A DNA stretch of 64,000 nucleotides from Diabrotica undecimpunctata (taxonomy: Eukaryota > Arthropoda > Insecta > Coleoptera > Chrysomelidae): assembly GCF_040954645.1 (NCBI RefSeq), contig NC_092806.1, forward strand, positions 75,642,141 to 75,706,140. The letters are read 5' to 3'. The notes beneath the pieces were generated by a model. That model saw nothing but the letters and a program-made list of their open reading frames with translations, searched no databases and was not told the DNA's origin. The translations under genes were made by a program, and so were the position numbers. This document shows, one piece after another, positions 1 to 64,000 of the stretch; position 1 is the first letter of the stretch, and the number at the start of each line of letters is the position of its first letter.

Positions 1-3000
1 GGTTAGTTTTGGGGTTAAGGATAATTGCGGAATTTGTAAAAACTTCTTGAATTTCGAAAGGTCCATTAAAAAGATTATCCGATTTTGATTTAATTTGTGA
101 TTCTTTTACGTAAACTTTGTCACCAATTTTAAAATCAGGTCTTCGTTCTGAAATATTCTCGTCAAATCTTACTTTCGCCTTTTCTTTCTGTCTTTCTGTT
201 TTTGCTCTGGCTACTTTGTAAAAATATTCCATGCGGTTATTCAGGTCTCGAATATATTTACTCATTAGTGTTTTTTGATTGTATAGAGTTTCTGGTGGTC
301 GGCCTGCAGTGTGCCCAAATATAAGTTCATATGGTGTAAAACCGTGGGTCTTATTCTTTGTGTTGTTATAGCATATTATTGCATAAGGAAGTATAGTGAA
401 GGGATGATCGTTTGGGTTCTCGGCTTGATTTGCTCTAATCATTTCTGAGAGTGTGGCATGAAACCTTTCTATAGATCCATTAGATTGTGGATGGTTAACG
501 CTAGAAAATGTTAGTTTAATGTCGTATAATTCGCATAGATCTTTGATTATAGCATTCTCGAATTCTCGACCGCAGTCACAATGAATTCTTAGTGGTGTTC
601 CATAGTGTTGAAAAAAGAGTAGGAGTGTCTTGACTACTGTTACTGCCTTTTTGTCTTCCAAAGGATAGGCTTGCGTGAATTTTGTCAATTCGTCACGAAT
701 AGTTAAAGCGTAGTTCCTAGTAGGGTATTCGAATATGTCCATATTTATTCTTTCGAATGGTGTTTTTGGAGTTTCTGTTATGACTAGTGGTCCACTTAAG
801 TTTTTCCTGCAAATCTTAACTTTTTGGCAAATTTCACATGCTTTTACAAATTTCTCTACATCTTTTGTTAAATTCTTCCAATTGTATTTCTGCTTTATTC
901 TTCTGACAGTTTCGTTTATTCCTCGATGTAAGTTGTTTTTACCGCAATGGTAATGATCTAAAATTTGAGGGATTTCGTCTTCGCTGGCTGTTTTAATTAT
1001 ATTTTGACAGATTCTTAATTTTAATTCTTTGTCAGCAAAAATATAAGAAAATATCTCTAGGATAGGTAGTTCGAGATTATTTTCGACGCAATATATTTTT
1101 GATTCATCGAATTGATCTTTATTTGCAAAAAGTACAAGAAACAAGTGTGATATTACTCGTTCGGGATCAAACGGTAATGGTATAATAAAATATTTTCGAT
1201 CTTTTACAGTTTTGCTGTGTACAATATTAATTCTTCGGTTACTATATTCCATGTTTTCTTCGAATATGTCATTCATTATGTTCTCGTGGAGTTCTTCAAG
1301 TTTATTTTGCCAAAAAAATGTAACAATATTTTTGTTGGATTTGTCTAATAAGTCCGTATTCGATGTTTCAATTTTAGAATAATCGATTATTGACTTTGTT
1401 CTATACAGTTCGATAAACTTGTCAAGTTCTTCGGACATTTTTTCTATATTTTCTTCATCGTCGTCTTCGTTTTCTTGAGTTTCCGTGTCGTCTTCATTCG
1501 ATGCATGTAATGAGATTTTTGATTGAAAGTTTGCACAATCCTTGAAATGGTTAATCTTTATCCTTGAGAGGGCATCTGCATTTCTGTTTATTTTTCCTGC
1601 GCGATGTTCTATTTTATAATTGTATTCTTCGAGTTTTAGGCGCCAACGCGCTAATCGGCTTCCGGGATCTTTTATCGAGAAAAGCCATGTAAGGGGTCGA
1701 TGATCGGTAATCAGGGTGAATTTTCGGCCAAAAAGATATGGTCTAAAATGTTTGACTGCCCATACGATAGCTAATAGTTCTCTCTCTATAGTCGAATATT
1801 TTGTTTCGGCACCGCATAATGTTCTGGAGGCATAAGCTATGGGTAAATCTTTTCCAATAGGGCCTTGCGATAGAACGGCTCCAATCGCGAATGCACTAGC
1901 GTCAGTTGTTAGTAAAAATGGTTCCTCAAAATTGGGATATATAAGTATTGGATCTGAAGTTAAAATATTTTTGAGTTCGTTAAAGGCTTCTTTACAATCA
2001 GAATTAAAAATAAAAGGTACGTCTTTCTGAAGTAGTTTCGTAAGTGGTTTAGAAATTTTGGCAAAATTTGGAATAAATCTTCTATAGTAACCGGCTAAGC
2101 CTAAGAATGACTTTATTTCTTTGGTGTTCTTTGGTTCCGGGAAGTTTTTGATACAAGATATTTTAGCTGGATTTGTTTTTACACCATTTTCTGTTACAAG
2201 GTGGCCTAAATATGCTACTTCTTTTCTTAAAAATTCGCACTTGTCTGGCTGTATTTTTAAATTTGCTTTTCGTAACCTTTTAAAAACTTCTGTTAGTCGT
2301 GACATGTGATCATGAATAGTGGGTGAGTAGATAATTATGTCATCCATATACACTAAGCATCTTTCGTTTTGTATTCCTAAGAGGATGTTGTCCATTACTC
2401 TCTGGAAAGTAGATGGAGCATTCATTAGTCCGAATGGCATGCGGACAAATTCGTAATGTCCATTTTCGACGGAAAAGGCCGTTTTCTGGATGTCTTGTGG
2501 CTCGATTTCAATCTGGTGAAATCCAGACGCTAAATCTAGTGTTGTGAAGTATTGGCATCTTCCTAGTTGGTCCAATAGTTCTGATATTTGTGGTAGAGGA
2601 TAACGGTCTTGTACTGTGAGTTCGTTGAGTTTTCGATAATCAATAACAACTCGCCATTTTTGTTTTCCTGACGCATCTAATTTCTTCGGTACGACCCAGA
2701 CTGGACTCGACCAGGGCGAGACACTTTTCTGGATTATTCCTTCTTCTAACATTTTATTAATTTGCGTCTTTACCTCTTCCTTATGTATTTGAGGATATCT
2801 ATAGGATTTAGTGAAGACAGGTTTAGCGTTGTTTGTTTCGATTTTGTGCTTGATTTCGTTTGTGAAGGTCAGTTTGTCGCCTTCGACATAAAATATATCT
2901 GCGTATTCAGTACATATATCTAGAATTAGTTCTTGTTCTTCGCAATTTAAATGATCAATTCTTAGTTGTTCTTTAATTATTCGTGTTCTATCTACTACGG

Positions 3001-3832
3001 GTTCTTCAAAATCATTTCCGTTGTAGGATAGGATTGTCTCCGAATTTTTGAAAGGTTCGATTGAAATGTCTGAAAATTCGATTGTCTTCGGCATAGCATT
3101 AGCATTTAGTACGGAAGTTAAGAATTCTCCATTTTCATCTACATGGACTAATGCATGAGGTAATCTAACTTTTTCTATTTCTTGAGCTGATAATATGGCA
3201 TCTGTATTTGATAAGTTGCATTTTAGTCTGCATATTTGTTCGGTCCGGCTGTCAATGGTAATTCTGTTTTTTCCTTTTATTCGTTTTCTCTCTGGTCTTT
3301 CAAGATTTTTGTCTTGATCTCGATTGTTTACGATAGTATATTTTTCATTTATAGGGTTTTGATATTTTAAATTTGATTCCTGTTTAGAATCTGATTTAAT
3401 TTTTATTTTAGGTTCGTTTTGTGTTGTTTCTGTAGGGTGTGTCGGTGTTTTGTCTTTAGGAGGTGTGTTTGTCTCGTGCCCTACTTTGTGAAGGGTGACA
3501 GTTTTAAAATTTGTATGCAACTGTCGGGATTTGAGATCTATTACGCATTCATAATGATCTAGAAAGTCTAGGCCTATTATGCCATCGAAATCAATGTCTA
3601 AATTGAAAATAAAGACTTTGTGAGGATTATTGTCAGTGAAGGGAATCAGGACAGATTCTGTTATTAACAATTTTTGATCGGTTATACCTTGAATAGTAAC
3701 GTTTTCAGGAAATCTATTATGATAATTGCGTGCTGTGTTTTCTTTGAAAACAGTGATTCCAGCACCTGTGTCGATTAAAAGTTTAAAAGTGTTGGTAGCA
3801 TCATTAATGTAATATAAATTTTTGGAACTCAT
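1..3832 (-). CDS. Gypsy A pol polyprotein (protease, RT, RNase H, integrase), partial
   Basis: The first ATG of the frame is at 3832-3830. The frame stays open from there to the window edge. Blocks in order: an aspartic protease with DTGAG near residues 21-25; reverse transcriptase with LVYMDDIII (about 2335-2360); RNase H with LLTTDASAFAIG (about 1885-1935); an integrase zinc-binding segment with paired cysteines (about 840-870); and the integrase core with HCDCGREFEN (about 555-590) and NGSIERFHAT (about 450-485). The pol frame differs from the gag frame and is open upstream of its ATG, so expression by frameshifting is possible. Catalytic residues look intact in the part present. It copies element RNA into DNA and integrates it. 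Family assignment is firm; subfamily is not. Confidence 0.88.
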   Translation of the reverse strand, partial: MSSKNLYYINDATNTFKLLIDTGAGITVFKENTARNYHNRFPENVTIQGITDQKLLITESVLIPFTDNNPHKVFIFNLDIDFDGIIGLDFLDHYECVIDLKSRQLHTNFKTVTLHKVGHETNTPPKDKTPTHPTETTQNEPKIKIKSDSKQESNLKYQNPINEKYTIVNNRDQDKNLERPERKRIKGKNRITIDSRTEQICRLKCNLSNTDAILSAQEIEKVRLPHALVHVDENGEFLTSVLNANAMPKTIEFSDISIEPFKNSETILSYNGNDFEEPVVDRTRIIKEQLRIDHLNCEEQELILDICTEYADIFYVEGDKLTFTNEIKHKIETNNAKPVFTKSYRYPQIHKEEVKTQINKMLEEGIIQKSVSPWSSPVWVVPKKLDASGKQKWRVVIDYRKLNELTVQDRYPLPQISELLDQLGRCQYFTTLDLASGFHQIEIEPQDIQKTAFSVENGHYEFVRMPFGLMNAPSTFQRVMDNILLGIQNERCLVYMDDIIIYSPTIHDHMSRLTEVFKRLRKANLKIQPDKCEFLRKEVAYLGHLVTENGVKTNPAKISCIKNFPEPKNTKEIKSFLGLAGYYRRFIPNFAKISKPLTKLLQKDVPFIFNSDCKEAFNELKNILTSDPILIYPNFEEPFLLTTDASAFAIGAVLSQGPIGKDLPIAYASRTLCGAETKYSTIERELLAIVWAVKHFRPYLFGRKFTLITDHRPLTWLFSIKDPGSRLARWRLKLEEYNYKIEHRAGKINRNADALSRIKINHFKDCANFQSKISLHASNEDDTETQENEDDDEENIEKMSEELDKFIELYRTKSIIDYSKIETSNTDLLDKSNKNIVTFFWQNKLEELHENIMNDIFEENMEYSNRRINIVHSKTVKDRKYFIIPLPFDPERVISHLFLVLFANKDQFDESKIYCVENNLELPILEIFSYIFADKELKLRICQNIIKTASEDEIPQILDHYHCGKNNLHRGINETVRRIKQKYNWKNLTKDVEKFVKACEICQKVKICRKNLSGPLVITETPKTPFERINMDIFEYPTRNYALTIRDELTKFTQAYPLEDKKAVTVVKTLLLFFQHYGTPLRIHCDCGREFENAIIKDLCELYDIKLTFSSVNHPQSNGSIERFHATLSEMIRANQAENPNDHPFTILPYAIICYNNTKNKTHGFTPYELIFGHTAGRPPETLYNQKTLMSKYIRDLNNRMEYFYKVARAKTERQKEKAKVRFDENISERRPDFKIGDKVYVKESQIKSKSDNLFNGPFEIQEVFTNSAIILNPKTN

Positions 3833-3846
3833 TGTATGAAATGGGG

Positions 3847-5100
3847 TTACATGAATGTCTGTTCGGGAAAATTGAGATTCGGATGAAAGTTGTCCAAGTT
3901 GAGTGCTTGGATTTGTTCTTGGATATTCGTAATATCCGTTGAGGGGTTCGTATGATTGGGAGGATGATTTTGATTCTGAAGTGAAAGAAAATCCTGATAA
4001 TTTTGTGTGTTATTGGTTTCGTAAAAGTTATCAGTTTGCGGATTATTTTCTGTATAATAATCCGTTTCATAGTTTTCATAGTTATCGGTATTATAATAAT
4101 TATCTGTATAGTAATCGTCTGTATAAAAGTCAGTCGTCATTTCATCAGGGTATTCGTTTAAAACATGTGCTCTTTGGAAGTTTGGGTTTCTTTGAATAAC
4201 AGATGGACGATTTTGATTTTGATTTTGAGATGAAAAGGAAGGTCTCTGTTGGTTGAAATTTGGATTGTTGGACGAATATTGATTCCTATTAGGGTTCTGA
4301 TTGTTTTGATAGTTGTTAGGTCCATTAATATATTGGTTTTGGTAACCGTGTGGCCTAGAAAAAGTTTGGTTTGGCTGTACGAAACGTGAAGAGCGGCATT
4401 CACTATTTAGATGACCAATGCGGCCACAATTTGTACATTTTGTAAACTGAGATGAGGGTCTTCTCATTGGTTGAGAGGATTTAGGAATAGTTGATCTAGA
4501 ATTAGATTTTTGTTCTTCAAAATATGACAATTGAAGTTCGCGTCTAATACGATTGCTTGCTTCAATGAGATCTTTTGGATTACTAGCCCTAATAATTTGT
4601 CCTAGACGAGGTTCTAAACCGGTTAAAAGTGTGTTTAGGGCCATGGTATCGATTAAGTCACATTGGGCAGTTTTTTGATCTGGGGATAAATTTGCTACTT
4701 GGATCGAGGCGTGCATTTTTGCATTCAGAACTTGTAAACGGTTAAAGAAAGTTAGAGGAGATTCGTTAGATAGTTGTCTTAGTCTTTGTAAGTCTTGTAT
4801 TAAGGAGGTCAGGTCTCTACTGTCTCCGAAATGTAGATTTAGTAATTGTTTTATTTCTGTATAAGAAATTGGTTTTCTAGAATTAATAAGCTGTGCAGCT
4901 TTACCTTTGAGTTTATTTTTTACGTGAATCGTTAATAGAACGCGCTGATCGCCTGTGGCCATTTTAAAAGCACAGTCGCACGCATCTAAAAATGTAGAAA
5001 GAGAAATCGGATCGCCTTCAAATTCTGGGATAATAGAAAATATTTCCGAAAGCTTGTATGGTTCGATTTCTTGTTGAGTCTGGGAACGTGTCTCAGGCAT
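3847..5100 (-). CDS. Gypsy A gag (nucleocapsid-type, 417 aa)
   Basis: This frame starts at an ATG (5100-5098) and ends 14 bases before the pol ATG. The N-terminal half resembles Gypsy capsid proteins. A zinc knuckle CTNCGRIGHLNSEC (CX2CX4HX4C) lies near residues 222-235. The C-terminal third is rich in Asn, Gln and Tyr and looks disordered. Gag packages the element RNA into particles and the zinc knuckle binds nucleic acid. Smaller overlapping frames on both strands here are shadows caused by the biased composition. Confidence 0.88.
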   Translation of the reverse strand: MPETRSQTQQEIEPYKLSEIFSIIPEFEGDPISLSTFLDACDCAFKMATGDQRVLLTIHVKNKLKGKAAQLINSRKPISYTEIKQLLNLHFGDSRDLTSLIQDLQRLRQLSNESPLTFFNRLQVLNAKMHASIQVANLSPDQKTAQCDLIDTMALNTLLTGLEPRLGQIIRASNPKDLIEASNRIRRELQLSYFEEQKSNSRSTIPKSSQPMRRPSSQFTKCTNCGRIGHLNSECRSSRFVQPNQTFSRPHGYQNQYINGPNNYQNNQNPNRNQYSSNNPNFNQQRPSFSSQNQNQNRPSVIQRNPNFQRAHVLNEYPDEMTTDFYTDDYYTDNYYNTDNYENYETDYYTENNPQTDNFYETNNTQNYQDFLSLQNQNHPPNHTNPSTDITNIQEQIQALNLDNFHPNLNFPEQTFM

Positions 5101-5764
5101 TTTTCGAGATATTTTTAAACGAAAATGAAAAATAGAAGTATGGAGAAATATAAAATATATCAGTATATTAGGGAGAAAAAAAAATGTGGTGGTATATAAA
5201 GGGCAAAATGTATCAATATAAAAATATCAAATAATATATCAATAAAAATGTATCAAATATACCAAATAAAAATATTGCAAGAGAAAATATACCAAAAATA
5301 TAGCAAGTAAAAAATATGTCAATAAAATATCAGTATAAAATAGTATGAAAGAAATATGTCAATATCAATAATTTCAAATATTAGATAATCAACTTGTATT
5401 TTTTTATGTATCTTGATTAATTGACTTGCAGTATAGTCAATTTCGTAAATTATTATAACAAATTATTAACGAGATGATTCAAAATCCACTTACATAAAGA
5501 AGAACATCGGGACGCCTTGTTCTCTCTGCTCAGCTACCAGGGGCTTCACTAGGTGTTCCTTCCGTAGATCACAGGAGTGAGGTTGTTCGGAGATGCTTTC
5601 TTCTTTAAGGGTTGTCTTGTTCTCTCTGCTCGGCTACCAGGGGCTTCACTAGGTGTTCCTTCCGTAGGTCACAGGAGTGAGGACTTCCGTAGATTCTTTG
5701 TTCCGTTAAGGGATGAGAATCCGCCGCTGCCAGTGAGTATACACGTGTTCTAGCAACGTTAACC
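5101..5764 (-). other. Gypsy A untranslated leader with a 100-bp tandem duplication
   Basis: This AT-rich stretch lies between the primer-binding site and gag. A unit of about 70 bp beginning CTTGTTCTCTCTGCTC occurs at about 5516-5582 and again at about 5616-5682, so the period is 100 bp. The copies differ at only a few bases. No reading frame is supported. The position fits the packaging and leader region of the element RNA. Confidence 0.75.
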
Positions 5765-5784
5765 GGATCCTACTGACTGCGCCA
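5765..5784 (-). promoter_or_regulatory. Gypsy A primer-binding site (tRNA-Ser type)
   Basis: On the minus strand this reads TGGCGCAGTCAGTAGGATCC, directly after the LTR end AACAAT. It resembles the tRNA-Ser-complementary primer site described for elements such as 17.6 and 297. It is where minus-strand DNA synthesis would begin. Confidence 0.8.
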
Positions 5785-6111
5785 ATTGTTAGATCACTAA
5801 TCACTTATTTGACTTTTTAAAAAAAGAACTTTATTTGTTACAAATTAAATATTAAATAATAGTACAAAATTAAATTAATTTAAAATGACTACATTAACTG
5901 GACTGGTCGAAGTTGCAGCTAAGAGTGGTTCCGGCATCTGAGAATGGTAATTTATATGTTTGGTATGAAGTGCTGAATTGCTGTTCCCATGAATATTGGC
6001 CAACGGTTCGTACAAAGTTCTAATGCGTGCTCAGCGGTTTCTATGGGAATGGGATGATGAAATCTGAAGTCGGCGAACTTAAGCTAGTTCAAGGTTAATA
6101 TTTTCTCATAT

Positions 6112-6113
<2 letters not shown>
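5785..6113 (-). repeat. Gypsy A 5' LTR (right boundary approximate)
   Basis: The LTR begins next to the primer site. On the minus strand an AATAAA polyadenylation signal lies at 5835-5830. The outer boundary is uncertain because no second LTR is in the window. I place it at the edge of the (AT)n tract, since sequence beyond about 6159 belongs to a Penelope-like copy. Confidence 0.6.

Positions 6114-6158
<45 letters not shown>
6114..6158. repeat. (AT)n microsatellite
   Basis: About 22 AT units separate the Gypsy A LTR from the Penelope-like fragment. Confidence 0.95.
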
Positions 6159-6160
<2 letters not shown>

Positions 6161-7250
6161 AACAGCTAAAACTTAAACCTAGAGCTAAGATTAATACTAT
6201 TACAAGAATTAATATTAAACTCAGCAGTCTTTCGAGCTGATAACGTCGATTATCATTGAGCGAGCATTCAACATCCTCTTTGATGTCTTCTTCAGGGCTT
6301 CTGAGGTCTCAGTCTCCCGAGCCCTCAGACACTACTACACTGATCACTAACCAAAGCATTACTGCTACTGGGAACAGAGGACGGTTAATTTATACCGTTG
6401 ATGGTGACATGGTTTGGGGGTTAGCGTGGGGAATGGCGCAAACATTTCTGACAGTATGATTTTGATTGGCGGGTGGGGCGGACGATATTGTCTTTATGAG
6501 AGGTCTCCATGTCGAAGGAAACCCTTTACCGTCATCTCTTTTATTGAGATAATTAGGCATTTTTTCCATTTCTATGGCTTCTTGGATAATTCTTGGTTTA
6601 TAGAAGCGGATGGGAGGTATCGTTCTGGAGTTTTCAAAATAAATTTTGCGACCTGTATGAAGATGGTGTTGACCTAGAGCTGAAATTGAATCGAAATTGC
6701 GAGTTTGAAGTTTGGAGATGTTATAGAGTTTTGGCAAAGTGCTTGGCCAATGGTTGTGTAGGGCAGTTGTATGCACTGACAATGGGGCGTAGAGGAATAT
6801 CGGGTTTGCGAATTTTGGGTAGGCCATACATTCGAGGTGTTCTGGAAGACTTTTCACGAGGAATCAGAGATTGTTTTATGTCAACATGAAGAGAGATTTT
6901 ATTGATAATGGCAGATAGGTTCTTGGATTATTAGGAATTGGTCTGTGGTCTGGAGTATTAATGAGGTTTGAGAGTTTATTAATGTAAGAAGAAGTGTTTA
7001 GGATGACGGTGGCATTGCCTTTATCGGCCGAAAGAATGACTAGATTTGGATTTGACTGAAGTTCTTTCAGGGCTTTTTTTTTTCTCGGATTGGCTAATGT
7101 TTGGAGTAGGAGGCTTTGAGTTTCTAAGAACTCTAGCGATGTCTAGTTATTTCAGCATCTTTGGAAGGTAAACTGAAGATGGATTCTTCAGTTTGACAGA
7201 TGATTGTCTCAATTGAAATGTGACTTGGGGTAACAGAGTAGAGAAAAGTT
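6159..7250 (-). pseudogene. Penelope-like retroelement, copy A (internally deleted)
   Basis: On the minus strand the right part (about 7250-6690) encodes the start of a Penelope-like reverse transcriptase, including LVILSADKGNATVIL. The left part (about 6690-6390) jumps to the C-terminal GIY-YIG endonuclease end, with FENSRTIPPIRFYKPRIIQE and then EAIEMEKMPNYLNKRDDGKG. The RT palm and fingers between them are missing. Comparison with copies B and C in this window shows the deletion. Many stops and frame changes make it non-functional. The remaining sequence to about 6160 matches the 3' end of copy B. Confidence 0.8.
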
Positions 7251-7404
7251 ATGAACCATTGTAATGTACACACAGACAGTCCTAATCACTTTCGAATCTA
7301 AGAGTGAAACGCATAAGGCAAATTAGCGCATCTAAGTGCCGAACAAATTCCACAACCCACAACGTTGAAACTCCCTACAGTGGTTTATAACTTTTCCGAT
7401 ACCC

Positions 7405-7638
7405 CTATTCCCACCATTGCCACTCAAGCTGTAGCAAAATGTTATAATTACATATGTTTCTCAATACATCTGCAGATCTAGCCAGAATCGAAATAACATC
7501 CGCATAAGCCAATAACTGATAGCGCTTTGTTCCTAAAGTCCCTGTTCTGTTTAAATTGCTATCTCTTAGCACCCATTCAAGACACAGAATAAACAGGGTT
7601 ATAGACAGAGGGTCTACTGGCTTTAAAAAACTCCACAC
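7405..7638 (-). pseudogene. RTE-like LINE reverse transcriptase fragment
   Basis: A 77-residue frame carries the RT active-site region. LLAYADVISILARSADVLRN shows the YADD box altered to YADV, which removes a metal-binding aspartate. Just upstream, VDPLSITLFILCLEWVLRDS is the typical block between RT motifs. Decayed traces continue leftward to about 7260. Only a fragment of the element is present. Confidence 0.75.
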
Positions 7639-7640
7639 TC

Positions 7641-8490
7641 CAAACAGTCTGACAGTTTTCCGTTGTATTTGATCTTCATACTTACATTATTGATTGTCAT
7701 TTTAACTAGGTTAATTAATTTGCTTGATGTTTTTAACTATTTTAATAAATTCAGTATTTTTTTTTCGAGATACTAAATCATGTGCTTGTTTCAGACATAA
7801 AGACAGCGTGGATATAAATATTATACTCTAGCACATTCTGATGTGACAATAAAATGGCTTCAATTTGGACGCTGTAGCGACATCTGATAATATAATAAAT
7901 CTGATAATAAATCTCGAAAGTAAACTTTAGAACTTCTGTACCAGTCGCTCTGATGATTCCTGCTATGATGAAATACGTATAAGCGAAAAAGCAGAGGCAC
8001 TATACGTCAAATCAAATCTTAACTGTCTTTTCTTTTAAATAATTATAACTTTCCTTCATTTAATTTTATTTTGTTTCATTTCAATTCAATATTTGAAAAG
8101 GGCCCTTCGACAAAATTTTTTTAACTTAATTTACAAAATTCAATTTGGTCATAATTACATAACAATTTTTAAATTTATTTCTACTTTTAATATCTAATAT
8201 AAGTAAGTACTGTTATATTACATATTTTAATTGATTTTCGTAACTGATTATAAATATATTATTACTTTATTATTTATTAGTGTTGTTTACTTTTGTGTTA
8301 ACTGATTTTTGGGAATTATTTTTATTCAATTTTTATTATACTTTTCTATTCATTCTGTACCTTGTTATTTTTACTTGTTTGCGATTGAATTTGTCTGAAC
8401 CCAAGTAACGCATTTCTCTTCTTTAAATGTAGGGCATTTCTTTGATGTTTGATTTACTTCAATTTGTTTGAATTGTCGTCTTTTGTCTTA
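7641..8490. other. Unassigned AT-rich intron sequence
   Basis: No coding or structural feature could be supported here. It is very rich in A and T and lies within NUBP2 intron 2. I looked for the next NUBP2 exon and did not find it. Confidence 0.6.
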
Positions 8491-9540
8491 CAATGTCCAG
8501 CAAAATAAACAAAGCAAGATAAGTTAAGGGTCGCTGATCAGGCACACTACGGAGTAAAATCGATCAAGAGTTACTTTTGAATTAAAGATTCGTCGTCCTC
8601 TTCTTAGAATATCTCTTCACAATCTAATGCACCATCTTCAAGGCCTACAGTTAGATTTCCAAAGCTTAATATACCCACATTTTCAGTCAATTTCCGACAT
8701 TGCGTCGATCAGTCAATTTCCGAGATTGCGTCGATCACTCAATAACCTTTGGCTCTTTTTAAAGGCATTCCTCTGAACGATGCAAATTATAAGATTGCTT
8801 ACGATAATTTAGGGAAAAGATATAAACGAATAAACGAATTCTTGCTACCCAATATTATAACGACCCTTTCAACGCATCAGTCATCAAAAATTCCACTTCT
8901 TTTAATTTAAGAAATCTCTTAAATACTTTTACGGAAAATGTTGCCACTTACGTGTTCTTGATTTTCCGGTTGAACAATGGGATTTTCTATTATTCAATAT
9001 GTTGTCGAACAAATTGGATACCCAAACTCGTAGAGATTTTAAATTAGAAAACAGTCGAAACTGCGACATTCCCACTTACAGGCAATTGATTTCATTTTTA
9101 GAAAGACAATGTATAGCTCTGGAATCGGTTCAGTTTAACGCATTAAACCTTTCTAATAGAATCAATCCATCATTCTAATAAACAACCCGTTACATTTAGT
9201 TTCGTCAGTGCCACAAATCACCCTAAGGTAACTAATCAAGGTGGAAAACGGGGGGGGTGTCTTGTGTTTTGGCTTTCATCCTTTATATAAATGTCCGTTT
9301 TTTTTTTGCTAAAAGGTCGCAAGAACGTTTTTCGTTGGTTAAACGCCATAATTTATGCGTAAACTGCTTGAGTACATCTCATTCCGTCGAGAACTCTAGT
9401 TCTTCAAAAAATGTAGGGTTTGCAAATCACTGCATCACACTGCTCTTCATTTCCACCAACGGTCCAAAAAATCTTGCTCATTCAGTCTACAAGAGACGCC
9501 TCTATAATAGAGACGCCTCATACCTATGAGTCTTGTTTTG
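8490..9540 (+). pseudogene. BEL/Pao-type gag remnant
   Basis: The plus strand holds decayed pieces of a BEL/Pao gag. About 8990-9150 reads LDTQTRRDFKLENSRNCD followed by IPTYRQLISFLERQCIALES, a block typical of these proteins. About 9318-9460 reads SLVKRHNLCVNCLSTSHSVE, the zinc-knuckle region, followed in another frame by a HHTLLHF-like segment. Frames shift several times and stops are frequent. No LTR or pol was recognised beside it. It ends about 100 bp from NUBP2 exon 2. Confidence 0.65.
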
Positions 9541-9638
9541 CGCCGACGTCAGAAAATTCGTATCCTATATTGTATTGTATAAAGTACCTATACAACATTT
9601 AGTGAAAGCAAAATAATGTATAGGATATCTTAACTTAC

Positions 9639-9727
9639 CCTTCATTTGCTTGATGCACATCTTTTCCCTCAAGCTGCAATAAATAAGGAATACTTGGACC
9701 GCATAAATCTATATCTAATATACCAAC
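9639..9727 (-). CDS. NUBP2: NUBP2 coding exon 2
   Basis: The minus strand reads CTGTAG, then the exon beginning [20 protein letters not shown], then the donor GTAAGT after GAAGG. The exon is 89 bp, enters in phase 0 and leaves in phase 2. [10 protein letters not shown] is the conserved switch-region motif of the MRP/NBP35 ATPases and follows the exon 1 Walker A at the expected distance. Intron 1 (9728-14430) is about 4.7 kb and full of transposon debris. The remaining exons must lie left of the window, since none was found in 1-9638. Confidence 0.88.
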
Positions 9728-9775
9728 CTACAGAGAAATAAAATTAGTATCAAGCCAGTAAAAAGATTAAAAGTA

Positions 9776-9782
<7 letters not shown>

Positions 9783-9826
<44 letters not shown>
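9783..9826. repeat. (TA)n microsatellite
   Basis: About 22 TA units, followed by a T-rich and C-rich tract, just upstream of the Penelope-like copy B. Confidence 0.95.
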
Positions 9827-9833
<7 letters not shown>

Positions 9834-9856
9834 TCCCTTTCCTTTCCTTTTCCTTA

Positions 9857-11557
9857 ATGGAAGTAATTGACAACCGAGCACTATCCACATCAATGTTCAA
9901 ACCCACATGTTGGCTACGATATGTTATCGATACATTCGACATTTGGCCCCACGGCAGGGATGCTTTGGTGTCTTTTCAGACCCATCGGAATGGTATACAT
10001 CCTAGTATCCAGTTCACGAAGAAAGTGGAAACTGGTTCATCCCTACCGTTTCTCGACGTTATCTTAAACAAAAACCAATCCCAAGTTTTTCATCACTCTG
10101 TTTATCGAAAACCCACCCATAGCAATTTATGGTTACTTGCATGCCAACTCTCATCATCCACCTTCACAAATTAATTCAGTCATTAATACCCTTCTCCCCA
10201 GATCAATATGAATTTGCTATGATGTAAGTAGACCCGCTGTAGACCTAGGTTCACTAGTTACCGCAGATAACAATGTCAGTGAAGAAGTTAAGAGAAGAAT
10301 ACATATCGCTAATAAAACATATAATGGACTAATTAAACATCTAAGATCTAACATCACAAGAAAAACCAAATGCAAAATATACAAGACCCTGATAAAACCG
10401 GTCCTTGTATATGGATCAGAGACATAGACACTGTCGAAAAGCGATGAAAACCTATTAGGCACATTTGAACGAAAAATCCTTAGACACATATATAAGGTGG
10501 TAAAGGAAAATGACATATGGCGCAGAAGATATAACTTTGAACTATACACAGCATACAATGAACCCGAGATCATAACATCCATAAAGATCGGACGTCTGCG
10601 CTGGATGGGCCATGTTGAACGAATGTTGGAGACTGAAACACCAAAACATATTATGAGGCAAACACCAGTCGGAAGAAGGTCAAAGGGAAGACCCAAACTT
10701 AGATACATGGAACAAGTGGAACAAGATCTGAAAACACTTAAGATTACCAACTGGAAAAACAAAGCAAGGAACAGAACAGAATGGCGGAAAATCCTAGAAC
10801 AAGCCAGGACCCAGAAAGGGTTGTCGAGCTACTGATGATGATGATGAAGTAGACCCGCTGAGCTCTCTAGTTTAAAACAAGCCCTATCCAAAATGGTTAC
10901 CATGAGAATCACATCAATAGGAGCATCCAAAGAATCAATCTCTCACTCAATCTCAACTCAAAGACTCAGACCCTCATCATTCGAAAGCTTTTCTTCCTTA
11001 CATCAAAGGTGTCACTGACAAAATCGACCAAATTCTTCAATCAAGAGGAATAAAGACAATATTTACCCCTTCACCCCTAAACTTTCATCTCTTGTCCGAT
11101 CAATCAAAGACAACATTCCAAATGAACAACAAGGAGTTTATGAAATTACCCAAACAAATCGTAGAATCCAAAATAGGATTTATGAACATTCCATTTCTGT
11201 TTGCAATTCTGATTCAATTTCAGGTCTAGGTCAACACCATCTTCATACAGGTCACAAAATTGATTTTGAAAACTCCAGAACCATAACCCTCATCCATTCT
11301 ATAAACCAAAAATTATCTGAGGAGCCATAGAAATCGAAAAAAGGCCAAATTGTCTCGATAAAAGAGATGACGGCAACCGGTAACCATCGACACAGAGACC
11401 TCTCTTAAAGAAAATATCGTCCGCTCCACCCTCCAATCAAAATCCTGCCGTCAGAAATATTCACGCCAACCTCCACCCAAACCACGACACCATCGACAGT
11501 ATAAATGAAGCGTCCGCTGTTCCCAGTAGCAGCAATGCATTGATTAGTAATCAGTGT
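9857..11557 (+). pseudogene. Penelope-like retroelement, copy B, split by a LINE insertion
   Basis: The plus strand encodes the RT catalytic region CWLRYVIDTFDIWPHGRDAL, where the YVDD box has become YVID. The RT C-terminal part follows, up to about 10225. After a 607-bp insertion the frame resumes at VDPLSSLV, and the copy of the same family at 23.2 kb confirms the join. From 11030 to 11450 it encodes the GIY-YIG endonuclease region (GVYEI, then NRRIQNRIYEHS, then QHHLHTGHKIDFENS). Frameshifts and stops show it is dead. It lies in NUBP2 intron 1. Confidence 0.82.
10240..10846 (+). mobile_element. RTE-like LINE, 5'-truncated copy with target duplication
   Basis: This insertion is flanked by the direct repeat AAGTAGACCCGCTG at 10226-10239 and 10847-10860. 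It encodes only the C-terminal end of a LINE polyprotein, with RLRWMGHVERM, then a GRRSKGRPKLRYMEQVEQDL segment, and ends in (GAT)n. One stop interrupts the upstream part (GSET*TLSKSD). The structure is that of target-primed reverse transcription with severe 5' truncation. The clade name RTE is inferred from the style of the tail. Confidence 0.88.
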
Positions 11558-11779
11558 TTAATTAATTATTAATACATAATACATTAATTTAACATTAAAA
11601 AAAGTGGAATGATTGCAGTGATGCAATGGTGCTGTCTTACTACTGTCTGGTGACTTCCGACAGACATTACAGGTTATTCCTTTCTCTACATACGGTGCTG
11701 AGATTAATTTATGTTTAAAACAATATTTTTTATGGGGTGATGTCGAAACAGTTTGATTGACCATTAACATAAGAGTGTA

Positions 11780-13046
11780 AGTGCAAAATGATCTATAAAA
11801 CTACATCCAAATACACAATGCATCAAACGTCCAGATAATTTCTGCACTTTAGTTAACACCAAACATAAATTAATTGAAAATGTCTTCCCGGCTATACTGA
11901 ATAATTACTTGAATCATAATTGGCTGAGTAAGAGTGACTCATATAGATTCAATAACTTTGTTCATGATTGAGATCCTAGACACACTGATATATTAGAAGT
12001 GCAGGTACTAATACAACTGATTTATTACGCAGCACGTCCGAAAGGTAATCATATGAATCCAGATGAGTTTTATAAAACTGATGAATCAAGTATAGAAATG
12101 TTCTGCCTGACTATGTCGCTCCCACGATTTAATTTTTCCTTCATTTAGAGAAAGTGCCGATTTTGTCAGTATATCCCATCAAAACCAAACACTTAAGGCA
12201 TAAAAATTTTGGCTTTCACTGATGCTACAATGTTTTATACCGCTAATTTAAAGATATAATATGTTGGTCAACAACCTGAAGGATGTTTTCAAGTTAGTAA
12301 TAAACCTACTGATGTTGTTCAATGGTTATGTGAACAAGTTATATGAGAGAAAATTACAATACTGGGAACCATTAGGAAGAATTAAAGAGAATTGCCGTTT
12401 GAATTCACAAAACCAAAGCATTCTGTAGATTCAAGTACTCGTATGTTTGGTTTTAATCAACATATTACACTAGTTTCTCATATTTCTAAAAAAAAAAAAA
12501 ATAAAAATGTAATGCTTGTATCATCACTACATCATGATGATGCAATTGATTATAGTAGAGGTAATCAAAATAAACCAGACATTATCTCACTATACATTTC
12601 AACAAAAATAGGAGTTGACATGGTAGACCAGCTCAGTGCTAACTACAACTGTTCTAGAAGCACAAACTGTTGACAAATGGTTATATTCTATAGCATATTG
12701 AATATATCTGGCATTAATTCAATGGTTATCTTCAATGCAAATGATAACAATGAGAAAAAAGTGAAATGACATGATTTTTTAAGAAATCTTGCAACTGAGC
12801 TTATATATTCCCATTAAAAAATTCGAGTTTACTACAAATCTGCCAGTTAGCCACAAATACTAAATTAGTGAAATTTGTGGCATCACAGATATAACTCCTT
12901 CATTCCCAGAAAGAAATGAGACAAAGGGTTGTTGTGCATTTTGTACTACAAAAAAAGAACAGGTGTATGTCTTTTCATACATAGAAAGCAAAAAAATTAT
13001 GTGCCTTGAACATATTCATGGAATATGTCAGCTTGGCCTAAGTAAA
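11780..13046 (+). pseudogene. piggyBac-type transposase remnant
   Basis: Decayed plus-strand frames match the order of a piggyBac transposase. They include NHMNPDEFYKTDESSIEMF and MSLPRF (about 12050-12135), ILALTDATMFYTANLKI (about 12208-12258), FEFTKPKHSVDSSTRMFGFN (from about 12395), DIISLYISTKIGVDMVDQLS (about 12580-12640), a GINSMVIFNAND block (about 12712) and a C-terminal cysteine-rich end (about 12925-13040). Frameshifts and stops are many. Related sequence may resume at 14058 after the R1-like insertion. It is inactive. Confidence 0.72.
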
Positions 13047-13058
13047 GCTACACAATAT

Positions 13059-14045
13059 AAATGAGGCTCTAAATGTCATTGGAGCGGTGATACCGATTGT
13101 TTTGTTGTGCAAAGAGAGAGCACGTGTGTATGCATGGAGGAGGGATCTAAATATAGATGAGAATAAGAGAGAAAGAACGATAGTGGAGTGGCAGAGAGAA
13201 TGGGCGAATGATAGCGGAAAGGCAAAGTGAACAAAGGAGCTTATTCCCGATTTGAGGCAGTGGTGGGAATGTAAGTTCAGGAAACTGGACTACTTTCTGA
13301 CCGGACATGGTAGTTTTGGCACATTCACAAATAGAATAGGCAAATCTAGAGCGGTCTGTGAGAACGGAGTATGGAGGCGTAGATATAACTTTGAACTGCA
13401 GAATATCTACAAGCATATGTTTGGTGGTAAAGATATTACCACTATAATTAAGCGAAACCGCCTGCAATGGGCAGGACATGTAGCCCGGGCCCCTGAGTCA
13501 AACATGATAAAAAAGATTCTAACAGCGCAACCCGTAGGAATGAGAAGACGGGGTAGACCAAAGCTAAGGTGGATGGACGGGATAACACAAGATGCCGAGA
13601 AGATCGGAGTCAGCAACTGGAAAATGCAAGCGAGGGACAGAATAGAATGGCGTAGAAAGCTTGAGAAGGTCGAGGCCCTCTAAGGGCTGTAGCACCAAGA
13701 TGATGTTGATTATTTATTAGTTTATGGCCTAACATCTGAAATATTTTCTGATTTACGGTAATAGGTATGGTTATTTATAAATTTTTAGTTTTTTATTTTA
13801 GTTGTTCATTAAGTGGCAAGACCAACTCTCTGGAACAGTGGTTAAGGTTTTAGCCAGAACAATGTTAATCTGGCACTACCCTGGGGTCTTCTGGCCTAGT
13901 ATCCTACTTGGCCGAAAGATGCCATGGTGTCTTGTTCCTTGACATAGATGTCGAAAAAAGACTTCCCCACTGTTGCCTGTCAGAATTCAATGGATACCTT
14001 CTTAGGCTCTTACTGGAATCTGGCAATACAGCAATTAAAAAAAGT
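13059..14045 (+). mobile_element. R1-like LINE fragment with possible target duplication
   Basis: AGCTACACAATA occurs at about 13047-13058 and again at 14046-14057, flanking this stretch. The first part encodes the end of an R1-type polyprotein, with PIVLLCKERARVYAWRRDLN, ERTIVEWQREWANDSGKAK and then ELIPDLRQWWECKFRKLDYF ahead of LTGHGSFGTF. At about 13345 it switches to the tail of an RTE-like LINE. The 3' part (13710-14045) is non-coding and ends in a short A-run. I read it as an R1-like insertion later hit by an RTE-like copy. Confidence 0.6.
13345..13710 (+). mobile_element. RTE-like LINE tail nested in the R1-like fragment
   Basis: The frame from about 13345 to 13683 encodes NGVWRRRYNFELQNIYKHMF, RLQWAGHVAR, then GMRRRGRPKLRWMDGITQDA. 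It ends with the usual DRIEWRRKLEKVEAL and a stop, followed by a GATG-containing end. It is the same kind of C-terminal tail as at 10.2, 28.6 and 43.6 kb. The target duplication was not resolved. Confidence 0.75.
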
Positions 14046-14057
14046 GAAGCTACACAA

Positions 14058-14430
14058 TAAAATGTTTACCTTACTAAATTAAGTGAAATACTAACTTTAT
14101 ATTTTTGTTAAAAACCTAAGTTATTTTTTTTAGTTAATGTATATTCCTTTTAACTAAAAATTACAGTTTTTCCATTTCATAGATTCTAAGAACTTCTGTT
14201 TTTACGTATATTTTTATATTACAAATAACAATATATGCTTATACTAGAGTTTTTCATTTTGTATCTGTTGTTTTTCAGTAAAACATTTTCAAAAATATTT
14301 TTCAGTAATTCCTAAACACAATATAAAATATTTGTATGAAATTTATAGCAATAACATTTTTTATTTAAATTGTGGGTCTCTGACACCATAGCGATTCTCG
14401 ATTAACATATTTATTTATTTACCTACTTAC
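14058..14430. other. AT-rich intron sequence next to NUBP2 exon 1
   Basis: No gene is seen. It may include the decayed 3' end of the piggyBac remnant. It ends at the NUBP2 exon 1 splice donor. Confidence 0.6.
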
Positions 14431-14541
14431 TTTGTAGCCTTTTTCTGTTAAAACTAGACTTAATTGGGTACTAACTGTTGATTTTCCAACTCCACCTTTG
14501 CCAGAAAGGACTAGTATTATGTGTTTCACACTATCTAACAT
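14431..14541 (-). CDS. NUBP2: NUBP2 coding exon 1 (Walker A exon)
   Basis: The minus-strand ATG (14541-14539) opens [20 protein letters not shown], followed by [17 protein letters not shown]. The exon ends at a consensus GTAAGT donor in phase 0 after 37 codons. GKGGVGKST is the deviant Walker A loop of the MRP/NBP35 P-loop ATPases. The short N-terminus without an N-terminal cysteine cluster fits NUBP2/Cfd1 rather than NUBP1. In the cell NUBP2 works with NUBP1 as the scaffold that builds Fe-S clusters in the cytosol and passes them to target proteins. Only exons 1 and 2 (67 residues) fall in the window. It lies head to head with IFT56, about 450 bp away. Confidence 0.92.
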
Positions 14542-14941
14542 TTTAAAAACGTTTATATAACATACACGACATATAATTTATTCATTCGTAACTTTAGGTG
14601 GTTGTGATTCAATATATCATTCTTTAATCATTTTAAATAACCAACAAACCAAATTTAAATCAAACTCGACGATCAAACATCAAACTTCACTTCAGATGTG
14701 TTTGTTCTTCCTGTACATTGCTTTTTTGGACTGTGACTGCACATGATGACATCCACTGATATTCGACAAACTATTTTCGAGGATATTTCTCCTGAGAGTA
14801 GATTTATTATCACAAAATATTTTGTATAACTAAATAACCTCGACCGTTAATTCATAAAAAGTATAGAAACTTTATGTATATCTATTTACAAAGAAATTAT
14901 TATTACAAGCACAATCCCAATGTTCTGCTATTTTCAAAACC
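14542..14941. promoter_or_regulatory. Inferred bidirectional promoter region, NUBP2/IFT56
   Basis: The two host start codons diverge across this gap, so it should hold both 5' UTRs and both promoters. I see no clear TATA box or CpG-rich block, and transcription starts cannot be placed from sequence alone. The function is inferred from gene layout. Confidence 0.5.
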
Positions 14942-14995
14942 ATGGTAACCAGTGGTTTACAACACGCAAATTACAATTGTACTGGAAAAACTATG
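14942..14995 (+). CDS. IFT56: IFT56/TTC26 first coding exon (inferred)
   Basis: ATG at 14993-14995 is followed at once by a perfect donor GTAAGT. Joining it to exon 2 gives M-ILSRSKPA, close to the start of animal IFT56 proteins. The start codon would then be alone in this exon. An in-frame upstream ATG at 14942 would add 17 residues (MVTSGLQHANYNCTGKT). I favour 14993 by family length, but an mRNA is needed to decide. No in-frame stop separates the two. Intron 1 is about 12.3 kb. Confidence 0.6.
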
Positions 14996-15265
14996 GTAAG
15001 TTCTTATTTCAGTATTTTTTTTTGTATTAAGTATCTATGTGTAGGTACTATCATATTCTAATCATTTCAACATTTATTGTATTCTTAATATCCTAAATTC
15101 ATTGTTAGCTATCTTAATATGTAGTTCAGATTAATTTTTAATCTGTCACTCTCTTTGCTTTTACTTCAATGAGAGTTCATCTTTCCCAATATTAACCGCT
15201 TTCGTAGTAGATATATCTCACTAAAACATTTTAGTAATTTCCCAGTTAATATTAATATTGATTAA

Positions 15266-15267
<2 letters not shown>

Positions 15268-15348
<81 letters not shown>

Positions 15349-15361
15349 GTGTGTGTGTGTG
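15268..15361. repeat. (TA)n tract followed by (GT)n
   Basis: About 40 TA units run to 15346 and then change to TG repeats. The tract directly precedes an inverted-repeat element. Confidence 0.95.
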
Positions 15362-15369
15362 TTAAATAT

Positions 15370-16077
15370 GTGTTAAAGTTAATTTTTGTTTTTCGTTTTT
15401 TGCTAATAGTTTCCCTGTATATTTATAAATTGCTATCAAAATTGGCACAGAGGCATAATCTTAGACAAGGCATTTCAATCAAAAAAGGTAATGATTACTT
15501 TTAAAAAATGCAACATTACACTACACTGTCACATCAAAAATAATTTACTCTGAACAAATGACATTTACCAATAACAATCATCTGACAGTCCAAAGCATAC
15601 TTTTCATAAATGAAATAATATTTGAAATCCTTTTTTAAGACTCTAAGCAGTTCGACTGCGTTTTTATCGAAAACGGTTGAAATTATCATGTTTAAACAAG
15701 AGTACCAATTTTACGTAAAAATGATGTTTACGTCATATTTTCTAATAAAAATTACTAAAAAGTTTCATCAGAAAAAATTTAGACTCAATTTGATCATTAG
15801 GAATGATCCACGTGGCGCCCTCTATGACAAAACGTAAAATTGTAAATAAAATACTATTTCTTGTCTAAGATTATGCCTCTGTGCCAATTTTGATAGCAAT
15901 TTATAAATATACAGGGAAACTATTAGCAAAAAACGAAAAACAAAAATTAAATTTAACACCCGCTATCTTTTTTCTCAGCAACATTTTATTAAGGCATATT
16001 TGGCCCAATAGCCATATTTTGGTCCAAATAACCTGTCCTTAGTCTATGTTCCAATAGTTATGACTCACCCTGTAAGT
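15370..16077. mobile_element. Mariner-type MITE with 100-bp inverted repeats
   Basis: The arms at 15370-15469 and 15860-15959 are reverse complements over about 100 bp with about one mismatch. The 390-bp centre has no credible gene. The right flank continues to a CACCCTGTA end at about 16077, a terminus typical of insect mariner-type elements. Related arms (GGTGTTAAA...) occur in the element at 45.5-47.0 kb. The left terminus is merged with the TA/GT tract, so the full boundary is uncertain. Confidence 0.65.
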
Positions 16078-16380
16078 GGTAATATCGTGAACCCGACCAA
16101 ATTGAAGAGTCAAAAAATTTAAGAGCTATAGATTTGAATATTCTTTCGTTTGTTTTAGTTTCGGAACGCGACATAAATTGCATCAGTTTTCAGGTCGTTG
16201 CATCTTTCAAACAAACCGCGTTAAAAAGCGTATATTATCTTTAATAATTAATTTATTATTAATTTTATATACTCAATACACATACAACTTTGTTTTGGCT
16301 TAAAGGACTTGACTCCAAGTCATATCAAATTAAAAAATAGTTAGAAAAAACTAAAACGTAGTGTTAAATCCTTTTTGATT
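16078..16380. other. Unassigned intron sequence
   Basis: No feature could be supported in this AT-rich stretch of IFT56 intron 1. Confidence 0.5.
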
Positions 16381-17429
16381 ATATTCTCTTTCACAGACAA
16401 AGTAGAGATTTCACAGCAACAACAACCTGTCAATTTGCCGGTGTACATTGGGGTACACACACGTGTTGTTTTTCTTGAATTTTCTGTTACCTTATCTACT
16501 CAGTTTTCTTTTGTCAACTTGATAAACTAAACAAATTCTTCAGTTTTCTTCGATTTATTTTTGATTGATAGTGGATTCGGATGCTTCGCGAGATAAACGT
16601 TTAAAAAGAGAAAGCATTTGCGCGGCGAAAATTACGATAGGCTCGCTACGTTTTTGTTTGCGACCTTTGATTTGATCCCAAAGATCTTCGTTGAAATCGG
16701 AAGATCAAAAAGTGGATTTAAGAACTTCAACAAATCCATCCCAACAACTTATTGAGGACTTAATACTGCGAAACCACACCACGGCATCACCAGAGAAAAA
16801 TTCAATAGCCGAATTAAATAAAATATCTTTCGGGACATTACGGGATTCAGATAACTCATTAACTCGTTCAATAAAATCAAACACAGTCTTGGGATCACCA
16901 TTAAATTACACATCCATTTAAATATGGAATATTGGGAGATATTTGAATCGGGAATAGAAACATGTATTATCTGCGGAGCAGCAGGAGAGACACACTCGAC
17001 AGAAGAAGGACTAGAAGCTAAAGGAATGACTTTATCATTCATCTCTTGCTCCAATAACAAACAGGTAGCATTAGATTGATTTCGAAAAGAAATAGATTCC
17101 TCAGAATAAGGCTCGGGAATAGGGAGACGATCTATTCTACCTAACAAATGAATAAGTCGTGATTTGACTTGGCGAAAACAAGAATCTGTTGAAGAACCTT
17201 CAAACTCTTCAACTAACTTTGAAATCTTATCGATTAAATTTTAAATAGCAGTATTTTCGTTGTCATAATCTAAGGTATCTAAAGATAATTGATTGGTGTT
17301 ATTCCTAACTAACAATCTCTTGAGGATTTTCCTCCTGTCTTTTACTTCTCTACTCGTAACAGTTCCTCTGATTTTTAACTCATAATTAATTTTCTCTGAA
17401 GTAAGAAAATTGACTTCAAAATTATTCAT
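16380..17429 (-). pseudogene. Gypsy-type gag remnant
   Basis: Minus-strand frames run from an ATG at 17429 (MNNFEVNFLTSEKINYELKI) through a stop near 17241. They continue with LLGRIDRLPIPEPYSEESIS and, after frame changes, the capsid-like pieces FDFIERVNELSESRN and LIFDQIKGRKQKRSE. The order and motifs fit a Ty3/Gypsy gag. It is broken by at least two frame changes and a stop, and no pol follows. With the primer-site-like sequence at 18.0 kb, it is the 5' part of a dead element. Confidence 0.68.
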
Positions 17430-17989
17430 TTTTTAATTTAAGTCTACAGGTAATAAAAAAATATAAAAATAGTACAAATAGGTATACCAAAGAAAGATCA
17501 GGTTTAATTCTAAAATTTATACATAAATCTGGAGAACTTTTGTAGTGTGTTTACCAGACGGAACGCAAGAAGAAAATAAAGAATACTGAGATAGAGATAA
17601 AGCAAATAGAAGAAGAAATAAATAGAAATAGAACACGGAAGCTGATCGGGGTTCTCGTAGCTTGGCGTTATATAAATGTGAAAGATAAGCAAAGGCAACG
17701 GACAAAGAAAAAAACAAAAGGATATAAGCCCCACGCTTTGGGCGGCATAAAAATATGTGTAACCTCGAAAACATTTTTTGGATGGTGCTAGAAAGGTCAC
17801 CAATGGAAACACTGCGGACGGCAGCCAGATGGTTGGTGGAGAGCGAGTCGTGGGTTCGAAACTAGTTTTTGGAACCAGGAATGGGTCCAACGGACGAAAT
17901 AAGTAAAGATAGGATAGGAGATATTAGAAAAGATACAGAAATAAACAAAAAGATAGATGGGTTAAATTATCACAGATTAGATTAGATAA
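17430..17989 (-). other. Leader of the decayed Gypsy element
   Basis: This A-rich sequence (minus strand) lies between the primer site and gag. Frames on both strands here look like chance frames. Confidence 0.5.
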
Positions 17990-18007
17990 GATAGGAACAG
18001 GGCGCCA
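17990..18007 (-). promoter_or_regulatory. Candidate primer-binding site of the decayed Gypsy element
   Basis: The minus strand reads TGGCGCCCTGTTCCTATC about 570 bp upstream of the gag ATG. TGGCGCC is a common primer-site start in Gypsy elements. The exact tRNA was not assigned. Confidence 0.5.
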
Positions 18008-19435
18008 CTTAATTTTTAGGGGTTTAAGGAGAAAATTAAGAAACCTTAGAAAAGAAAAGAGATAAGGAAAGATATTTAGGTTCAGAGATCAAACCCAAGA
18101 AAAGATATCAACAGTTAATTATTAAATAAATTTGGTTAACATTCTGCATAAACAAATAATAAGTATATTAGGTATTATACCTACTTACCTACGAAACTTA
18201 ATCAGCCTGATCTTTCTTCTGGTCGAAAGTATAATAATAATTTAATATAATTAGAAAATACCTTTACAAAGATATATAATACAATCATGCACAAATAAAG
18301 TTTTGGCGCATCTCGAGATATTACAACAAAAAAAAAAATGAATAAAAATTATAACAAACACAAAAGATAACAAAAATTAACCAAATCTAAATTTACAAAA
18401 ATACAAAAAGGTTACTGAAATGAAAACATAAAAATTTAACCAAACCGCACTTGGTTAAATCGATTAGCTATCTCGCACTATTATTTAATGATAAACTGAG
18501 ACTTAAATGTTCATGATTATTACTTATTGAAATTTCTTAGTAGCTGATGGAATTTGGTTCGTAACAAAAAAATATAGAATGTTCTTTAAATTGAATGCAA
18601 AATTCAGTAGCTACTCTCAACTACAGGTAAAGACATGAATGAACTTTGATTCGCCCAGATGATTGCAGATAATATGATACCATACCATATTACTCGTCCA
18701 GATAAGTGGAGATACTAAGATTATGGTAACTTACAGTAATTCCTGACGACTGCTGCATTAATTCACTGAAGTTAATACTATACTTGTATTAAACACTGAA
18801 TTTAATTAACATTAAAGGTACTTTAAAACTATATTTAATCTAATATAGTATAAGATAAAAAACTCAAATAAACAAGTGTATACACACTTATAAAGAAAAT
18901 GCACAGATACGGTAAGGTAGCAGATTCGATAATATGAGCGAAGCGTCTCACGAGAAATTAGTCTTTTCTTAACGAGTGCCCACTCAGAAGTAACTTGGTT
19001 TCTCTCAAATTTTACCAAACTACCCCCAAAAAAGAAGAAGGGATATCTTGGGACAGTATCCATTTCTTAAAAGATAAAATTCTAACGACATCGGAAAGTT
19101 GGAGATAATTAACGGTAATAGTAATTGGACGTGATAAAATATAAATCTTCTAGATTGGGTCTTTACAGAAAAATTACTATACGAGCCTTCGGAATATTTA
19201 AAAATTTATCATAAAGGACCCGCCTTCACCGAAAAGCATTAGTTCCTTTCATACTCCGGATTAAGACGGAAAGGATTAAAAACCTTTCGGACGCAGGGAA
19301 ATTCCGTGCATTCAATAAAATTTTGAAGATGGTAAACCGAACATGAGCGTATCATCACGGGGGTAAAAGGAATGAAAATAATTAATATTTTAATTATATA
19401 AAAAATGTTACAAGTTGATTTAACTCTTATCTCCC
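18008..19435. other. Probable 5' LTR of the decayed Gypsy element plus unassigned sequence
   Basis: Sequence next to the primer site should begin the LTR, but no second copy exists to set its far edge. No gene was recognised in this stretch. Confidence 0.4.
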
Positions 19436-20180
19436 CTTTCTTGGCAGATTTGGTAAACTGGTCCGTTTATCAAGACACTTTAGGTTCTGATCACTAACCT
19501 ATTCAAATTCAGCTCCAAATTGCTCCCATATCTTTCGAAATCAATCCGGCAACAAAGTGGAATGATGGTCGTGCCAATTGGTCAGCCTTTCAAGCATTTA
19601 TTGAAAATGAAATCAGTACAAATTTATCTCTAAATGATTTAGATAACTGTTGAATAAGAAAAAAATTATTTGAAGTTATATCTTTAGCAGCATTTGCATC
19701 CATGCCCGTTAAAAAATCTTTCATTCCTTCTGTCCCAATGCCCTATTATTGGGACGAAGAATGTTCCGATATAGCTGAAAGACGCTCCCACGCACTTAAA
19801 TTGTTCAGAAGACAAGGAAATATTACAAATTATCTGAATTATCAAAATATTGCAGCAAAGGCTAAACTCATTTTCAAGTTAAAACAAAAAAATAGTTGGA
19901 TAACCTTTCTTAATCAACTCAATAGATCTACACCCCTTTCAAACAGTTGGAATTGTGTAAAAGCTATAAGACACAAATATCATCAACAAAAGAAACCTCC
20001 ATTGCACGAAGATTTAATTGAGTATGTTCCGAATCAGCTGGCCCGCCTTCGGTCTCTAATGTCGATATCGAGAATCAAAAAAATTTTCATTTTTATTCTA
20101 CTTCAGATACTATATCTAAAGCTTTTACCTATTCAGTGTTAATTTTGGCATTAAAACAAACCAGAAGCTAGACTCCCGGT

Positions 20181-20894
20181 TTGGCTGGTTTCACATATAA
20201 AATTTTACACAATTTTTCAGTTTCAGTTAAACAAATAATTTTAAAAATTTTTAACAACTGGTGGGTAAAACAAGATTATGCTGAGAATTTAAAAAATATT
20301 GTTATATGTTTAATAAAAAAACCATCTAAAGATCAAAAATTACCATCATCATATCGACCTATATCGTTAATGTCTTGTCTGACCAAGATTTTTAAACGCA
20401 TGATTAAATTTCATCTAGAATATTTTATTGAAAACAATTCTCTCCTACCCACTACACAGTATGGATTTAGGAGAGGCCGTAGTACTATAGATGCATTGAC
20501 CCATATGGTTACAGATGCACAAATATGCTTATCTGATAACAAATACATGTTATGCCTATTTGTTGACCTAAAAGGTGCATATGATGTGGTTGATTTAAAT
20601 ATTTTAAAAACAAAATTGTGTAGAATGGGTATCAGCAACCAGGTATCAAATAACTTAATAAATTTGTTTCTAAATAGAAAGATTTATATTCGTGACCACA
20701 AAAATGTACTCCACGGACCAAGAACAGTATATAACGGTTTGCCGCAGGGATCAATATTGAGTCCACTTTTATTTAATGTATACACAGCAGAGCTGCATAG
20801 TTTGATAGATGTCACTATAAAAGTTATTCAGTACGAGGATGATATTTATTTCTATACTATCCATAGTTCATATGAACGATGTATACAGATTTAG
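20181..20894 (+). pseudogene. I-clade LINE reverse transcriptase, N-terminal part
   Basis: The frame carries SSYRPISLMSCLTKIFKRMI, then QYGFRRGRSTIDAL, LFVDLKGAYDVVD and YNGLPQGSILSPLLFNVYTA, the standard LINE RT motifs. The catalytic box reads YEDD instead of YADD. It ends in a stop at 20894, and the rest continues in another frame from 20879. Nearly all of the fold is present but in broken form. Confidence 0.78.
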
Positions 20895-21508
20895 ATTATA
20901 TTTTTTGCTGCATGCGTGATTGGTTACATACTATGGGTTTTAGTTTTTCACAGCAAAAGACAGCGGTTATGTGTCTTACTAGGCACAGACTTAAAACACC
21001 TGATTTGATTGCCATAGGTGATTTTACTATACCCATAGTGAAAGAATATAAATATCTTGGCATCTATATTGATAATAAACTCCTATGGACCAGCCACATA
21101 AAACACGTAAAGCAAAAATGTGAGAAAGGGCTCAACATTCTGCGTGTAGTTTCGAAATATAAATGGGGTGCAGATGTTAAAATATCCCCTACTTTTTATA
21201 AGTCATACATTCGCTCAATAATGGATTATGGATGTACTATTTATGCCTCAACTAGCAAATCAAACTTATTAATCTTAGACAGAATTCAATATAAGGCAAT
21301 TAAAATAAGTCTAGGAATTATGATGTCGTCACCTAATTGTGCAGTTCTCGCTGAAGTACAAGAACCCCCTTTGTGTCTTCGAGGAGAGTATTTAGCTAAT
21401 AAACAGTTAATAAAGTATAGGACGTTTAGTACATTTATGGTGAAAAAAATATCAAATATAGTGGTCCAGAACCCTACAACTGAGACACTGAGAAACATAA
21501 AGAACTAA
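20879..21508 (+). pseudogene. I-clade LINE reverse transcriptase, thumb and linker part
   Basis: This frame overlaps the previous one by 16 bp and continues the same protein. It includes FSFSQQKTAVMCLTRHR, EYKYLGIYIDNKLLWTSHIK and SYIRSIMDYGCTIYAS, typical of the region after the RT active site. The overlap marks a frameshift. Confidence 0.78.
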
Positions 21509-22104
21509 TACATAGTCAAAAAAATATCCTGTTTACGAAATTAGTTTTCTAGCCTTAATATTTAAACCAACCATTATAATTCCAAACTATCCAGATAATA
21601 TATTTCTATCAAAATTAATTTTCAAATCTATACTCTGTAATTTAGGAGATAATTTTTCGACTGTTCTAACAACCATTCAAATTTCGTCATTTTGTGTCAT
21701 GTGGAACAATTTCACCCAACCGTGTCAACATTAGATTGATAATTGCATTTAGTGCAATTTTCAATCCCTATGACAACACGATCGAGTTTGACAACTTCAT
21801 CCAAATAAATTTCAAAATGTCACGTTTCACAACAAGATTATAAATATTATGCGTGGTAATAGATCTTCTATAGTAGAGAACAGCAACGAATCTAATGTTA
21901 ACTTAAATTTTAATAATTGTACTTTCACTAACTGTACTTTTAATAAATAAATGTTTCGTTATGTTGAGTTATGATTTTTTTTTTCGAAAAAATATCCGCC
22001 GAATATCCTCAGCCTTCGGCTTCGTGCTGTTACCAAGGAACGAGCTTTCGATTGTCATAAAATTATCTCGTCTGTTATCAATGTCCTAGGGATAGATTAC
22101 TACT

Positions 22105-22981
22105 GAGAATAAAATCATCATCTATACGGATGGATCAAAAAAAGATTTAAAACAGGCTGTGCATTTTTAGTTTTTAATATTAACCATGTTGAGCAATATC
22201 AAGACCCACATTATTTATCGATTTTTGGTGCAGAAGCTATAGCTATTAGGAAAGCTTTAGATTGGTGCGAGATGAATATACCTTTATCTGTGGTAATTGT
22301 AACAGACTCTCTCTCAGTTTGGCACGCCATTAAAAGCCCTTCTTTTAAGCATTGTAACAACAATATTCTTCTATCTATAAAAAATAGTATATATAAACTG
22401 CTGGAGTATGGTGTACGAGTTACATTAGTCTGGGTTAGAGGTCATTCAGGGATAACTGAGAATGAAGCAGTTGATCTCGCACCTAAAAAAGCACTTGAAT
22501 CAGAATTGAGAGTAAACATGTGCAACTCATCAGATCTTATTAATTTATATAAGGCTGATGTTAGGGTTAGATGGGAAGCTCAGTACAGTAAATTTTCAAC
22601 TACATCAGAGAACCTCTTTTTTAAACTTCAACCGGTTTTACCGACGAACATTCCTCACATCAATTCGTGGGATTATAATAGATATAAGTCATTAATTATA
22701 TTACGTTTAAAACTTAATCATGGTCGCTTTCCAGCACATTTGTTTAGGGTTGGTATCTTAGATTTTCCGTGTTGTCCTCACTGTCCAGAAAAACCTTTAG
22801 CCAATATAAATCACATTTTCTTAGAGTGTCACAAATATACTGCACATACAGATATGCTGTACCAAGAACTGAAAAAGTTTGTAAGTCTACCAACTAATAT
22901 CCCTACTTTATTAGCGCAACAAGAGAAAGAAATATACAACATATTAATCAAGTTTGTTTTAGAACCAAAAATAGATATTTA
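22105..22981 (+). pseudogene. I-clade LINE RNase H and C-terminal region
   Basis: An RNase H fold is visible as IIYTDGSKK (about 22110), the AEAIAIRKALDW region in a shifted frame, VIVTDSLSVWHAI and LVWVRGHSGITENEAVDLA. The presence of RNase H is what points to the I clade. One frameshift near 22150 and a run of stops break the N-terminal part. A long open part starts at 22272. Confidence 0.75.
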
Positions 22982-23225
22982 ACTCATATATGGTTAAATA
23001 TATATGTATTTACAAATATTATGTAATTAGAATCCAAACCTCTGTTTTACCCCATTTGTTAATACCTCCTGCCCGTGACTTAGTCTAGTTTGTCTTAATA
23101 AAAATGTCTTGATGGGTGCCTAGACAAGAAACGAGTGGCCATGTTTTTTATCCTTATCCCATCCTTAATAATAATAAAAAAAATACAATTATTTTGTGAC
23201 AAATAGACATGTTCTAATGCCATCC

Positions 23226-24385
23226 ACTATCTACACAAACACAAAATGAAAATGCTACAATTTACGAATTTTCTCGATTTTGTCAGTGACACCTTTAATG
23301 TAAGGAAGAAAAGCTTTCGTATGAAAAGTATCCGAGTCTTTGGGTGATTGGGTGGGGAATTGATGTCTGTGGATGCTTCTATTGTGATTTTCGCGGTAAC
23401 CGATTTGGATGAGGGCTTGTTTTCAACTAGAGAACTCAGCGGGTCTACTTGAATCATCGCAAAGGCGTATTGATCTGGAGACAAGGGTATTAATGACTTA
23501 ATTAATTTGTGAAGGTAGATGTTGAGAGTTGGCATGCAAGTAACAATTGATATGGGTGGGTTTTCGATAAACAGAGTGATGGGATTGGTTATTCTTTATG
23601 ATAACGTGAAGAAACGGTAGTGATTAATCAGTTTCCACCTCCATAGTGAACTAGATACTAGGATGTATATCATTCAGATGGGTCTAAAGAGACACCAAAG
23701 CATCCCTGCCGTGAGACCAAATGACGAATGTATCGTCAACATATCGTAGCCAATATGTGGATTTGAGCATGAATGTGGATAGTGCTTGGGTATCGAAGTA
23801 TTCCATAAAGATATTGGAAATTACTGAAGATATTGGAAAGCCCATTGGAATACTATTTATTTGACTGTAGAATTGATTGTAGAAGATGAAATAAGTGTTG
23901 GACATACAATGTTTATTGACAGTGGTTATAAGTGGTCTTGGTGGATAGTGTATTTAGTTTTCAGAGTTTCGTCTATAGGAATGTTTGTAAAGAGTGAAAT
24001 GATATCGAAATTTAATAGAATGTCTCATGGTGAGATATAATATTGTTTATGAAGTTCGATAAAACAAAAATAATTTTTTGACGAACGATGAAGCATATCC
24101 GGTGAGAGGTTGTAGAGTTTTGACTAAGTACGTGGCCAATGGTTGTGTAGGGCAGTTGTATGCAGTGGCAATGGGACGTAGAGTAATATAGGGTTTGCAT
24201 TTTTGGTAGGTCTTATATTCGAGGTGTTCTGGAAGGTTTCACGAGGAATTAGAGGTTGTTTTATGTTAACAGGAAGAAAGGTTATATTGATTATGGCTTT
24301 TTTTGTTTTCTCTTTAATAAAAGAGTTTATTAATGTAAGAAGTACTTAGAGTAACGGTGCCATTTCCTTAATCAGCGCACATAGG
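23226..24385 (-). pseudogene. Penelope-like retroelement, copy C
   Basis: On the minus strand, 24385-24000 matches the RT N-terminal part of copy A. Then 23905-23690 encodes FYNQFYSQINSIPMGFPISS and later YWLRYVDDTFVIWSHGRDAL, with the YVDD box kept. From 23535 leftward, LHKLIKSLIPLSPDQYAFAM leads to the region before the endonuclease. The GIY-YIG part is missing. Frameshifts break it. It is the best reference copy for the family in this window. Confidence 0.82.
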
Positions 24386-24489
24386 GGTATTTGAACGATC
24401 CAGACGGCCAAAACTATTTTTGTATTTTATTGTGTTTTAAAAAATTTTACTAAGCTAATCGTTTTTATGAAAAAAATTAAAAAAAAATA

Positions 24490-24802
24490 CTTTATTTTAT
24501 ATTTAGCCATACGGCTCACACTCCCTCTAAGGGAAAAATTCACTCATCCCAGATACCTACGGTATCAAAAGGATTGAGCTCTGGTGGGAATCTTTCCGTG
24601 TTATCGAGTCCTAGGTGACTTGGTATGTTGAAGTATCCCCCAAAAATTTTCGTACACATCTGGACGTCGCGAGGAGTACAGCTTTCTGCATGGTCTTATA
24701 GAGATGTTCATTTAGACCCAGCTGTTTTGTGTTCTCTAGGAGGTTTTTGGGAATAACACCAGTAGTAGATAAAATAATATGTACTGTCTGGGTACTTTCC
24801 AT
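24490..24802 (-). pseudogene. LINE C-terminal fragment, unassigned clade
   Basis: A 63-residue minus-strand frame reads VHIILSTTGVIPKNLLENTK and then MQKAVLLATSRCVRKFLGD. This resembles the extreme C-terminus of some insect LINE reverse transcriptases. About 120 bp of 3' sequence follows to the left. The clade is not certain (R2/R4-like is possible). Confidence 0.55.
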
Positions 24803-24949
24803 TCTCTATTATCTACTACTTCTAGTAAAATTAATTTCCTTAAAATTTTTTAACTCTTCCAGAGAACTTTTATCGACCAACGACATCTCTGCATTTTGAA
24901 CAACTCTCCACCATCATTTTTTTTTGATTTTTTACAAATGATATCCTTA

Positions 24950-25870
24950 ATCTAAAATTTATTAAAGCAGCAAAATCGTAAAAGTCATCTGAAGTTAATT
25001 TAATGCCATTAAATGGACGTTTTTTCTTTGTGCATCTAATAAGAGTTGCCCAGTCATGAGGATGAGCAATTTTTATTCCCGATTTTCTTTTCTAGGTTTC
25101 GATAAGGGAATGGTCGACATCGCATTCTATATGAGAATGTGCAGGATCATACATTTACTTTACTTTATTACTGACGTAAACATAGCAGTAGCATGCAAAC
25201 TTTTATTCTGTCCTGCGCATGTATCTGAATAAACGGTTATTTTAGTGACTTCAGGTGACAGGTTCATTATTTCTTTGAAAATGCAGGAAACAATCACATT
25301 TGCACCACGGTGACCAATTGATTCATGCCAGATATAACAAGAAGCTGCCCCTATAGCACAATTATGTACAGTTAAATTGTAAGTCCAGTACTTTCTCTTA
25401 TAAAAAGAAACGTAAGTTTCCAAAAAAGGCGTTGGTAGGCACTGCTGAAGATCGAAAGTGTAACAGAAAAGTGAGGCATCTTGCTTGGTCTCCTCTGACT
25501 AACTGGCTAATTTTTTCCGTATTTTTAATACCAGCAATTTTCATGTTTAATTCTTCACATGTATGACAGGCATCAGTTTTAGGGACCTTATTTAGAATAA
25601 TTTTATGAAATTCTATTTTATACATAGTTCTTCCTACTGGGTTTTGACACATCTCAAGTAAAGTTGGTACGTTTTTGTCAAATTGAGGTCTGGGTTTAGA
25701 TACTGTTTATTATTGGCCTGTTTTGTGTAATGGCTTTCGAATTTAGGAAACGATTTAAAATGAGCAATAACTTCTTGTAACCTTTTGTCACATGGTTTAT
25801 TAGAAGATTTGTGTTTTCCTCATTGGTCTTGCATGAACATTCCAGTTATAATATTCGATTTGTTCTAGAG
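24950..25870 (-). pseudogene. Decayed DDE-like transposon protein of an unnamed insect family
   Basis: Minus-strand pieces are KVPKTDACHTCEELNMKI (from the frame 25652-25398), LQQCLPTPF, and TYNLTVHNCAIGAASCYIWH followed by ESIGHRGANVIVSCIFKEIM (25423-25160). ITVYSDTCAGQNKS suggests an RNase H-like catalytic strand with its aspartate. I recognise this block as recurrent in insect genomes but cannot give a secure family name. Frameshifts break it into at least three parts. Confidence 0.5.
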
Positions 25871-26020
25871 TAGTTTGTATTTTATGGGTTTCATCCAAAG
25901 TTGATTGAAAACATTTTTTACAAGTCTTATGCCACTTTACTAAGCAAACCCCAATTATTTTTCAGTTTTTTACCTATCCTAGAGACGGGGTTACCTTTTT
26001 TGAAAGACCCTGTATATATT

Positions 26021-26599
<579 letters not shown>

Positions 26600-26600
<1 letters not shown>

Positions 26601-27028
26601 TTGTTGAAAGTAGGTCTCGTCCAGATATTTTCATCTTTCTCTGTTCTGCGCCTCTGCTATCCAATTGGTTACAATTCTGTTGAGGTCGTCGGTTCATCAA
26701 CTTGGGGGTCTTCCTCGGCTTCGCTTGCTTCGGCCGTAGTCTCTACTCAGACAATTTTTTTGTCCAACGTCTTTTATTCTTACAACATGTTCTGCCATCT
26801 CCATTTTTGCCTTGTATAGCGTTCGATAATGTCTTCCACTCCGGTTCGTCTACGAACTTCCTCGTTTCTTAGTCTATTTCCTAAGCTTCTTCCAGGCGTT
26901 GATCTCTTCATTTTACTTTGTGTTCTTCTTAATTTTTCCGCTGATGTTTTTGTGAGAGTCAAGGTTTCTGCTCTGTATGTTAGGACTGGTGGATCACACT
27001 GATTGAAAGCTTTTCTTTTTAAGTGCAT
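26600..27028 (-). pseudogene. RTE-like LINE C-terminal fragment
   Basis: The minus-strand frame reads LKRKAFNQCDPPVLTYRAET, then EKLRRTQSKMKRS and RRRTGVEDIIERYTRQKWRW. Broken frames continue with GRPP and LNRIVTNWIAEAQNRE to about 26600. This is a LINE C-terminus of RTE style, different from the (GAT)-tailed family. It lies 235 bp upstream of IFT56 exon 2. Confidence 0.72.
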
Positions 27029-27262
27029 TGTGGCATTTGTTTAAAACATGTCTTATTTTCAGCCCAACCTAACCATTTTTCATTTTACAAATATTTAGAA
27101 TTGTGTACAAATTAGCCAAATTAGGTACTACAAATTTTCGACAATAATATCTTATCTTATTTTTCTAAGACATGTTTGTGTTAATCGTATGATTTATTAA
27201 TTATGGAATACCCTGTATGCTTTATATAAGTTATATAAAATTTATCTAAAATATAATTTTAG

Positions 27263-27403
27263 ATTTTAAGTAGATCCAAGCCTGCCATTCAAACTGTCAA
27301 TGACTACACTAAAGAATCTGGAAAAAGTAATGTTAAACAATCATCACCCTTTGAGGATTACCTGAAAAAGAGGGATTATTCAGGAGCTATTACTTTATTA
27401 AAG
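27263..27403 (+). CDS. IFT56: IFT56 coding exon 2
   Basis: The exon follows the acceptor ATAATTTTAG and ends at donor GTATGC. It is 141 bp, 47 codons, phase 0 on both sides, and reads ILSRSKPAIQTVNDYTKESG through FEDYLKKRDYSGAITLLK. The KRDYSGAITLL segment is the conserved start of the TPR region in IFT56 proteins. Confidence 0.9.
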
Positions 27404-27471
27404 GTATGCATGTTTATTTTTTCATTTTCTCCCTAATAATATTTATAGTCATTTTATTGTTATGTTTCAAG

Positions 27472-27643
27472 TTCAAGCAATTTCCTGAAAGCAAGAAAGC
27501 CATAGTAGATCAATGGTTAGCATTTTGTGCATTTCATAGAGGAGATTACAAAAAAACCTTAAGTATATACAAAAATCTTCTAAGTGTTAATCCAGAAATT
27601 GAGAATTATTTAGTAAATGCAGCATGCTGTTTATTCTACTTAG
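27472..27643 (+). CDS. IFT56: IFT56 coding exon 3
   Basis: The exon follows TTTCAAG and ends at donor GTGAGT in phase 1 after 57 codons plus one base. It encodes VDQWLAFCAFHRGDYKKTLS and NPEIENYLVNAACCLFYLG, a clear tetratricopeptide pair. Intron 2 is only 68 bp, in sharp contrast to introns 1 and 4. Confidence 0.92.
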
Positions 27644-27769
27644 GTGAGTGAATCCGTAAATTTTACTTAGTAAGGTTTTTACGATTTATTATATAGTAAT
27701 ATTAGCATAAAAAGAAATACTTAAAATATAACAGACTAAGTGAAATTTCTAAAATAAATTTAATCTCAA

Positions 27770-29785
27770 AAGTTTTGTCCTACCAAAAATTATATTCATT
27801 TTTATAGTTCATTTTCTCGTGAACGGATTAACGGATTCTGCAATTTTTTTATTGTTATACATTTTTTATTGGTATTTACACTGTTAGGCAGAGGTTTACT
27901 CAAACTTCTCTTTTGGGCTTGTACCGGGTGGAAGAAAACAATGTTTTTCTTATGTTAAGTTTGAGACATCCTCTAGGGAGGATAAGATGTAAATGTATGG
28001 TTACATATGCATAAAGCAACATAACGATACGAGATTGTTTAATGGAGGCTCTGTGATGTTTTCGGCTGGAATTTCCTTAACAGGAAAAAGAAATTTGTGT
28101 CTTGACGCAGAGGCTCTTTAATGACCGAAAAGTAACTATAATACATAAATTTTTTCTGTCGCATCATATAGAGGAAATAATTTCATCTTAACGCATGATA
28201 ACGCAGGGCCCCACGTATCGCGTGTGTCGTTACTGAATATTTATGTGAGGTAAATATTTAGACATCAAATTGGCCCCGTCACAGTCCCGAAATGAATTCT
28301 ACTAAACACTTATGGGATATTGTCGGTAGACAAGTAAGCTTTTGTCAGCTCCTTCCTGCTTCCCTGCAAGATATAGAAACTATGGTTGTTAATATCTGAA
28401 ACTCCATACAATACACCAAAATCAAATAGTCTGCTTAATATTCAGTATGCCTAGGCGATGTGAAGCTGTAATTAAAAGTAAAGGCGAAAAAACGCAATAT
28501 TAGTTTACGTTGTTTTTTTCTGTTTTAAAGTTTTGTTTACTGTTGTTATTTTTTATTGTTAATTTGGTATTGTTTCGGTTAAAACACATGTTAAAGAACA
28601 AAACTGTAAATTTTTTTGTTTGTTTTTAAAATATACATCATCATCTTTGGCTCTACAACCATGTGTGGGTCTTGGCCTGTTCAAGAATTAGTCTCCATTC
28701 CCCCCTATCTTTCGCCCTGGCTTTCCAATTTCTGACCCCTAGATTCCTCATGTCATCTTCGACTTGAGTTTTAAATCTAGATCTTGGTCTGCCTCTCTTC
28801 CTGGTTCCTACTGGCTCTTGATATAATATCTGTCTTTGGGGGTCTCCAGTGTCCATTCTTTCAAGGTGTCCTAGCGGCCTTAGTCTATTAATTTTAATAG
28901 ACCAGACGATGTTGCATTTTTCATAGCATTCATACAACTCAAAATTGTAGCGCCTGCGTCATATCCGGCTTTCTTGTACTCCTCTGTATATGTGTCTAAC
29001 TATTCTTCTTTCAAAGCGGCCTAACAGTTCTTCGTCGCTTTTTACCATAGTCCATGTCTCTGACGCGTATGTCAGGACAGGTTTAATAAGAGTTTCATAT
29101 ATTAGTATCTTGGGTTTTCTGCTAATTATGTGTGATATTAAGAGCTACTTTAGTTCAAATTAAGCTCTGTTCGCCAGGTATATTCTTCTCTTAATTTCTA
29201 CGCTTACTAGGTTGCTGTTGTTTAGTTGTGTTCCAAGATATATAAACTCTTAGACCCCTTCGAATGTGTGTGCTTCTGTCACCAGATCTTGTGCTGTCGC
29301 TATTTGTGTGCTCTTCGTGACCTTCATGTTTTTTGTTTTGGATACGTTGACCTGCCGTCCCATTGTCTTCGCGGCTTTTTCTAATGTTTCAAAAGCATGT
29401 AACAGGTCTCTTTTTGTCCGTGTTACTATGTCAATGTCATCTGCGTAGGCCAATATCTGTACACTTCTGTTGATGATCGTACCTCTGGTTATTATGTTAC
29501 CCCGATTTCTCTATTGCTCCTTCTTAAGATATTATGCAAATTAGAAAAACGGACATTTTTCAAAACATGAGACTACAAACGACAAACAACACAGTTTTTT
29601 TGTCTCCTATCTGGTATAAGCCCAAAATAGAAATTTGAGTAAACTTTTGCCCAACAGTGTAAATACCAAAGAAAAATTGTAAAATAATAAAAAAAAATTG
29701 TGGAATCCGTTAATCCGTTTACGAGAAAATCAACTATGAAAATGAGCATAATTTTTGGTGGTGCAAAACTTTTGCGGTTAAGTTT
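27770..29785. mobile_element. Tc1-like DNA transposon, decayed, with inverted repeats
   Basis: About 190 bp at 27770-27960 is repeated in inverse at about 29570-29785. Both contain a TCTCGT[GA]AACGGATTAACGG-type core. Between them, 27990-28440 on the plus strand encodes Tc1 transposase pieces: SVMFSAGISLTGK, THDNAGPHVSR, and a MNSTKHLWDIVGRQVSF block with the usual final acidic-residue region altered. Frames shift repeatedly. An RTE-like LINE is inserted in its right half. It lies in IFT56 intron 3. Confidence 0.72.
28632..29510 (-). mobile_element. RTE-like LINE copy nested in the Tc1-like element
   Basis: The minus-strand 5' part has MAYADDIDIVTRTKRDLLHA (frame 29453-29250), an RT active site. 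The 3' part (28937-28653) ends in the LGHLERM, then PVGTRKRGRPRSRFKTQVED tail. A (GAT)n end lies at about 28635-28645. Frames between are broken. It is 5'-truncated. Confidence 0.78.
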
Positions 29786-29914
29786 ATATTTAATAAAAAT
29801 GATTTGACATGTGATTAGAATCCCCTGAATGCCTTCCTTACATATTTCAATTCCTATGTCGTCTACTTATCCCAGTTAACAAACTATACAAGTTATTAAA
29901 CCACAGTGTTAAGC

Positions 29915-30310
29915 CGCGTTAACATGGGTAGTGAATCACGAGCAAGAACCACACTCGCGATACACGAATCTTAAGTTACTTCACGATCGTGGATATTCTT
30001 CGTTCGTGAAGAGAGTTTACACAGCAATTATTTGCTTCGTGGCGAATATGTAGTTTTTGGTGGCTAAAGCATGTCAAGTTATGTGTGGAATTATAGCAGA
30101 CACGATTTTATAAAATTTGTCAAAGAAGTGAAGAAAAGACGATATTTTACAAGGGAGTGGATTCAACACAGAAGTCATACTAATTTGATTAAAGACATCT
30201 TTAAGTAACCTGAAGATTTAACATATTCTTTTACGAAAAAATAGGAGGCATGAGAAGGAACATTAGTACACTCAGTATCCATGGCTATAACAGATATGTA
30301 ACTGAGAGTA
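29915..30310 (+). pseudogene. Possible PIF/Harbinger transposase fragment
   Basis: A short frame reads SRHDFIKFVKEVKKRRYFTR followed by EWIQHRSHTNLIKDIFK. It recalls the start of Harbinger-type transposases (RRR.W...R...G....L...L). The flank GCCGCGTTAACATGGGTAGT looks like a Harbinger-type terminus. Only this piece is seen. Confidence 0.4.
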
Positions 30311-30422
30311 GTCACTGCACAAGTTATTTTTAAAAAATATTTAATCTTAAGTTATTACAAGTGTTATATTAGGTATATTAAAATTCTTTTTGGCTTTAAT
30401 TACTTTATAACTTATATTTTAG

Positions 30423-30654
30423 GTATGTATGAAGAATCTAAAGAACTTTTGCAAACAGCTCCTCAGAGTGGATTAAAGACCAGACTTAATTTTCATCTCT
30501 CCCATAAATTAAGAGATGAGGCAACTCTCATGGAATATCACCAACAACTTCAGGATATTTTAGAAGATCAACTTAGTTTGGCAGCAATTCATTATTTGAG
30601 AGCACATTATCAAGAAGCCATTGACATTTATAAAAGATTACTTTTACAAAATAG
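30423..30654 (+). CDS. IFT56: IFT56 coding exon 4
   Basis: The exon follows ATATTTTAG and ends at donor GTGAGA in phase 2. It starts with the two bases that complete the Gly codon and reads MYEESKELLQTAPQSGLKTR. It continues through EDQLSLAAIHYLRAHYQEAI and DIYKRLLLQN, the most conserved IFT56 block. It holds further TPR helices. Confidence 0.94.
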
Positions 30655-30899
30655 GTGAGATTATTTTGATTATATAAAATATAAACAAATTAGTAATAAA
30701 AACAGTATAAAATAATTAAGCAGTTATATTTTATGTTAAATACTATGTTTATATTATTTACTATATACAAAATTATCTCCGATTTTTTATAAGTAATCCT
30801 TTTAATAAAAATTTATTTTTTGGGTGGATTAGCTCTACAAAGCGATTAAAGTTTCCCTAGTAATTGTATTTTTAAGTAAATTTAAATTTAACATATTTT
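30655..30899. other. Start of IFT56 intron 4, unassigned
   Basis: No feature seen. The intron runs to 59102, about 28.4 kb. Confidence 0.6.
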
Positions 30900-31880
30900 G
30901 TGAGGTTAGAGATGACTTCGATGTGTTCCACATATAATACCGATATTATACAAGAAAATAAAAGTGTTTCTTGCGACAGTTGTATGCTGATATTCCACCC
31001 CACTGATAAATGCTTGGGCCTCTCTGCAAGTGAAGTTCGAGCAGTCAGTGATGGGAAAATAAACACTAACATGCTAAACGGAAACAACACAATTGACGTT
31101 TTGAGTGAAATGCAGGATCGTGCTACGAGATCCAATAATATTATTATGTTTAATGTAGCTGAATCACAATCAAAGGATGTCACAGAGCGCATAAATCATA
31201 ATAACTTTATGATCACAGCTACTTTGCAAAAAATGTCTATTAACACAACGGACTTCAAATCGGTACGTGTGGGAAAAAGCAGCCCCAGGCTGCCAAAACT
31301 GATTTTTTCAGATAAGAAGTTTGTTGGTGAGTGTTTGAAACGCCAAAGATCTCTAGGTAATAATATTAGGATTAATGTAGATCTACAACACTGCAACAAA
31401 AAACACTAAGAGTAGTACAAAATGAGCTGAAAACTAGAAGAGAAAATGGTGAGACAGATCTGGTTATTCGACAAATAAATGGGATTCATAAAATCATAAA
31501 AACAACCAAATACCCACTCTCACAATGGTAACCACAGACATCCCAATGGGGAAAATTCTAAAAGTGCATAGAATAGCGTCCCATTGCATATTTTCATAAT
31601 ATTGGAGGATTACGTACAAGATTTCGGCAGTTAGAGATGTCAGTATTAAATTGCTCATATAATATTATAGTTATTATTAAATCATGGTTGAGTGACGAGT
31701 TTTTAGAACATGAAATCACATTTCGTGGTTATAATATGTATCGTTATGACAGGATCATGGCAACAAGTTCTAAAAAGCGGGGTGGAGGAGTAATTATTGC
31801 AATAGCTGATATATTTAGGTCAAAACTCATTCGTAGATTAACTTTCTCCGACCAATTCCAAAAATTTCTCTGTTAGACAA
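30900..31880 (+). pseudogene. CR1-like LINE fragment (ORF1 and endonuclease start)
   Basis: The frame 30900-31409 has a PHD-like cysteine/histidine piece, VSCDSCMLIFHPTDKCLGLS, and then MQDRATRSNNIIMFNVAESQ, as in ORF1 proteins of the CR1/L2 group. From 31594 the endonuclease begins (GGLRTRFRQLEMSVLNCSYN and IIKSWLSDEFLEHEITFRGY, ending with RYDR and RGGGVIIAIAD). The junction between the two is short and broken. RT is absent. Confidence 0.65.
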
Positions 31881-31949
31881 GAATTCAAAAGGTCGGTTTT
31901 TACCTACCTCTGTATAGAAATATCGAAGTTGCCCCCGCCGCTCGAAAAT

Positions 31950-32460
31950 TCCTTGTAATAGTCAAATATTGAAAATTGGAATTTTAAGTCAGTACAATAT
32001 TGTACCCCAGCTTAGCTGGTCGCTCGCATATTAGTTAGTTTTCAGTTTCGAATTCGATATAATTCGACGCATTTTTGGTTTAAGAGTTTTTAGACTATCG
32101 CGTAGTCAGTATCTAATTGTATCCCAGCTGAGCTGGTCGTTTCTTGTTTTTAGAGTTTTATCTCGCGCATTGTAGTTATCGTTACATAGCTTAGAGTTAA
32201 AAGCTGAACGCTGATTAGTTATCAAGTTTATTCATATATAAGAAAACGTCCTTAGTGGAAGTGATAGTTAGTAGTAATATTTAATCTGTACCAGTGCTTG
32301 TGTTTGTAGTGTGTCGTGGACCAGCGTATAGATTGTGATCGGGACTATTTCAATAAAGAACTTGCGCTAAAACTTTGGCTAGATAATAACTTAGTTGTAG
32401 TAACATTCAATTATTAAATTACGTATTGTTTCAACTGCTTGTGTTCTTATTTCCCATGCC
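31950..32460 (+). repeat. Candidate solo LTR
   Basis: This block has a TATATAAG box at about 32236 and AATAAAG at about 32352, spaced as in an LTR promoter and polyadenylation unit. Two similar subrepeats (TGTACCCCAGCTTAGCTGGTCG and TGTATCCCAGCTGAGCTGGTC, shortened here) lie at about 32000 and 32118. No internal region or second copy is present, so this is tentative. Confidence 0.35.
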
Positions 32461-32699
32461 AGTGGGTGGTCTTTCGGATTGGAAGTAATTACAAGACTTA
32501 GTACGCTCTAAATGGTAGCAAATTCGCCATCCTAATTTGTTGAACAAATGTCCGTTTAATTCTACCAGCAAGGTTAGCAGCCTACCAATCGTAAAAAAGA
32601 ATACTGCTCAAAGAAACAATGTACAACCTCGGTATCTGATTGATACTATGAAGGCGACCACTGCAGGAAATAAGGATCAACGATAAATATCCAAAACTC

Positions 32700-33890
32700 A
32701 GATGAGATTTACTACTTGGAATATCAGATCGCTCAACTCATGATACCAAGAAATAAGCCAAGTGATGAAAGAGAAAGAAATAGGTATTTGTGCTGTACAG
32801 GAAACAAAAAAGAAAGGAGAAGGACAATCAAAATTAGGCGAATTCATATTAATCTACAGTGGAATAGCAAAAGAAAACAGGGCCAAAGAAGGTGAAGCCT
32901 TACTAATTCACCAAAGGTACCAAAATCACATCAAAGAGTATCAATAGATATCAGAAAGGATTGTAACAGCAAAAATAAGAATGGAGAAGGAAGACCTGAA
33001 CATCATCCAAGTATATGGTCCAGACAATAACAAGCCTCAAACAACAAGGGTTGACCAATTACAACAAGCAGTAGATCAAATCAGAGGGTGGATGACAATA
33101 TGGGAGATTTTAACGCTCGAATAAGCAATCAAGTAATCCCCGAAACTACGCAAAAATATAACGAGAATGTTAAAAACGAAAATGGAGAACTCATGAACAA
33201 CTTAGAATAACGAACTTAGAAATAAACAACACATCTTTTAACAACAAAGACCGACACAAATATACATTTAATAACTCCTGTGGACAAATATCTATGATAT
33301 ATTATGTTATAAGCAACAGAGATATACATCCATCGAAAATAATCGACGTAAGATGCCTCAACTCAGGAGAGGTAGGTAGCGACCATAGCCTAGTATTATG
33401 TAAAATTGGAATCATCCTGAAATACTTCACACCCAAGAGGGCGGCGCCACCACAAACCAAACACTAAATACGCAATCCACGGAATACTTATAACAGAAAA
33501 AGAATATCAGAGAAAATCGCTGGGAATAAAATATTAGAAAACAATAATATCGAGGAAAGCTGGGAAAAACTCAAAAATAACATAATTAACGCAGCAACAG
33601 AATCACTTGCAGAAATTAACGAACACTAACATATCAAAAAAGAAAACACCATGGTTTAGAGAGGAAGTGAAGGCAAAATGTAAAGAAAAGAAGAAGGCCT
33701 TTATATAATACAGAACACAACAAACACAACAGGCATATAACCACTATAAACGAATCAGAAATGCAACGAATACTTTAGTTAGACAAATAAAAAGGAACAC
33801 TGGCAGAGTTTCTCAAAACAGATGGAACACGAATTCTGCCGAACACAAAAAGAAATATGGAGAATGATGAGAAGACAAAGAAAAGAGATC
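32700..33890 (+). pseudogene. RTE-like LINE endonuclease region
   Basis: The start reads MRFTTWNIRSLN, then MKEKEIGICAVQETKKKGEG, then MGDFNAR (about 33090-33120) and VGSDHSLVLCKIG (about 33370), the catalytic landmarks of AP-type LINE endonucleases. Several frameshifts and stops separate them. The copy stops before RT. Confidence 0.72.
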
Positions 33891-33914
33891 TTCGTCTTCT
33901 TCTTCTTTTTATGT

Positions 33915-34175
33915 ACATAAAAGGACAGAGCATAAGTACAGATATACGACGTAAATGCAAGGTGGAGAACATCAAGAACTGGGTAAGAAATAGAAGAGTA
34001 GAATGTAACAATCATATAAGCCGAATGACAACAAATAGTAGTAAAGACGGCAAGAGACGGTTTATCAATAGGAAGATAATCAGTAAGAAGACCACGAAAA
34101 CGATAGAATGAGAACTTACTGGAGACACATTGAAAAACAGCCAAAGTCATATCTACATAAAAAGAAGAAGAAGAA
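33915..34175 (+). pseudogene. LINE 3' tail fragment with (GAA)n end
   Basis: A frame reads STDIRRKCKVENIKNWVRNR and RRVECNNHISRM, resembling a LINE C-terminus of a different subfamily from the (GAT)-tailed copies. It ends in AAGAAGAAGAAGAAG at about 34160-34175. Confidence 0.5.
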
Positions 34176-34479
34176 GATTGTTGTAAGTATTTGGTATTGT
34201 TAATATCTGCTGTAAACGTTTGTATGTATGTAGAGTGTTCCTGTTTAGTGAACGTGTTGCGTGTGTTGCATATGTGTTGTGTATGATAAAGGATGATGTG
34301 TATACAGTATTACTTATTCCGCTATTGTTGGTATATTTTTTTTAGTGATTTTTATTTTTAGTATTGGCAACCAAAGCCTGCTACATTCTGCTGATGGATT
34401 TGTTACACATTTTTCTTTATTGAGTAGGATGAGGGGTGCTTCTTTTATTTTCCTATTTTAAAATTTAAGGATTAATCAC
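34176..34479. other. Unassigned intron sequence
   Basis: T- and G-rich; nothing supported. Confidence 0.5.
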
Positions 34480-34990
34480 AGATTAACCTTACACGAAACT
34501 AATAAAGAACCCAACCAAATCACTGAAAAACAAAATATACAAAACTCTACACAAATTCAAGGAATACCTGACAGACTAGCAAAGATGAACATTAACACCT
34601 CACTACAGTAGGACTCCACATTTATATGGGGTTCCAAAAATTCAAAAGAAAACATACCCGTTAGACCAATCTGCAGTAGCATGGGTTCTACTTGCATCAA
34701 ATTGTCCATAAATTATAATAAACATAGCTTAATGCCTTTATTTTGGATGTGAAATCAACACTACTATGGGACTATGTGACTATGAAAATCAACAAATTAA
34801 AAAATAGAGACCTAATTCTGAATGACCAACTTGAGACAAACAGTTCTCCCCTCCTCAACTAATTCAGTTAAAAACTATAAAGTGTAAACACATACCAAAA
34901 ATAGATCACTTGAGAAAGGCAATCTACCGAAACAGCTGTGGTGATAAGAGTTTATAATAAATTTATAATAAAGTTTTGAAAACAAAAGTT
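34480..34990 (+). pseudogene. Second Penelope-like subfamily, RT fragment
   Basis: In shifting frames it reads LYGVPKIQKKTYPL and VRPICSSMGSTCIKLS, the LYGxPKIHK and RPI block of Penelope-like RTs. The 3' part (34860-34990) looks like the non-coding end of such an element. It is more diverged from copies A-C than they are from one another. Confidence 0.55.
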
Positions 34991-35049
34991 ATCCATCACT
35001 TGATTAAATGAGTAGGTACTTACCACTGATAGAGAAGTACCAGAAACAT

Positions 35050-35240
35050 TTGAATTCCAGTCAGCAGATGAAGTAAGAATAAGAAAAATCGATTAAACTT
35101 TGATGAAAAAACTGTAGACAAAGTTTCTAGAAATATCGATGAAAAACTTGAAGAAGTTTCTTGAAAAACTCATGAAAAACTAAAAGAAGCTTCTAGGACT
35201 ATCGACGAGAGATTTAAAAGATACCAGAAATAGTACAATT
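35050..35240 (+). pseudogene. Coiled-coil gag-like fragment
   Basis: Short frames show a repeated pattern DEK..DKVSRNIDEKLEEVS and KASRTIDERFKRYQK-like text with heptad spacing. It resembles the coiled-coil part of the Gypsy B gag in style. It may be a remnant of a related element. No other motif is present. Confidence 0.3.
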
Positions 35241-35804
35241 GATCGAGATCAATGAACAGTTCTTTTCTAACCTAAACTATTACAGTTGACATTATAAAAA
35301 CTTTGGTTTCATTCAGTAATAGTAGTAGGTATTAACTTACAGCAATATTTACACTTTACATAGGTATATTAAGCTTACACAAAGCTCTGATTTTACACTA
35401 TTTTCCCTTTACTCATTTAAGGGGTTTTATTCTGTTCAACATTCTTTCTATATCAGGTTTTTCTTGGAGTTGGATGACCTCGAGATTCATATGTTAAAGT
35501 AGATTTTCAAGTTTTCTAATCCATTTAGGATTAAATGGAATCTTCTTAAACACAAGGGTAGCTAAGTTATCAAGTTTCTTACGAAGGTTCACCTAATTCG
35601 TCATCAACAATAAATCTCCTGATTTATTGTTGCTTCATATAGAGATCGCTACTAGTGAACTTAGGTATGCTATGTTGCTATACCTCATAGGTGAAACTTC
35701 AAAACACGGTTAGAACAATGGTGGAGCTCGAACTAAAAAGAAATGCAATCGTCTAATATTGGAAACCTTTGTGTGGAAGTGATTTTAAATACTCTAGTGA
35801 TGAT
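35241..35804. other. Unassigned sequence left of the Polinton-like element
   Basis: A broken minus-strand frame at about 35590-35390 reads LATLVFKKIPFNPKWIRKLE and LEVIQLQEKPDIERMLNRIK. I do not recognise it. Nothing else is supported. Confidence 0.45.
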
Positions 35805-36526
35805 AGTAGAGGACAAATAATAGTTCTGACCGCACCGTTCGTATACCCCCTACCACCGACCCATCCACCATTGGTATACCTTGCTCCAATGGTTAAGTAA
35901 GGGGTAAGAGTTCTGGCCGCACAATACAACCACTACCAGAAGGAATGAGAATTCTGGCTGCACAACCCCCTACCCATTCGCATACCCCCTACCACCGACC
36001 CATCCACCATTGGTATATCTTGCTCCAATGGTTAAGTAAGGGGTGAGAGTTCTGGCCGCACAATCCCACCACTACCAGAAGGAATGAGAATTCTGGCTAC
36101 ACAACCCCCTACCCGTTCGTATACCCACTACCGCTGACCCCCACCCCTTCGTATACCTCCACGACTGACGGGGTTAATGAATGGTCAAGGTGTCACGGTC
36201 AAGGGGTCACGGTCAAGAGGTCAATGACCGGTCAAAAGGTCAATAAACGAACAAGAGTTTAAAGACTGGTAAAAGGTGATGAAAGTTAAAACAGGTTCTG
36301 AACAATTTAGTTTAAACAGAGGCAACGTCCGAATGAGAGTGAAAGATTTTTTAGTATTCAAAAATAAAATACATTGAATACTCACTTCATATTGGTGAAT
36401 TATAAACGGCTAAATAAAACAAATATTAATAATACAGAAATACCTTTAATAAATACATTATGCCGCTGGTACAATACTAGATACAATTTCAAATAACTAT
36501 ATTTTATGTAATACATTTATAACATT
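35805..36526 (+). repeat. Left inverted terminal repeat of the Polinton-like element, with tandem duplication
   Basis: It matches the right terminus in inverse (GTTCTGGCCGCACC, ACCACCGACC and CTACCAGAAGGAATGAGA blocks). A 139-bp unit is duplicated in tandem (35826-36110). Extra GGTCA-rich short repeats follow at 36180-36260. The Jockey-like LINE interrupts it, and the repeat resumes at 41000. Confidence 0.8.
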
Positions 36527-36762
36527 TTTTTTTTATTAACATTTAAGATTTTTACAATCTGTTTTGCAGTGAAAACAATAAGTAAAATTTTTTGTCTTTA
36601 CATGACAGAGAGATGTAAGGTCCAGTGACCAAATCATCACGACACAAATTGGCTTTTTACCGGTAGGATGCGCACATACACTGATACGCGAGCACTAAAA
36701 GCGGCACTGATCACAATGGCTGGGTGTTGTTGAAGGCGTAACTCCCACTGCTGTAGGCTCTG

Positions 36763-39450
36763 TCAGGATAGGTGAGGTAGGTCCAAGGGGTCATGTCGCT
36801 TCAATCTCTTCGCTTGTTGGTTGTTGAGAAGATTGTGTGCCAGGGTATTAGGATGCGCCCGCAACCTGTTTTGATATTGTTCAGAAGTTTTTTTGCACTC
36901 TTCAGAGACTGTTAGTACCTGAAGATCTCTATGTATTGCATCATTCTGGATATACCAAGGTGCATTAGCGATTGTTCTCAGAGTTTTGGATTGGAATCTT
37001 TGTATTATCATAATATTAGATTTGCTAGCTGAACCACAGAGCTGTGAGCCATATGTCCAAATGGGTTTTATTATTGTATTGTATATCAGTAGCTTGTTGT
37101 CAATCGATAGGTGAGAGTTTTTTCCCAACATCCAGTAAAGTTTTCTGTATAAAATTCCCAATTGAAGCCTTTTCGTCCATATATGTTTGGTCCAAGTTAG
37201 ACGTTTGTCAAGGTGAATACCTAAGTATTTTACGTCATGCTTTTGGGGCAAAGGGTGTCGATTTAGGTTAACTTGTGGACATGTACCTCTTCTTAGAGTG
37301 AATGTAATTTGTGTAGATTTTGAGGGGTTTACTCTAATTCTCCAGAGTTTAAGCCATTCATTTGTTTTGTTCAGATGTAGTTGCAGTGTCTCTGATGCTA
37401 TTATTAGGTTGCTATGAGAGGCCAATAAAGCAGTATCATCTGCGAATGTTGCAAGCGTTAGGTTATTGCTTATTGGCAAGTCAGCCGTATATATCAGGTA
37501 CAGAATCGGTCTGAGCACACTACCCTGAGGTACACCAGATAGGATGGGGTAGAGTTTTGTATAGGCTTCACTATATTTTACCAGATATCTCCTTTCTGTA
37601 AGGTATGATTGAAGCAGTTTAAAGTAAGGGTAAGGTAAATTTTTCTTTAATTTGTACAGAAGTCCTGTATGCCACACCTTGTCAAAAGCTTGAGAGGCGT
37701 CTAGAAAGGCTGCAGTACAATATTGCTTGTTCTCGAGACTACTTCTTATTGTTGTGTATAGTCTGTGAACTTGTTCTATTGTACCATGTTGGTTACGAAA
37801 ACCGAATTGATGGTCAGGTATGAGACACTTTTCGTCCAATATTGGTTTGATTTTTCGTAGTAGAAGTTTTTCGAAGACCTTAGAGATGACTGGGAGTAGA
37901 CTAATCGGTCGGTATGAGTTGACATCTTTTGGATCTTTACCAGGTTTTTGAATGAGTATAATCTGTGCCACTTTCCATTGCAGAGGGAAGTAATGCAGAC
38001 TAAGCATGGCATTGAAGATCATAGTGATTATTCTGTAACATTCATTGGTTAGTTCCTGGAGGATCTTACCCGTTATGAGGTCGAATCCCGGAGCCTTATT
38101 GGGTTGTATCTCATTCTTTATTATCTGTTTTACTTCTTTAATATTAAACTTGGTGATTGGTAGATCCATTTGATATGGAGCCTCAAGAAAAGAATTAAAT
38201 GGTTCTTCTTGTTCTAATGGCACTACTCTGTTAAATGGACTAAATACTGTAGAAAGATTTTCAGCGAATGTCTCAGATTTTTCTGTGTCTGTTCTTGCCC
38301 ATTTACCTTTGATATTTTTTAGAGGAGGTATGGCGTCTTGTGGACCTTTTACCTTTCTCGTCGCCTTCCATAGAGAATAATTGGTGTCTTTGGACGGAGT
38401 CAAATTTTCTAAGTAATTTTGGATCCCCCTGTTTTTCTCTTCTTTTAATAGATTTTTGAGTCTTCTGGTAATTCTGTTTAAATTTTGTTTGTCAATAGGA
38501 GCGTGTGTGTTTTGCCACTTTTTCCTAAGTTTTCTTTTCTCATCGATCAGGTTTTTTGCACTTTGCGAACAGTTTATGCTTTCCTTCCATGTTGTTTGTT
38601 CAGGAGTAGAAATCCAACCTGCCTTTTGTATGGAGGTAGTAAGTTGTTGTACCGCATTTTCAATTTGTAATTCTGTTTTAAGTGGCAAGTTCGTTGGTAT
38701 TTGTTCTGCTAGTGCGCTTCGGAATATTTTCCAATTTGTTTGATTATTGGTTAGGACTGGAGGCTTATTTCTGAGTATGATTTTGAAGTCTAGGTCAATT
38801 AGAATGGGAGAATGGTCTGAAGAGAGGTCCCAGCATGATTCTATTGCTAAATAGTTAAGAGAGATACCTTTAATCACACAGAAGTCTAAGAGATCTGGTG
38901 TTTTATTTGGATCTGTAGGCCAATAAGTTGGTTCTCCTGTAGATATGTATTGTAGGTTGTTTCCTGTTATTGACTTCAGCAGTTGTCTACCCCTTGTTGT
39001 AATTACCCTAGAGCCCCAGTGATGATGTTTACAGTTAAAGTCTCCTCCTGCTATGAATTTGTGTCCAAGTGAACTGAAATAGGTGCTAAAGTTGTTTTCG
39101 TTGATTGGTTGACCAGGAGGACAGTAGACCGCAGATAAGGTAAGGTTGCCTAGCCAGTCTTCGATGACAATACTAGTTGATTGCAGGTACTTTTCACTGA
39201 GCTTATTTAACTCATGGTGTTTTATATTAGATTTGATAATAATAGCTGTGCCACCGTGTGCCTTGTCATTTGGATGTTTTGTGTAGTGGACAATGTATTT
39301 TGGAATTTTGATATAGTTTTTGTCTGTTAGATGAGCTTCTGATACAAGCATAACATCAATTTTCTTCTCGTCGAGGAAAATTTTTATTTCTTGGATGTGG
39401 TTCGTTAGGCCATTTGAGTTCCAGACGGCTATTTTAAGTCTGTGTTGCAT
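36763..39450 (-). CDS. Jockey-like ORF2 (endonuclease and reverse transcriptase, 895 aa)
   Basis: The frame is complete. It starts MQHRLKIAVWNSNGLTNHIQ, the AP-endonuclease motif with the active-site Asn, followed by GGDFNCKHHHWGS and SSDHSPILIDL. The RT has NSYRPISLLPVISKVFEKLL, FGFRNQHGTIEQVHRL, FLDASQAFDKVW, LSGVPQGSVLRPILYLIYTA and the catalytic TLATFADDTALLAS. All key acidic residues are present. Its ATG overlaps the ORF1 stop by one base (TAATG), which suggests termination-reinitiation. The protein nicks target DNA and copies element RNA at the nick. It is the best candidate for an active LINE in the window. Confidence 0.92.
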   Translation of the reverse strand: MQHRLKIAVWNSNGLTNHIQEIKIFLDEKKIDVMLVSEAHLTDKNYIKIPKYIVHYTKHPNDKAHGGTAIIIKSNIKHHELNKLSEKYLQSTSIVIEDWLGNLTLSAVYCPPGQPINENNFSTYFSSLGHKFIAGGDFNCKHHHWGSRVITTRGRQLLKSITGNNLQYISTGEPTYWPTDPNKTPDLLDFCVIKGISLNYLAIESCWDLSSDHSPILIDLDFKIILRNKPPVLTNNQTNWKIFRSALAEQIPTNLPLKTELQIENAVQQLTTSIQKAGWISTPEQTTWKESINCSQSAKNLIDEKRKLRKKWQNTHAPIDKQNLNRITRRLKNLLKEEKNRGIQNYLENLTPSKDTNYSLWKATRKVKGPQDAIPPLKNIKGKWARTDTEKSETFAENLSTVFSPFNRVVPLEQEEPFNSFLEAPYQMDLPITKFNIKEVKQIIKNEIQPNKAPGFDLITGKILQELTNECYRIITMIFNAMLSLHYFPLQWKVAQIILIQKPGKDPKDVNSYRPISLLPVISKVFEKLLLRKIKPILDEKCLIPDHQFGFRNQHGTIEQVHRLYTTIRSSLENKQYCTAAFLDASQAFDKVWHTGLLYKLKKNLPYPYFKLLQSYLTERRYLVKYSEAYTKLYPILSGVPQGSVLRPILYLIYTADLPISNNLTLATFADDTALLASHSNLIIASETLQLHLNKTNEWLKLWRIRVNPSKSTQITFTLRRGTCPQVNLNRHPLPQKHDVKYLGIHLDKRLTWTKHIWTKRLQLGILYRKLYWMLGKNSHLSIDNKLLIYNTIIKPIWTYGSQLCGSASKSNIMIIQRFQSKTLRTIANAPWYIQNDAIHRDLQVLTVSEECKKTSEQYQNRLRAHPNTLAHNLLNNQQAKRLKRHDPLDLPHLS

Positions 39451-40891
39451 TAGTGCATTTTGGAAATCATAGTCATAAGAAGATTAAGCATAGTGTCCAT
39501 TCTCTCTACTAGTTTTGTCATCAGGTTTTCAAGGTTGGCAATTTTCGTTGAATGGTTTGAGCCGACATTAGTTTGTTGATTTGTGATTTCATCCGCTTGA
39601 CTATTTCCTGAAGTTTTTTGAGCGTAAGAAACACCAGGGGTTACTCTTTGACTATTGGTTTCATGGGTGTCTGTTCTGTGGGTCTCTTGATTCTTTCTGA
39701 GTTGGGGGAATTTTTCTTTTTGTATTTGTTTGTATACGCTGCAGCCCTTATAGTTGGCCGGATGGTTTCCCATACAAAGTACACATTTTACGTTATTGCT
39801 GCGTTCTTTTCGTGGACAGTGTAAAGTAAGATGATTACTTGCACACTTTACGCATCTTGGAGGCATATGGCAAAATTTTTGTGTGTGACCGTAGCGTTGA
39901 CATTTGGTACATTGGGGAACCTGACGTTTGGGATATGGTGGTTCGAAGGACACAATCATGTTCTGGAGTGCTCTCACATCATATATGTCTTTATTATTTG
40001 GCTTGGTTTTTAATTCTATATAAAAGAGCGGAAGCGCTATTTTGGATCCATTCTTATATATATATTAGCTATGTTGGTTACTTCGTGTCCCATTAATCCT
40101 AGCTCATGTACTAAAGCGTCTTTATCTGCTGTCTGATGCATATTACGAAGCACAACTCGGAATGTTCTTTCTTCCTTTGTTTGGTAGGTGTAATAATGTG
40201 TATTTTTCTCATCGAGTGCTTTGGTTATGTTTCGGTAATATTCAGAAGTTGAGGGCTGGATCTTTACTTGGTTGTTATAGAGACATTTGATGGAATATCC
40301 CAGAGGGGATATTGTTTCTAACAATTGTCGAAGAGGTTGTATATCACCTACATCTGAAACAAATATGGGTGGGGGTTGAATACTTTCTTTAACTGCATCA
40401 GTTCTGGTTTGATTGGTCTCATCAGGTACTTCATCTAAGCTAGCAAATCTATTAGACGTTGGTGTGGGTGCTTTGAGCCAGTAATCGCTCATTATTGTTT
40501 GTTTTAGTTGTTTATCACCTCCAGGGCTGTCATTTCTTGCTCGTTTGTGGGCTTGAACAGTTTTCCATTCTTGATCTTGGTTTTCTTGGCTACCTTGTGG
40601 ATTAGCGATGTATATTTGTGACGGTAGATAAGAAGAAGAAGAAGAAGCATGATTAGAAAGAAAAGAGTTACCTGGTTGTTCATGTTGATTCTCAGTTGAC
40701 TCTGTCTCTTGGAGTACTATATTGGTTGAGCAATTTTCATTCCTTTGTTGTTCGCTAGACAAGGTTCTGTTGCTCGATGGTTGTTGCATGGTAGTTATTT
40801 GCAGATTAGCAGCGTGTTTTTCTGAAGTTGAACTTCTCAGCGGAGATTTGCTCACTTTGTTTGAATTTAAGAACGGATTGTCTATGTCCAT
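39450..40891 (-). pseudogene. Jockey-like ORF1 with one frameshift
   Basis: ORF1 begins at ATG 40891 (MDIDNPFLNSNKVSKSPLRS) and runs 284 codons to a stop at 40037. A one-base shift near 40040 would restore the frame, since text just after it (LPLFYIELKTKPNNKDIYDV) continues the protein into the frame ending at 39450. The second part holds CTKCQRYGHTQKFCHMPPRC and two more CCHC knuckles. This is the RNA-binding, nucleocapsid-like protein of the element. The frameshift probably disables it in this copy, unless it is a sequencing error. Confidence 0.85.
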
Positions 40892-40999
40892 CCTGTATCA
40901 CGATTAAATATTTTATACATCACGAACAATTATTTATGATACGCCTATGACTTTTATTTATTTATACATTTATATACACATAAATACATTTATAACATT

Positions 41000-41170
41000 G
41001 GTATTTGTATGGTAGGTAATTGCTGAAGTAGAACAGTGTTTCCAACAAGGTAACTTTATTTGGATGGCTTCATTACACCGAATATGTCTTGGAAGTTCAT
41101 TCCATTTATCCAATAGATCAAACCCATCAACATGATCCAGAAGGGTTCTATCTCCTGTTTGTTAAATAAA
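41000..41170 (+). repeat. Left inverted terminal repeat, inner continuation
   Basis: Following the Jockey insertion this reads GGTATTTGTATGGTAGGTAA, then CATTACACCGAATATGT and CCAATAGATCAAACCCATCA. The inverse of 58420-58610 aligns along this length with scattered differences. Confidence 0.8.
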
Positions 41171-41214
41171 CAAAAATCTTTACGGCGAAGATAATGACCT
41201 GTTATTACTTGCTG

Positions 41215-41499
41215 TTATAAAGGATTGTGTTCAACAAGATTTGAAATACAAATATAGCAGTCGTTGATGGAAGGAGGATACATCATTCCATCACAGGTGG
41301 AAGGCCACTGATTATAACAGCGAGTAATTTTCGATCGAATATGCGGATTATTTTTCACATCATCCGACAGTTTATGTTCAATATCTCTTAAGTCTGATGC
41401 TTTTATATACTGAAGATACTGTAATGGAAAATAACGTAATTCTTCGGAAGAAAATGCACTCAATGGAAGAGCAGGAAAGTGTTTACTGTAACAAGTCAT
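41215..41499 (-). CDS. Unknown Polinton-region ORF (94 aa)
   Basis: A minus-strand frame from an ATG at 41499 reads MTCYSKHFPALPLSAFSSEE and has the paired patterns DGMMYPPSINDCYICISNL. After its stop at 41215 the same frame stays open toward the repeat (HYLRRKDFCLFNKQEIEPFW), so it may have been longer. The mirrored sequence at the right end encodes a similar short text. I do not recognise the family. It may be a terminal Polinton gene or a chance frame. Confidence 0.4.
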   Translation of the reverse strand: MTCYSKHFPALPLSAFSSEELRYFPLQYLQYIKASDLRDIEHKLSDDVKNNPHIRSKITRCYNQWPSTCDGMMYPPSINDCYICISNLVEHNPL

Positions 41500-41842
41500 A
41501 ACAAATACTATTAAATTTCATGTAAAACATTTAACCACTACAAGAATAACTGGCTATACCTCCCACTAATAGATACCTCTCACTCACAGATACCTCCCAC
41601 ACTCAGATACCACTCACAGATATTTTCCATTTACTTACTAGACACAGAAGGTAAAAGGCTGACCTGTCTATCAAGTCAGTAAAAATGTTTCAGTACAATT
41701 TTAATGGTAACACACCAATTCAAAAATACAAGGTAGAGAATAAAAAAGATGTAGATTAATAGGAGAAAGAAGTTTTCAGTTACACAGATCGAAAAGCAAA
41801 GTTGTATCTATTGGGTTAAAGTACGGTGCTGGATGTATACCA

Positions 41843-42124
41843 GTGATATCAATATATGGAAATCAAGGACAACGAGCAGTATTCACCGAAGAAGATTGGA
41901 AAGATTTTTTATACTACCAAGGAGTGATTACAAATTATCTGTACAACACGGTGGAAAGCAGTGTATCTATAAAAAGAAGAAACTATAGTATAGAATTTGA
42001 AAAGGTACAGGAAGCGACAGTAATAAAGATATCACAAAGTAACTCCTACATATATTTAGGATATGAAATGATCTGTAAATTATGGGGGTGTTACCGCTTA
42101 TATAACATCATACTCACCATTTAA
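41843..42124 (+). CDS. Unknown Polinton-region ORF (93 aa)
   Basis: The plus-strand frame reads MISIYGNQGQRAVFTEEDWK, then DFLYYQGVITNYLYNT and YSIEFEKVQEATVIKISQS, ending in a stop at 42124. The frame is open upstream to about 41770 with TDRKAKLYLLGLKYGAGCIP. The text looks like real coding sequence, but I cannot name its family. It sits inside the Polinton-like span, before the mariner insertion. Confidence 0.5.
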   Translation: MISIYGNQGQRAVFTEEDWKDFLYYQGVITNYLYNTVESSVSIKRRNYSIEFEKVQEATVIKISQSNSYIYLGYEMICKLWGCYRLYNIILTI

Positions 42125-42319
42125 AACAAGAAAATTTCTAGGAATATTTAAAGAGTTTATATTCGCGACTACGGAACAACACACGTGATTTCTATAAAAA
42201 CGTGTTAAGAACCATCAACACAAACACTCAAGTTTGCTTTGAAAATATAAGTAATATTTTGGAATTGGTGTACGTGTATCCAGAAGCATTAAAAGATGTC
42301 TACATAAACTGGGAAAAGA

Positions 42320-43060
42320 GTATCCAACCATTCGATTATCTCTCCTTTTTTCCATGCCATTGTTGGCATTTTTTCTGCTAGTCTTGAATGGTAACTAGCA
42401 TTATCCATGACTATGACAGAATTTGTTGGAATTAAATCCAACATTTGCTCAAAATATTCTTCAAAAACGTCAGCAGTCATAATCTTTGGTTGATTTTGAG
42501 GCAAAACTTAATAATGCACCATTGACAAAACCGTATTCGTTTCCAATATGGGTTATTATGAGTCTGCGTCCTTTTCCAACGGGAATATTGTTTATTCCAG
42601 TAGATACACCTTCGATGAATGTCTCGTCCAAATAAAAAATTGTTTTCCCTTCTTCTCGGTACTTTTTAATAGTTCTTAGATAATCTCGTCTCCAACGTAC
42701 AATGTAATCTTTTTCAATTAAAACTGATTTTCTTCTATTCTTTTGCCAACGAAATCCCATCTCTCTCAATAGTTCCCATAATTTCTTGTTGCTTATGATT
42801 GGTAACTCTTCGTTTTCTCTAATTAATGTTTGGATTTTGTCCAATGTTGGAAATTCTTTGTTAAAAAAAATGAGTGGACGCTGCGTCTTATCATGTTTTT
42901 ATGTATTTCTTCAATTTCCAAGGGTTTACTCCCTCCACTCTTCTTGGGAGATGAAACAGTTCCTCCTTTTCTTTCTTTTAGGAATCTATAAATTGTTGCT
43001 TCTCCAACCCCTGTAGGTAAGACATGAACAATGTACATCTACAAACTAAATGGAAGATGC
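42320..43060 (-). pseudogene. Mariner/Tc1-like transposase, truncated
   Basis: Minus-strand frames give the N-terminal HTH (GVGEATIYRFLKERKGGTVS), the central part (RWQKNRRKSVLIEKDYIVRW), the first catalytic Asp in IFYLDETFIEGVSTGINNIP and the second in NSVIVMDNASYHSRLAEKMP. The frame breaks near 42485 and near 42840. After IEWLD the similarity stops at about 42320, so the region of the third catalytic residue is missing. Confidence 0.75.
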
Positions 43061-43569
43061 AAACAATTTCTAATTTGTAATGCTTTTTCTAATTTTATGC
43101 TGTAATGTGGCATAAAAACTACTTAAACTATCATTAGTGAAGCCTTATCAGTAATTCCAGGTAATCGTTCAAAGAAGGTATTCTTTTTGTGTCAGGCGAT
43201 AATTTGTATAGAAAACAATAATCACCTTTAAATTACTGTTTACATTAATTTATTTCGAGAAACATTGAATTCTCTCGTTAATCACCCATGTATAATTAAC
43301 AATAATCGTGTGGCATATATACCGACGTTTTTTATGCACAAAAAAGGTATAGTGAGATTAGTGGACACTTATTTTACAGAAGATTTTTTAAAAGATAATG
43401 AATTGTTGACGGCATCTTAAAATATTAATTTTTTTTATTTATTTCAAAACAAGTATAGGGTGACGCCTATGGTTTTTTGACCTGTTGAGGATTTGCATAC
43501 ATAATGTGCTATCAATATGATGGAAAAGGACTATAGCTCATAAAAATATTGAGCTACCAATTAAATTTC
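43061..43569. other. Polinton-derived sequence, mostly unassigned
   Basis: A plus-strand patch at about 43315-43410 reads IPTFFMHKKGIVRLVDTYFT. Its right end (about 43525-43569) encodes KNIELPIKF, the last piece of the capsid-like gene before the RTE insertion. Confidence 0.45.
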
Positions 43570-45075
43570 ATCATCATCACTGGCTCGACAACCCTTTTTG
43601 GGTCTTGGCCTGTTCCAGGATTCTTCTCTGGCTTTATTATTCTTGGCCTTATTTCTGCTTTTTTACTTACCTGCATATATTTTGTTTTGGTCTGATTGAT
43701 TTTAAGACCACTATTTTGTGCAGCTCGTTCTATTTGGTTGTATGCCTCTATCATTTCTCTTCTTGATCTTGCGATTATGTCAACATCATCTGCAAATGCT
43801 AGTATTTGCACGCTTTTATTAATGATTGTTCCTCATGTATTGACTGTTGTGTCCCTCAGTATTTTCTCGAGTACGATGTTGAACAAGATGCATGATAGAG
43901 CGTCTCCCTGGCGTAGTCTCTTTTTGACATCTATTGTTTCCGCTAATTCATTTTGTATCCGGATTCTACTTTCTAGTTTTAGAGATACTTTTATCAGTTC
44001 TATTAGTTGTGTTCGTATATTAAATTCTTTCATTGCTTTTATTAAGAATTCTTGGTTTATATTGTCATATGCGCTTTCAAAGTCTATGAAGAGATGATGT
44101 GTGTCGATGTTATATTCACTTGTTTTTTCGAGGATCTGTCGCAGAACAAATATCTGGTCTATTGTTGACTTCTGTCTACAGAAGCCACTTTGGTATTTGC
44201 CAACTATTTTTTCAGCGTGTGGTCTAAGTCTTTCATAAATGACGTTGGACATTATTTTGTATGCTGCATTCAGCAGCGTGATTCCACGGTAGTTTCCACA
44301 TTCTAACTGATTTCCTTTTTTATGTAATGGTACAATAATACGGCTATTCCACTCCGCTGGTAGCTGTTTATTCTTCCATATCTTTGTTACCAATTCATGT
44401 ATTTTTTTTTTGTATTGCGTCTCCTCCTTCCTTTAGTAACTCCGATGCTATTTGATCCGATCCCGGTGCTTTATTGTTCTTTAATTTGTCTACTGCTGCT
44501 CTAATCTCGGCTATTGTTGGTGGAGTCTTTTCTATGTTGTCTGGTTGGTCTAATGGTATGTCAGGGTTTGTCTCTTAATTAAATTTCGTTCGTGGCAAAT
44601 GATTGAATATCCATTATTAAACACTACAACACGACATAAGTGGGTGCTAAAAACCAGTACTAACATTGAGACACCGAGACATATCATTATCGCATTTCAA
44701 AAAGGAAGAAAATAAAAAATTACTGAAGATATGAGCAAATTTGATCATAACTACCTCAAAAATATAAAGGTATTTTTGAATTCTGAAAGATATCCCTATA
44801 ATGATTTACAAGTAGATTTTGACACCAACAAATTTGCTCAAATTTATGAAATGTTTGGAAGTTTTCAGACAAGTTATTATAATTTAAGTTTAAACCAACT
44901 GATATTTAACACACAAGATTTCAAAACTAAAACACCGCTCATACATATAGATTGCTCTAGACAAAAAGAAGTGATCCAAAATACGCCTTTAACATCTGAT
45001 GTATCCGCATATTGTTTAATTTTACATAAGAACGAATTTACGTATAATCCAATAACAAAAATAGTAAAGCAGTAA
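43525..45075 (+). pseudogene. Polinton capsid-like gene remnant, split by an RTE insertion
   Basis: Left of the insertion the frame ends KNIELPIKF. It resumes at 44581 with RSWQMIEYPLLNTTTRHKWV and LKTSTNIETPRHIIIAFQ, then an in-frame stop (44725-44727), then MSKFDHNYLKNIKVFLNSER and a C-terminal ILHKNEFTYNPITKIVKQ. This pattern recurs in insect Polinton/Maverick proteins that I take to be jelly-roll capsid-like; that identity is from memory of the family, not a search. The longest open part is 44731-45075. The N-terminal majority is missing or decayed. Confidence 0.6.
43570..44576 (-). mobile_element. RTE-like LINE, 5'-truncated, inserted in the capsid-like gene
   Basis: The target duplication AATTAAATTTC is at 43559-43569 and 44577-44587. 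The minus strand encodes RT: NYRGITLLNAAYKIMSNVIY, KSTIDQIFVLRQILEK, LFIDFESAYDNI, KKRLRQGDALSCILFNIVLE, then LAFADDVDIIARSRREMIEA (FADD box intact). The frame breaks at about 43833. A (GAT)n tail is at 43570-43579. The usual tail is abbreviated by an internal deletion. Confidence 0.88.
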
Positions 45076-45154
45076 TAAAACGCATGCGTTATAACTGTAT
45101 ATTATTTATCCACAAGGAAACTAAGTTCCTGTAGCTGGCAGTATACCATGTATC

Positions 45155-45270
45155 ACAAAAAATTTTAAGTAAAAATCCTTTATAAAAGTATATAAATTAA
45201 AGCCCGTTTGGGTTTTTAATTGTTTTAATTTATATACCTTTTATAAAGGATTTTTACTTATAATTTTTTG
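45155..45270. other. Near-perfect 47-bp hairpin
   Basis: The left arm (45155-45201) and right arm (45224-45270) are reverse complements except for one mismatch and one base of length difference. The loop is 22 bases and contains CCCGTTTGGG, a small hairpin of its own. It starts about 80 bp after the stop of the capsid-like frame. A transcription-end or replication role is only a guess. Confidence 0.85.
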
Positions 45271-45310
45271 TATATTATTTATTAGTAATAATTAAAAACA
45301 TTAGTTGAAG

Positions 45311-45421
45311 ATGGAACGTTTACATGAAAACACAATAAACAACTTCATAGACAATTTAAAAGATCAACAATACGAAGCCTTTAAACAGGTTATACAAAAA
45401 CTTCAACAATTAAAAATATGA
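45311..45421 (+). CDS. Small ORF after the hairpin (36 aa)
   Basis: An ATG opens MERLHENTINNFIDNLKDQQ, then YEAFKQVIQKLQQLKI and a stop. It is amphipathic, helix-like and rich in Gln. It could be a remnant of a Polinton gene or chance. Confidence 0.3.
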   Translation: MERLHENTINNFIDNLKDQQYEAFKQVIQKLQQLKI

Positions 45422-45554
45422 AACTTGTTAATGGGATCCAAAGTTTTAAAATTGAGAATAATAAATTTATTTGTAAATAATTGAGGTGTTATTCAGGAGA
45501 TATTACGATTTAAGCCAACTTGTTTTAATAAAATGTTGATACTAAGAAATATAC

Positions 45555-47034
45555 AGGGTGTTAAAGTGGAAATTAAAAATTTTATTTTTCGCTATAACTT
45601 TTACGTTTGTAAATATTCTTCGACAAAAATTTACAATTGGATGCTTTTGAGTAGAATAAATTATAATTTTATACATACTTTAATGTAACTGATAGAAGGC
45701 GCCATATATGTCACATGTGTGACATAAATTTGCGCTTAACTTTTTTGCTCTTTAAGTGAGCTCTATTTGTGAATATACTTAAATACAACTTTTCTGAACG
45801 TTGAATTGGTCGTGGTAGTCATATTTCTTGGCAATGTGGTGAGATATTGATATAATTATTTAATTCATTAAAAATCACAAAAAAAACTTATTATTCATTA
45901 CACAGTAAACACACAGGCAATTTAGTTCAGCATAATATTAGTTCGTTAGTAAATCACGATAGTCCATTTGTTCGAGATGTAATTATAGCTACTCGTAAGC
46001 TGTAACGTAATCATATAAATAAGTAATGCCATCGATAGGTTATTCCGTGTGTATATAAGTAACCATTGAACGCGATACATCACAGTTTAATACATTATTT
46101 AACCTCTGCGACAAATAAGATATAGTGCCACAATATACCATAAGATTTGGATATTTAGCCAAAAGAATATATTCATCCATTATACATTATAGCCTCCACG
46201 TAGCTCAGAATTCAATCCGCTTGATTTCGGTGTATGGGGCGCATTAAATCAACGTTTTTATTAGAATCCCATAAACATTCGCAACCAACTATGGGAAGAA
46301 ATAAATACTGAAGCAGTTTCTTTAGAACCAATGATGCTATTCAATATGAGACGATCTTTTATGGAATATATTGACAAATAAATTAAAGAAAATGGTGGAC
46401 ATATCGAACACTTACTTTGATAAAAAGTCCTGTTATTTAGTTTAATTATTTCTTAATTTGGTTTGTAAACAAAATATTTTGATTATGACTTTAATTTAAC
46501 ATAAAACGTAAAATGTTTGATTTAAATCCTATTATTCTGTTATTTTGTCAAATCCTATTATTAATTATCCTGCTGATATATTTATTTTATTTAATATTTC
46601 GTTAACTATTAACTTTAGTTCAAGGTATTTTACACCAAAATTCAGAAGTTTTAATGTTTTTGTCTATTTTTCCTTCGTTACCTGGAGAAATTGTCTTAAA
46701 TCAGAATTATGCAGCTGATTTGTAAAATGCGATTATCTCGAAAACTGTTGAGTTTTGAAGTTATTAATAAGTATACCGTTTTTTGTTAAAATATTGTATC
46801 TTTAATATTTTTTGCCACAAATACAGGTAACTTAAAGTGCAAAAAAGTTAAGTGCAAATTTATGCCACATATGTGGCATATGTGGCGCCTTGTATTAGCT
46901 ATATCAAAGTGTGCATTAAATTATAATTTCTCATATTTAAAAGTACCCAGCTGTAAATGTTTATACATAAATGTTTACAAACATGAAAGTTATAGCGGAA
47001 AATAAAATTTTTAATTTACACCTTAACACCCTGT
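45555..47034. mobile_element. Mariner-type element with long inverted repeats, transposase decayed
   Basis: TACAGGGTGTTAAAG at the left and TTAACACCCTGTAT at the right begin inverted repeats over 200 bp long. Flanking sequence (ATCAACATTTTATTAAA) is also mirrored, so the outer ends may extend to about 45480 and 47113. A plus-strand piece at 46196-46421 reads NPLDFGVWGALNQR and later INIRNQLWEEINTEAVSLEP and ENGGHIEHLL, the C-terminal end of a Tc1/mariner transposase, with two stops. The rest of the transposase is missing. Confidence 0.75.
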
Positions 47035-47111
47035 ATCTTTCTTAATATCAACATTTTATTAAAGAAATGTGTATTTTAAAGTTTAAAATCTACAATTATT
47101 TAAGGACCACC

Positions 47112-47113
<2 letters not shown>

Positions 47114-47190
<77 letters not shown>
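47114..47190. repeat. (TA)n microsatellite
   Basis: About 38 TA units directly after ACCACCCTGTA, a mariner-type terminus. Confidence 0.95.
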
Positions 47191-47194
<4 letters not shown>

Positions 47195-47400
47195 AGCTTT
47201 CCCATTACGAATGTTACCCACTGAAGGTTATACTCCATTACACGAATTTAAAAAAAAATATCAAAGAAATAACGGACAAAGCAAAAATTGTTTATGTAAA
47301 AGGATTGGAAAAAGTGAATTATATAAGATAGTATTCTTCCACACCTCTAATTGAAGTAGGTGAATTTCCACCACTACCAGTATCGGAAGCAAACTGTTTT
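47191..47400 (+). other. Possible Polinton coding scrap
   Basis: In shifting plus frames the text reads ITDKAKIVYVKGLEK and then LIEVGEFPPLPVSEANCFYH. It looks like decayed coding sequence, but I cannot name it. Confidence 0.3.
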
Positions 47401-48890
47401 TACCATTCTAAAAAAAATGTATTTGTGCCCTTTCAAATGTAATTTTTATATATGATCACTTTGTAATGACTTAAAATTTTAATAAAGTATATAATTTGTT
47501 TTTGAAGTATTGGAGAATGTACTGAAATAACATCATAAAATATACTTAGATTATTATTACTTAATTATTTAAAACCTTACTTTTCTTATAAAACTAATAA
47601 ATAAAAAACAAAAAACTGGTTAGTTGTTAATTAAAAATACAATTTTAATTAATAATTTTGGAAAAATATGTTTAAATTTTCAAATTAGTCAGATTAGTTT
47701 TAAAATTATTATTTAACTCATTTAAAAAATATATGTCCGAGTTGATAATACAGTAGCATTAACTGTTGTTGTATTATTGAAATTTGTTAACTATTATCAC
47801 ATACATAACACTAATTGCACTATAAAAAAATGTTAATAATATTAACAAAAAAGACTGACCATAACATACAAAACCAATAAGACCTTGACAGGTTGCTCAC
47901 ATTTGTTATCCACGTTCATAGAATAAAAAGAACAAAACCAATAAGACTTTGATCGGTTGTTCGCATTCGATTCCAGTGTTCGTAGGATAAAAAGGAACAT
48001 AATGGAAAGAGACAGGTGTGAATTGTGTTACAGTTAGAGAAATGATTAAGAGAATGATTGAAAATAAAGCAGGTTGGAGTAGCGACAGTAGCGTACACAA
48101 CTATATTCGTGATGTGATCAAGAAAAAAGAAGAGGAAGAAAGACAGCTGGACCAACGATAAAGGTAAGAGGGAAATATGCTGGAAGTTGAAGCTAGAAAA
48201 ATAGGTCAGACTGTATGAGTTAGACTGCGTAAGTCAGACTGTAGGGAAAGAGGAAACGCCCATCTGAGAGTGGTGCTGTACTAGGAGCGATGAGAGTCTT
48301 CTACGCGCTACCTGGAACGGGACAGGGAGTCTCCTTGCTGATGAATGGAATGTTGATGTGGATGAATGGAAAATGAATGAATGTAGGTCGGAAGTGATGC
48401 CGGAATTGCAGCGGTCTTTCCGCTTCTTATCGCTGGATGATAGAGGAGGGTCTGGTTTAGTTGGTAGGCGTTCGGCGTAGACTCGGCGACGAGAGAGCAT
48501 TTTAAAGTACCTCGGGAACTATCGCCGGGAGTACGAAGAACGAATTCTGCACTAAGGTCAGTCAGGCAGCGTTTTGGACTGACATGTCTTTTGAAAATTC
48601 CAGACCCCCCACTATAAAAACGAAAAAAAAAGGTTGGGTTAGGTGAAAAATTTTAATAAAATGTTACCTTATGGTACTTTACTTTTTAAATCACCCATTT
48701 ATGGTGATTTACTCAATCCCCTCATCGCAGAACGCCACCATCAGTATTTTTGTTGTACAAGTCTAAAGTCTAAATTAAAAACATCAGTATTGTAATTGTC
48801 ACTAGTAATACCTCGTACATTTTATATTGTGATTATTGGTAGTGTTTTAAATTTTATTAGTAAAATTGTAATAACATATTGTTATAGACA
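47401..48890. other. Unassigned stretch with a 66-bp tandem duplication
   Basis: No gene is supported. A unit containing ACCAATAAGAC occurs at about 47868-47933 and 47934-48000. The part at 48240-48560 is distinctly richer in G and C than its surroundings and includes a short TCAGACTG repeat. Its origin is unknown. Confidence 0.5.
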
Positions 48891-49047
48891 TTCTTACCTC
48901 GAGAATCCGATTTTTCAGCATTCTCCAGCAAAGTGTTGGTATTTCTCCTCATGAAAAGCCTCGAACATTTTTTGACTTTAAACAAATATGTTTTCTACCG
49001 CTTTTCGAAGAAGTTCGTTTTTTTTTTATATTCCCCTTCAACCTCTA

Positions 49048-49473
49048 CTAGAGACGGTCTCGATGACGTTCCAGAGCCGTCACAATCCCCACTTTGAAAT
49101 CATTACAAAATGCTATGTGACAAGCTTTCACGTTATTTGGAAAATTAAGAAAGCTTGCCACTACATTAGTTAATGACGGCTCTGTCTCGGAAATTAATTT
49201 TTTCTCCGAGACCTGCTCCTCCGAATGTTTCTTGGTTTTCATCTTGGATGTGGAAACATCAGGTGTCACTTCCTCTTCGGAGTCGGAGGCATGCAGGATC
49301 TCATCCTCGATCCATTTAAAGCGATATGATGTAGAAGCGACGCCTTCAGCTGGAGCATGCACCTCTTCCGCTATTAAAGTTTGCGATGGTGCTCTATTTT
49401 TCTGTATTTTTATAATTAAGCGCTCCATTTCGCTTTGGCGTCGCTCGCTGGAAGTAATTTTTTCAGCACTCAC
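49048..49473 (-). CDS. Unknown ORF (141 aa), acidic and charged
   Basis: The frame reads MSAEKITSSERRQSEMERLI, an acidic run HASDSEEEVTPDVS, then a less charged C-terminus (LTNVVASFLNFPNNVKACHI). Codons upstream of the ATG (NENRPSLPSRKRAKAVSHGK) stay similar in style apart from one stop, so the true start may be earlier. I do not recognise the family; a retroelement gag is one possibility. Nearby sequence to 49640 has the same composition. Confidence 0.4.
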   Translation of the reverse strand: MSAEKITSSERRQSEMERLIIKIQKNRAPSQTLIAEEVHAPAEGVASTSYRFKWIEDEILHASDSEEEVTPDVSTSKMKTKKHSEEQVSEKKLISETEPSLTNVVASFLNFPNNVKACHIAFCNDFKVGIVTALERHRDRL

Positions 49474-49699
49474 AAATACTACGCTTTCTTATGATGGTGC
49501 ACGATTCCCCCTTTTCCCGTGGGACACTGCCTTCGCGCGTTTCCTAGATGGCAAGCTAGGACGGTTTTCATTTGCTATTTTCATTTTTGGACAACACGAC
49601 TTAAATATCTGAGCGAACATTATAAACCGACTTTATATAAAACGAATCCAGCCCACAAAGAGGTAGGGAAAAACCAATTTTTCTTGAGAAGAACCCGTA

Positions 49700-49930
49700 A
49701 GAACAAACAAAGTTAAATGTCTGGTTACACATACGCAGACAACAAAAAAAGGGAACAACCGTTAAATTTTTTTCGTTTTTTCTTTAACCAATGTTTTATT
49801 GGTCTTGTACTTTTTTTGGTTTTGTTTTTGTTTTTTATTGGTTTTCTGCTTTTTGTCGGTTTCATACTTTTTATTGGTTTTGTTGTATTTTCGTTTTTTT
49901 TGTATTTTTTAATAAATAAAACTTAAAAAA
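49700..49930 (+). repeat. T-rich TTTTATTGGTTTT repeat
   Basis: Repeats of a TTTTATTGGTTTTG-like motif make a hydrophobic Phe/Leu/Ile frame (49717-49926). The same motif occurs in inverse at 47.87-48.0 kb. I treat it as low-complexity sequence, not a gene. Confidence 0.5.
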
Positions 49931-49989
49931 AAAATAACGCATTAAGCAGTTAAGCTGTGACAACTGTTTTTTTCTTTAATTGTAAATAG

Positions 49990-51366
<1,377 letters not shown>

Positions 51367-51367
51367 C

Positions 51368-51713
51368 TGTTACGATAAATATACTGGCCTAACTTTTATG
51401 ACTAATTATTCTGTTTTATTGTAGAAATTTCGGTGGAAGTCTAGATTCAAATTATGGTGAATTCTCCAACTAGATATTTCTCGATTTTTCGATGCAAGAC
51501 AAAGCGATCTTTCGATGCTGTTCTAGTATATCAGGATTTCGTATATAAATACAACATTTTTATATGGAGGGCCAGTTAATACTCAAGACCCGCGCTCGCG
51601 AATTTTGTACGTACGGATATAATAAATTATTGTCAGATAAGTTAATATAAATAAAGAAATAAATTAAATCCGTAAGTGTTATAAATATTGAACCTTTTAA
51701 TAAATTCACAACA
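51368..51713 (+). repeat. Gypsy B 5' LTR
   Basis: Starts TGTTACGATAAATATACTGG and ends TAAATTCACAACA. It has a TATATAAATA box at about 51543 and AATAAA near 51650-51656. Confidence 0.95.
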
Positions 51714-51715
51714 AA

Positions 51716-51732
51716 TGGTGTCAGAACAGTGG
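51716..51732 (+). promoter_or_regulatory. Gypsy B primer-binding site
   Basis: TGGTGTCAGAACAGTGG lies two bases after the LTR. It resembles the complement of a tRNA-Leu 3' end; the tRNA identity is inferred. Confidence 0.7.
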
Positions 51733-51789
51733 AATACTTAGATAAATTGCGAAAATAAATTACAAGTGAATATAAAATAAATTGTGAAA

Positions 51790-54700
51790 ATGGCTACGAT
51801 TTATGAGCTGACAGTGACTAATTTAAGAAGACATCTTGAAGACAGAGAATTAGCTTCTACCGGAAAAAAGGCTGAGTTAGTCCAACGACTAAAGAACGCT
51901 TTGCTAGAAGAAGGACTAGATCCAGAGACTTATATATTTGAAGATGCTGTCCTCTCGTCGATTTCGAAAGTTTCCTCTGATGTAGCCAAAGTTTCCGGCG
52001 ACATCGCATCATTGGAGAACAAAGTTTCTGGCGATATTTCGAAAGTTTCTGGTGACATCGCATCATTAGAAAACAAAGTTTCTAACGAGATTTCGTCTCT
52101 GGAAAGTAAAGTTTCTGCTAACATCTCTAAAGTAACTTCTGAGATGTCTGCCCTCGACGATAGAATGTCTTCGCTAAAAAACCAAGTTGCTGCCGATATG
52201 TCGGCCTTCGAAGAAAAGATTAAAGAGATGGAAAGGAAGATGGAGGAAACAGGGACAGCAGAGAGAGGAAACAATCCAATTACAGTGGAGATAAAAGAAG
52301 ACGAGACGAAATGTAAGTTGGAGACACGGCCGAAATTTGAAGGAAGTGGAGGTTCTATTCATGTTAAAGTCCCAACTTTCGACGGAAAATCATCATGGAA
52401 CAACTACATGAAACAGTTCGAATCAGCCGCAAGAGCGAATGGATGGTCTGAAAAAGAAAAGGCTGTAAACCTGACTATCGCTCTTCGAGGAGATGCCTTA
52501 GATGTGCTTCAGACCATAGCCGTAGAGGAGACCGATGATTTCGAACAACTGAAGAAGAGGTTAAATATGCGATATGGCCACGAACATTTGGAGCATGTAT
52601 ATCAGTCACAGCTTAAAAATCGTAGACAGAAGAAAGATGAGGCTCTTCAAGAATATGAGGTAGATATTGCCAGATTAGTACGATATGCTTATCCAACAGC
52701 TCCCGAAGACATGATGGAAAAATTGGCCGTTCAAACGTTTATTGATGGTCTTCGTGATCATGAAATGCAGAGAACACTGCGATTAGCTCGTCACAAGACG
52801 CTGGTTGATGTCTTATCCGCCGCCCTCGAATACGAGTCAGCTACGCAGGCCTCTGGAGGATACAGTAAAGTTAGGACTGTAAAAGAGGAAGGAGATGAAG
52901 ATAAACTTGACCAGCTCGTTAATATGATGAAAATTATTACATGCAAGAAAACGAAGACCATAAAATCAAGAAACTCACCATCAGGAAAACCAGAACGAGT
53001 TGGCTTTAGGGGAGCAGCTTCGACCCGGAACTTTTCCAAAGACCCTCTTATACTAATAGCTTCTTTGAAGTGTCGTGAAGATAGTGTATATGTAGATGGA
53101 GAAATAAATGGTAAAAGACATACGTTGTTGGTGGATACCGGAGCGACCAGAACCATTATACGTCCAACAGTTATAAACAGCCGAAAGAAACTGTTACCAA
53201 CGAGGTTACGACTTCGGACCGCTACAGGTGAAAATGCCAACATTCATGGAGAAATCCAGGTACAATTGGGAATTGGGGCAGAAAAGTTTGTCCATACTGT
53301 TATAGTTGCTGACATCGAAGAGGATGTTATATTAGGAATGGACGTAATGAATATGCATGGATTCCAATTGGATTTTAAGAATAAGGTAATCAAAGTTGGC
53401 AACGAGGAGGTATTTCTCCATCCACATAATGACAACACTGTGCAAGCAGCCATTACAGAAGATACAGTCGTGCCTGCGAGAAGCGAAACGATCATAGTAG
53501 CGCGACTACAGGGAATTGTAGACGAAGGGAGACCTGTTATGATGGAGCCTTGGAACCACGACGATGAGGTTGGCCGTGGAATCATAATTGGAAAGGAATT
53601 GGTGACTTCGGCTAAAGAAATTCCTGTGAGACTTATCAATGTCAACGACTACCCAGTGACCCTAAAGAAAGAGACAAAAGTAGGAACTTGTGTACCTGTG
53701 ACATCCATAATTCGTCAGGCGACAACATCTGATAATTCCAACGACAAATTCGACCAAATGGTTGCAGTTGCAGGACAGTCTCTAAATCAGATGGAGAAAA
53801 GGAAATTAAGGGAATTTCTTCGGCAGTATCGTGATATTTTCGTACCGAAAGGAGGAAAGACGGGAAGAACTACCGTTGTTAAGCATAAAATTGATACTGG
53901 TAATGCTAAGCCAATTCGTCAAACAGCTCGACGATTACCACAGGCGAAGAGAGCGGAAGCTGAAACGATTGTTCAGGAAATGAAGAAAGACGGGGTGATA
54001 GAACCTTCTACGAGTCCATGGGTCTCTCCGGTGGTCCTGGTTAAGAAGAAAGACGGAACGACGAGGTTCTGTGTGGATTACCGTTTGCTGAACAACGTTA
54101 CCAAGAAAGATAGTTATCCTCTGCCTCGGATCGATGACACATTGGACACATTGGCTGGAAGTAAATTGTTTTCTACTTTAGATTTAAAGTCTGGATACTG
54201 GCAGGTAGAAATGGACCCAGTCGATAAAGAAAAGACAGCCTTCACCACAGGATCTGGATTGTGGCAATTCAACGTTATGCCATTTGGACTTTGTAATGCT
54301 CCTGCGACATTTGAGAGGCTTATGGAAAATGTGTTGAGAGGGTTATCTTGGAAAACATGCCTGGTTTATTTAGATGACATAATCGTCTTGGGGGAGACAT
54401 TCGAAGATCATTTGAGGAATTTAGAAAACGTTTTTAATCGACTTAAAGCTGCCCAATTGATGCTAAACCCCAAGAAGTGCCAGCTATTTCAAGGTAAAGT
54501 CAATTATCTGGGTCATATAGTCAGTAAAGAAGGAGTGGCCGTGGATAAGGGAAAAATCGATTCCATTAAGGAATGGCCAAAACCAACTGACAAACATCAA
54601 GTGAGAAGTTTTCTTGGACTATGTACTTACTACCGGAGGTTTATTAAGAAGTTTGCAGATATCGCTAAGCCATTAACGCGACTTACAGAGGAAGCAAGAG

Positions 54701-57222
54701 AATACCGCTGGGATATAGACTGCCAAAATGCCTTTGAAACTTTGAAAAAGCATTTAATAACAGCACCAATTTTAGGGTATCCACTGCCAGAAGGAGAGTT
54801 CATCTTAGATACAGATGCAAGTAATGTGGGAATTGGAGGAGTGCTGTCTCAGATTCAAGGAGGACAGGAACGAGTCCTCGGATATTTTAGTAAAGTTCTT
54901 TCAAAACCTGAGCGGAATTATTGCGTCACGAGAAGAGAACTTCTGGCAGTAGTGAAATCAGTAGAGCACTTCTATCAATACCTCTATGGAAGAAAGTTTC
55001 TAATCCGAACCGACCATGCCGCCCTTAAGTGGTTGATGCAGTTTAAGAATCCAGAGGGTCAGATAGCCAGGTGGATCGAACGACTCCAAGAATACGATTT
55101 TAAGATTGAGCACCGGGCCGGAGTTAGCCACAGAAACGCTGATTCTCTTTCCAGAAGGCCATGCTCAGCAGAGTGTTCCCACTGCAACAAAACGGAATCC
55201 AAGGAAGCAGCAGTGCTAAGAACGACGATTGTCAACGACGACTGGACGCCTACTAAGATTAGGGAAGAACAAGAGAGAGACCCAGTTATACAGAAAATCC
55301 GAAAATGGAAAGAGGAAAACCGTCGACCACCTTGGCAGGAAATATCAAACCTATGCTCAGTAGTTAAGACGTATTGGGCCCAGTGGGACTCATTTATCAT
55401 CGAAGATGGCTTGCTTAAACGAGTCCTGGAAAATGATGACGGTTCAGAGAAGAGAAGACAGTTGGTGATCCCAAAGAGCAGAATAGCCGAAGTACTTCGT
55501 CAGTTACACGACAGTCCATCGGGAGGGCATTTTGGTGTAAGGAAAACCCTTCAGCGAATTCGGGAACGGTTTTATTGGATGAACAGTTCCGACGATGTAA
55601 AAGACTGGTGTAAGAAATGTACTATTTGTGCCACGAGTAACGGGCCTTACCGAAAAAGGAGAGCTCCTATGAGACAATATAATGTTGGAAGCCCGTTTGA
55701 AAGAATAGCTTTGGACATCGCTGGGCCATTTCCAGAAAGTGAAAATGGAGGCAAGTACATGCTGGTAGTAATGGATTACTTCAGTAAGTGGGTCGAGATT
55801 TACGCACTTCCAGACCAGAAGGCCGCCACCGTTGCAGATAAGTTGATCCAAGAATATATCAGCCGATTTGGAGTGCCTTTGGAGATCCATAGTGACCAAG
55901 GCAGGAACTTCGAAAGCGATCTATTCCAAGGAATATGTGATAGACTAGGCATGAAGAAAACAAGAACTACAGCATATCATCCGCAATCTGATGGTATGGT
56001 AGAACGGATGAATAGGACAGTTGGCAAATATTTGACAAAGATGGTGTCCGATCATCAGCGAGACTGGGACCAATACCTTCCGTTCTTCACAATGGCCTAC
56101 AGATCTGCTGTTAACGAATCAACAGGCCAGACACCAGCGAAAGTCCTATTCGGACGCGAAATGCGACTACCTTGTGATCTAGAGTTTGGGTGTCGACCTG
56201 GAGAAGATGTAGCAGGTGAAGATTATGTGATCGAATTACGAAGAAGAATGGACGATGTACATGAGTTGGTCCGTTCCCACCTTCAGATCGCTAGCGACCG
56301 AATGAAGAAACGGTACGATACACAAGCCGAAAAGGGTTGCTTTAAGAAGAACGACAAAGTATGGCTGTATAATCCCAAGAAGCGAAAAGGTTGTTCTCCC
56401 AAATTGCAGCAGTTTTGGGAAGGTCCATACCTCATTATGGAGAAGATCAACGATGTCATCTACCGAATAAGCAAGATTCCGAAGGGAAAGCCGATGATAG
56501 TACACCATAACCGGCTGGCGTCTTTCGAAGGTGACCACGACGTAGATGAAGAAGTGGAAGTAAACCAAGTCCACGATGTGTCTGACCTCACGTTTGAGGA
56601 ATTCATGGGTGCCTATGGAGGTACCGGTAAAGCAAGACATGGTGTTACCACTGAAGAAAAGCAAGATCTACTCGCGCTCCCCGATGACTACTCGCTGGCC
56701 CTTACCATCCCGGCCAGTATCAAAGACGCACCAGGGTTGGCATCCGTCTTTCGAAGGAAGTTTGGTCGAGTTGCAGAACTTCAATGCCAGGTGCCAGCTC
56801 CCGGTAAAACCTTGAAACTCCAAGATGCATCACGTTACCTTTTCTACCTGGTAACAAAAGACACTGCCCGTGACCAACCTACCTACCGAGATGTATGGGA
56901 AGCCTTACTTCAATTGAGAGAGCACGTACTAGAGTCCGACGTGCAAAAGTTAGCCATGCCAAAGTTGGAGTGCCGCCAATTAGATTGGAGGGTTATCCGA
57001 AATATGGTGGAGGAGATCTTTAAAGACACCGAAGTCCAGGTGTTAGTCTGTTGCAATCCGCATAGTTACTGGTGCGGAGAGAAAACCGTCCCTTGTCATT
57101 TTTATACAACTGGAAGTTGTAAAAGAGGGTCCAGTTGCCGATACCAGCATACAGTTCCGGTTCCAGTCCCGACAAGGTTCCAGGAGGAACCATCTTTTAA
57201 GAGGGGGGCAATGTTACGATAA
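51790..57222 (+). CDS. Gypsy B gag-pol polyprotein with macro-like domain and CCCH finger (1810 aa)
   Basis: I chose ATG 51790 (MATIYELTVTNLRRHLEDRE); the codon at 51784 is GTG. Domains by residue: SAP-like DNA-binding fold (about 3-45); coiled coil with a repeated KVSGDIASLENKVS pattern (about 55-155); gag capsid (about 190-370) with no CCHC knuckle; aspartic protease (DTGA at 449); RT (YLDD 860-863); RNase H (about 1005-1125); integrase with zinc motif (about 1239-1285) and DDE at D1309, D1369, E1405 (35-residue spacing); GPY/F-like end (about 1540-1560). Residues about 1625-1755 resemble the TARG1/OARD1 macro domain: LLALPDDYSLALTIPAS, GLASVFRRKFGRVAELQ, YLFYLVTKDTARDQPTYRDV. The lysine matching the TARG1 catalytic Lys is kept (K1690); the GCGLD loop is not (MPKLECRQLDW from 1723). 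A CCCH finger (C-X7-C-X5-C-X3-H) spans 1769-1787. The stop is inside the 3' LTR. Integrase and RT roles are certain; the role of the last two domains is inference. Confidence 0.92.
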   Translation: MATIYELTVTNLRRHLEDRELASTGKKAELVQRLKNALLEEGLDPETYIFEDAVLSSISKVSSDVAKVSGDIASLENKVSGDISKVSGDIASLENKVSNEISSLESKVSANISKVTSEMSALDDRMSSLKNQVAADMSAFEEKIKEMERKMEETGTAERGNNPITVEIKEDETKCKLETRPKFEGSGGSIHVKVPTFDGKSSWNNYMKQFESAARANGWSEKEKAVNLTIALRGDALDVLQTIAVEETDDFEQLKKRLNMRYGHEHLEHVYQSQLKNRRQKKDEALQEYEVDIARLVRYAYPTAPEDMMEKLAVQTFIDGLRDHEMQRTLRLARHKTLVDVLSAALEYESATQASGGYSKVRTVKEEGDEDKLDQLVNMMKIITCKKTKTIKSRNSPSGKPERVGFRGAASTRNFSKDPLILIASLKCREDSVYVDGEINGKRHTLLVDTGATRTIIRPTVINSRKKLLPTRLRLRTATGENANIHGEIQVQLGIGAEKFVHTVIVADIEEDVILGMDVMNMHGFQLDFKNKVIKVGNEEVFLHPHNDNTVQAAITEDTVVPARSETIIVARLQGIVDEGRPVMMEPWNHDDEVGRGIIIGKELVTSAKEIPVRLINVNDYPVTLKKETKVGTCVPVTSIIRQATTSDNSNDKFDQMVAVAGQSLNQMEKRKLREFLRQYRDIFVPKGGKTGRTTVVKHKIDTGNAKPIRQTARRLPQAKRAEAETIVQEMKKDGVIEPSTSPWVSPVVLVKKKDGTTRFCVDYRLLNNVTKKDSYPLPRIDDTLDTLAGSKLFSTLDLKSGYWQVEMDPVDKEKTAFTTGSGLWQFNVMPFGLCNAPATFERLMENVLRGLSWKTCLVYLDDIIVLGETFEDHLRNLENVFNRLKAAQLMLNPKKCQLFQGKVNYLGHIVSKEGVAVDKGKIDSIKEWPKPTDKHQVRSFLGLCTYYRRFIKKFADIAKPLTRLTEEAREYRWDIDCQNAFETLKKHLITAPILGYPLPEGEFILDTDASNVGIGGVLSQIQGGQERVLGYFSKVLSKPERNYCVTRRELLAVVKSVEHFYQYLYGRKFLIRTDHAALKWLMQFKNPEGQIARWIERLQEYDFKIEHRAGVSHRNADSLSRRPCSAECSHCNKTESKEAAVLRTTIVNDDWTPTKIREEQERDPVIQKIRKWKEENRRPPWQEISNLCSVVKTYWAQWDSFIIEDGLLKRVLENDDGSEKRRQLVIPKSRIAEVLRQLHDSPSGGHFGVRKTLQRIRERFYWMNSSDDVKDWCKKCTICATSNGPYRKRRAPMRQYNVGSPFERIALDIAGPFPESENGGKYMLVVMDYFSKWVEIYALPDQKAATVADKLIQEYISRFGVPLEIHSDQGRNFESDLFQGICDRLGMKKTRTTAYHPQSDGMVERMNRTVGKYLTKMVSDHQRDWDQYLPFFTMAYRSAVNESTGQTPAKVLFGREMRLPCDLEFGCRPGEDVAGEDYVIELRRRMDDVHELVRSHLQIASDRMKKRYDTQAEKGCFKKNDKVWLYNPKKRKGCSPKLQQFWEGPYLIMEKINDVIYRISKIPKGKPMIVHHNRLASFEGDHDVDEEVEVNQVHDVSDLTFEEFMGAYGGTGKARHGVTTEEKQDLLALPDDYSLALTIPASIKDAPGLASVFRRKFGRVAELQCQVPAPGKTLKLQDASRYLFYLVTKDTARDQPTYRDVWEALLQLREHVLESDVQKLAMPKLECRQLDWRVIRNMVEEIFKDTEVQVLVCCNPHSYWCGEKTVPCHFYTTGSCKRGSSCRYQHTVPVPVPTRFQEEPSFKRGAMLR
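57201..57211 (+). promoter_or_regulatory. Gypsy B polypurine tract
   Basis: GAGGGGGGCAA abuts the 3' LTR. It primes plus-strand DNA synthesis and is also translated, as part of the polyprotein end. Confidence 0.8.
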
Positions 57223-57557
57223 ATATACTGGCCTAACTTTTATGACTAATTATTCTGTTTTATTGTAGAAATTTCGGTGGAAGTCTAGATTCAAATTATG
57301 GTGAATTCTCCAACTAGATATTTCTCGATTTTTCGATGCAAGACAAAGCGATCTTTCGATGCTGTTCTAGTATATCAGGATTTCGTATATAAATACAACA
57401 TTTTTATATGGAGGGCCAGTTAATACTCAAGACCCGCGCTCGCGAATTTTGTACGTACGGATATAATAAATTATTGTCAGATAAGTTAATATAAATAAAG
57501 AAATAAATTAAATCCGTAAGTGTTATAAATATTGAACCTTTTAATAAATTCACAACA
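57212..57557 (+). repeat. Gypsy B 3' LTR
   Basis: I see no difference from the 5' LTR. The polyprotein TAA stop (57220-57222) lies in its first 11 bases. Confidence 0.95.
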
Positions 57558-57561
57558 ATAC

Positions 57562-58170
57562 GTTTATATATTTACCCCTTACCAACAACAAAAAAATCTC
57601 GATTATTTATTCCAGCAAGCAAGACTACTTCTTCCAGAAGCACAAAATAATGGTAGGGGTGAATTTTATCCATATATGGCTCCAACCATTCGTTGGTGAA
57701 GTTTTTGTTTAATAACACGTTGCAGGGCTAATTCTTACAGTTCTTCTTCTGCTCCACTGCTAGTAACTAGTATATACAATGTGGATGTGTTACGTTGCCA
57801 AAATTGAAGTAACGGATTTAAAAAGTGGTGTTCATAATTTACACCAATTTTTTCAAATCTGGAATTTGATGCTTCTCATGAAGCCATTTATGGTGCAGTG
57901 TGTGGATCATCTTATTCTCTAGAGTTATGTACAGAATTAGCCAAAAAATATGAAAAAGGTGCTGACATTTGTGAGTTCTATCTTAAAAACCAAATCTGTT
58001 TATATGGATTTGTATCGTTACTAAAAATTGTAGAATTGGATGGGTATTTAATTCGAATAAAAAATATCTCCCATCTGTTTTAGACGAAAAAGAAGAAAAC
58101 AATGGTGATTCCAATAATGAAATTATTAATGTTATTGATCACCCTGAAGATGATTCCAGTAAATCACAAA
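57562..58170 (+). pseudogene. Unknown Polinton-region coding remnant
   Basis: Text such as FTPYQQQKNLDYLFQQARLL followed by YPYMAPTIRW, then HEAIYGAVCGSSYSLELCTE and LAKKYEKGADICEFYLKNQI, ends with an acidic tail DEKEENNGDSNNEIINVIDH. The frame breaks several times. The style is that of a decayed protein gene. I cannot name it. It lies just after the polymerase remnant in the original Polinton order, once Gypsy B is set aside. Confidence 0.45.
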
Positions 58171-58321
58171 CGTAATACATTTATGTATTGTATCTTGTAT
58201 TTAATAATAAAAGCATTTCTGTACTAATAATTGTTTTATTTGGTTGTTTAGCATTCACCAATATGGTGTCAGTGTTAAATGTATCTTGTTTTTGAATACT
58301 AAAATCTACTACTAAAATTAG

Positions 58322-58540
58322 ATGTTGCCCTACAGTAATGGTGACACATCCAGCAATCAGACTTACTTCTTTGGGATATTGTTACTCTTTTCAACAAGTC
58401 CTATATATTGTTATAAATGTATTAGAACAAATAAATGGTGTATTACTAACATGGTATTTTTGGGCCATGTTGATAAGTTTTATCTATTGAATAAATGTTA
58501 TGAAATTCCAACAATTATTCGGTGTAATGAAGTTATCTGA
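58322..58540 (+). CDS. Small ORF running into the right inverted repeat (72 aa)
   Basis: The frame reads MLPYSNGDTSSNQTYFFGIL and ends YLLNKCYEIPTIIRCNEVI in the inverted repeat. The left repeat encodes a similar text in inverse (FWIMLMGLIYWINGMNFQDI). Such mirrored end frames may come from repeat duplication, not function. Confidence 0.35.
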   Translation: MLPYSNGDTSSNQTYFFGILLLFSTSPIYCYKCIRTNKWCITNMVFLGHVDKFYLLNKCYEIPTIIRCNEVI

Positions 58541-58792
58541 ATGAAGTTACCTTTGTTGGATCAGTGTTCTATCTCGCTATTCAGCAAATACCTATCATAC
58601 AAATACCATCCGTAGAGGAGGGGGTATACGAACGGTGCGACCAGAACTCTCATTCCTTCTGGTAGTGGTGAGGTTGTGCGGCCAGAACTTTCACCCCTTA
58701 CGTAACAATTGGAGTGGGATATACCAACGGTGGGGTGGTCGGTGGTGTGGGTATAACAACGGTGCGGCCAGAACTCTCATTTGCCCTCTACT
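58420..58792 (-). repeat. Right inverted terminal repeat of the Polinton-like element
   Basis: Read on the minus strand it begins AGTAGAGGGCAAATGAGAGT and aligns with the left end, including GTTCTGGCCGCAC and CCACCGTTGGTATA blocks. The inner part matches 41000-41150. It has only one copy of the unit that is duplicated on the left. Confidence 0.82.
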
Positions 58793-59102
58793 GGGTGATT
58801 GTCGAAATGCTATCCAGTTATGCCTTACCACCAGAAATTAGAACTTCTACATCAACTGTGCCTTACGCAGAGTTGTACTCAGTTTAAAGCTGTCCGGCTC
58901 AGTATCAGACTAGCGCGACAACGCTTAGCGTACGCTAAGTTCCATTTTTTTTATAGATGGCATTATAATTCACTTATAACAATTTTCGTTTTTCAACTAA
59001 CCACAAAGACTAAGATTTTAGTATTTAAATGATAAATGTCACTTACGTGAGCAATTAATTACAAACAACATAATGTTTCTAAATATTTATTTTTTTTTGT
59101 AG

Positions 59103-59232
59103 GGAAAATATAGCGTTGAACGTATATGTAGCACTTTGCTATTACAAACTGGACTATTACGATGTCTCACAAGAAGTTCTTGCAATGTACCTTAACAGAT
59201 ATCCGGATTCGGTGATAGCTACTAATTTAAAG
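59103..59232 (+). CDS. IFT56: IFT56 coding exon 5
   Basis: The exon follows TTTTTTTTGTAG and ends at donor GTAAAT in phase 0. The first base completes the Arg codon begun in exon 4. It reads [20 protein letters not shown], then [20 protein letters not shown] and NLK, among the best conserved parts of IFT56. Later exons are beyond the window. Confidence 0.94.
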
Positions 59233-59791
59233 GTAAATATTATAATGGACATTTGAAATCGTCACCGGTAAACTTCAAAAGTTTCTTTGATGTGATATGT
59301 GTATCCTGTAAGAATCAACTAAAGATGCATAATAATAACGTGGTACCTAAATGCACACTCTAATAAAACAATACCCGTAGTGACAAAATTCTATATACTG
59401 GAAATTAATGTACAAAATGTTAGACCATAGAACTAAGTGAGTTTTTCCCGTGAATTTTCCCGTGATATTCGTTGGTATAGGCACAGTATATTGCTTAAAA
59501 AAAATGTACAGGTATATAACAACTGCTTTTGATAAATTTGGTGATAACAATATGTATTACACAAAATATACAAACAATTAAACGTCATTTTTCACTTATA
59601 AACAATTTAAGATTGCTATTTGATTTTAAATACTAAAGGTGGAAATCGTAAACTATATGGAAAAGTAACACAATTGTACCGAAAAAGCATAATCCTTTAA
59701 AATTAGGGTTTGTAAAGTTATTTTTGTTAATTTGTTGCTTAATCATTGCAAAACTATTAATGACTTTTCTAAAAATTCCCAAAAAGATTTA
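59233..59791. other. Start of IFT56 intron 5, unassigned
   Basis: AT-rich; nothing supported. Confidence 0.6.
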
Positions 59792-60239
59792 AGGTAAATG
59801 TACCTATTATCGGCACCTTTAGGTAACCAAATTACCTGAACAACGTGTATTTAGATTATGGTTTGGGCTAATAAAATCTATCACAATTACACATAAAATA
59901 TTTATTTTATCCTAAAACAAACTTATAATATTTAAAATATTAATAAAATGAAAAGTGTCCAAAGTCCCCATTATCGGCATTCTAAATTAAATGCATGCTC
60001 TAATCTTCGGCACATCAAAGATCCTTTTTTTCTGCATGAGTTAGATACATAAGATTTGAATAATTATGTAGGGTACCTAAATATTGTGTTAGATAGGTAC
60101 TCTTGAAGTAAATAAATTATTGTAGGTATGTAAATACACTAAATTGAAAATTCAAATAAAATTACGTATTTTTCAAAAGATAAATATAAAATCTTTAATG
60201 TATCTATGCAAAATAAATTAATAAACACAAATTATTTTA

Positions 60240-61173
60240 GTAGTCATTGACACAAGGGGCATTTCAGTTCTTCTCTATCATCTTCAGTTAGATCAAGACC
60301 AGCCTCATGATAGTATTTCAAGCAAGAACCACAAAGGCGCATGTCCAGCTGATCGTCAGTGTCACACAATGAACAATACCAATTCCTCTAAAGATTTAGA
60401 TGTTGAAGGTTTGCTAATTAACATGCTTTTATTTTCTTGCATTTCCTGTGTGGAAAATAGATCCTTCATGACATTCTTCAATTTAGTCTTTGTCCTGCGA
60501 TTAGAAAGTCTTTTATTCAAAGTTTGTAAAAAGCAACTTTTTTTTCTTTTCGTTTTCCAATTCTTTCGTTTGGATGAGCTTTTCTTCCGCTGCATTTTTA
60601 GCTGCTCTTCTTGTTTTTTCTTTTCTTCTTTTTTTTTGTAATATTGTTGCCACTGAGATGAAGTTGAGACTGAAATTTACGCGTAGCAATATTTTCCTTA
60701 GGTGTAGGCCAAAATAAAAATTTTTTGAACGGAGTTGGAATAGATTTATCCATAAAATTCTTGTCTAAATTCAAACTTGTCTCAGTATTAGAATCTGAAT
60801 GATTCATGGATGGTGATGTAACTTGGGAAGTTTCCATTTGTTGAAGGTTTTGTTCCAAAGGTGGAGAAAGCTGCTGTGACGAGGATTAACCGGAGGAGAA
60901 TGGATTAGAAATTATGATAGGAATATCTTCAGCGACGCCTACCGGGAGAAATAAATTTGTACAGTCAATCAATTCTGTAACATCAACCTCATCGTCATTT
61001 GCTTTCTGAGCAAATGTGTTATTGTCATTTTCTAAGTTATCGTTGAATTCGTTATTTACAGTTGTTTCTTGGTCGCCCAAATCATTATGAATTTCCACTT
61101 CTGTAAATGAGTCATTCGTAACAAAGTCGACTGGAAGTTCATTGGACGGCTTGTTCATGGCTTTGACTTTCAT
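60240..61173 (-). pseudogene. Pogo-like transposase accessory C-terminal region
   Basis: Broken frames include an acidic part (61173-60886), PTPFKKFLFWPTPKENIATR (60858-60598), a lysine-rich part (60595-60362) and a final cysteine-rich segment (LDMRLCGSCLKYYHEAGLDL and ELKCPLCQ) that looks like a PHD-type zinc finger. This order matches the C-terminus of longer insect pogo-like proteins. Confidence 0.6.
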
Positions 61174-61262
61174 TTCCTTCCGTTATGAAAATAAGCTGAT
61201 GTGCTCTACTGGTCCTTCCCAAATTGACCCAGAAAGCTCAATCGCAGCATATCAATTGAGAT

Positions 61263-61640
61263 TCATTTTTCTACAACTCTTAGGGCGACTTGAAATTCTG
61301 TAGGTTGTCGTTGTTCTTGTATCTTTTGACAGTTTTGTGCTCCCACGTCTTCTTTAAAGTATTTAGAAAATGTAATATTTTCAACATTAAAGGGCACAAG
61401 TCCGCAACCCTTAAAACCACTCTTAACTATATAGGGAATATTTACCATTTTTTGAAAAGTGCTTTCCAAAATAGGTGCAAATGAATCTCTGGATATCTTT
61501 TTACCTTGGTTTTCCATTCTCCACCGATGCACGCTCTTTTTCCATTCACGTTTTAATGATCGAAAGAATGCAACATCTAGAGGGTGTAAAATATGTGTTG
61601 CGTTTGGACACAGAGCTATTGGAATAATATTATTATTATT
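61263..61640 (-). pseudogene. Pogo-like transposase, third-Asp region and C-terminal part
   Basis: After the small LINE insertion the gene resumes with LCPNATHILHPLDVAFFRSL; PLD contains the likely third catalytic Asp. It continues as MENQGKKISRDSFAPILEST and IVKSGFKGCGLVPFN, typical of pogo/Tigger transposases, to a stop at 61263. Confidence 0.78.
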
Positions 61641-61650
61641 ACAAAATTCA

Positions 61651-61762
61651 TGGAGAAAAGAACCCTGCGAGATGGAGACTGGAATGACAGGGAAAATTGG
61701 AGAAAACGGTTGAGTGAAGGAAGACAGTGAAAACTGTGGAAATCCTTAGTAGTAGTAGTAGT
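61651..61762 (+). mobile_element. 112-bp LINE tail insertion in the pogo-like gene
   Basis: The direct repeat ACAAAATTCA at 61641-61650 and 61763-61772 flanks 112 bp. It encodes only RDGDWNDRENWRKRLSEGRQ-type LINE tail text and ends in (TAG)n. It is an extremely short target-primed insertion. Confidence 0.8.
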
Positions 61763-61785
61763 ACAAAATTCACTTAGGGCCATTG

Positions 61786-62661
61786 TTAAGTGTGATCTGT
61801 GTCCGTCCAAAAACAGTATAACCGGAAACTGCACTTTTGAGCAACTAACCAAGGGTGGAATATATTAGTGATGTACTCAAGAAAGTTTTCGCCAGGCATC
61901 CACCCATTTTCAGACTTTCCTATCCCCCAGTGAGCCAGTATTTTCTCGATAACTGATTTGGCAATTCTTGTATATTTAAAAACTATCATGGGTGGTAAAA
62001 TTTGACCGGAGACACTACAGGTAACCAAAGTTGTCAGACATTCCTTCTCGTCGTTGCTAACAAACGACTTAACAATTCTATCTCCCATTCTAACCAACAC
62101 TTTGTCTCCCTTAGGAGTCAGGAAAAAAACCGATTCATCACAATTGAATACACGACTACGATCAAAAGTTATGTTGCGAATGTTTTTACTTTCTAAAAAG
62201 GTCCCTACTTCAATAAACCATTGACGAATTCGATTTTCTGTTATAGTATTTTTAGCACAAGTTAGGTTTTGGGAAATTCTTGTAGATAGTTCGGGATGCT
62301 TTTTTAAAAATAGTTCGTACCATTTACGTCCAGGCCTACCATCCACGAAATTATTAGGCCTATTAAGTTCTTTAAGCAATAGCTGAACACTATCGAACAA
62401 CTGCGTTTTAGTTGCAGGAAATCTACAGGTTGCAATCGGAAATAGCCATGCTACCAGTAGGTTTTCTTCTTCTTCTGTTAGTGTGGTCCCTGGTCCAGAT
62501 TTCTTCTCTAAAGAAGTTCTACCCTTTACTTTGTCCTGTAGAGTCGATCTGGATACCTTATACAACTTACTAGCTGTTTTAAATGGCATTTTTGACTGAA
62601 CAGCTACAACAGCTTTGTTTATATCTGCCGCAGAATATTGAATTCGCTTTCTCTTTTCCAT
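61786..62661 (-). pseudogene. Pogo-like transposase, N-terminal and catalytic part (291 aa frame)
   Basis: ATG at 62661 opens MEKRKRIQYSAADINKAVVA, a psq-type helix-turn-helix. A CENP-B-like HTH follows (GRPGRKWYELFLKKHPELST), then the DDE domain with FNCDESVFFLTPKGDK holding the first Asp. Near 61845 the frame shifts: the correct continuation, VILFLDGHRSH with the second Asp, is in another frame. So the catalytic core is complete in content but broken in frame. It binds the transposon ends and cuts them. Confidence 0.85.
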
Positions 62662-63348
62662 TGCTAATTTCTGAATTCTAGTCTAAAACAAAGAATTTCC
62701 AATTATTGGCACGTATAGGTATGTATTATCTGCAGTGTTATACTCGGTCAAATTATGGCTATTTCTACTAGAGATACGGGATGCCGAAAATTGGTACAAG
62801 AAAACATCATTTTTTATTGTATATAATGACCAAACATTTGTCCTAGTAAGTTAAAAGATTACGCTAAAATCAGCTTATATACAGTCTAATGCATATAACC
62901 AATTATCGGCACTACAGCCGATAATTGGATCATCTGCTAATATTTACGTACCTATTATCGGCACCCTCAAAATACTGCAAAAAGCTATAAAAAACAGTTT
63001 TTGGCCAACAAATAATCAAAATAAACTATTTCTCAACATACAAAACATAATAAAACGGTTATTCGATATTTTAATCAGGAATTATAGCATTCTGTAGCTT
63101 ACCTCTTTCTTAACACATACAACAAGAAACACTTGGCGTTTGGCGCCAACTGACCAATATATTTTTAAATGTTGTGGTTGCAGTTTTCGTCTGACAATTG
63201 GCATATTGTTCATAGGCGTAGATAAAGGTCTTTATAAATTATTGAAATACTTTCGTCCAACAATCACGTGCAAGAATTCTTATTTTTGTCGATTATATAG
63301 AATTACTGCCGATAATTGGGGCAGTGTCGAAAATAGGAGCGTTTACCT

Positions 63349-64000
63349 TAATTTTGCTTGAGAAGAAGGAACGTGTCAGATATAAATTATAGTTATATTT
63401 ATTTTATTTGTATATTATTATAGGTATATTTATATAATCTTATATTATTTATTTTCTTTTTTTTTTCTTAACTTTAAAAACAGTCTCTGGAATAGAGATC
63501 GAAACGTCAGTAAAATAAACATGTAAACAGATGTATTGTGGCTTCCAACATTCTTTCTAAAAATACGGAATGCCACAAGCAAAAAGCCACAGAAAAATAA
63601 ATATTACTATAATTTGTATATTTGAAAACGATCTCTTTATATAGAGATCGAAACATCAGTAAATTAAACCTATAAATAAATATTTTGTGGCTTACTACAG
63701 TCTCCTAAAAATACAGAATGCCACAAACAAAAAGCTATAAAAAACAAGTAATTTTGCCTAAAGCTTACTGAGGCCACCCGGCTGTCGCGGAAGTTACGCT
63801 AAAACCTCTTTTGACGCGACCCGTCCTTAAAGACTTACACAATGAAATTTTTTTAAAACAAATTTTAAGACAGTTTCCACACCACCCCAAAGGTATGTCT
63901 TGTGGCGCGTTGCTTTTTTTTAAATGGGTGTTCGATAAGAGCCATATTGTCCCATAAAATAAAATGAACAAAACACTTAAACAGTATAAAACAAAACAAA
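63349..64000. other. Intron 5 sequence with two hairpin-bearing repeat units
   Basis: Two related units (about 63484-63597 and 63629-63747) share GAGATCGAAAC[GA]TCAGTAAA and a GAATGCCACAA block. The second starts with an 8-bp perfect stem (63629-63636 with 63643-63650). They may be the end of a retroelement. No exon is seen. Confidence 0.55.

Follow-up and report, generated by a model that had tools for sequence, protein, structure and literature searches.

A TARG1-type macro domain in frame with the polyprotein of a beetle Ty3/Gypsy retrotransposon, with its catalytic loop lost in the clade of the Diabrotica undecimpunctata copy

The known protein closest to the domain described here is TARG1 (also OARD1 or C6orf130), an ALC1-type macrodomain represented by PDB entries 4j5r, 4j5s and 2eee. 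According to the available text of PMC6397177, TARG1 uses K84 as the nucleophile towards the ribose and D125 to resolve the lysyl intermediate, the latter residue lying in a loop whose GxG motif holds the pyrophosphate. The same text gives the TARG1 sequence pattern as TKx(30,35)Px[IL]GxGxD. Viral macro domains exist too, alphavirus entries being among those that appeared in our structural comparison. As to retroelements carrying a macro domain, the sole related lead in the literature concerned fish retroviruses, in which, as stated in the available part of PMC4977317 (citing Basta), the domain occurs as additional open reading frames. The available text of PMC9289625 describes Ty3/Gypsy elements of Phalaenopsis that acquired an AlkB-like m6A demethylase domain. 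ADP-ribosylation is itself tied to the control of retrotransposons, since SIRT6 modifies KAP1 at L1 (PMC4695847, as far as its available text goes).

The window analysed here, a 64,000-nt stretch of Diabrotica undecimpunctata DNA, contains a complete LTR retrotransposon at positions 51368-57557 (all features given below lie on the + strand). Its two LTRs (51368-51713 and 57212-57557) are 346 bp long, run from TG to CA and are identical; the base following each of them matches as well, making 347. The element is flanked by the two copies of a 4 bp target-site duplication, ATAC (51364-51367 and 57558-57561). Given the identical LTRs and the ATAC flanks, 'intact and recent', as the preliminary description put it, is a fair description of the element. 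The ORF list and its translation showed a single Gag-Pol ORF of 1812 codons with no internal stop (51784-57222); its mechanical start is a GTG, the first in-frame ATG lies at 51790, and it terminates 11 nt within the 3′ LTR. A purine-rich tract directly 5′ of this LTR (57200-57211) is read in frame, close to where the polyprotein ends.

Pfam searches identified, in order, a SAP domain at the N-terminus of Gag (aa 9-40, 51808-51903; PF02037, E=1.2e-5, 25.2 bits for a cut-off of 23.9), a retrotransposon Gag domain (aa 231-325, 52474-52758; PF03732, E=2e-7), an aspartic protease (aa 437-523, 53092-53352; PF13975, E=4.7e-11), a reverse transcriptase (RT; aa 753-913, 54040-54522; PF00078, E=2.3e-38), an RNase H (aa 1002-1104, 54787-55095; PF17917, E=2.9e-34) and an integrase at 55468-55983, with an H2C2 zinc-binding domain (aa 1229-1286; PF17921, E=7e-21) and an rve core (aa 1305-1400; PF00665, E=1.3e-13). 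The integrase ends in a C-terminal p58_C domain (aa 1547-1579, 56422-56520; PF22938, E=3.6e-12), which we take to be the GPY/F domain. The order protease-RT-RNase H-integrase with a p58_C-type integrase end is that of Ty3/Gypsy elements, and the LTRs and target-site duplication are those of an LTR retrotransposon of this type.

Downstream of the integrase, a linker (EFMGAYGGTGKARHGVTTEEK; 56599-56661), recognisable in alignments with both groups of relatives described below, leads to a macro domain of the TARG1/OARD1 type (aa 1627-1756, 56662-57051), detected by phmmer and in the predicted fold. The limits proposed for this domain in the preliminary description, 56662-57060, were close to these, and the four sequence stretches named there are all present in frame. 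Within the domain, the catalytic loop is degenerate (MPKLECRQLDW, 56956-56988), the aligned counterpart in human TARG1 being MPRIGCGLDRLQW. A CCCH zinc finger of the form C-x7-C-x5-C-x3-H, which the preliminary description had passed over, directly follows the macro domain (aa 1771-1789, 57094-57150); it was found both by Pfam (PF00642, E=1e-6, 29 bits for a cut-off of 20.5) and in a motif scan. From the integrase end to the CCCH finger there was no Pfam match among the 25 of 42 families shown. The motif scan found no CCHC knuckle pattern in the polyprotein, and a tRNA scan of the 64-kb window for a clue to the primer found none.

It is practically certain that the domain is a TARG1-type macro domain. 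When the translation of 56599-57222 was used as a phmmer query, the best PDB match was human C6orf130/TARG1 (2eee_A, E=1.7e-22, 83 bits), with an alignment covering residues 10-150 of the 207 in the query, that is, with homology over the whole domain; the top five of the 34 PDB matches were all TARG1/C6orf130 entries. Structure prediction and comparison gave a macro fold with TARG1 as its nearest neighbour, at pLDDT values of 89-98 per ten-residue block, the exceptions being the 73 and 80 of residues 41-60. The TARG1-like domain proposed earlier is therefore confirmed, as is its in-frame fusion to a Ty3/Gypsy polyprotein, the whole lying in one ORF. The Pfam Macro profile (PF01661) gave no match to the isolated domain at E<=10, let alone one reaching the gathering cut-off, so Pfam by itself would have discarded the finding. 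Three relatives described below, P0020, P0026 and P0053, scored 17.4, 18.7 and 20.7 with this profile versus a cut-off of 22, and the vertebrate protein P0009 scored 27.2.

The same fusion was looked for in other members of the family and found in other proteins. A polyprotein query limited to residues 1600-1780 matched P0002, a 1339-aa polyprotein (69% identical) that carries the domains from protease to integrase, then the macro domain and then the CCCH motif. The C-terminal piece, used as a query, gave six matches (P0003 to P0008), four of them gene models of Diabrotica virgifera. P0003 contains an integrase end, the macro domain and the CCCH motif, and P0004 the same with a weak integrase end (E=0.0011). 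P0005 and P0006, D. virgifera models named OARD1-like, consist of the linker plus the macro domain and lack both integrase and CCCH motif; P0007 and P0008, also D. virgifera models, hold fragments. A profile search that included human TARG1, and so favoured vertebrate matches, added the more distant P0020, P0026 and P0053 among the best 120 of 1223 matches; element proteins made up six of these 120, and more fusions and insect TARG1s may lie beyond them. P0026, which represents a cluster of six sequences named from Brassicogethes aeneus, starts in the linker. P0053, which stands for 11 clustered sequences named from Pyrocoelia pectoralis, is collinear with the D. undecimpunctata copy from the integrase end (PxGKPxxVHxNRL) through the linker and macro domain to the LTR-adjacent tail (40% identity over 250 columns), and P0020 is equally collinear from integrase end to tail (44% over 244). 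RT and integrase core are absent from all three; that P0020 and P0053 are pieces of elements rests on this collinearity, and for P0026 the same assignment rests on the linker, macro domain and tail. The CCCH pattern, which follows the macro domain in several members of the lineage, is present in the D. undecimpunctata copy, P0002, P0003, P0004 and P0020, lacks its first cysteine in P0026 and was not found in P0053. All relatives that carry a species name come from beetles, spread over the families Chrysomelidae, Nitidulidae and Lampyridae. There is, then, a Ty3/Gypsy lineage, its named relatives all beetles, with a macro domain homologous to TARG1 after the integrase.

In a tree of the nine element domains and 13 vertebrate OARD1s, the two sets were split at 100/100. 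The D. undecimpunctata copy and P0002 to P0006, including the two Diabrotica rows P0005 and P0006, formed one group (100/99), referred to here as the D. undecimpunctata clade. The three loop-intact domains did not form a supported group; 14% of the bootstrap trees placed them together on one side of a branch. Residues D20, L21 and T83 and the nucleophile K84 are kept in all nine element proteins, each of which has the TK pair. In P0020, P0026 and P0053 the loop reads GCGLD, ACGLD and GCGLD, respectively, and D125 is kept, as it is in each of the 13 vertebrate OARD1s included in the tree. In the D. undecimpunctata copy and in P0002, P0003, P0004 and P0005, the loop is two residues shorter, G121 is replaced by E, and the D125 position holds R, N, S, H and R, respectively. 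D125 is thus missing from the five clade proteins that reach the loop (P0006 ends earlier). The published TARG1 pattern was found in none of the six clade members (P0006 stopping before the loop), in P0020 and P0053 among the other three (P0026 fits only when A is allowed in place of the first G), and in 112 of the 114 other listed matches, P0071 and P0082 being the exceptions. A nearby aspartate, that of RQLDW, aligns with TARG1 position 128 and not 125, and varies within the clade (K in P0002, N in P0004); moreover, the D. undecimpunctata copy has L at the position of H32.

Judging from these residues, the D. undecimpunctata macro domain very probably lacks hydrolase activity. The loss of D125 and of its loop had been missed in the preliminary description, and its claim that this copy carries an activity that removes ADP-ribose is not supported. 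The group keeping both K84 and D125 could still hydrolyse ADP-ribose from host or element proteins. Counter-defence by such removal, a speculation from the outset, is unsupported for the D. undecimpunctata copy and possible in these relatives.

Since D125 is kept in every row outside the D. undecimpunctata clade, its loss within the clade is the economical reading. Tree and residues together make a single capture of a TARG1 domain, followed by loss of the loop, the likely history; separate captures from a close donor may instead have occurred. No insect host TARG1 was present among the best 120 of the 1223 profile matches. Brachycera and the mosquito-rich suborder are both groups of flies. In the available text of PMC6397177, these two are the only sources reported for insect matches to the TARG1 pattern.

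The disarmed domain is probably a module kept by selection and not a relic. As a protein-level surrogate, the type of substitution was compared with neutral simulations run to equal identity (500 runs per comparison). Substitutions were more conservative than neutral relative to P0002 (2/500 runs as high), P0003 (8/500) and P0004 (0/500), with a weaker signal for P0005 (31/500) and P0006 (21/500); by this surrogate, purifying selection was favoured in three of the five comparisons, and less so in two. The 130, 130, 130, 121 and 101 residues aligned (P0002 to P0006) contained no gaps. The neutral runs averaged 2.5, 2.1, 3.3, 2.0 and 1.4 stops, respectively, but the database ORFs were preselected as open, so missing stops count little and the conservative substitutions weigh more.

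The best-surviving alternative, which we consider fairly unlikely, is that the domain, useful at one time, is now a passenger in decay, tolerated only as a folded spacer because the CCCH finger downstream needs an open frame. Loss of the active loop and the weaker constraint in P0005 and P0006 would agree with this, as would the identity to P0002, which drops to 69% in the macro domain from 91% in RT and 78% in the protease-RT linker. Elsewhere in the polyprotein the two share 80% in the protease, 85% in the integrase core, 68% over aa 1531-1600 at the integrase end, 62% in the short post-integrase linker and 71% (17/24) in the CCCH finger. Such a profile fits a constrained, fast-evolving C-terminal module and is also compatible with slow decay. 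Nor is the former ligand pocket specially conserved: 7 of its 12 positions were invariant versus 53 of 118 elsewhere (p=0.55; counted over the D. undecimpunctata copy, P0002, P0003 and P0004, with P0005 and P0006 left out), a result that gives no support for continued binding of ADP-ribose. Against decay stand the conservative substitutions relative to P0002, P0003 and P0004, 130 residues free of gaps, and a predicted fold that is confident across most of the domain. A CCCH finger that was needed would, on its own, keep the frame open through the macro domain.

A role of macro domain and finger together in nucleic-acid handling is doubtful. The pseudo-macrodomain and CCCH finger would package or handle the RNA of the element in place of the zinc knuckle that its Gag lacks; in favour are the lack of any CCHC pattern in the polyprotein, a finger that exceeds the Pfam cut-off, and the binding of G-quadruplexes by some viral macrodomains mentioned in the available text of PMC6397177. 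The absence of a knuckle may, however, be private to the D. undecimpunctata copy, and the incomplete finger of P0026 and its apparent lack in P0053 argue against a function of this kind. The clade macro domains are, in addition, near neutral (net charge -2 to +3), compared with +6 to +10 in P0020, P0026 and P0053, so that net charge gives no hint of a basic nucleic-acid-binding surface in the D. undecimpunctata clade.

An active ADP-ribose hydrolase stripping host PARP marks is very improbable for the D. undecimpunctata copy: TARG1 homology, the predicted fold, the TK pair of all nine proteins and the D125 of P0020, P0026 and P0053 would favour it, but the shortened pyrophosphate loop with E for G121, the replacement of D125 by R, N, S or H, the unmatched TARG1 pattern, the L at H32 and an RQLDW aspartate that is inconstant and at position 128 all speak against it. 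An artefact, a host OARD1 gene beside or interrupted by a retrotransposon and misread as a fusion, is suggested by the two similar Diabrotica gene models named OARD1-like but can be rejected, as the domain shares its ORF with Pol inside a pair of identical LTRs, and the same arrangement is seen again in independent elements (in P0002, and collinearly in P0020 and P0053).

In our preferred explanation, a Ty3/Gypsy lineage acquired a catalytically complete TARG1 domain a single time. The D. undecimpunctata clade would then have lost loop 3 (GxGxD, including D125) while retaining the fold, the adenine-side D20/L21, T83 and the nucleophile K84. The domain in the D. undecimpunctata copy would now be a non-hydrolysing pseudo-macrodomain at the integrase C-terminus, most likely serving as a binding or tethering module to which the CCCH finger might add RNA contact. 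Taken as a whole, from capture to binding module, we give this explanation an even chance. An element this young and apparently intact carries the disarmed domain, so its spread probably does not depend on hydrolysis. In chromoviruses, a chromodomain follows the GPY/F domain of the integrase, and the equivalent placement of the module here favours a binding or tethering role. By analogy with them, tethering or targeting in particular, as opposed to another binding role, is possible, if somewhat less than an even prospect. A more specific scenario is improbable: a beetle Ty3/Gypsy lineage would have captured the hydrolase TARG1 and fused it to integrase to erase host ADP-ribosylation restraining retrotransposition, one group would retain the full catalytic set, and in the D. 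undecimpunctata clade the enzyme would have become a reader or decoy without catalysis once the host target had changed.

The capture of host domains by LTR retroelements is already known; the fusion of TARG1 to a Ty3/Gypsy element appears to be new within the literature searched. That literature, with subscription papers largely outside its reach, did not describe any Ty3/Gypsy element with a macro or TARG1 domain, nor an intact version paired with a disarmed one. IMG/VR scans, which reach close relatives only, gave no pattern match with the macro-CCCH region and one unconfirmed pattern match with RT-integrase, with no relatives found. With a complete-looking and a disarmed TARG1 version, the lineage offers a natural comparison through which to ask whether elements erase the ADP-ribose mark or read it, and it hints that mobile elements and ADP-ribose signalling may be in a contest so far overlooked. 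On the practical side, gene models called 'OARD1-like' in beetles such as Diabrotica can be pieces of retrotransposons.

Compared with TARG1, the element domain is embedded in a retrotransposon polyprotein, has an extra N-terminal linker and a C-terminal CCCH finger, is changed at positions Y150 and L152 and, in the clade of the D. undecimpunctata copy, has lost the GxGxD loop with D125. Chromoviruses likewise have an extra domain, in their case a targeting one, in the corresponding position behind the integrase, but the D. undecimpunctata element has a macro domain and CCCH finger there, and the 25 of 42 Pfam families shown include no chromodomain. Like this element, the fish retroviruses in the available part of PMC4977317 are retroelements holding a macro domain, although here the domain is in frame with the Pol of a Ty3/Gypsy element and is not an extra ORF. 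The Phalaenopsis elements, as described in the available text of PMC9289625, resemble the beetle lineage in being Ty3/Gypsy elements with a host-type domain of the kind that erases a modification; they differ in the domain and the modification concerned, in carrying it as an additional ORF, and in that its activity has been shown in vitro.

In the polyprotein of the main Ty3/Gypsy element, Gag carried an N-terminal SAP domain (within window positions 51808-52758), and a motif scan of the polyprotein found no CCHC zinc knuckle. Directly upstream of the element lay a simple TA-type repeat (51092-51337), the translated reading of which was YIYIYI....

A second Ty3/Gypsy element was located on the minus strand (44-2950). 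Comparison of the RT-RNase H regions showed it to be 46% identical to the main element; its C-terminus, where any macro domain would be expected, lies beyond the window. Reading by eye identified two further transposon-like regions, both on the minus strand: ORFs resembling those of a non-LTR retrotransposon, with endonuclease and reverse transcriptase (36763-40891), and a pogo/Tigger-type transposase-like ORF (61786-62661).

Fragments of the macro domain of the main element were also present in two Diabrotica virgifera gene models. The model P0008, annotated as a tachykinin-like receptor 86C, contained a short stretch of this domain, which points either to exonisation of part of a retrotransposon or to an annotation error. 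In the other model, P0007, the macro domain broke off into sequence that, read by eye, was DDE transposase-like; P0007 is thus probably a copy split by the insertion of a DNA transposon.
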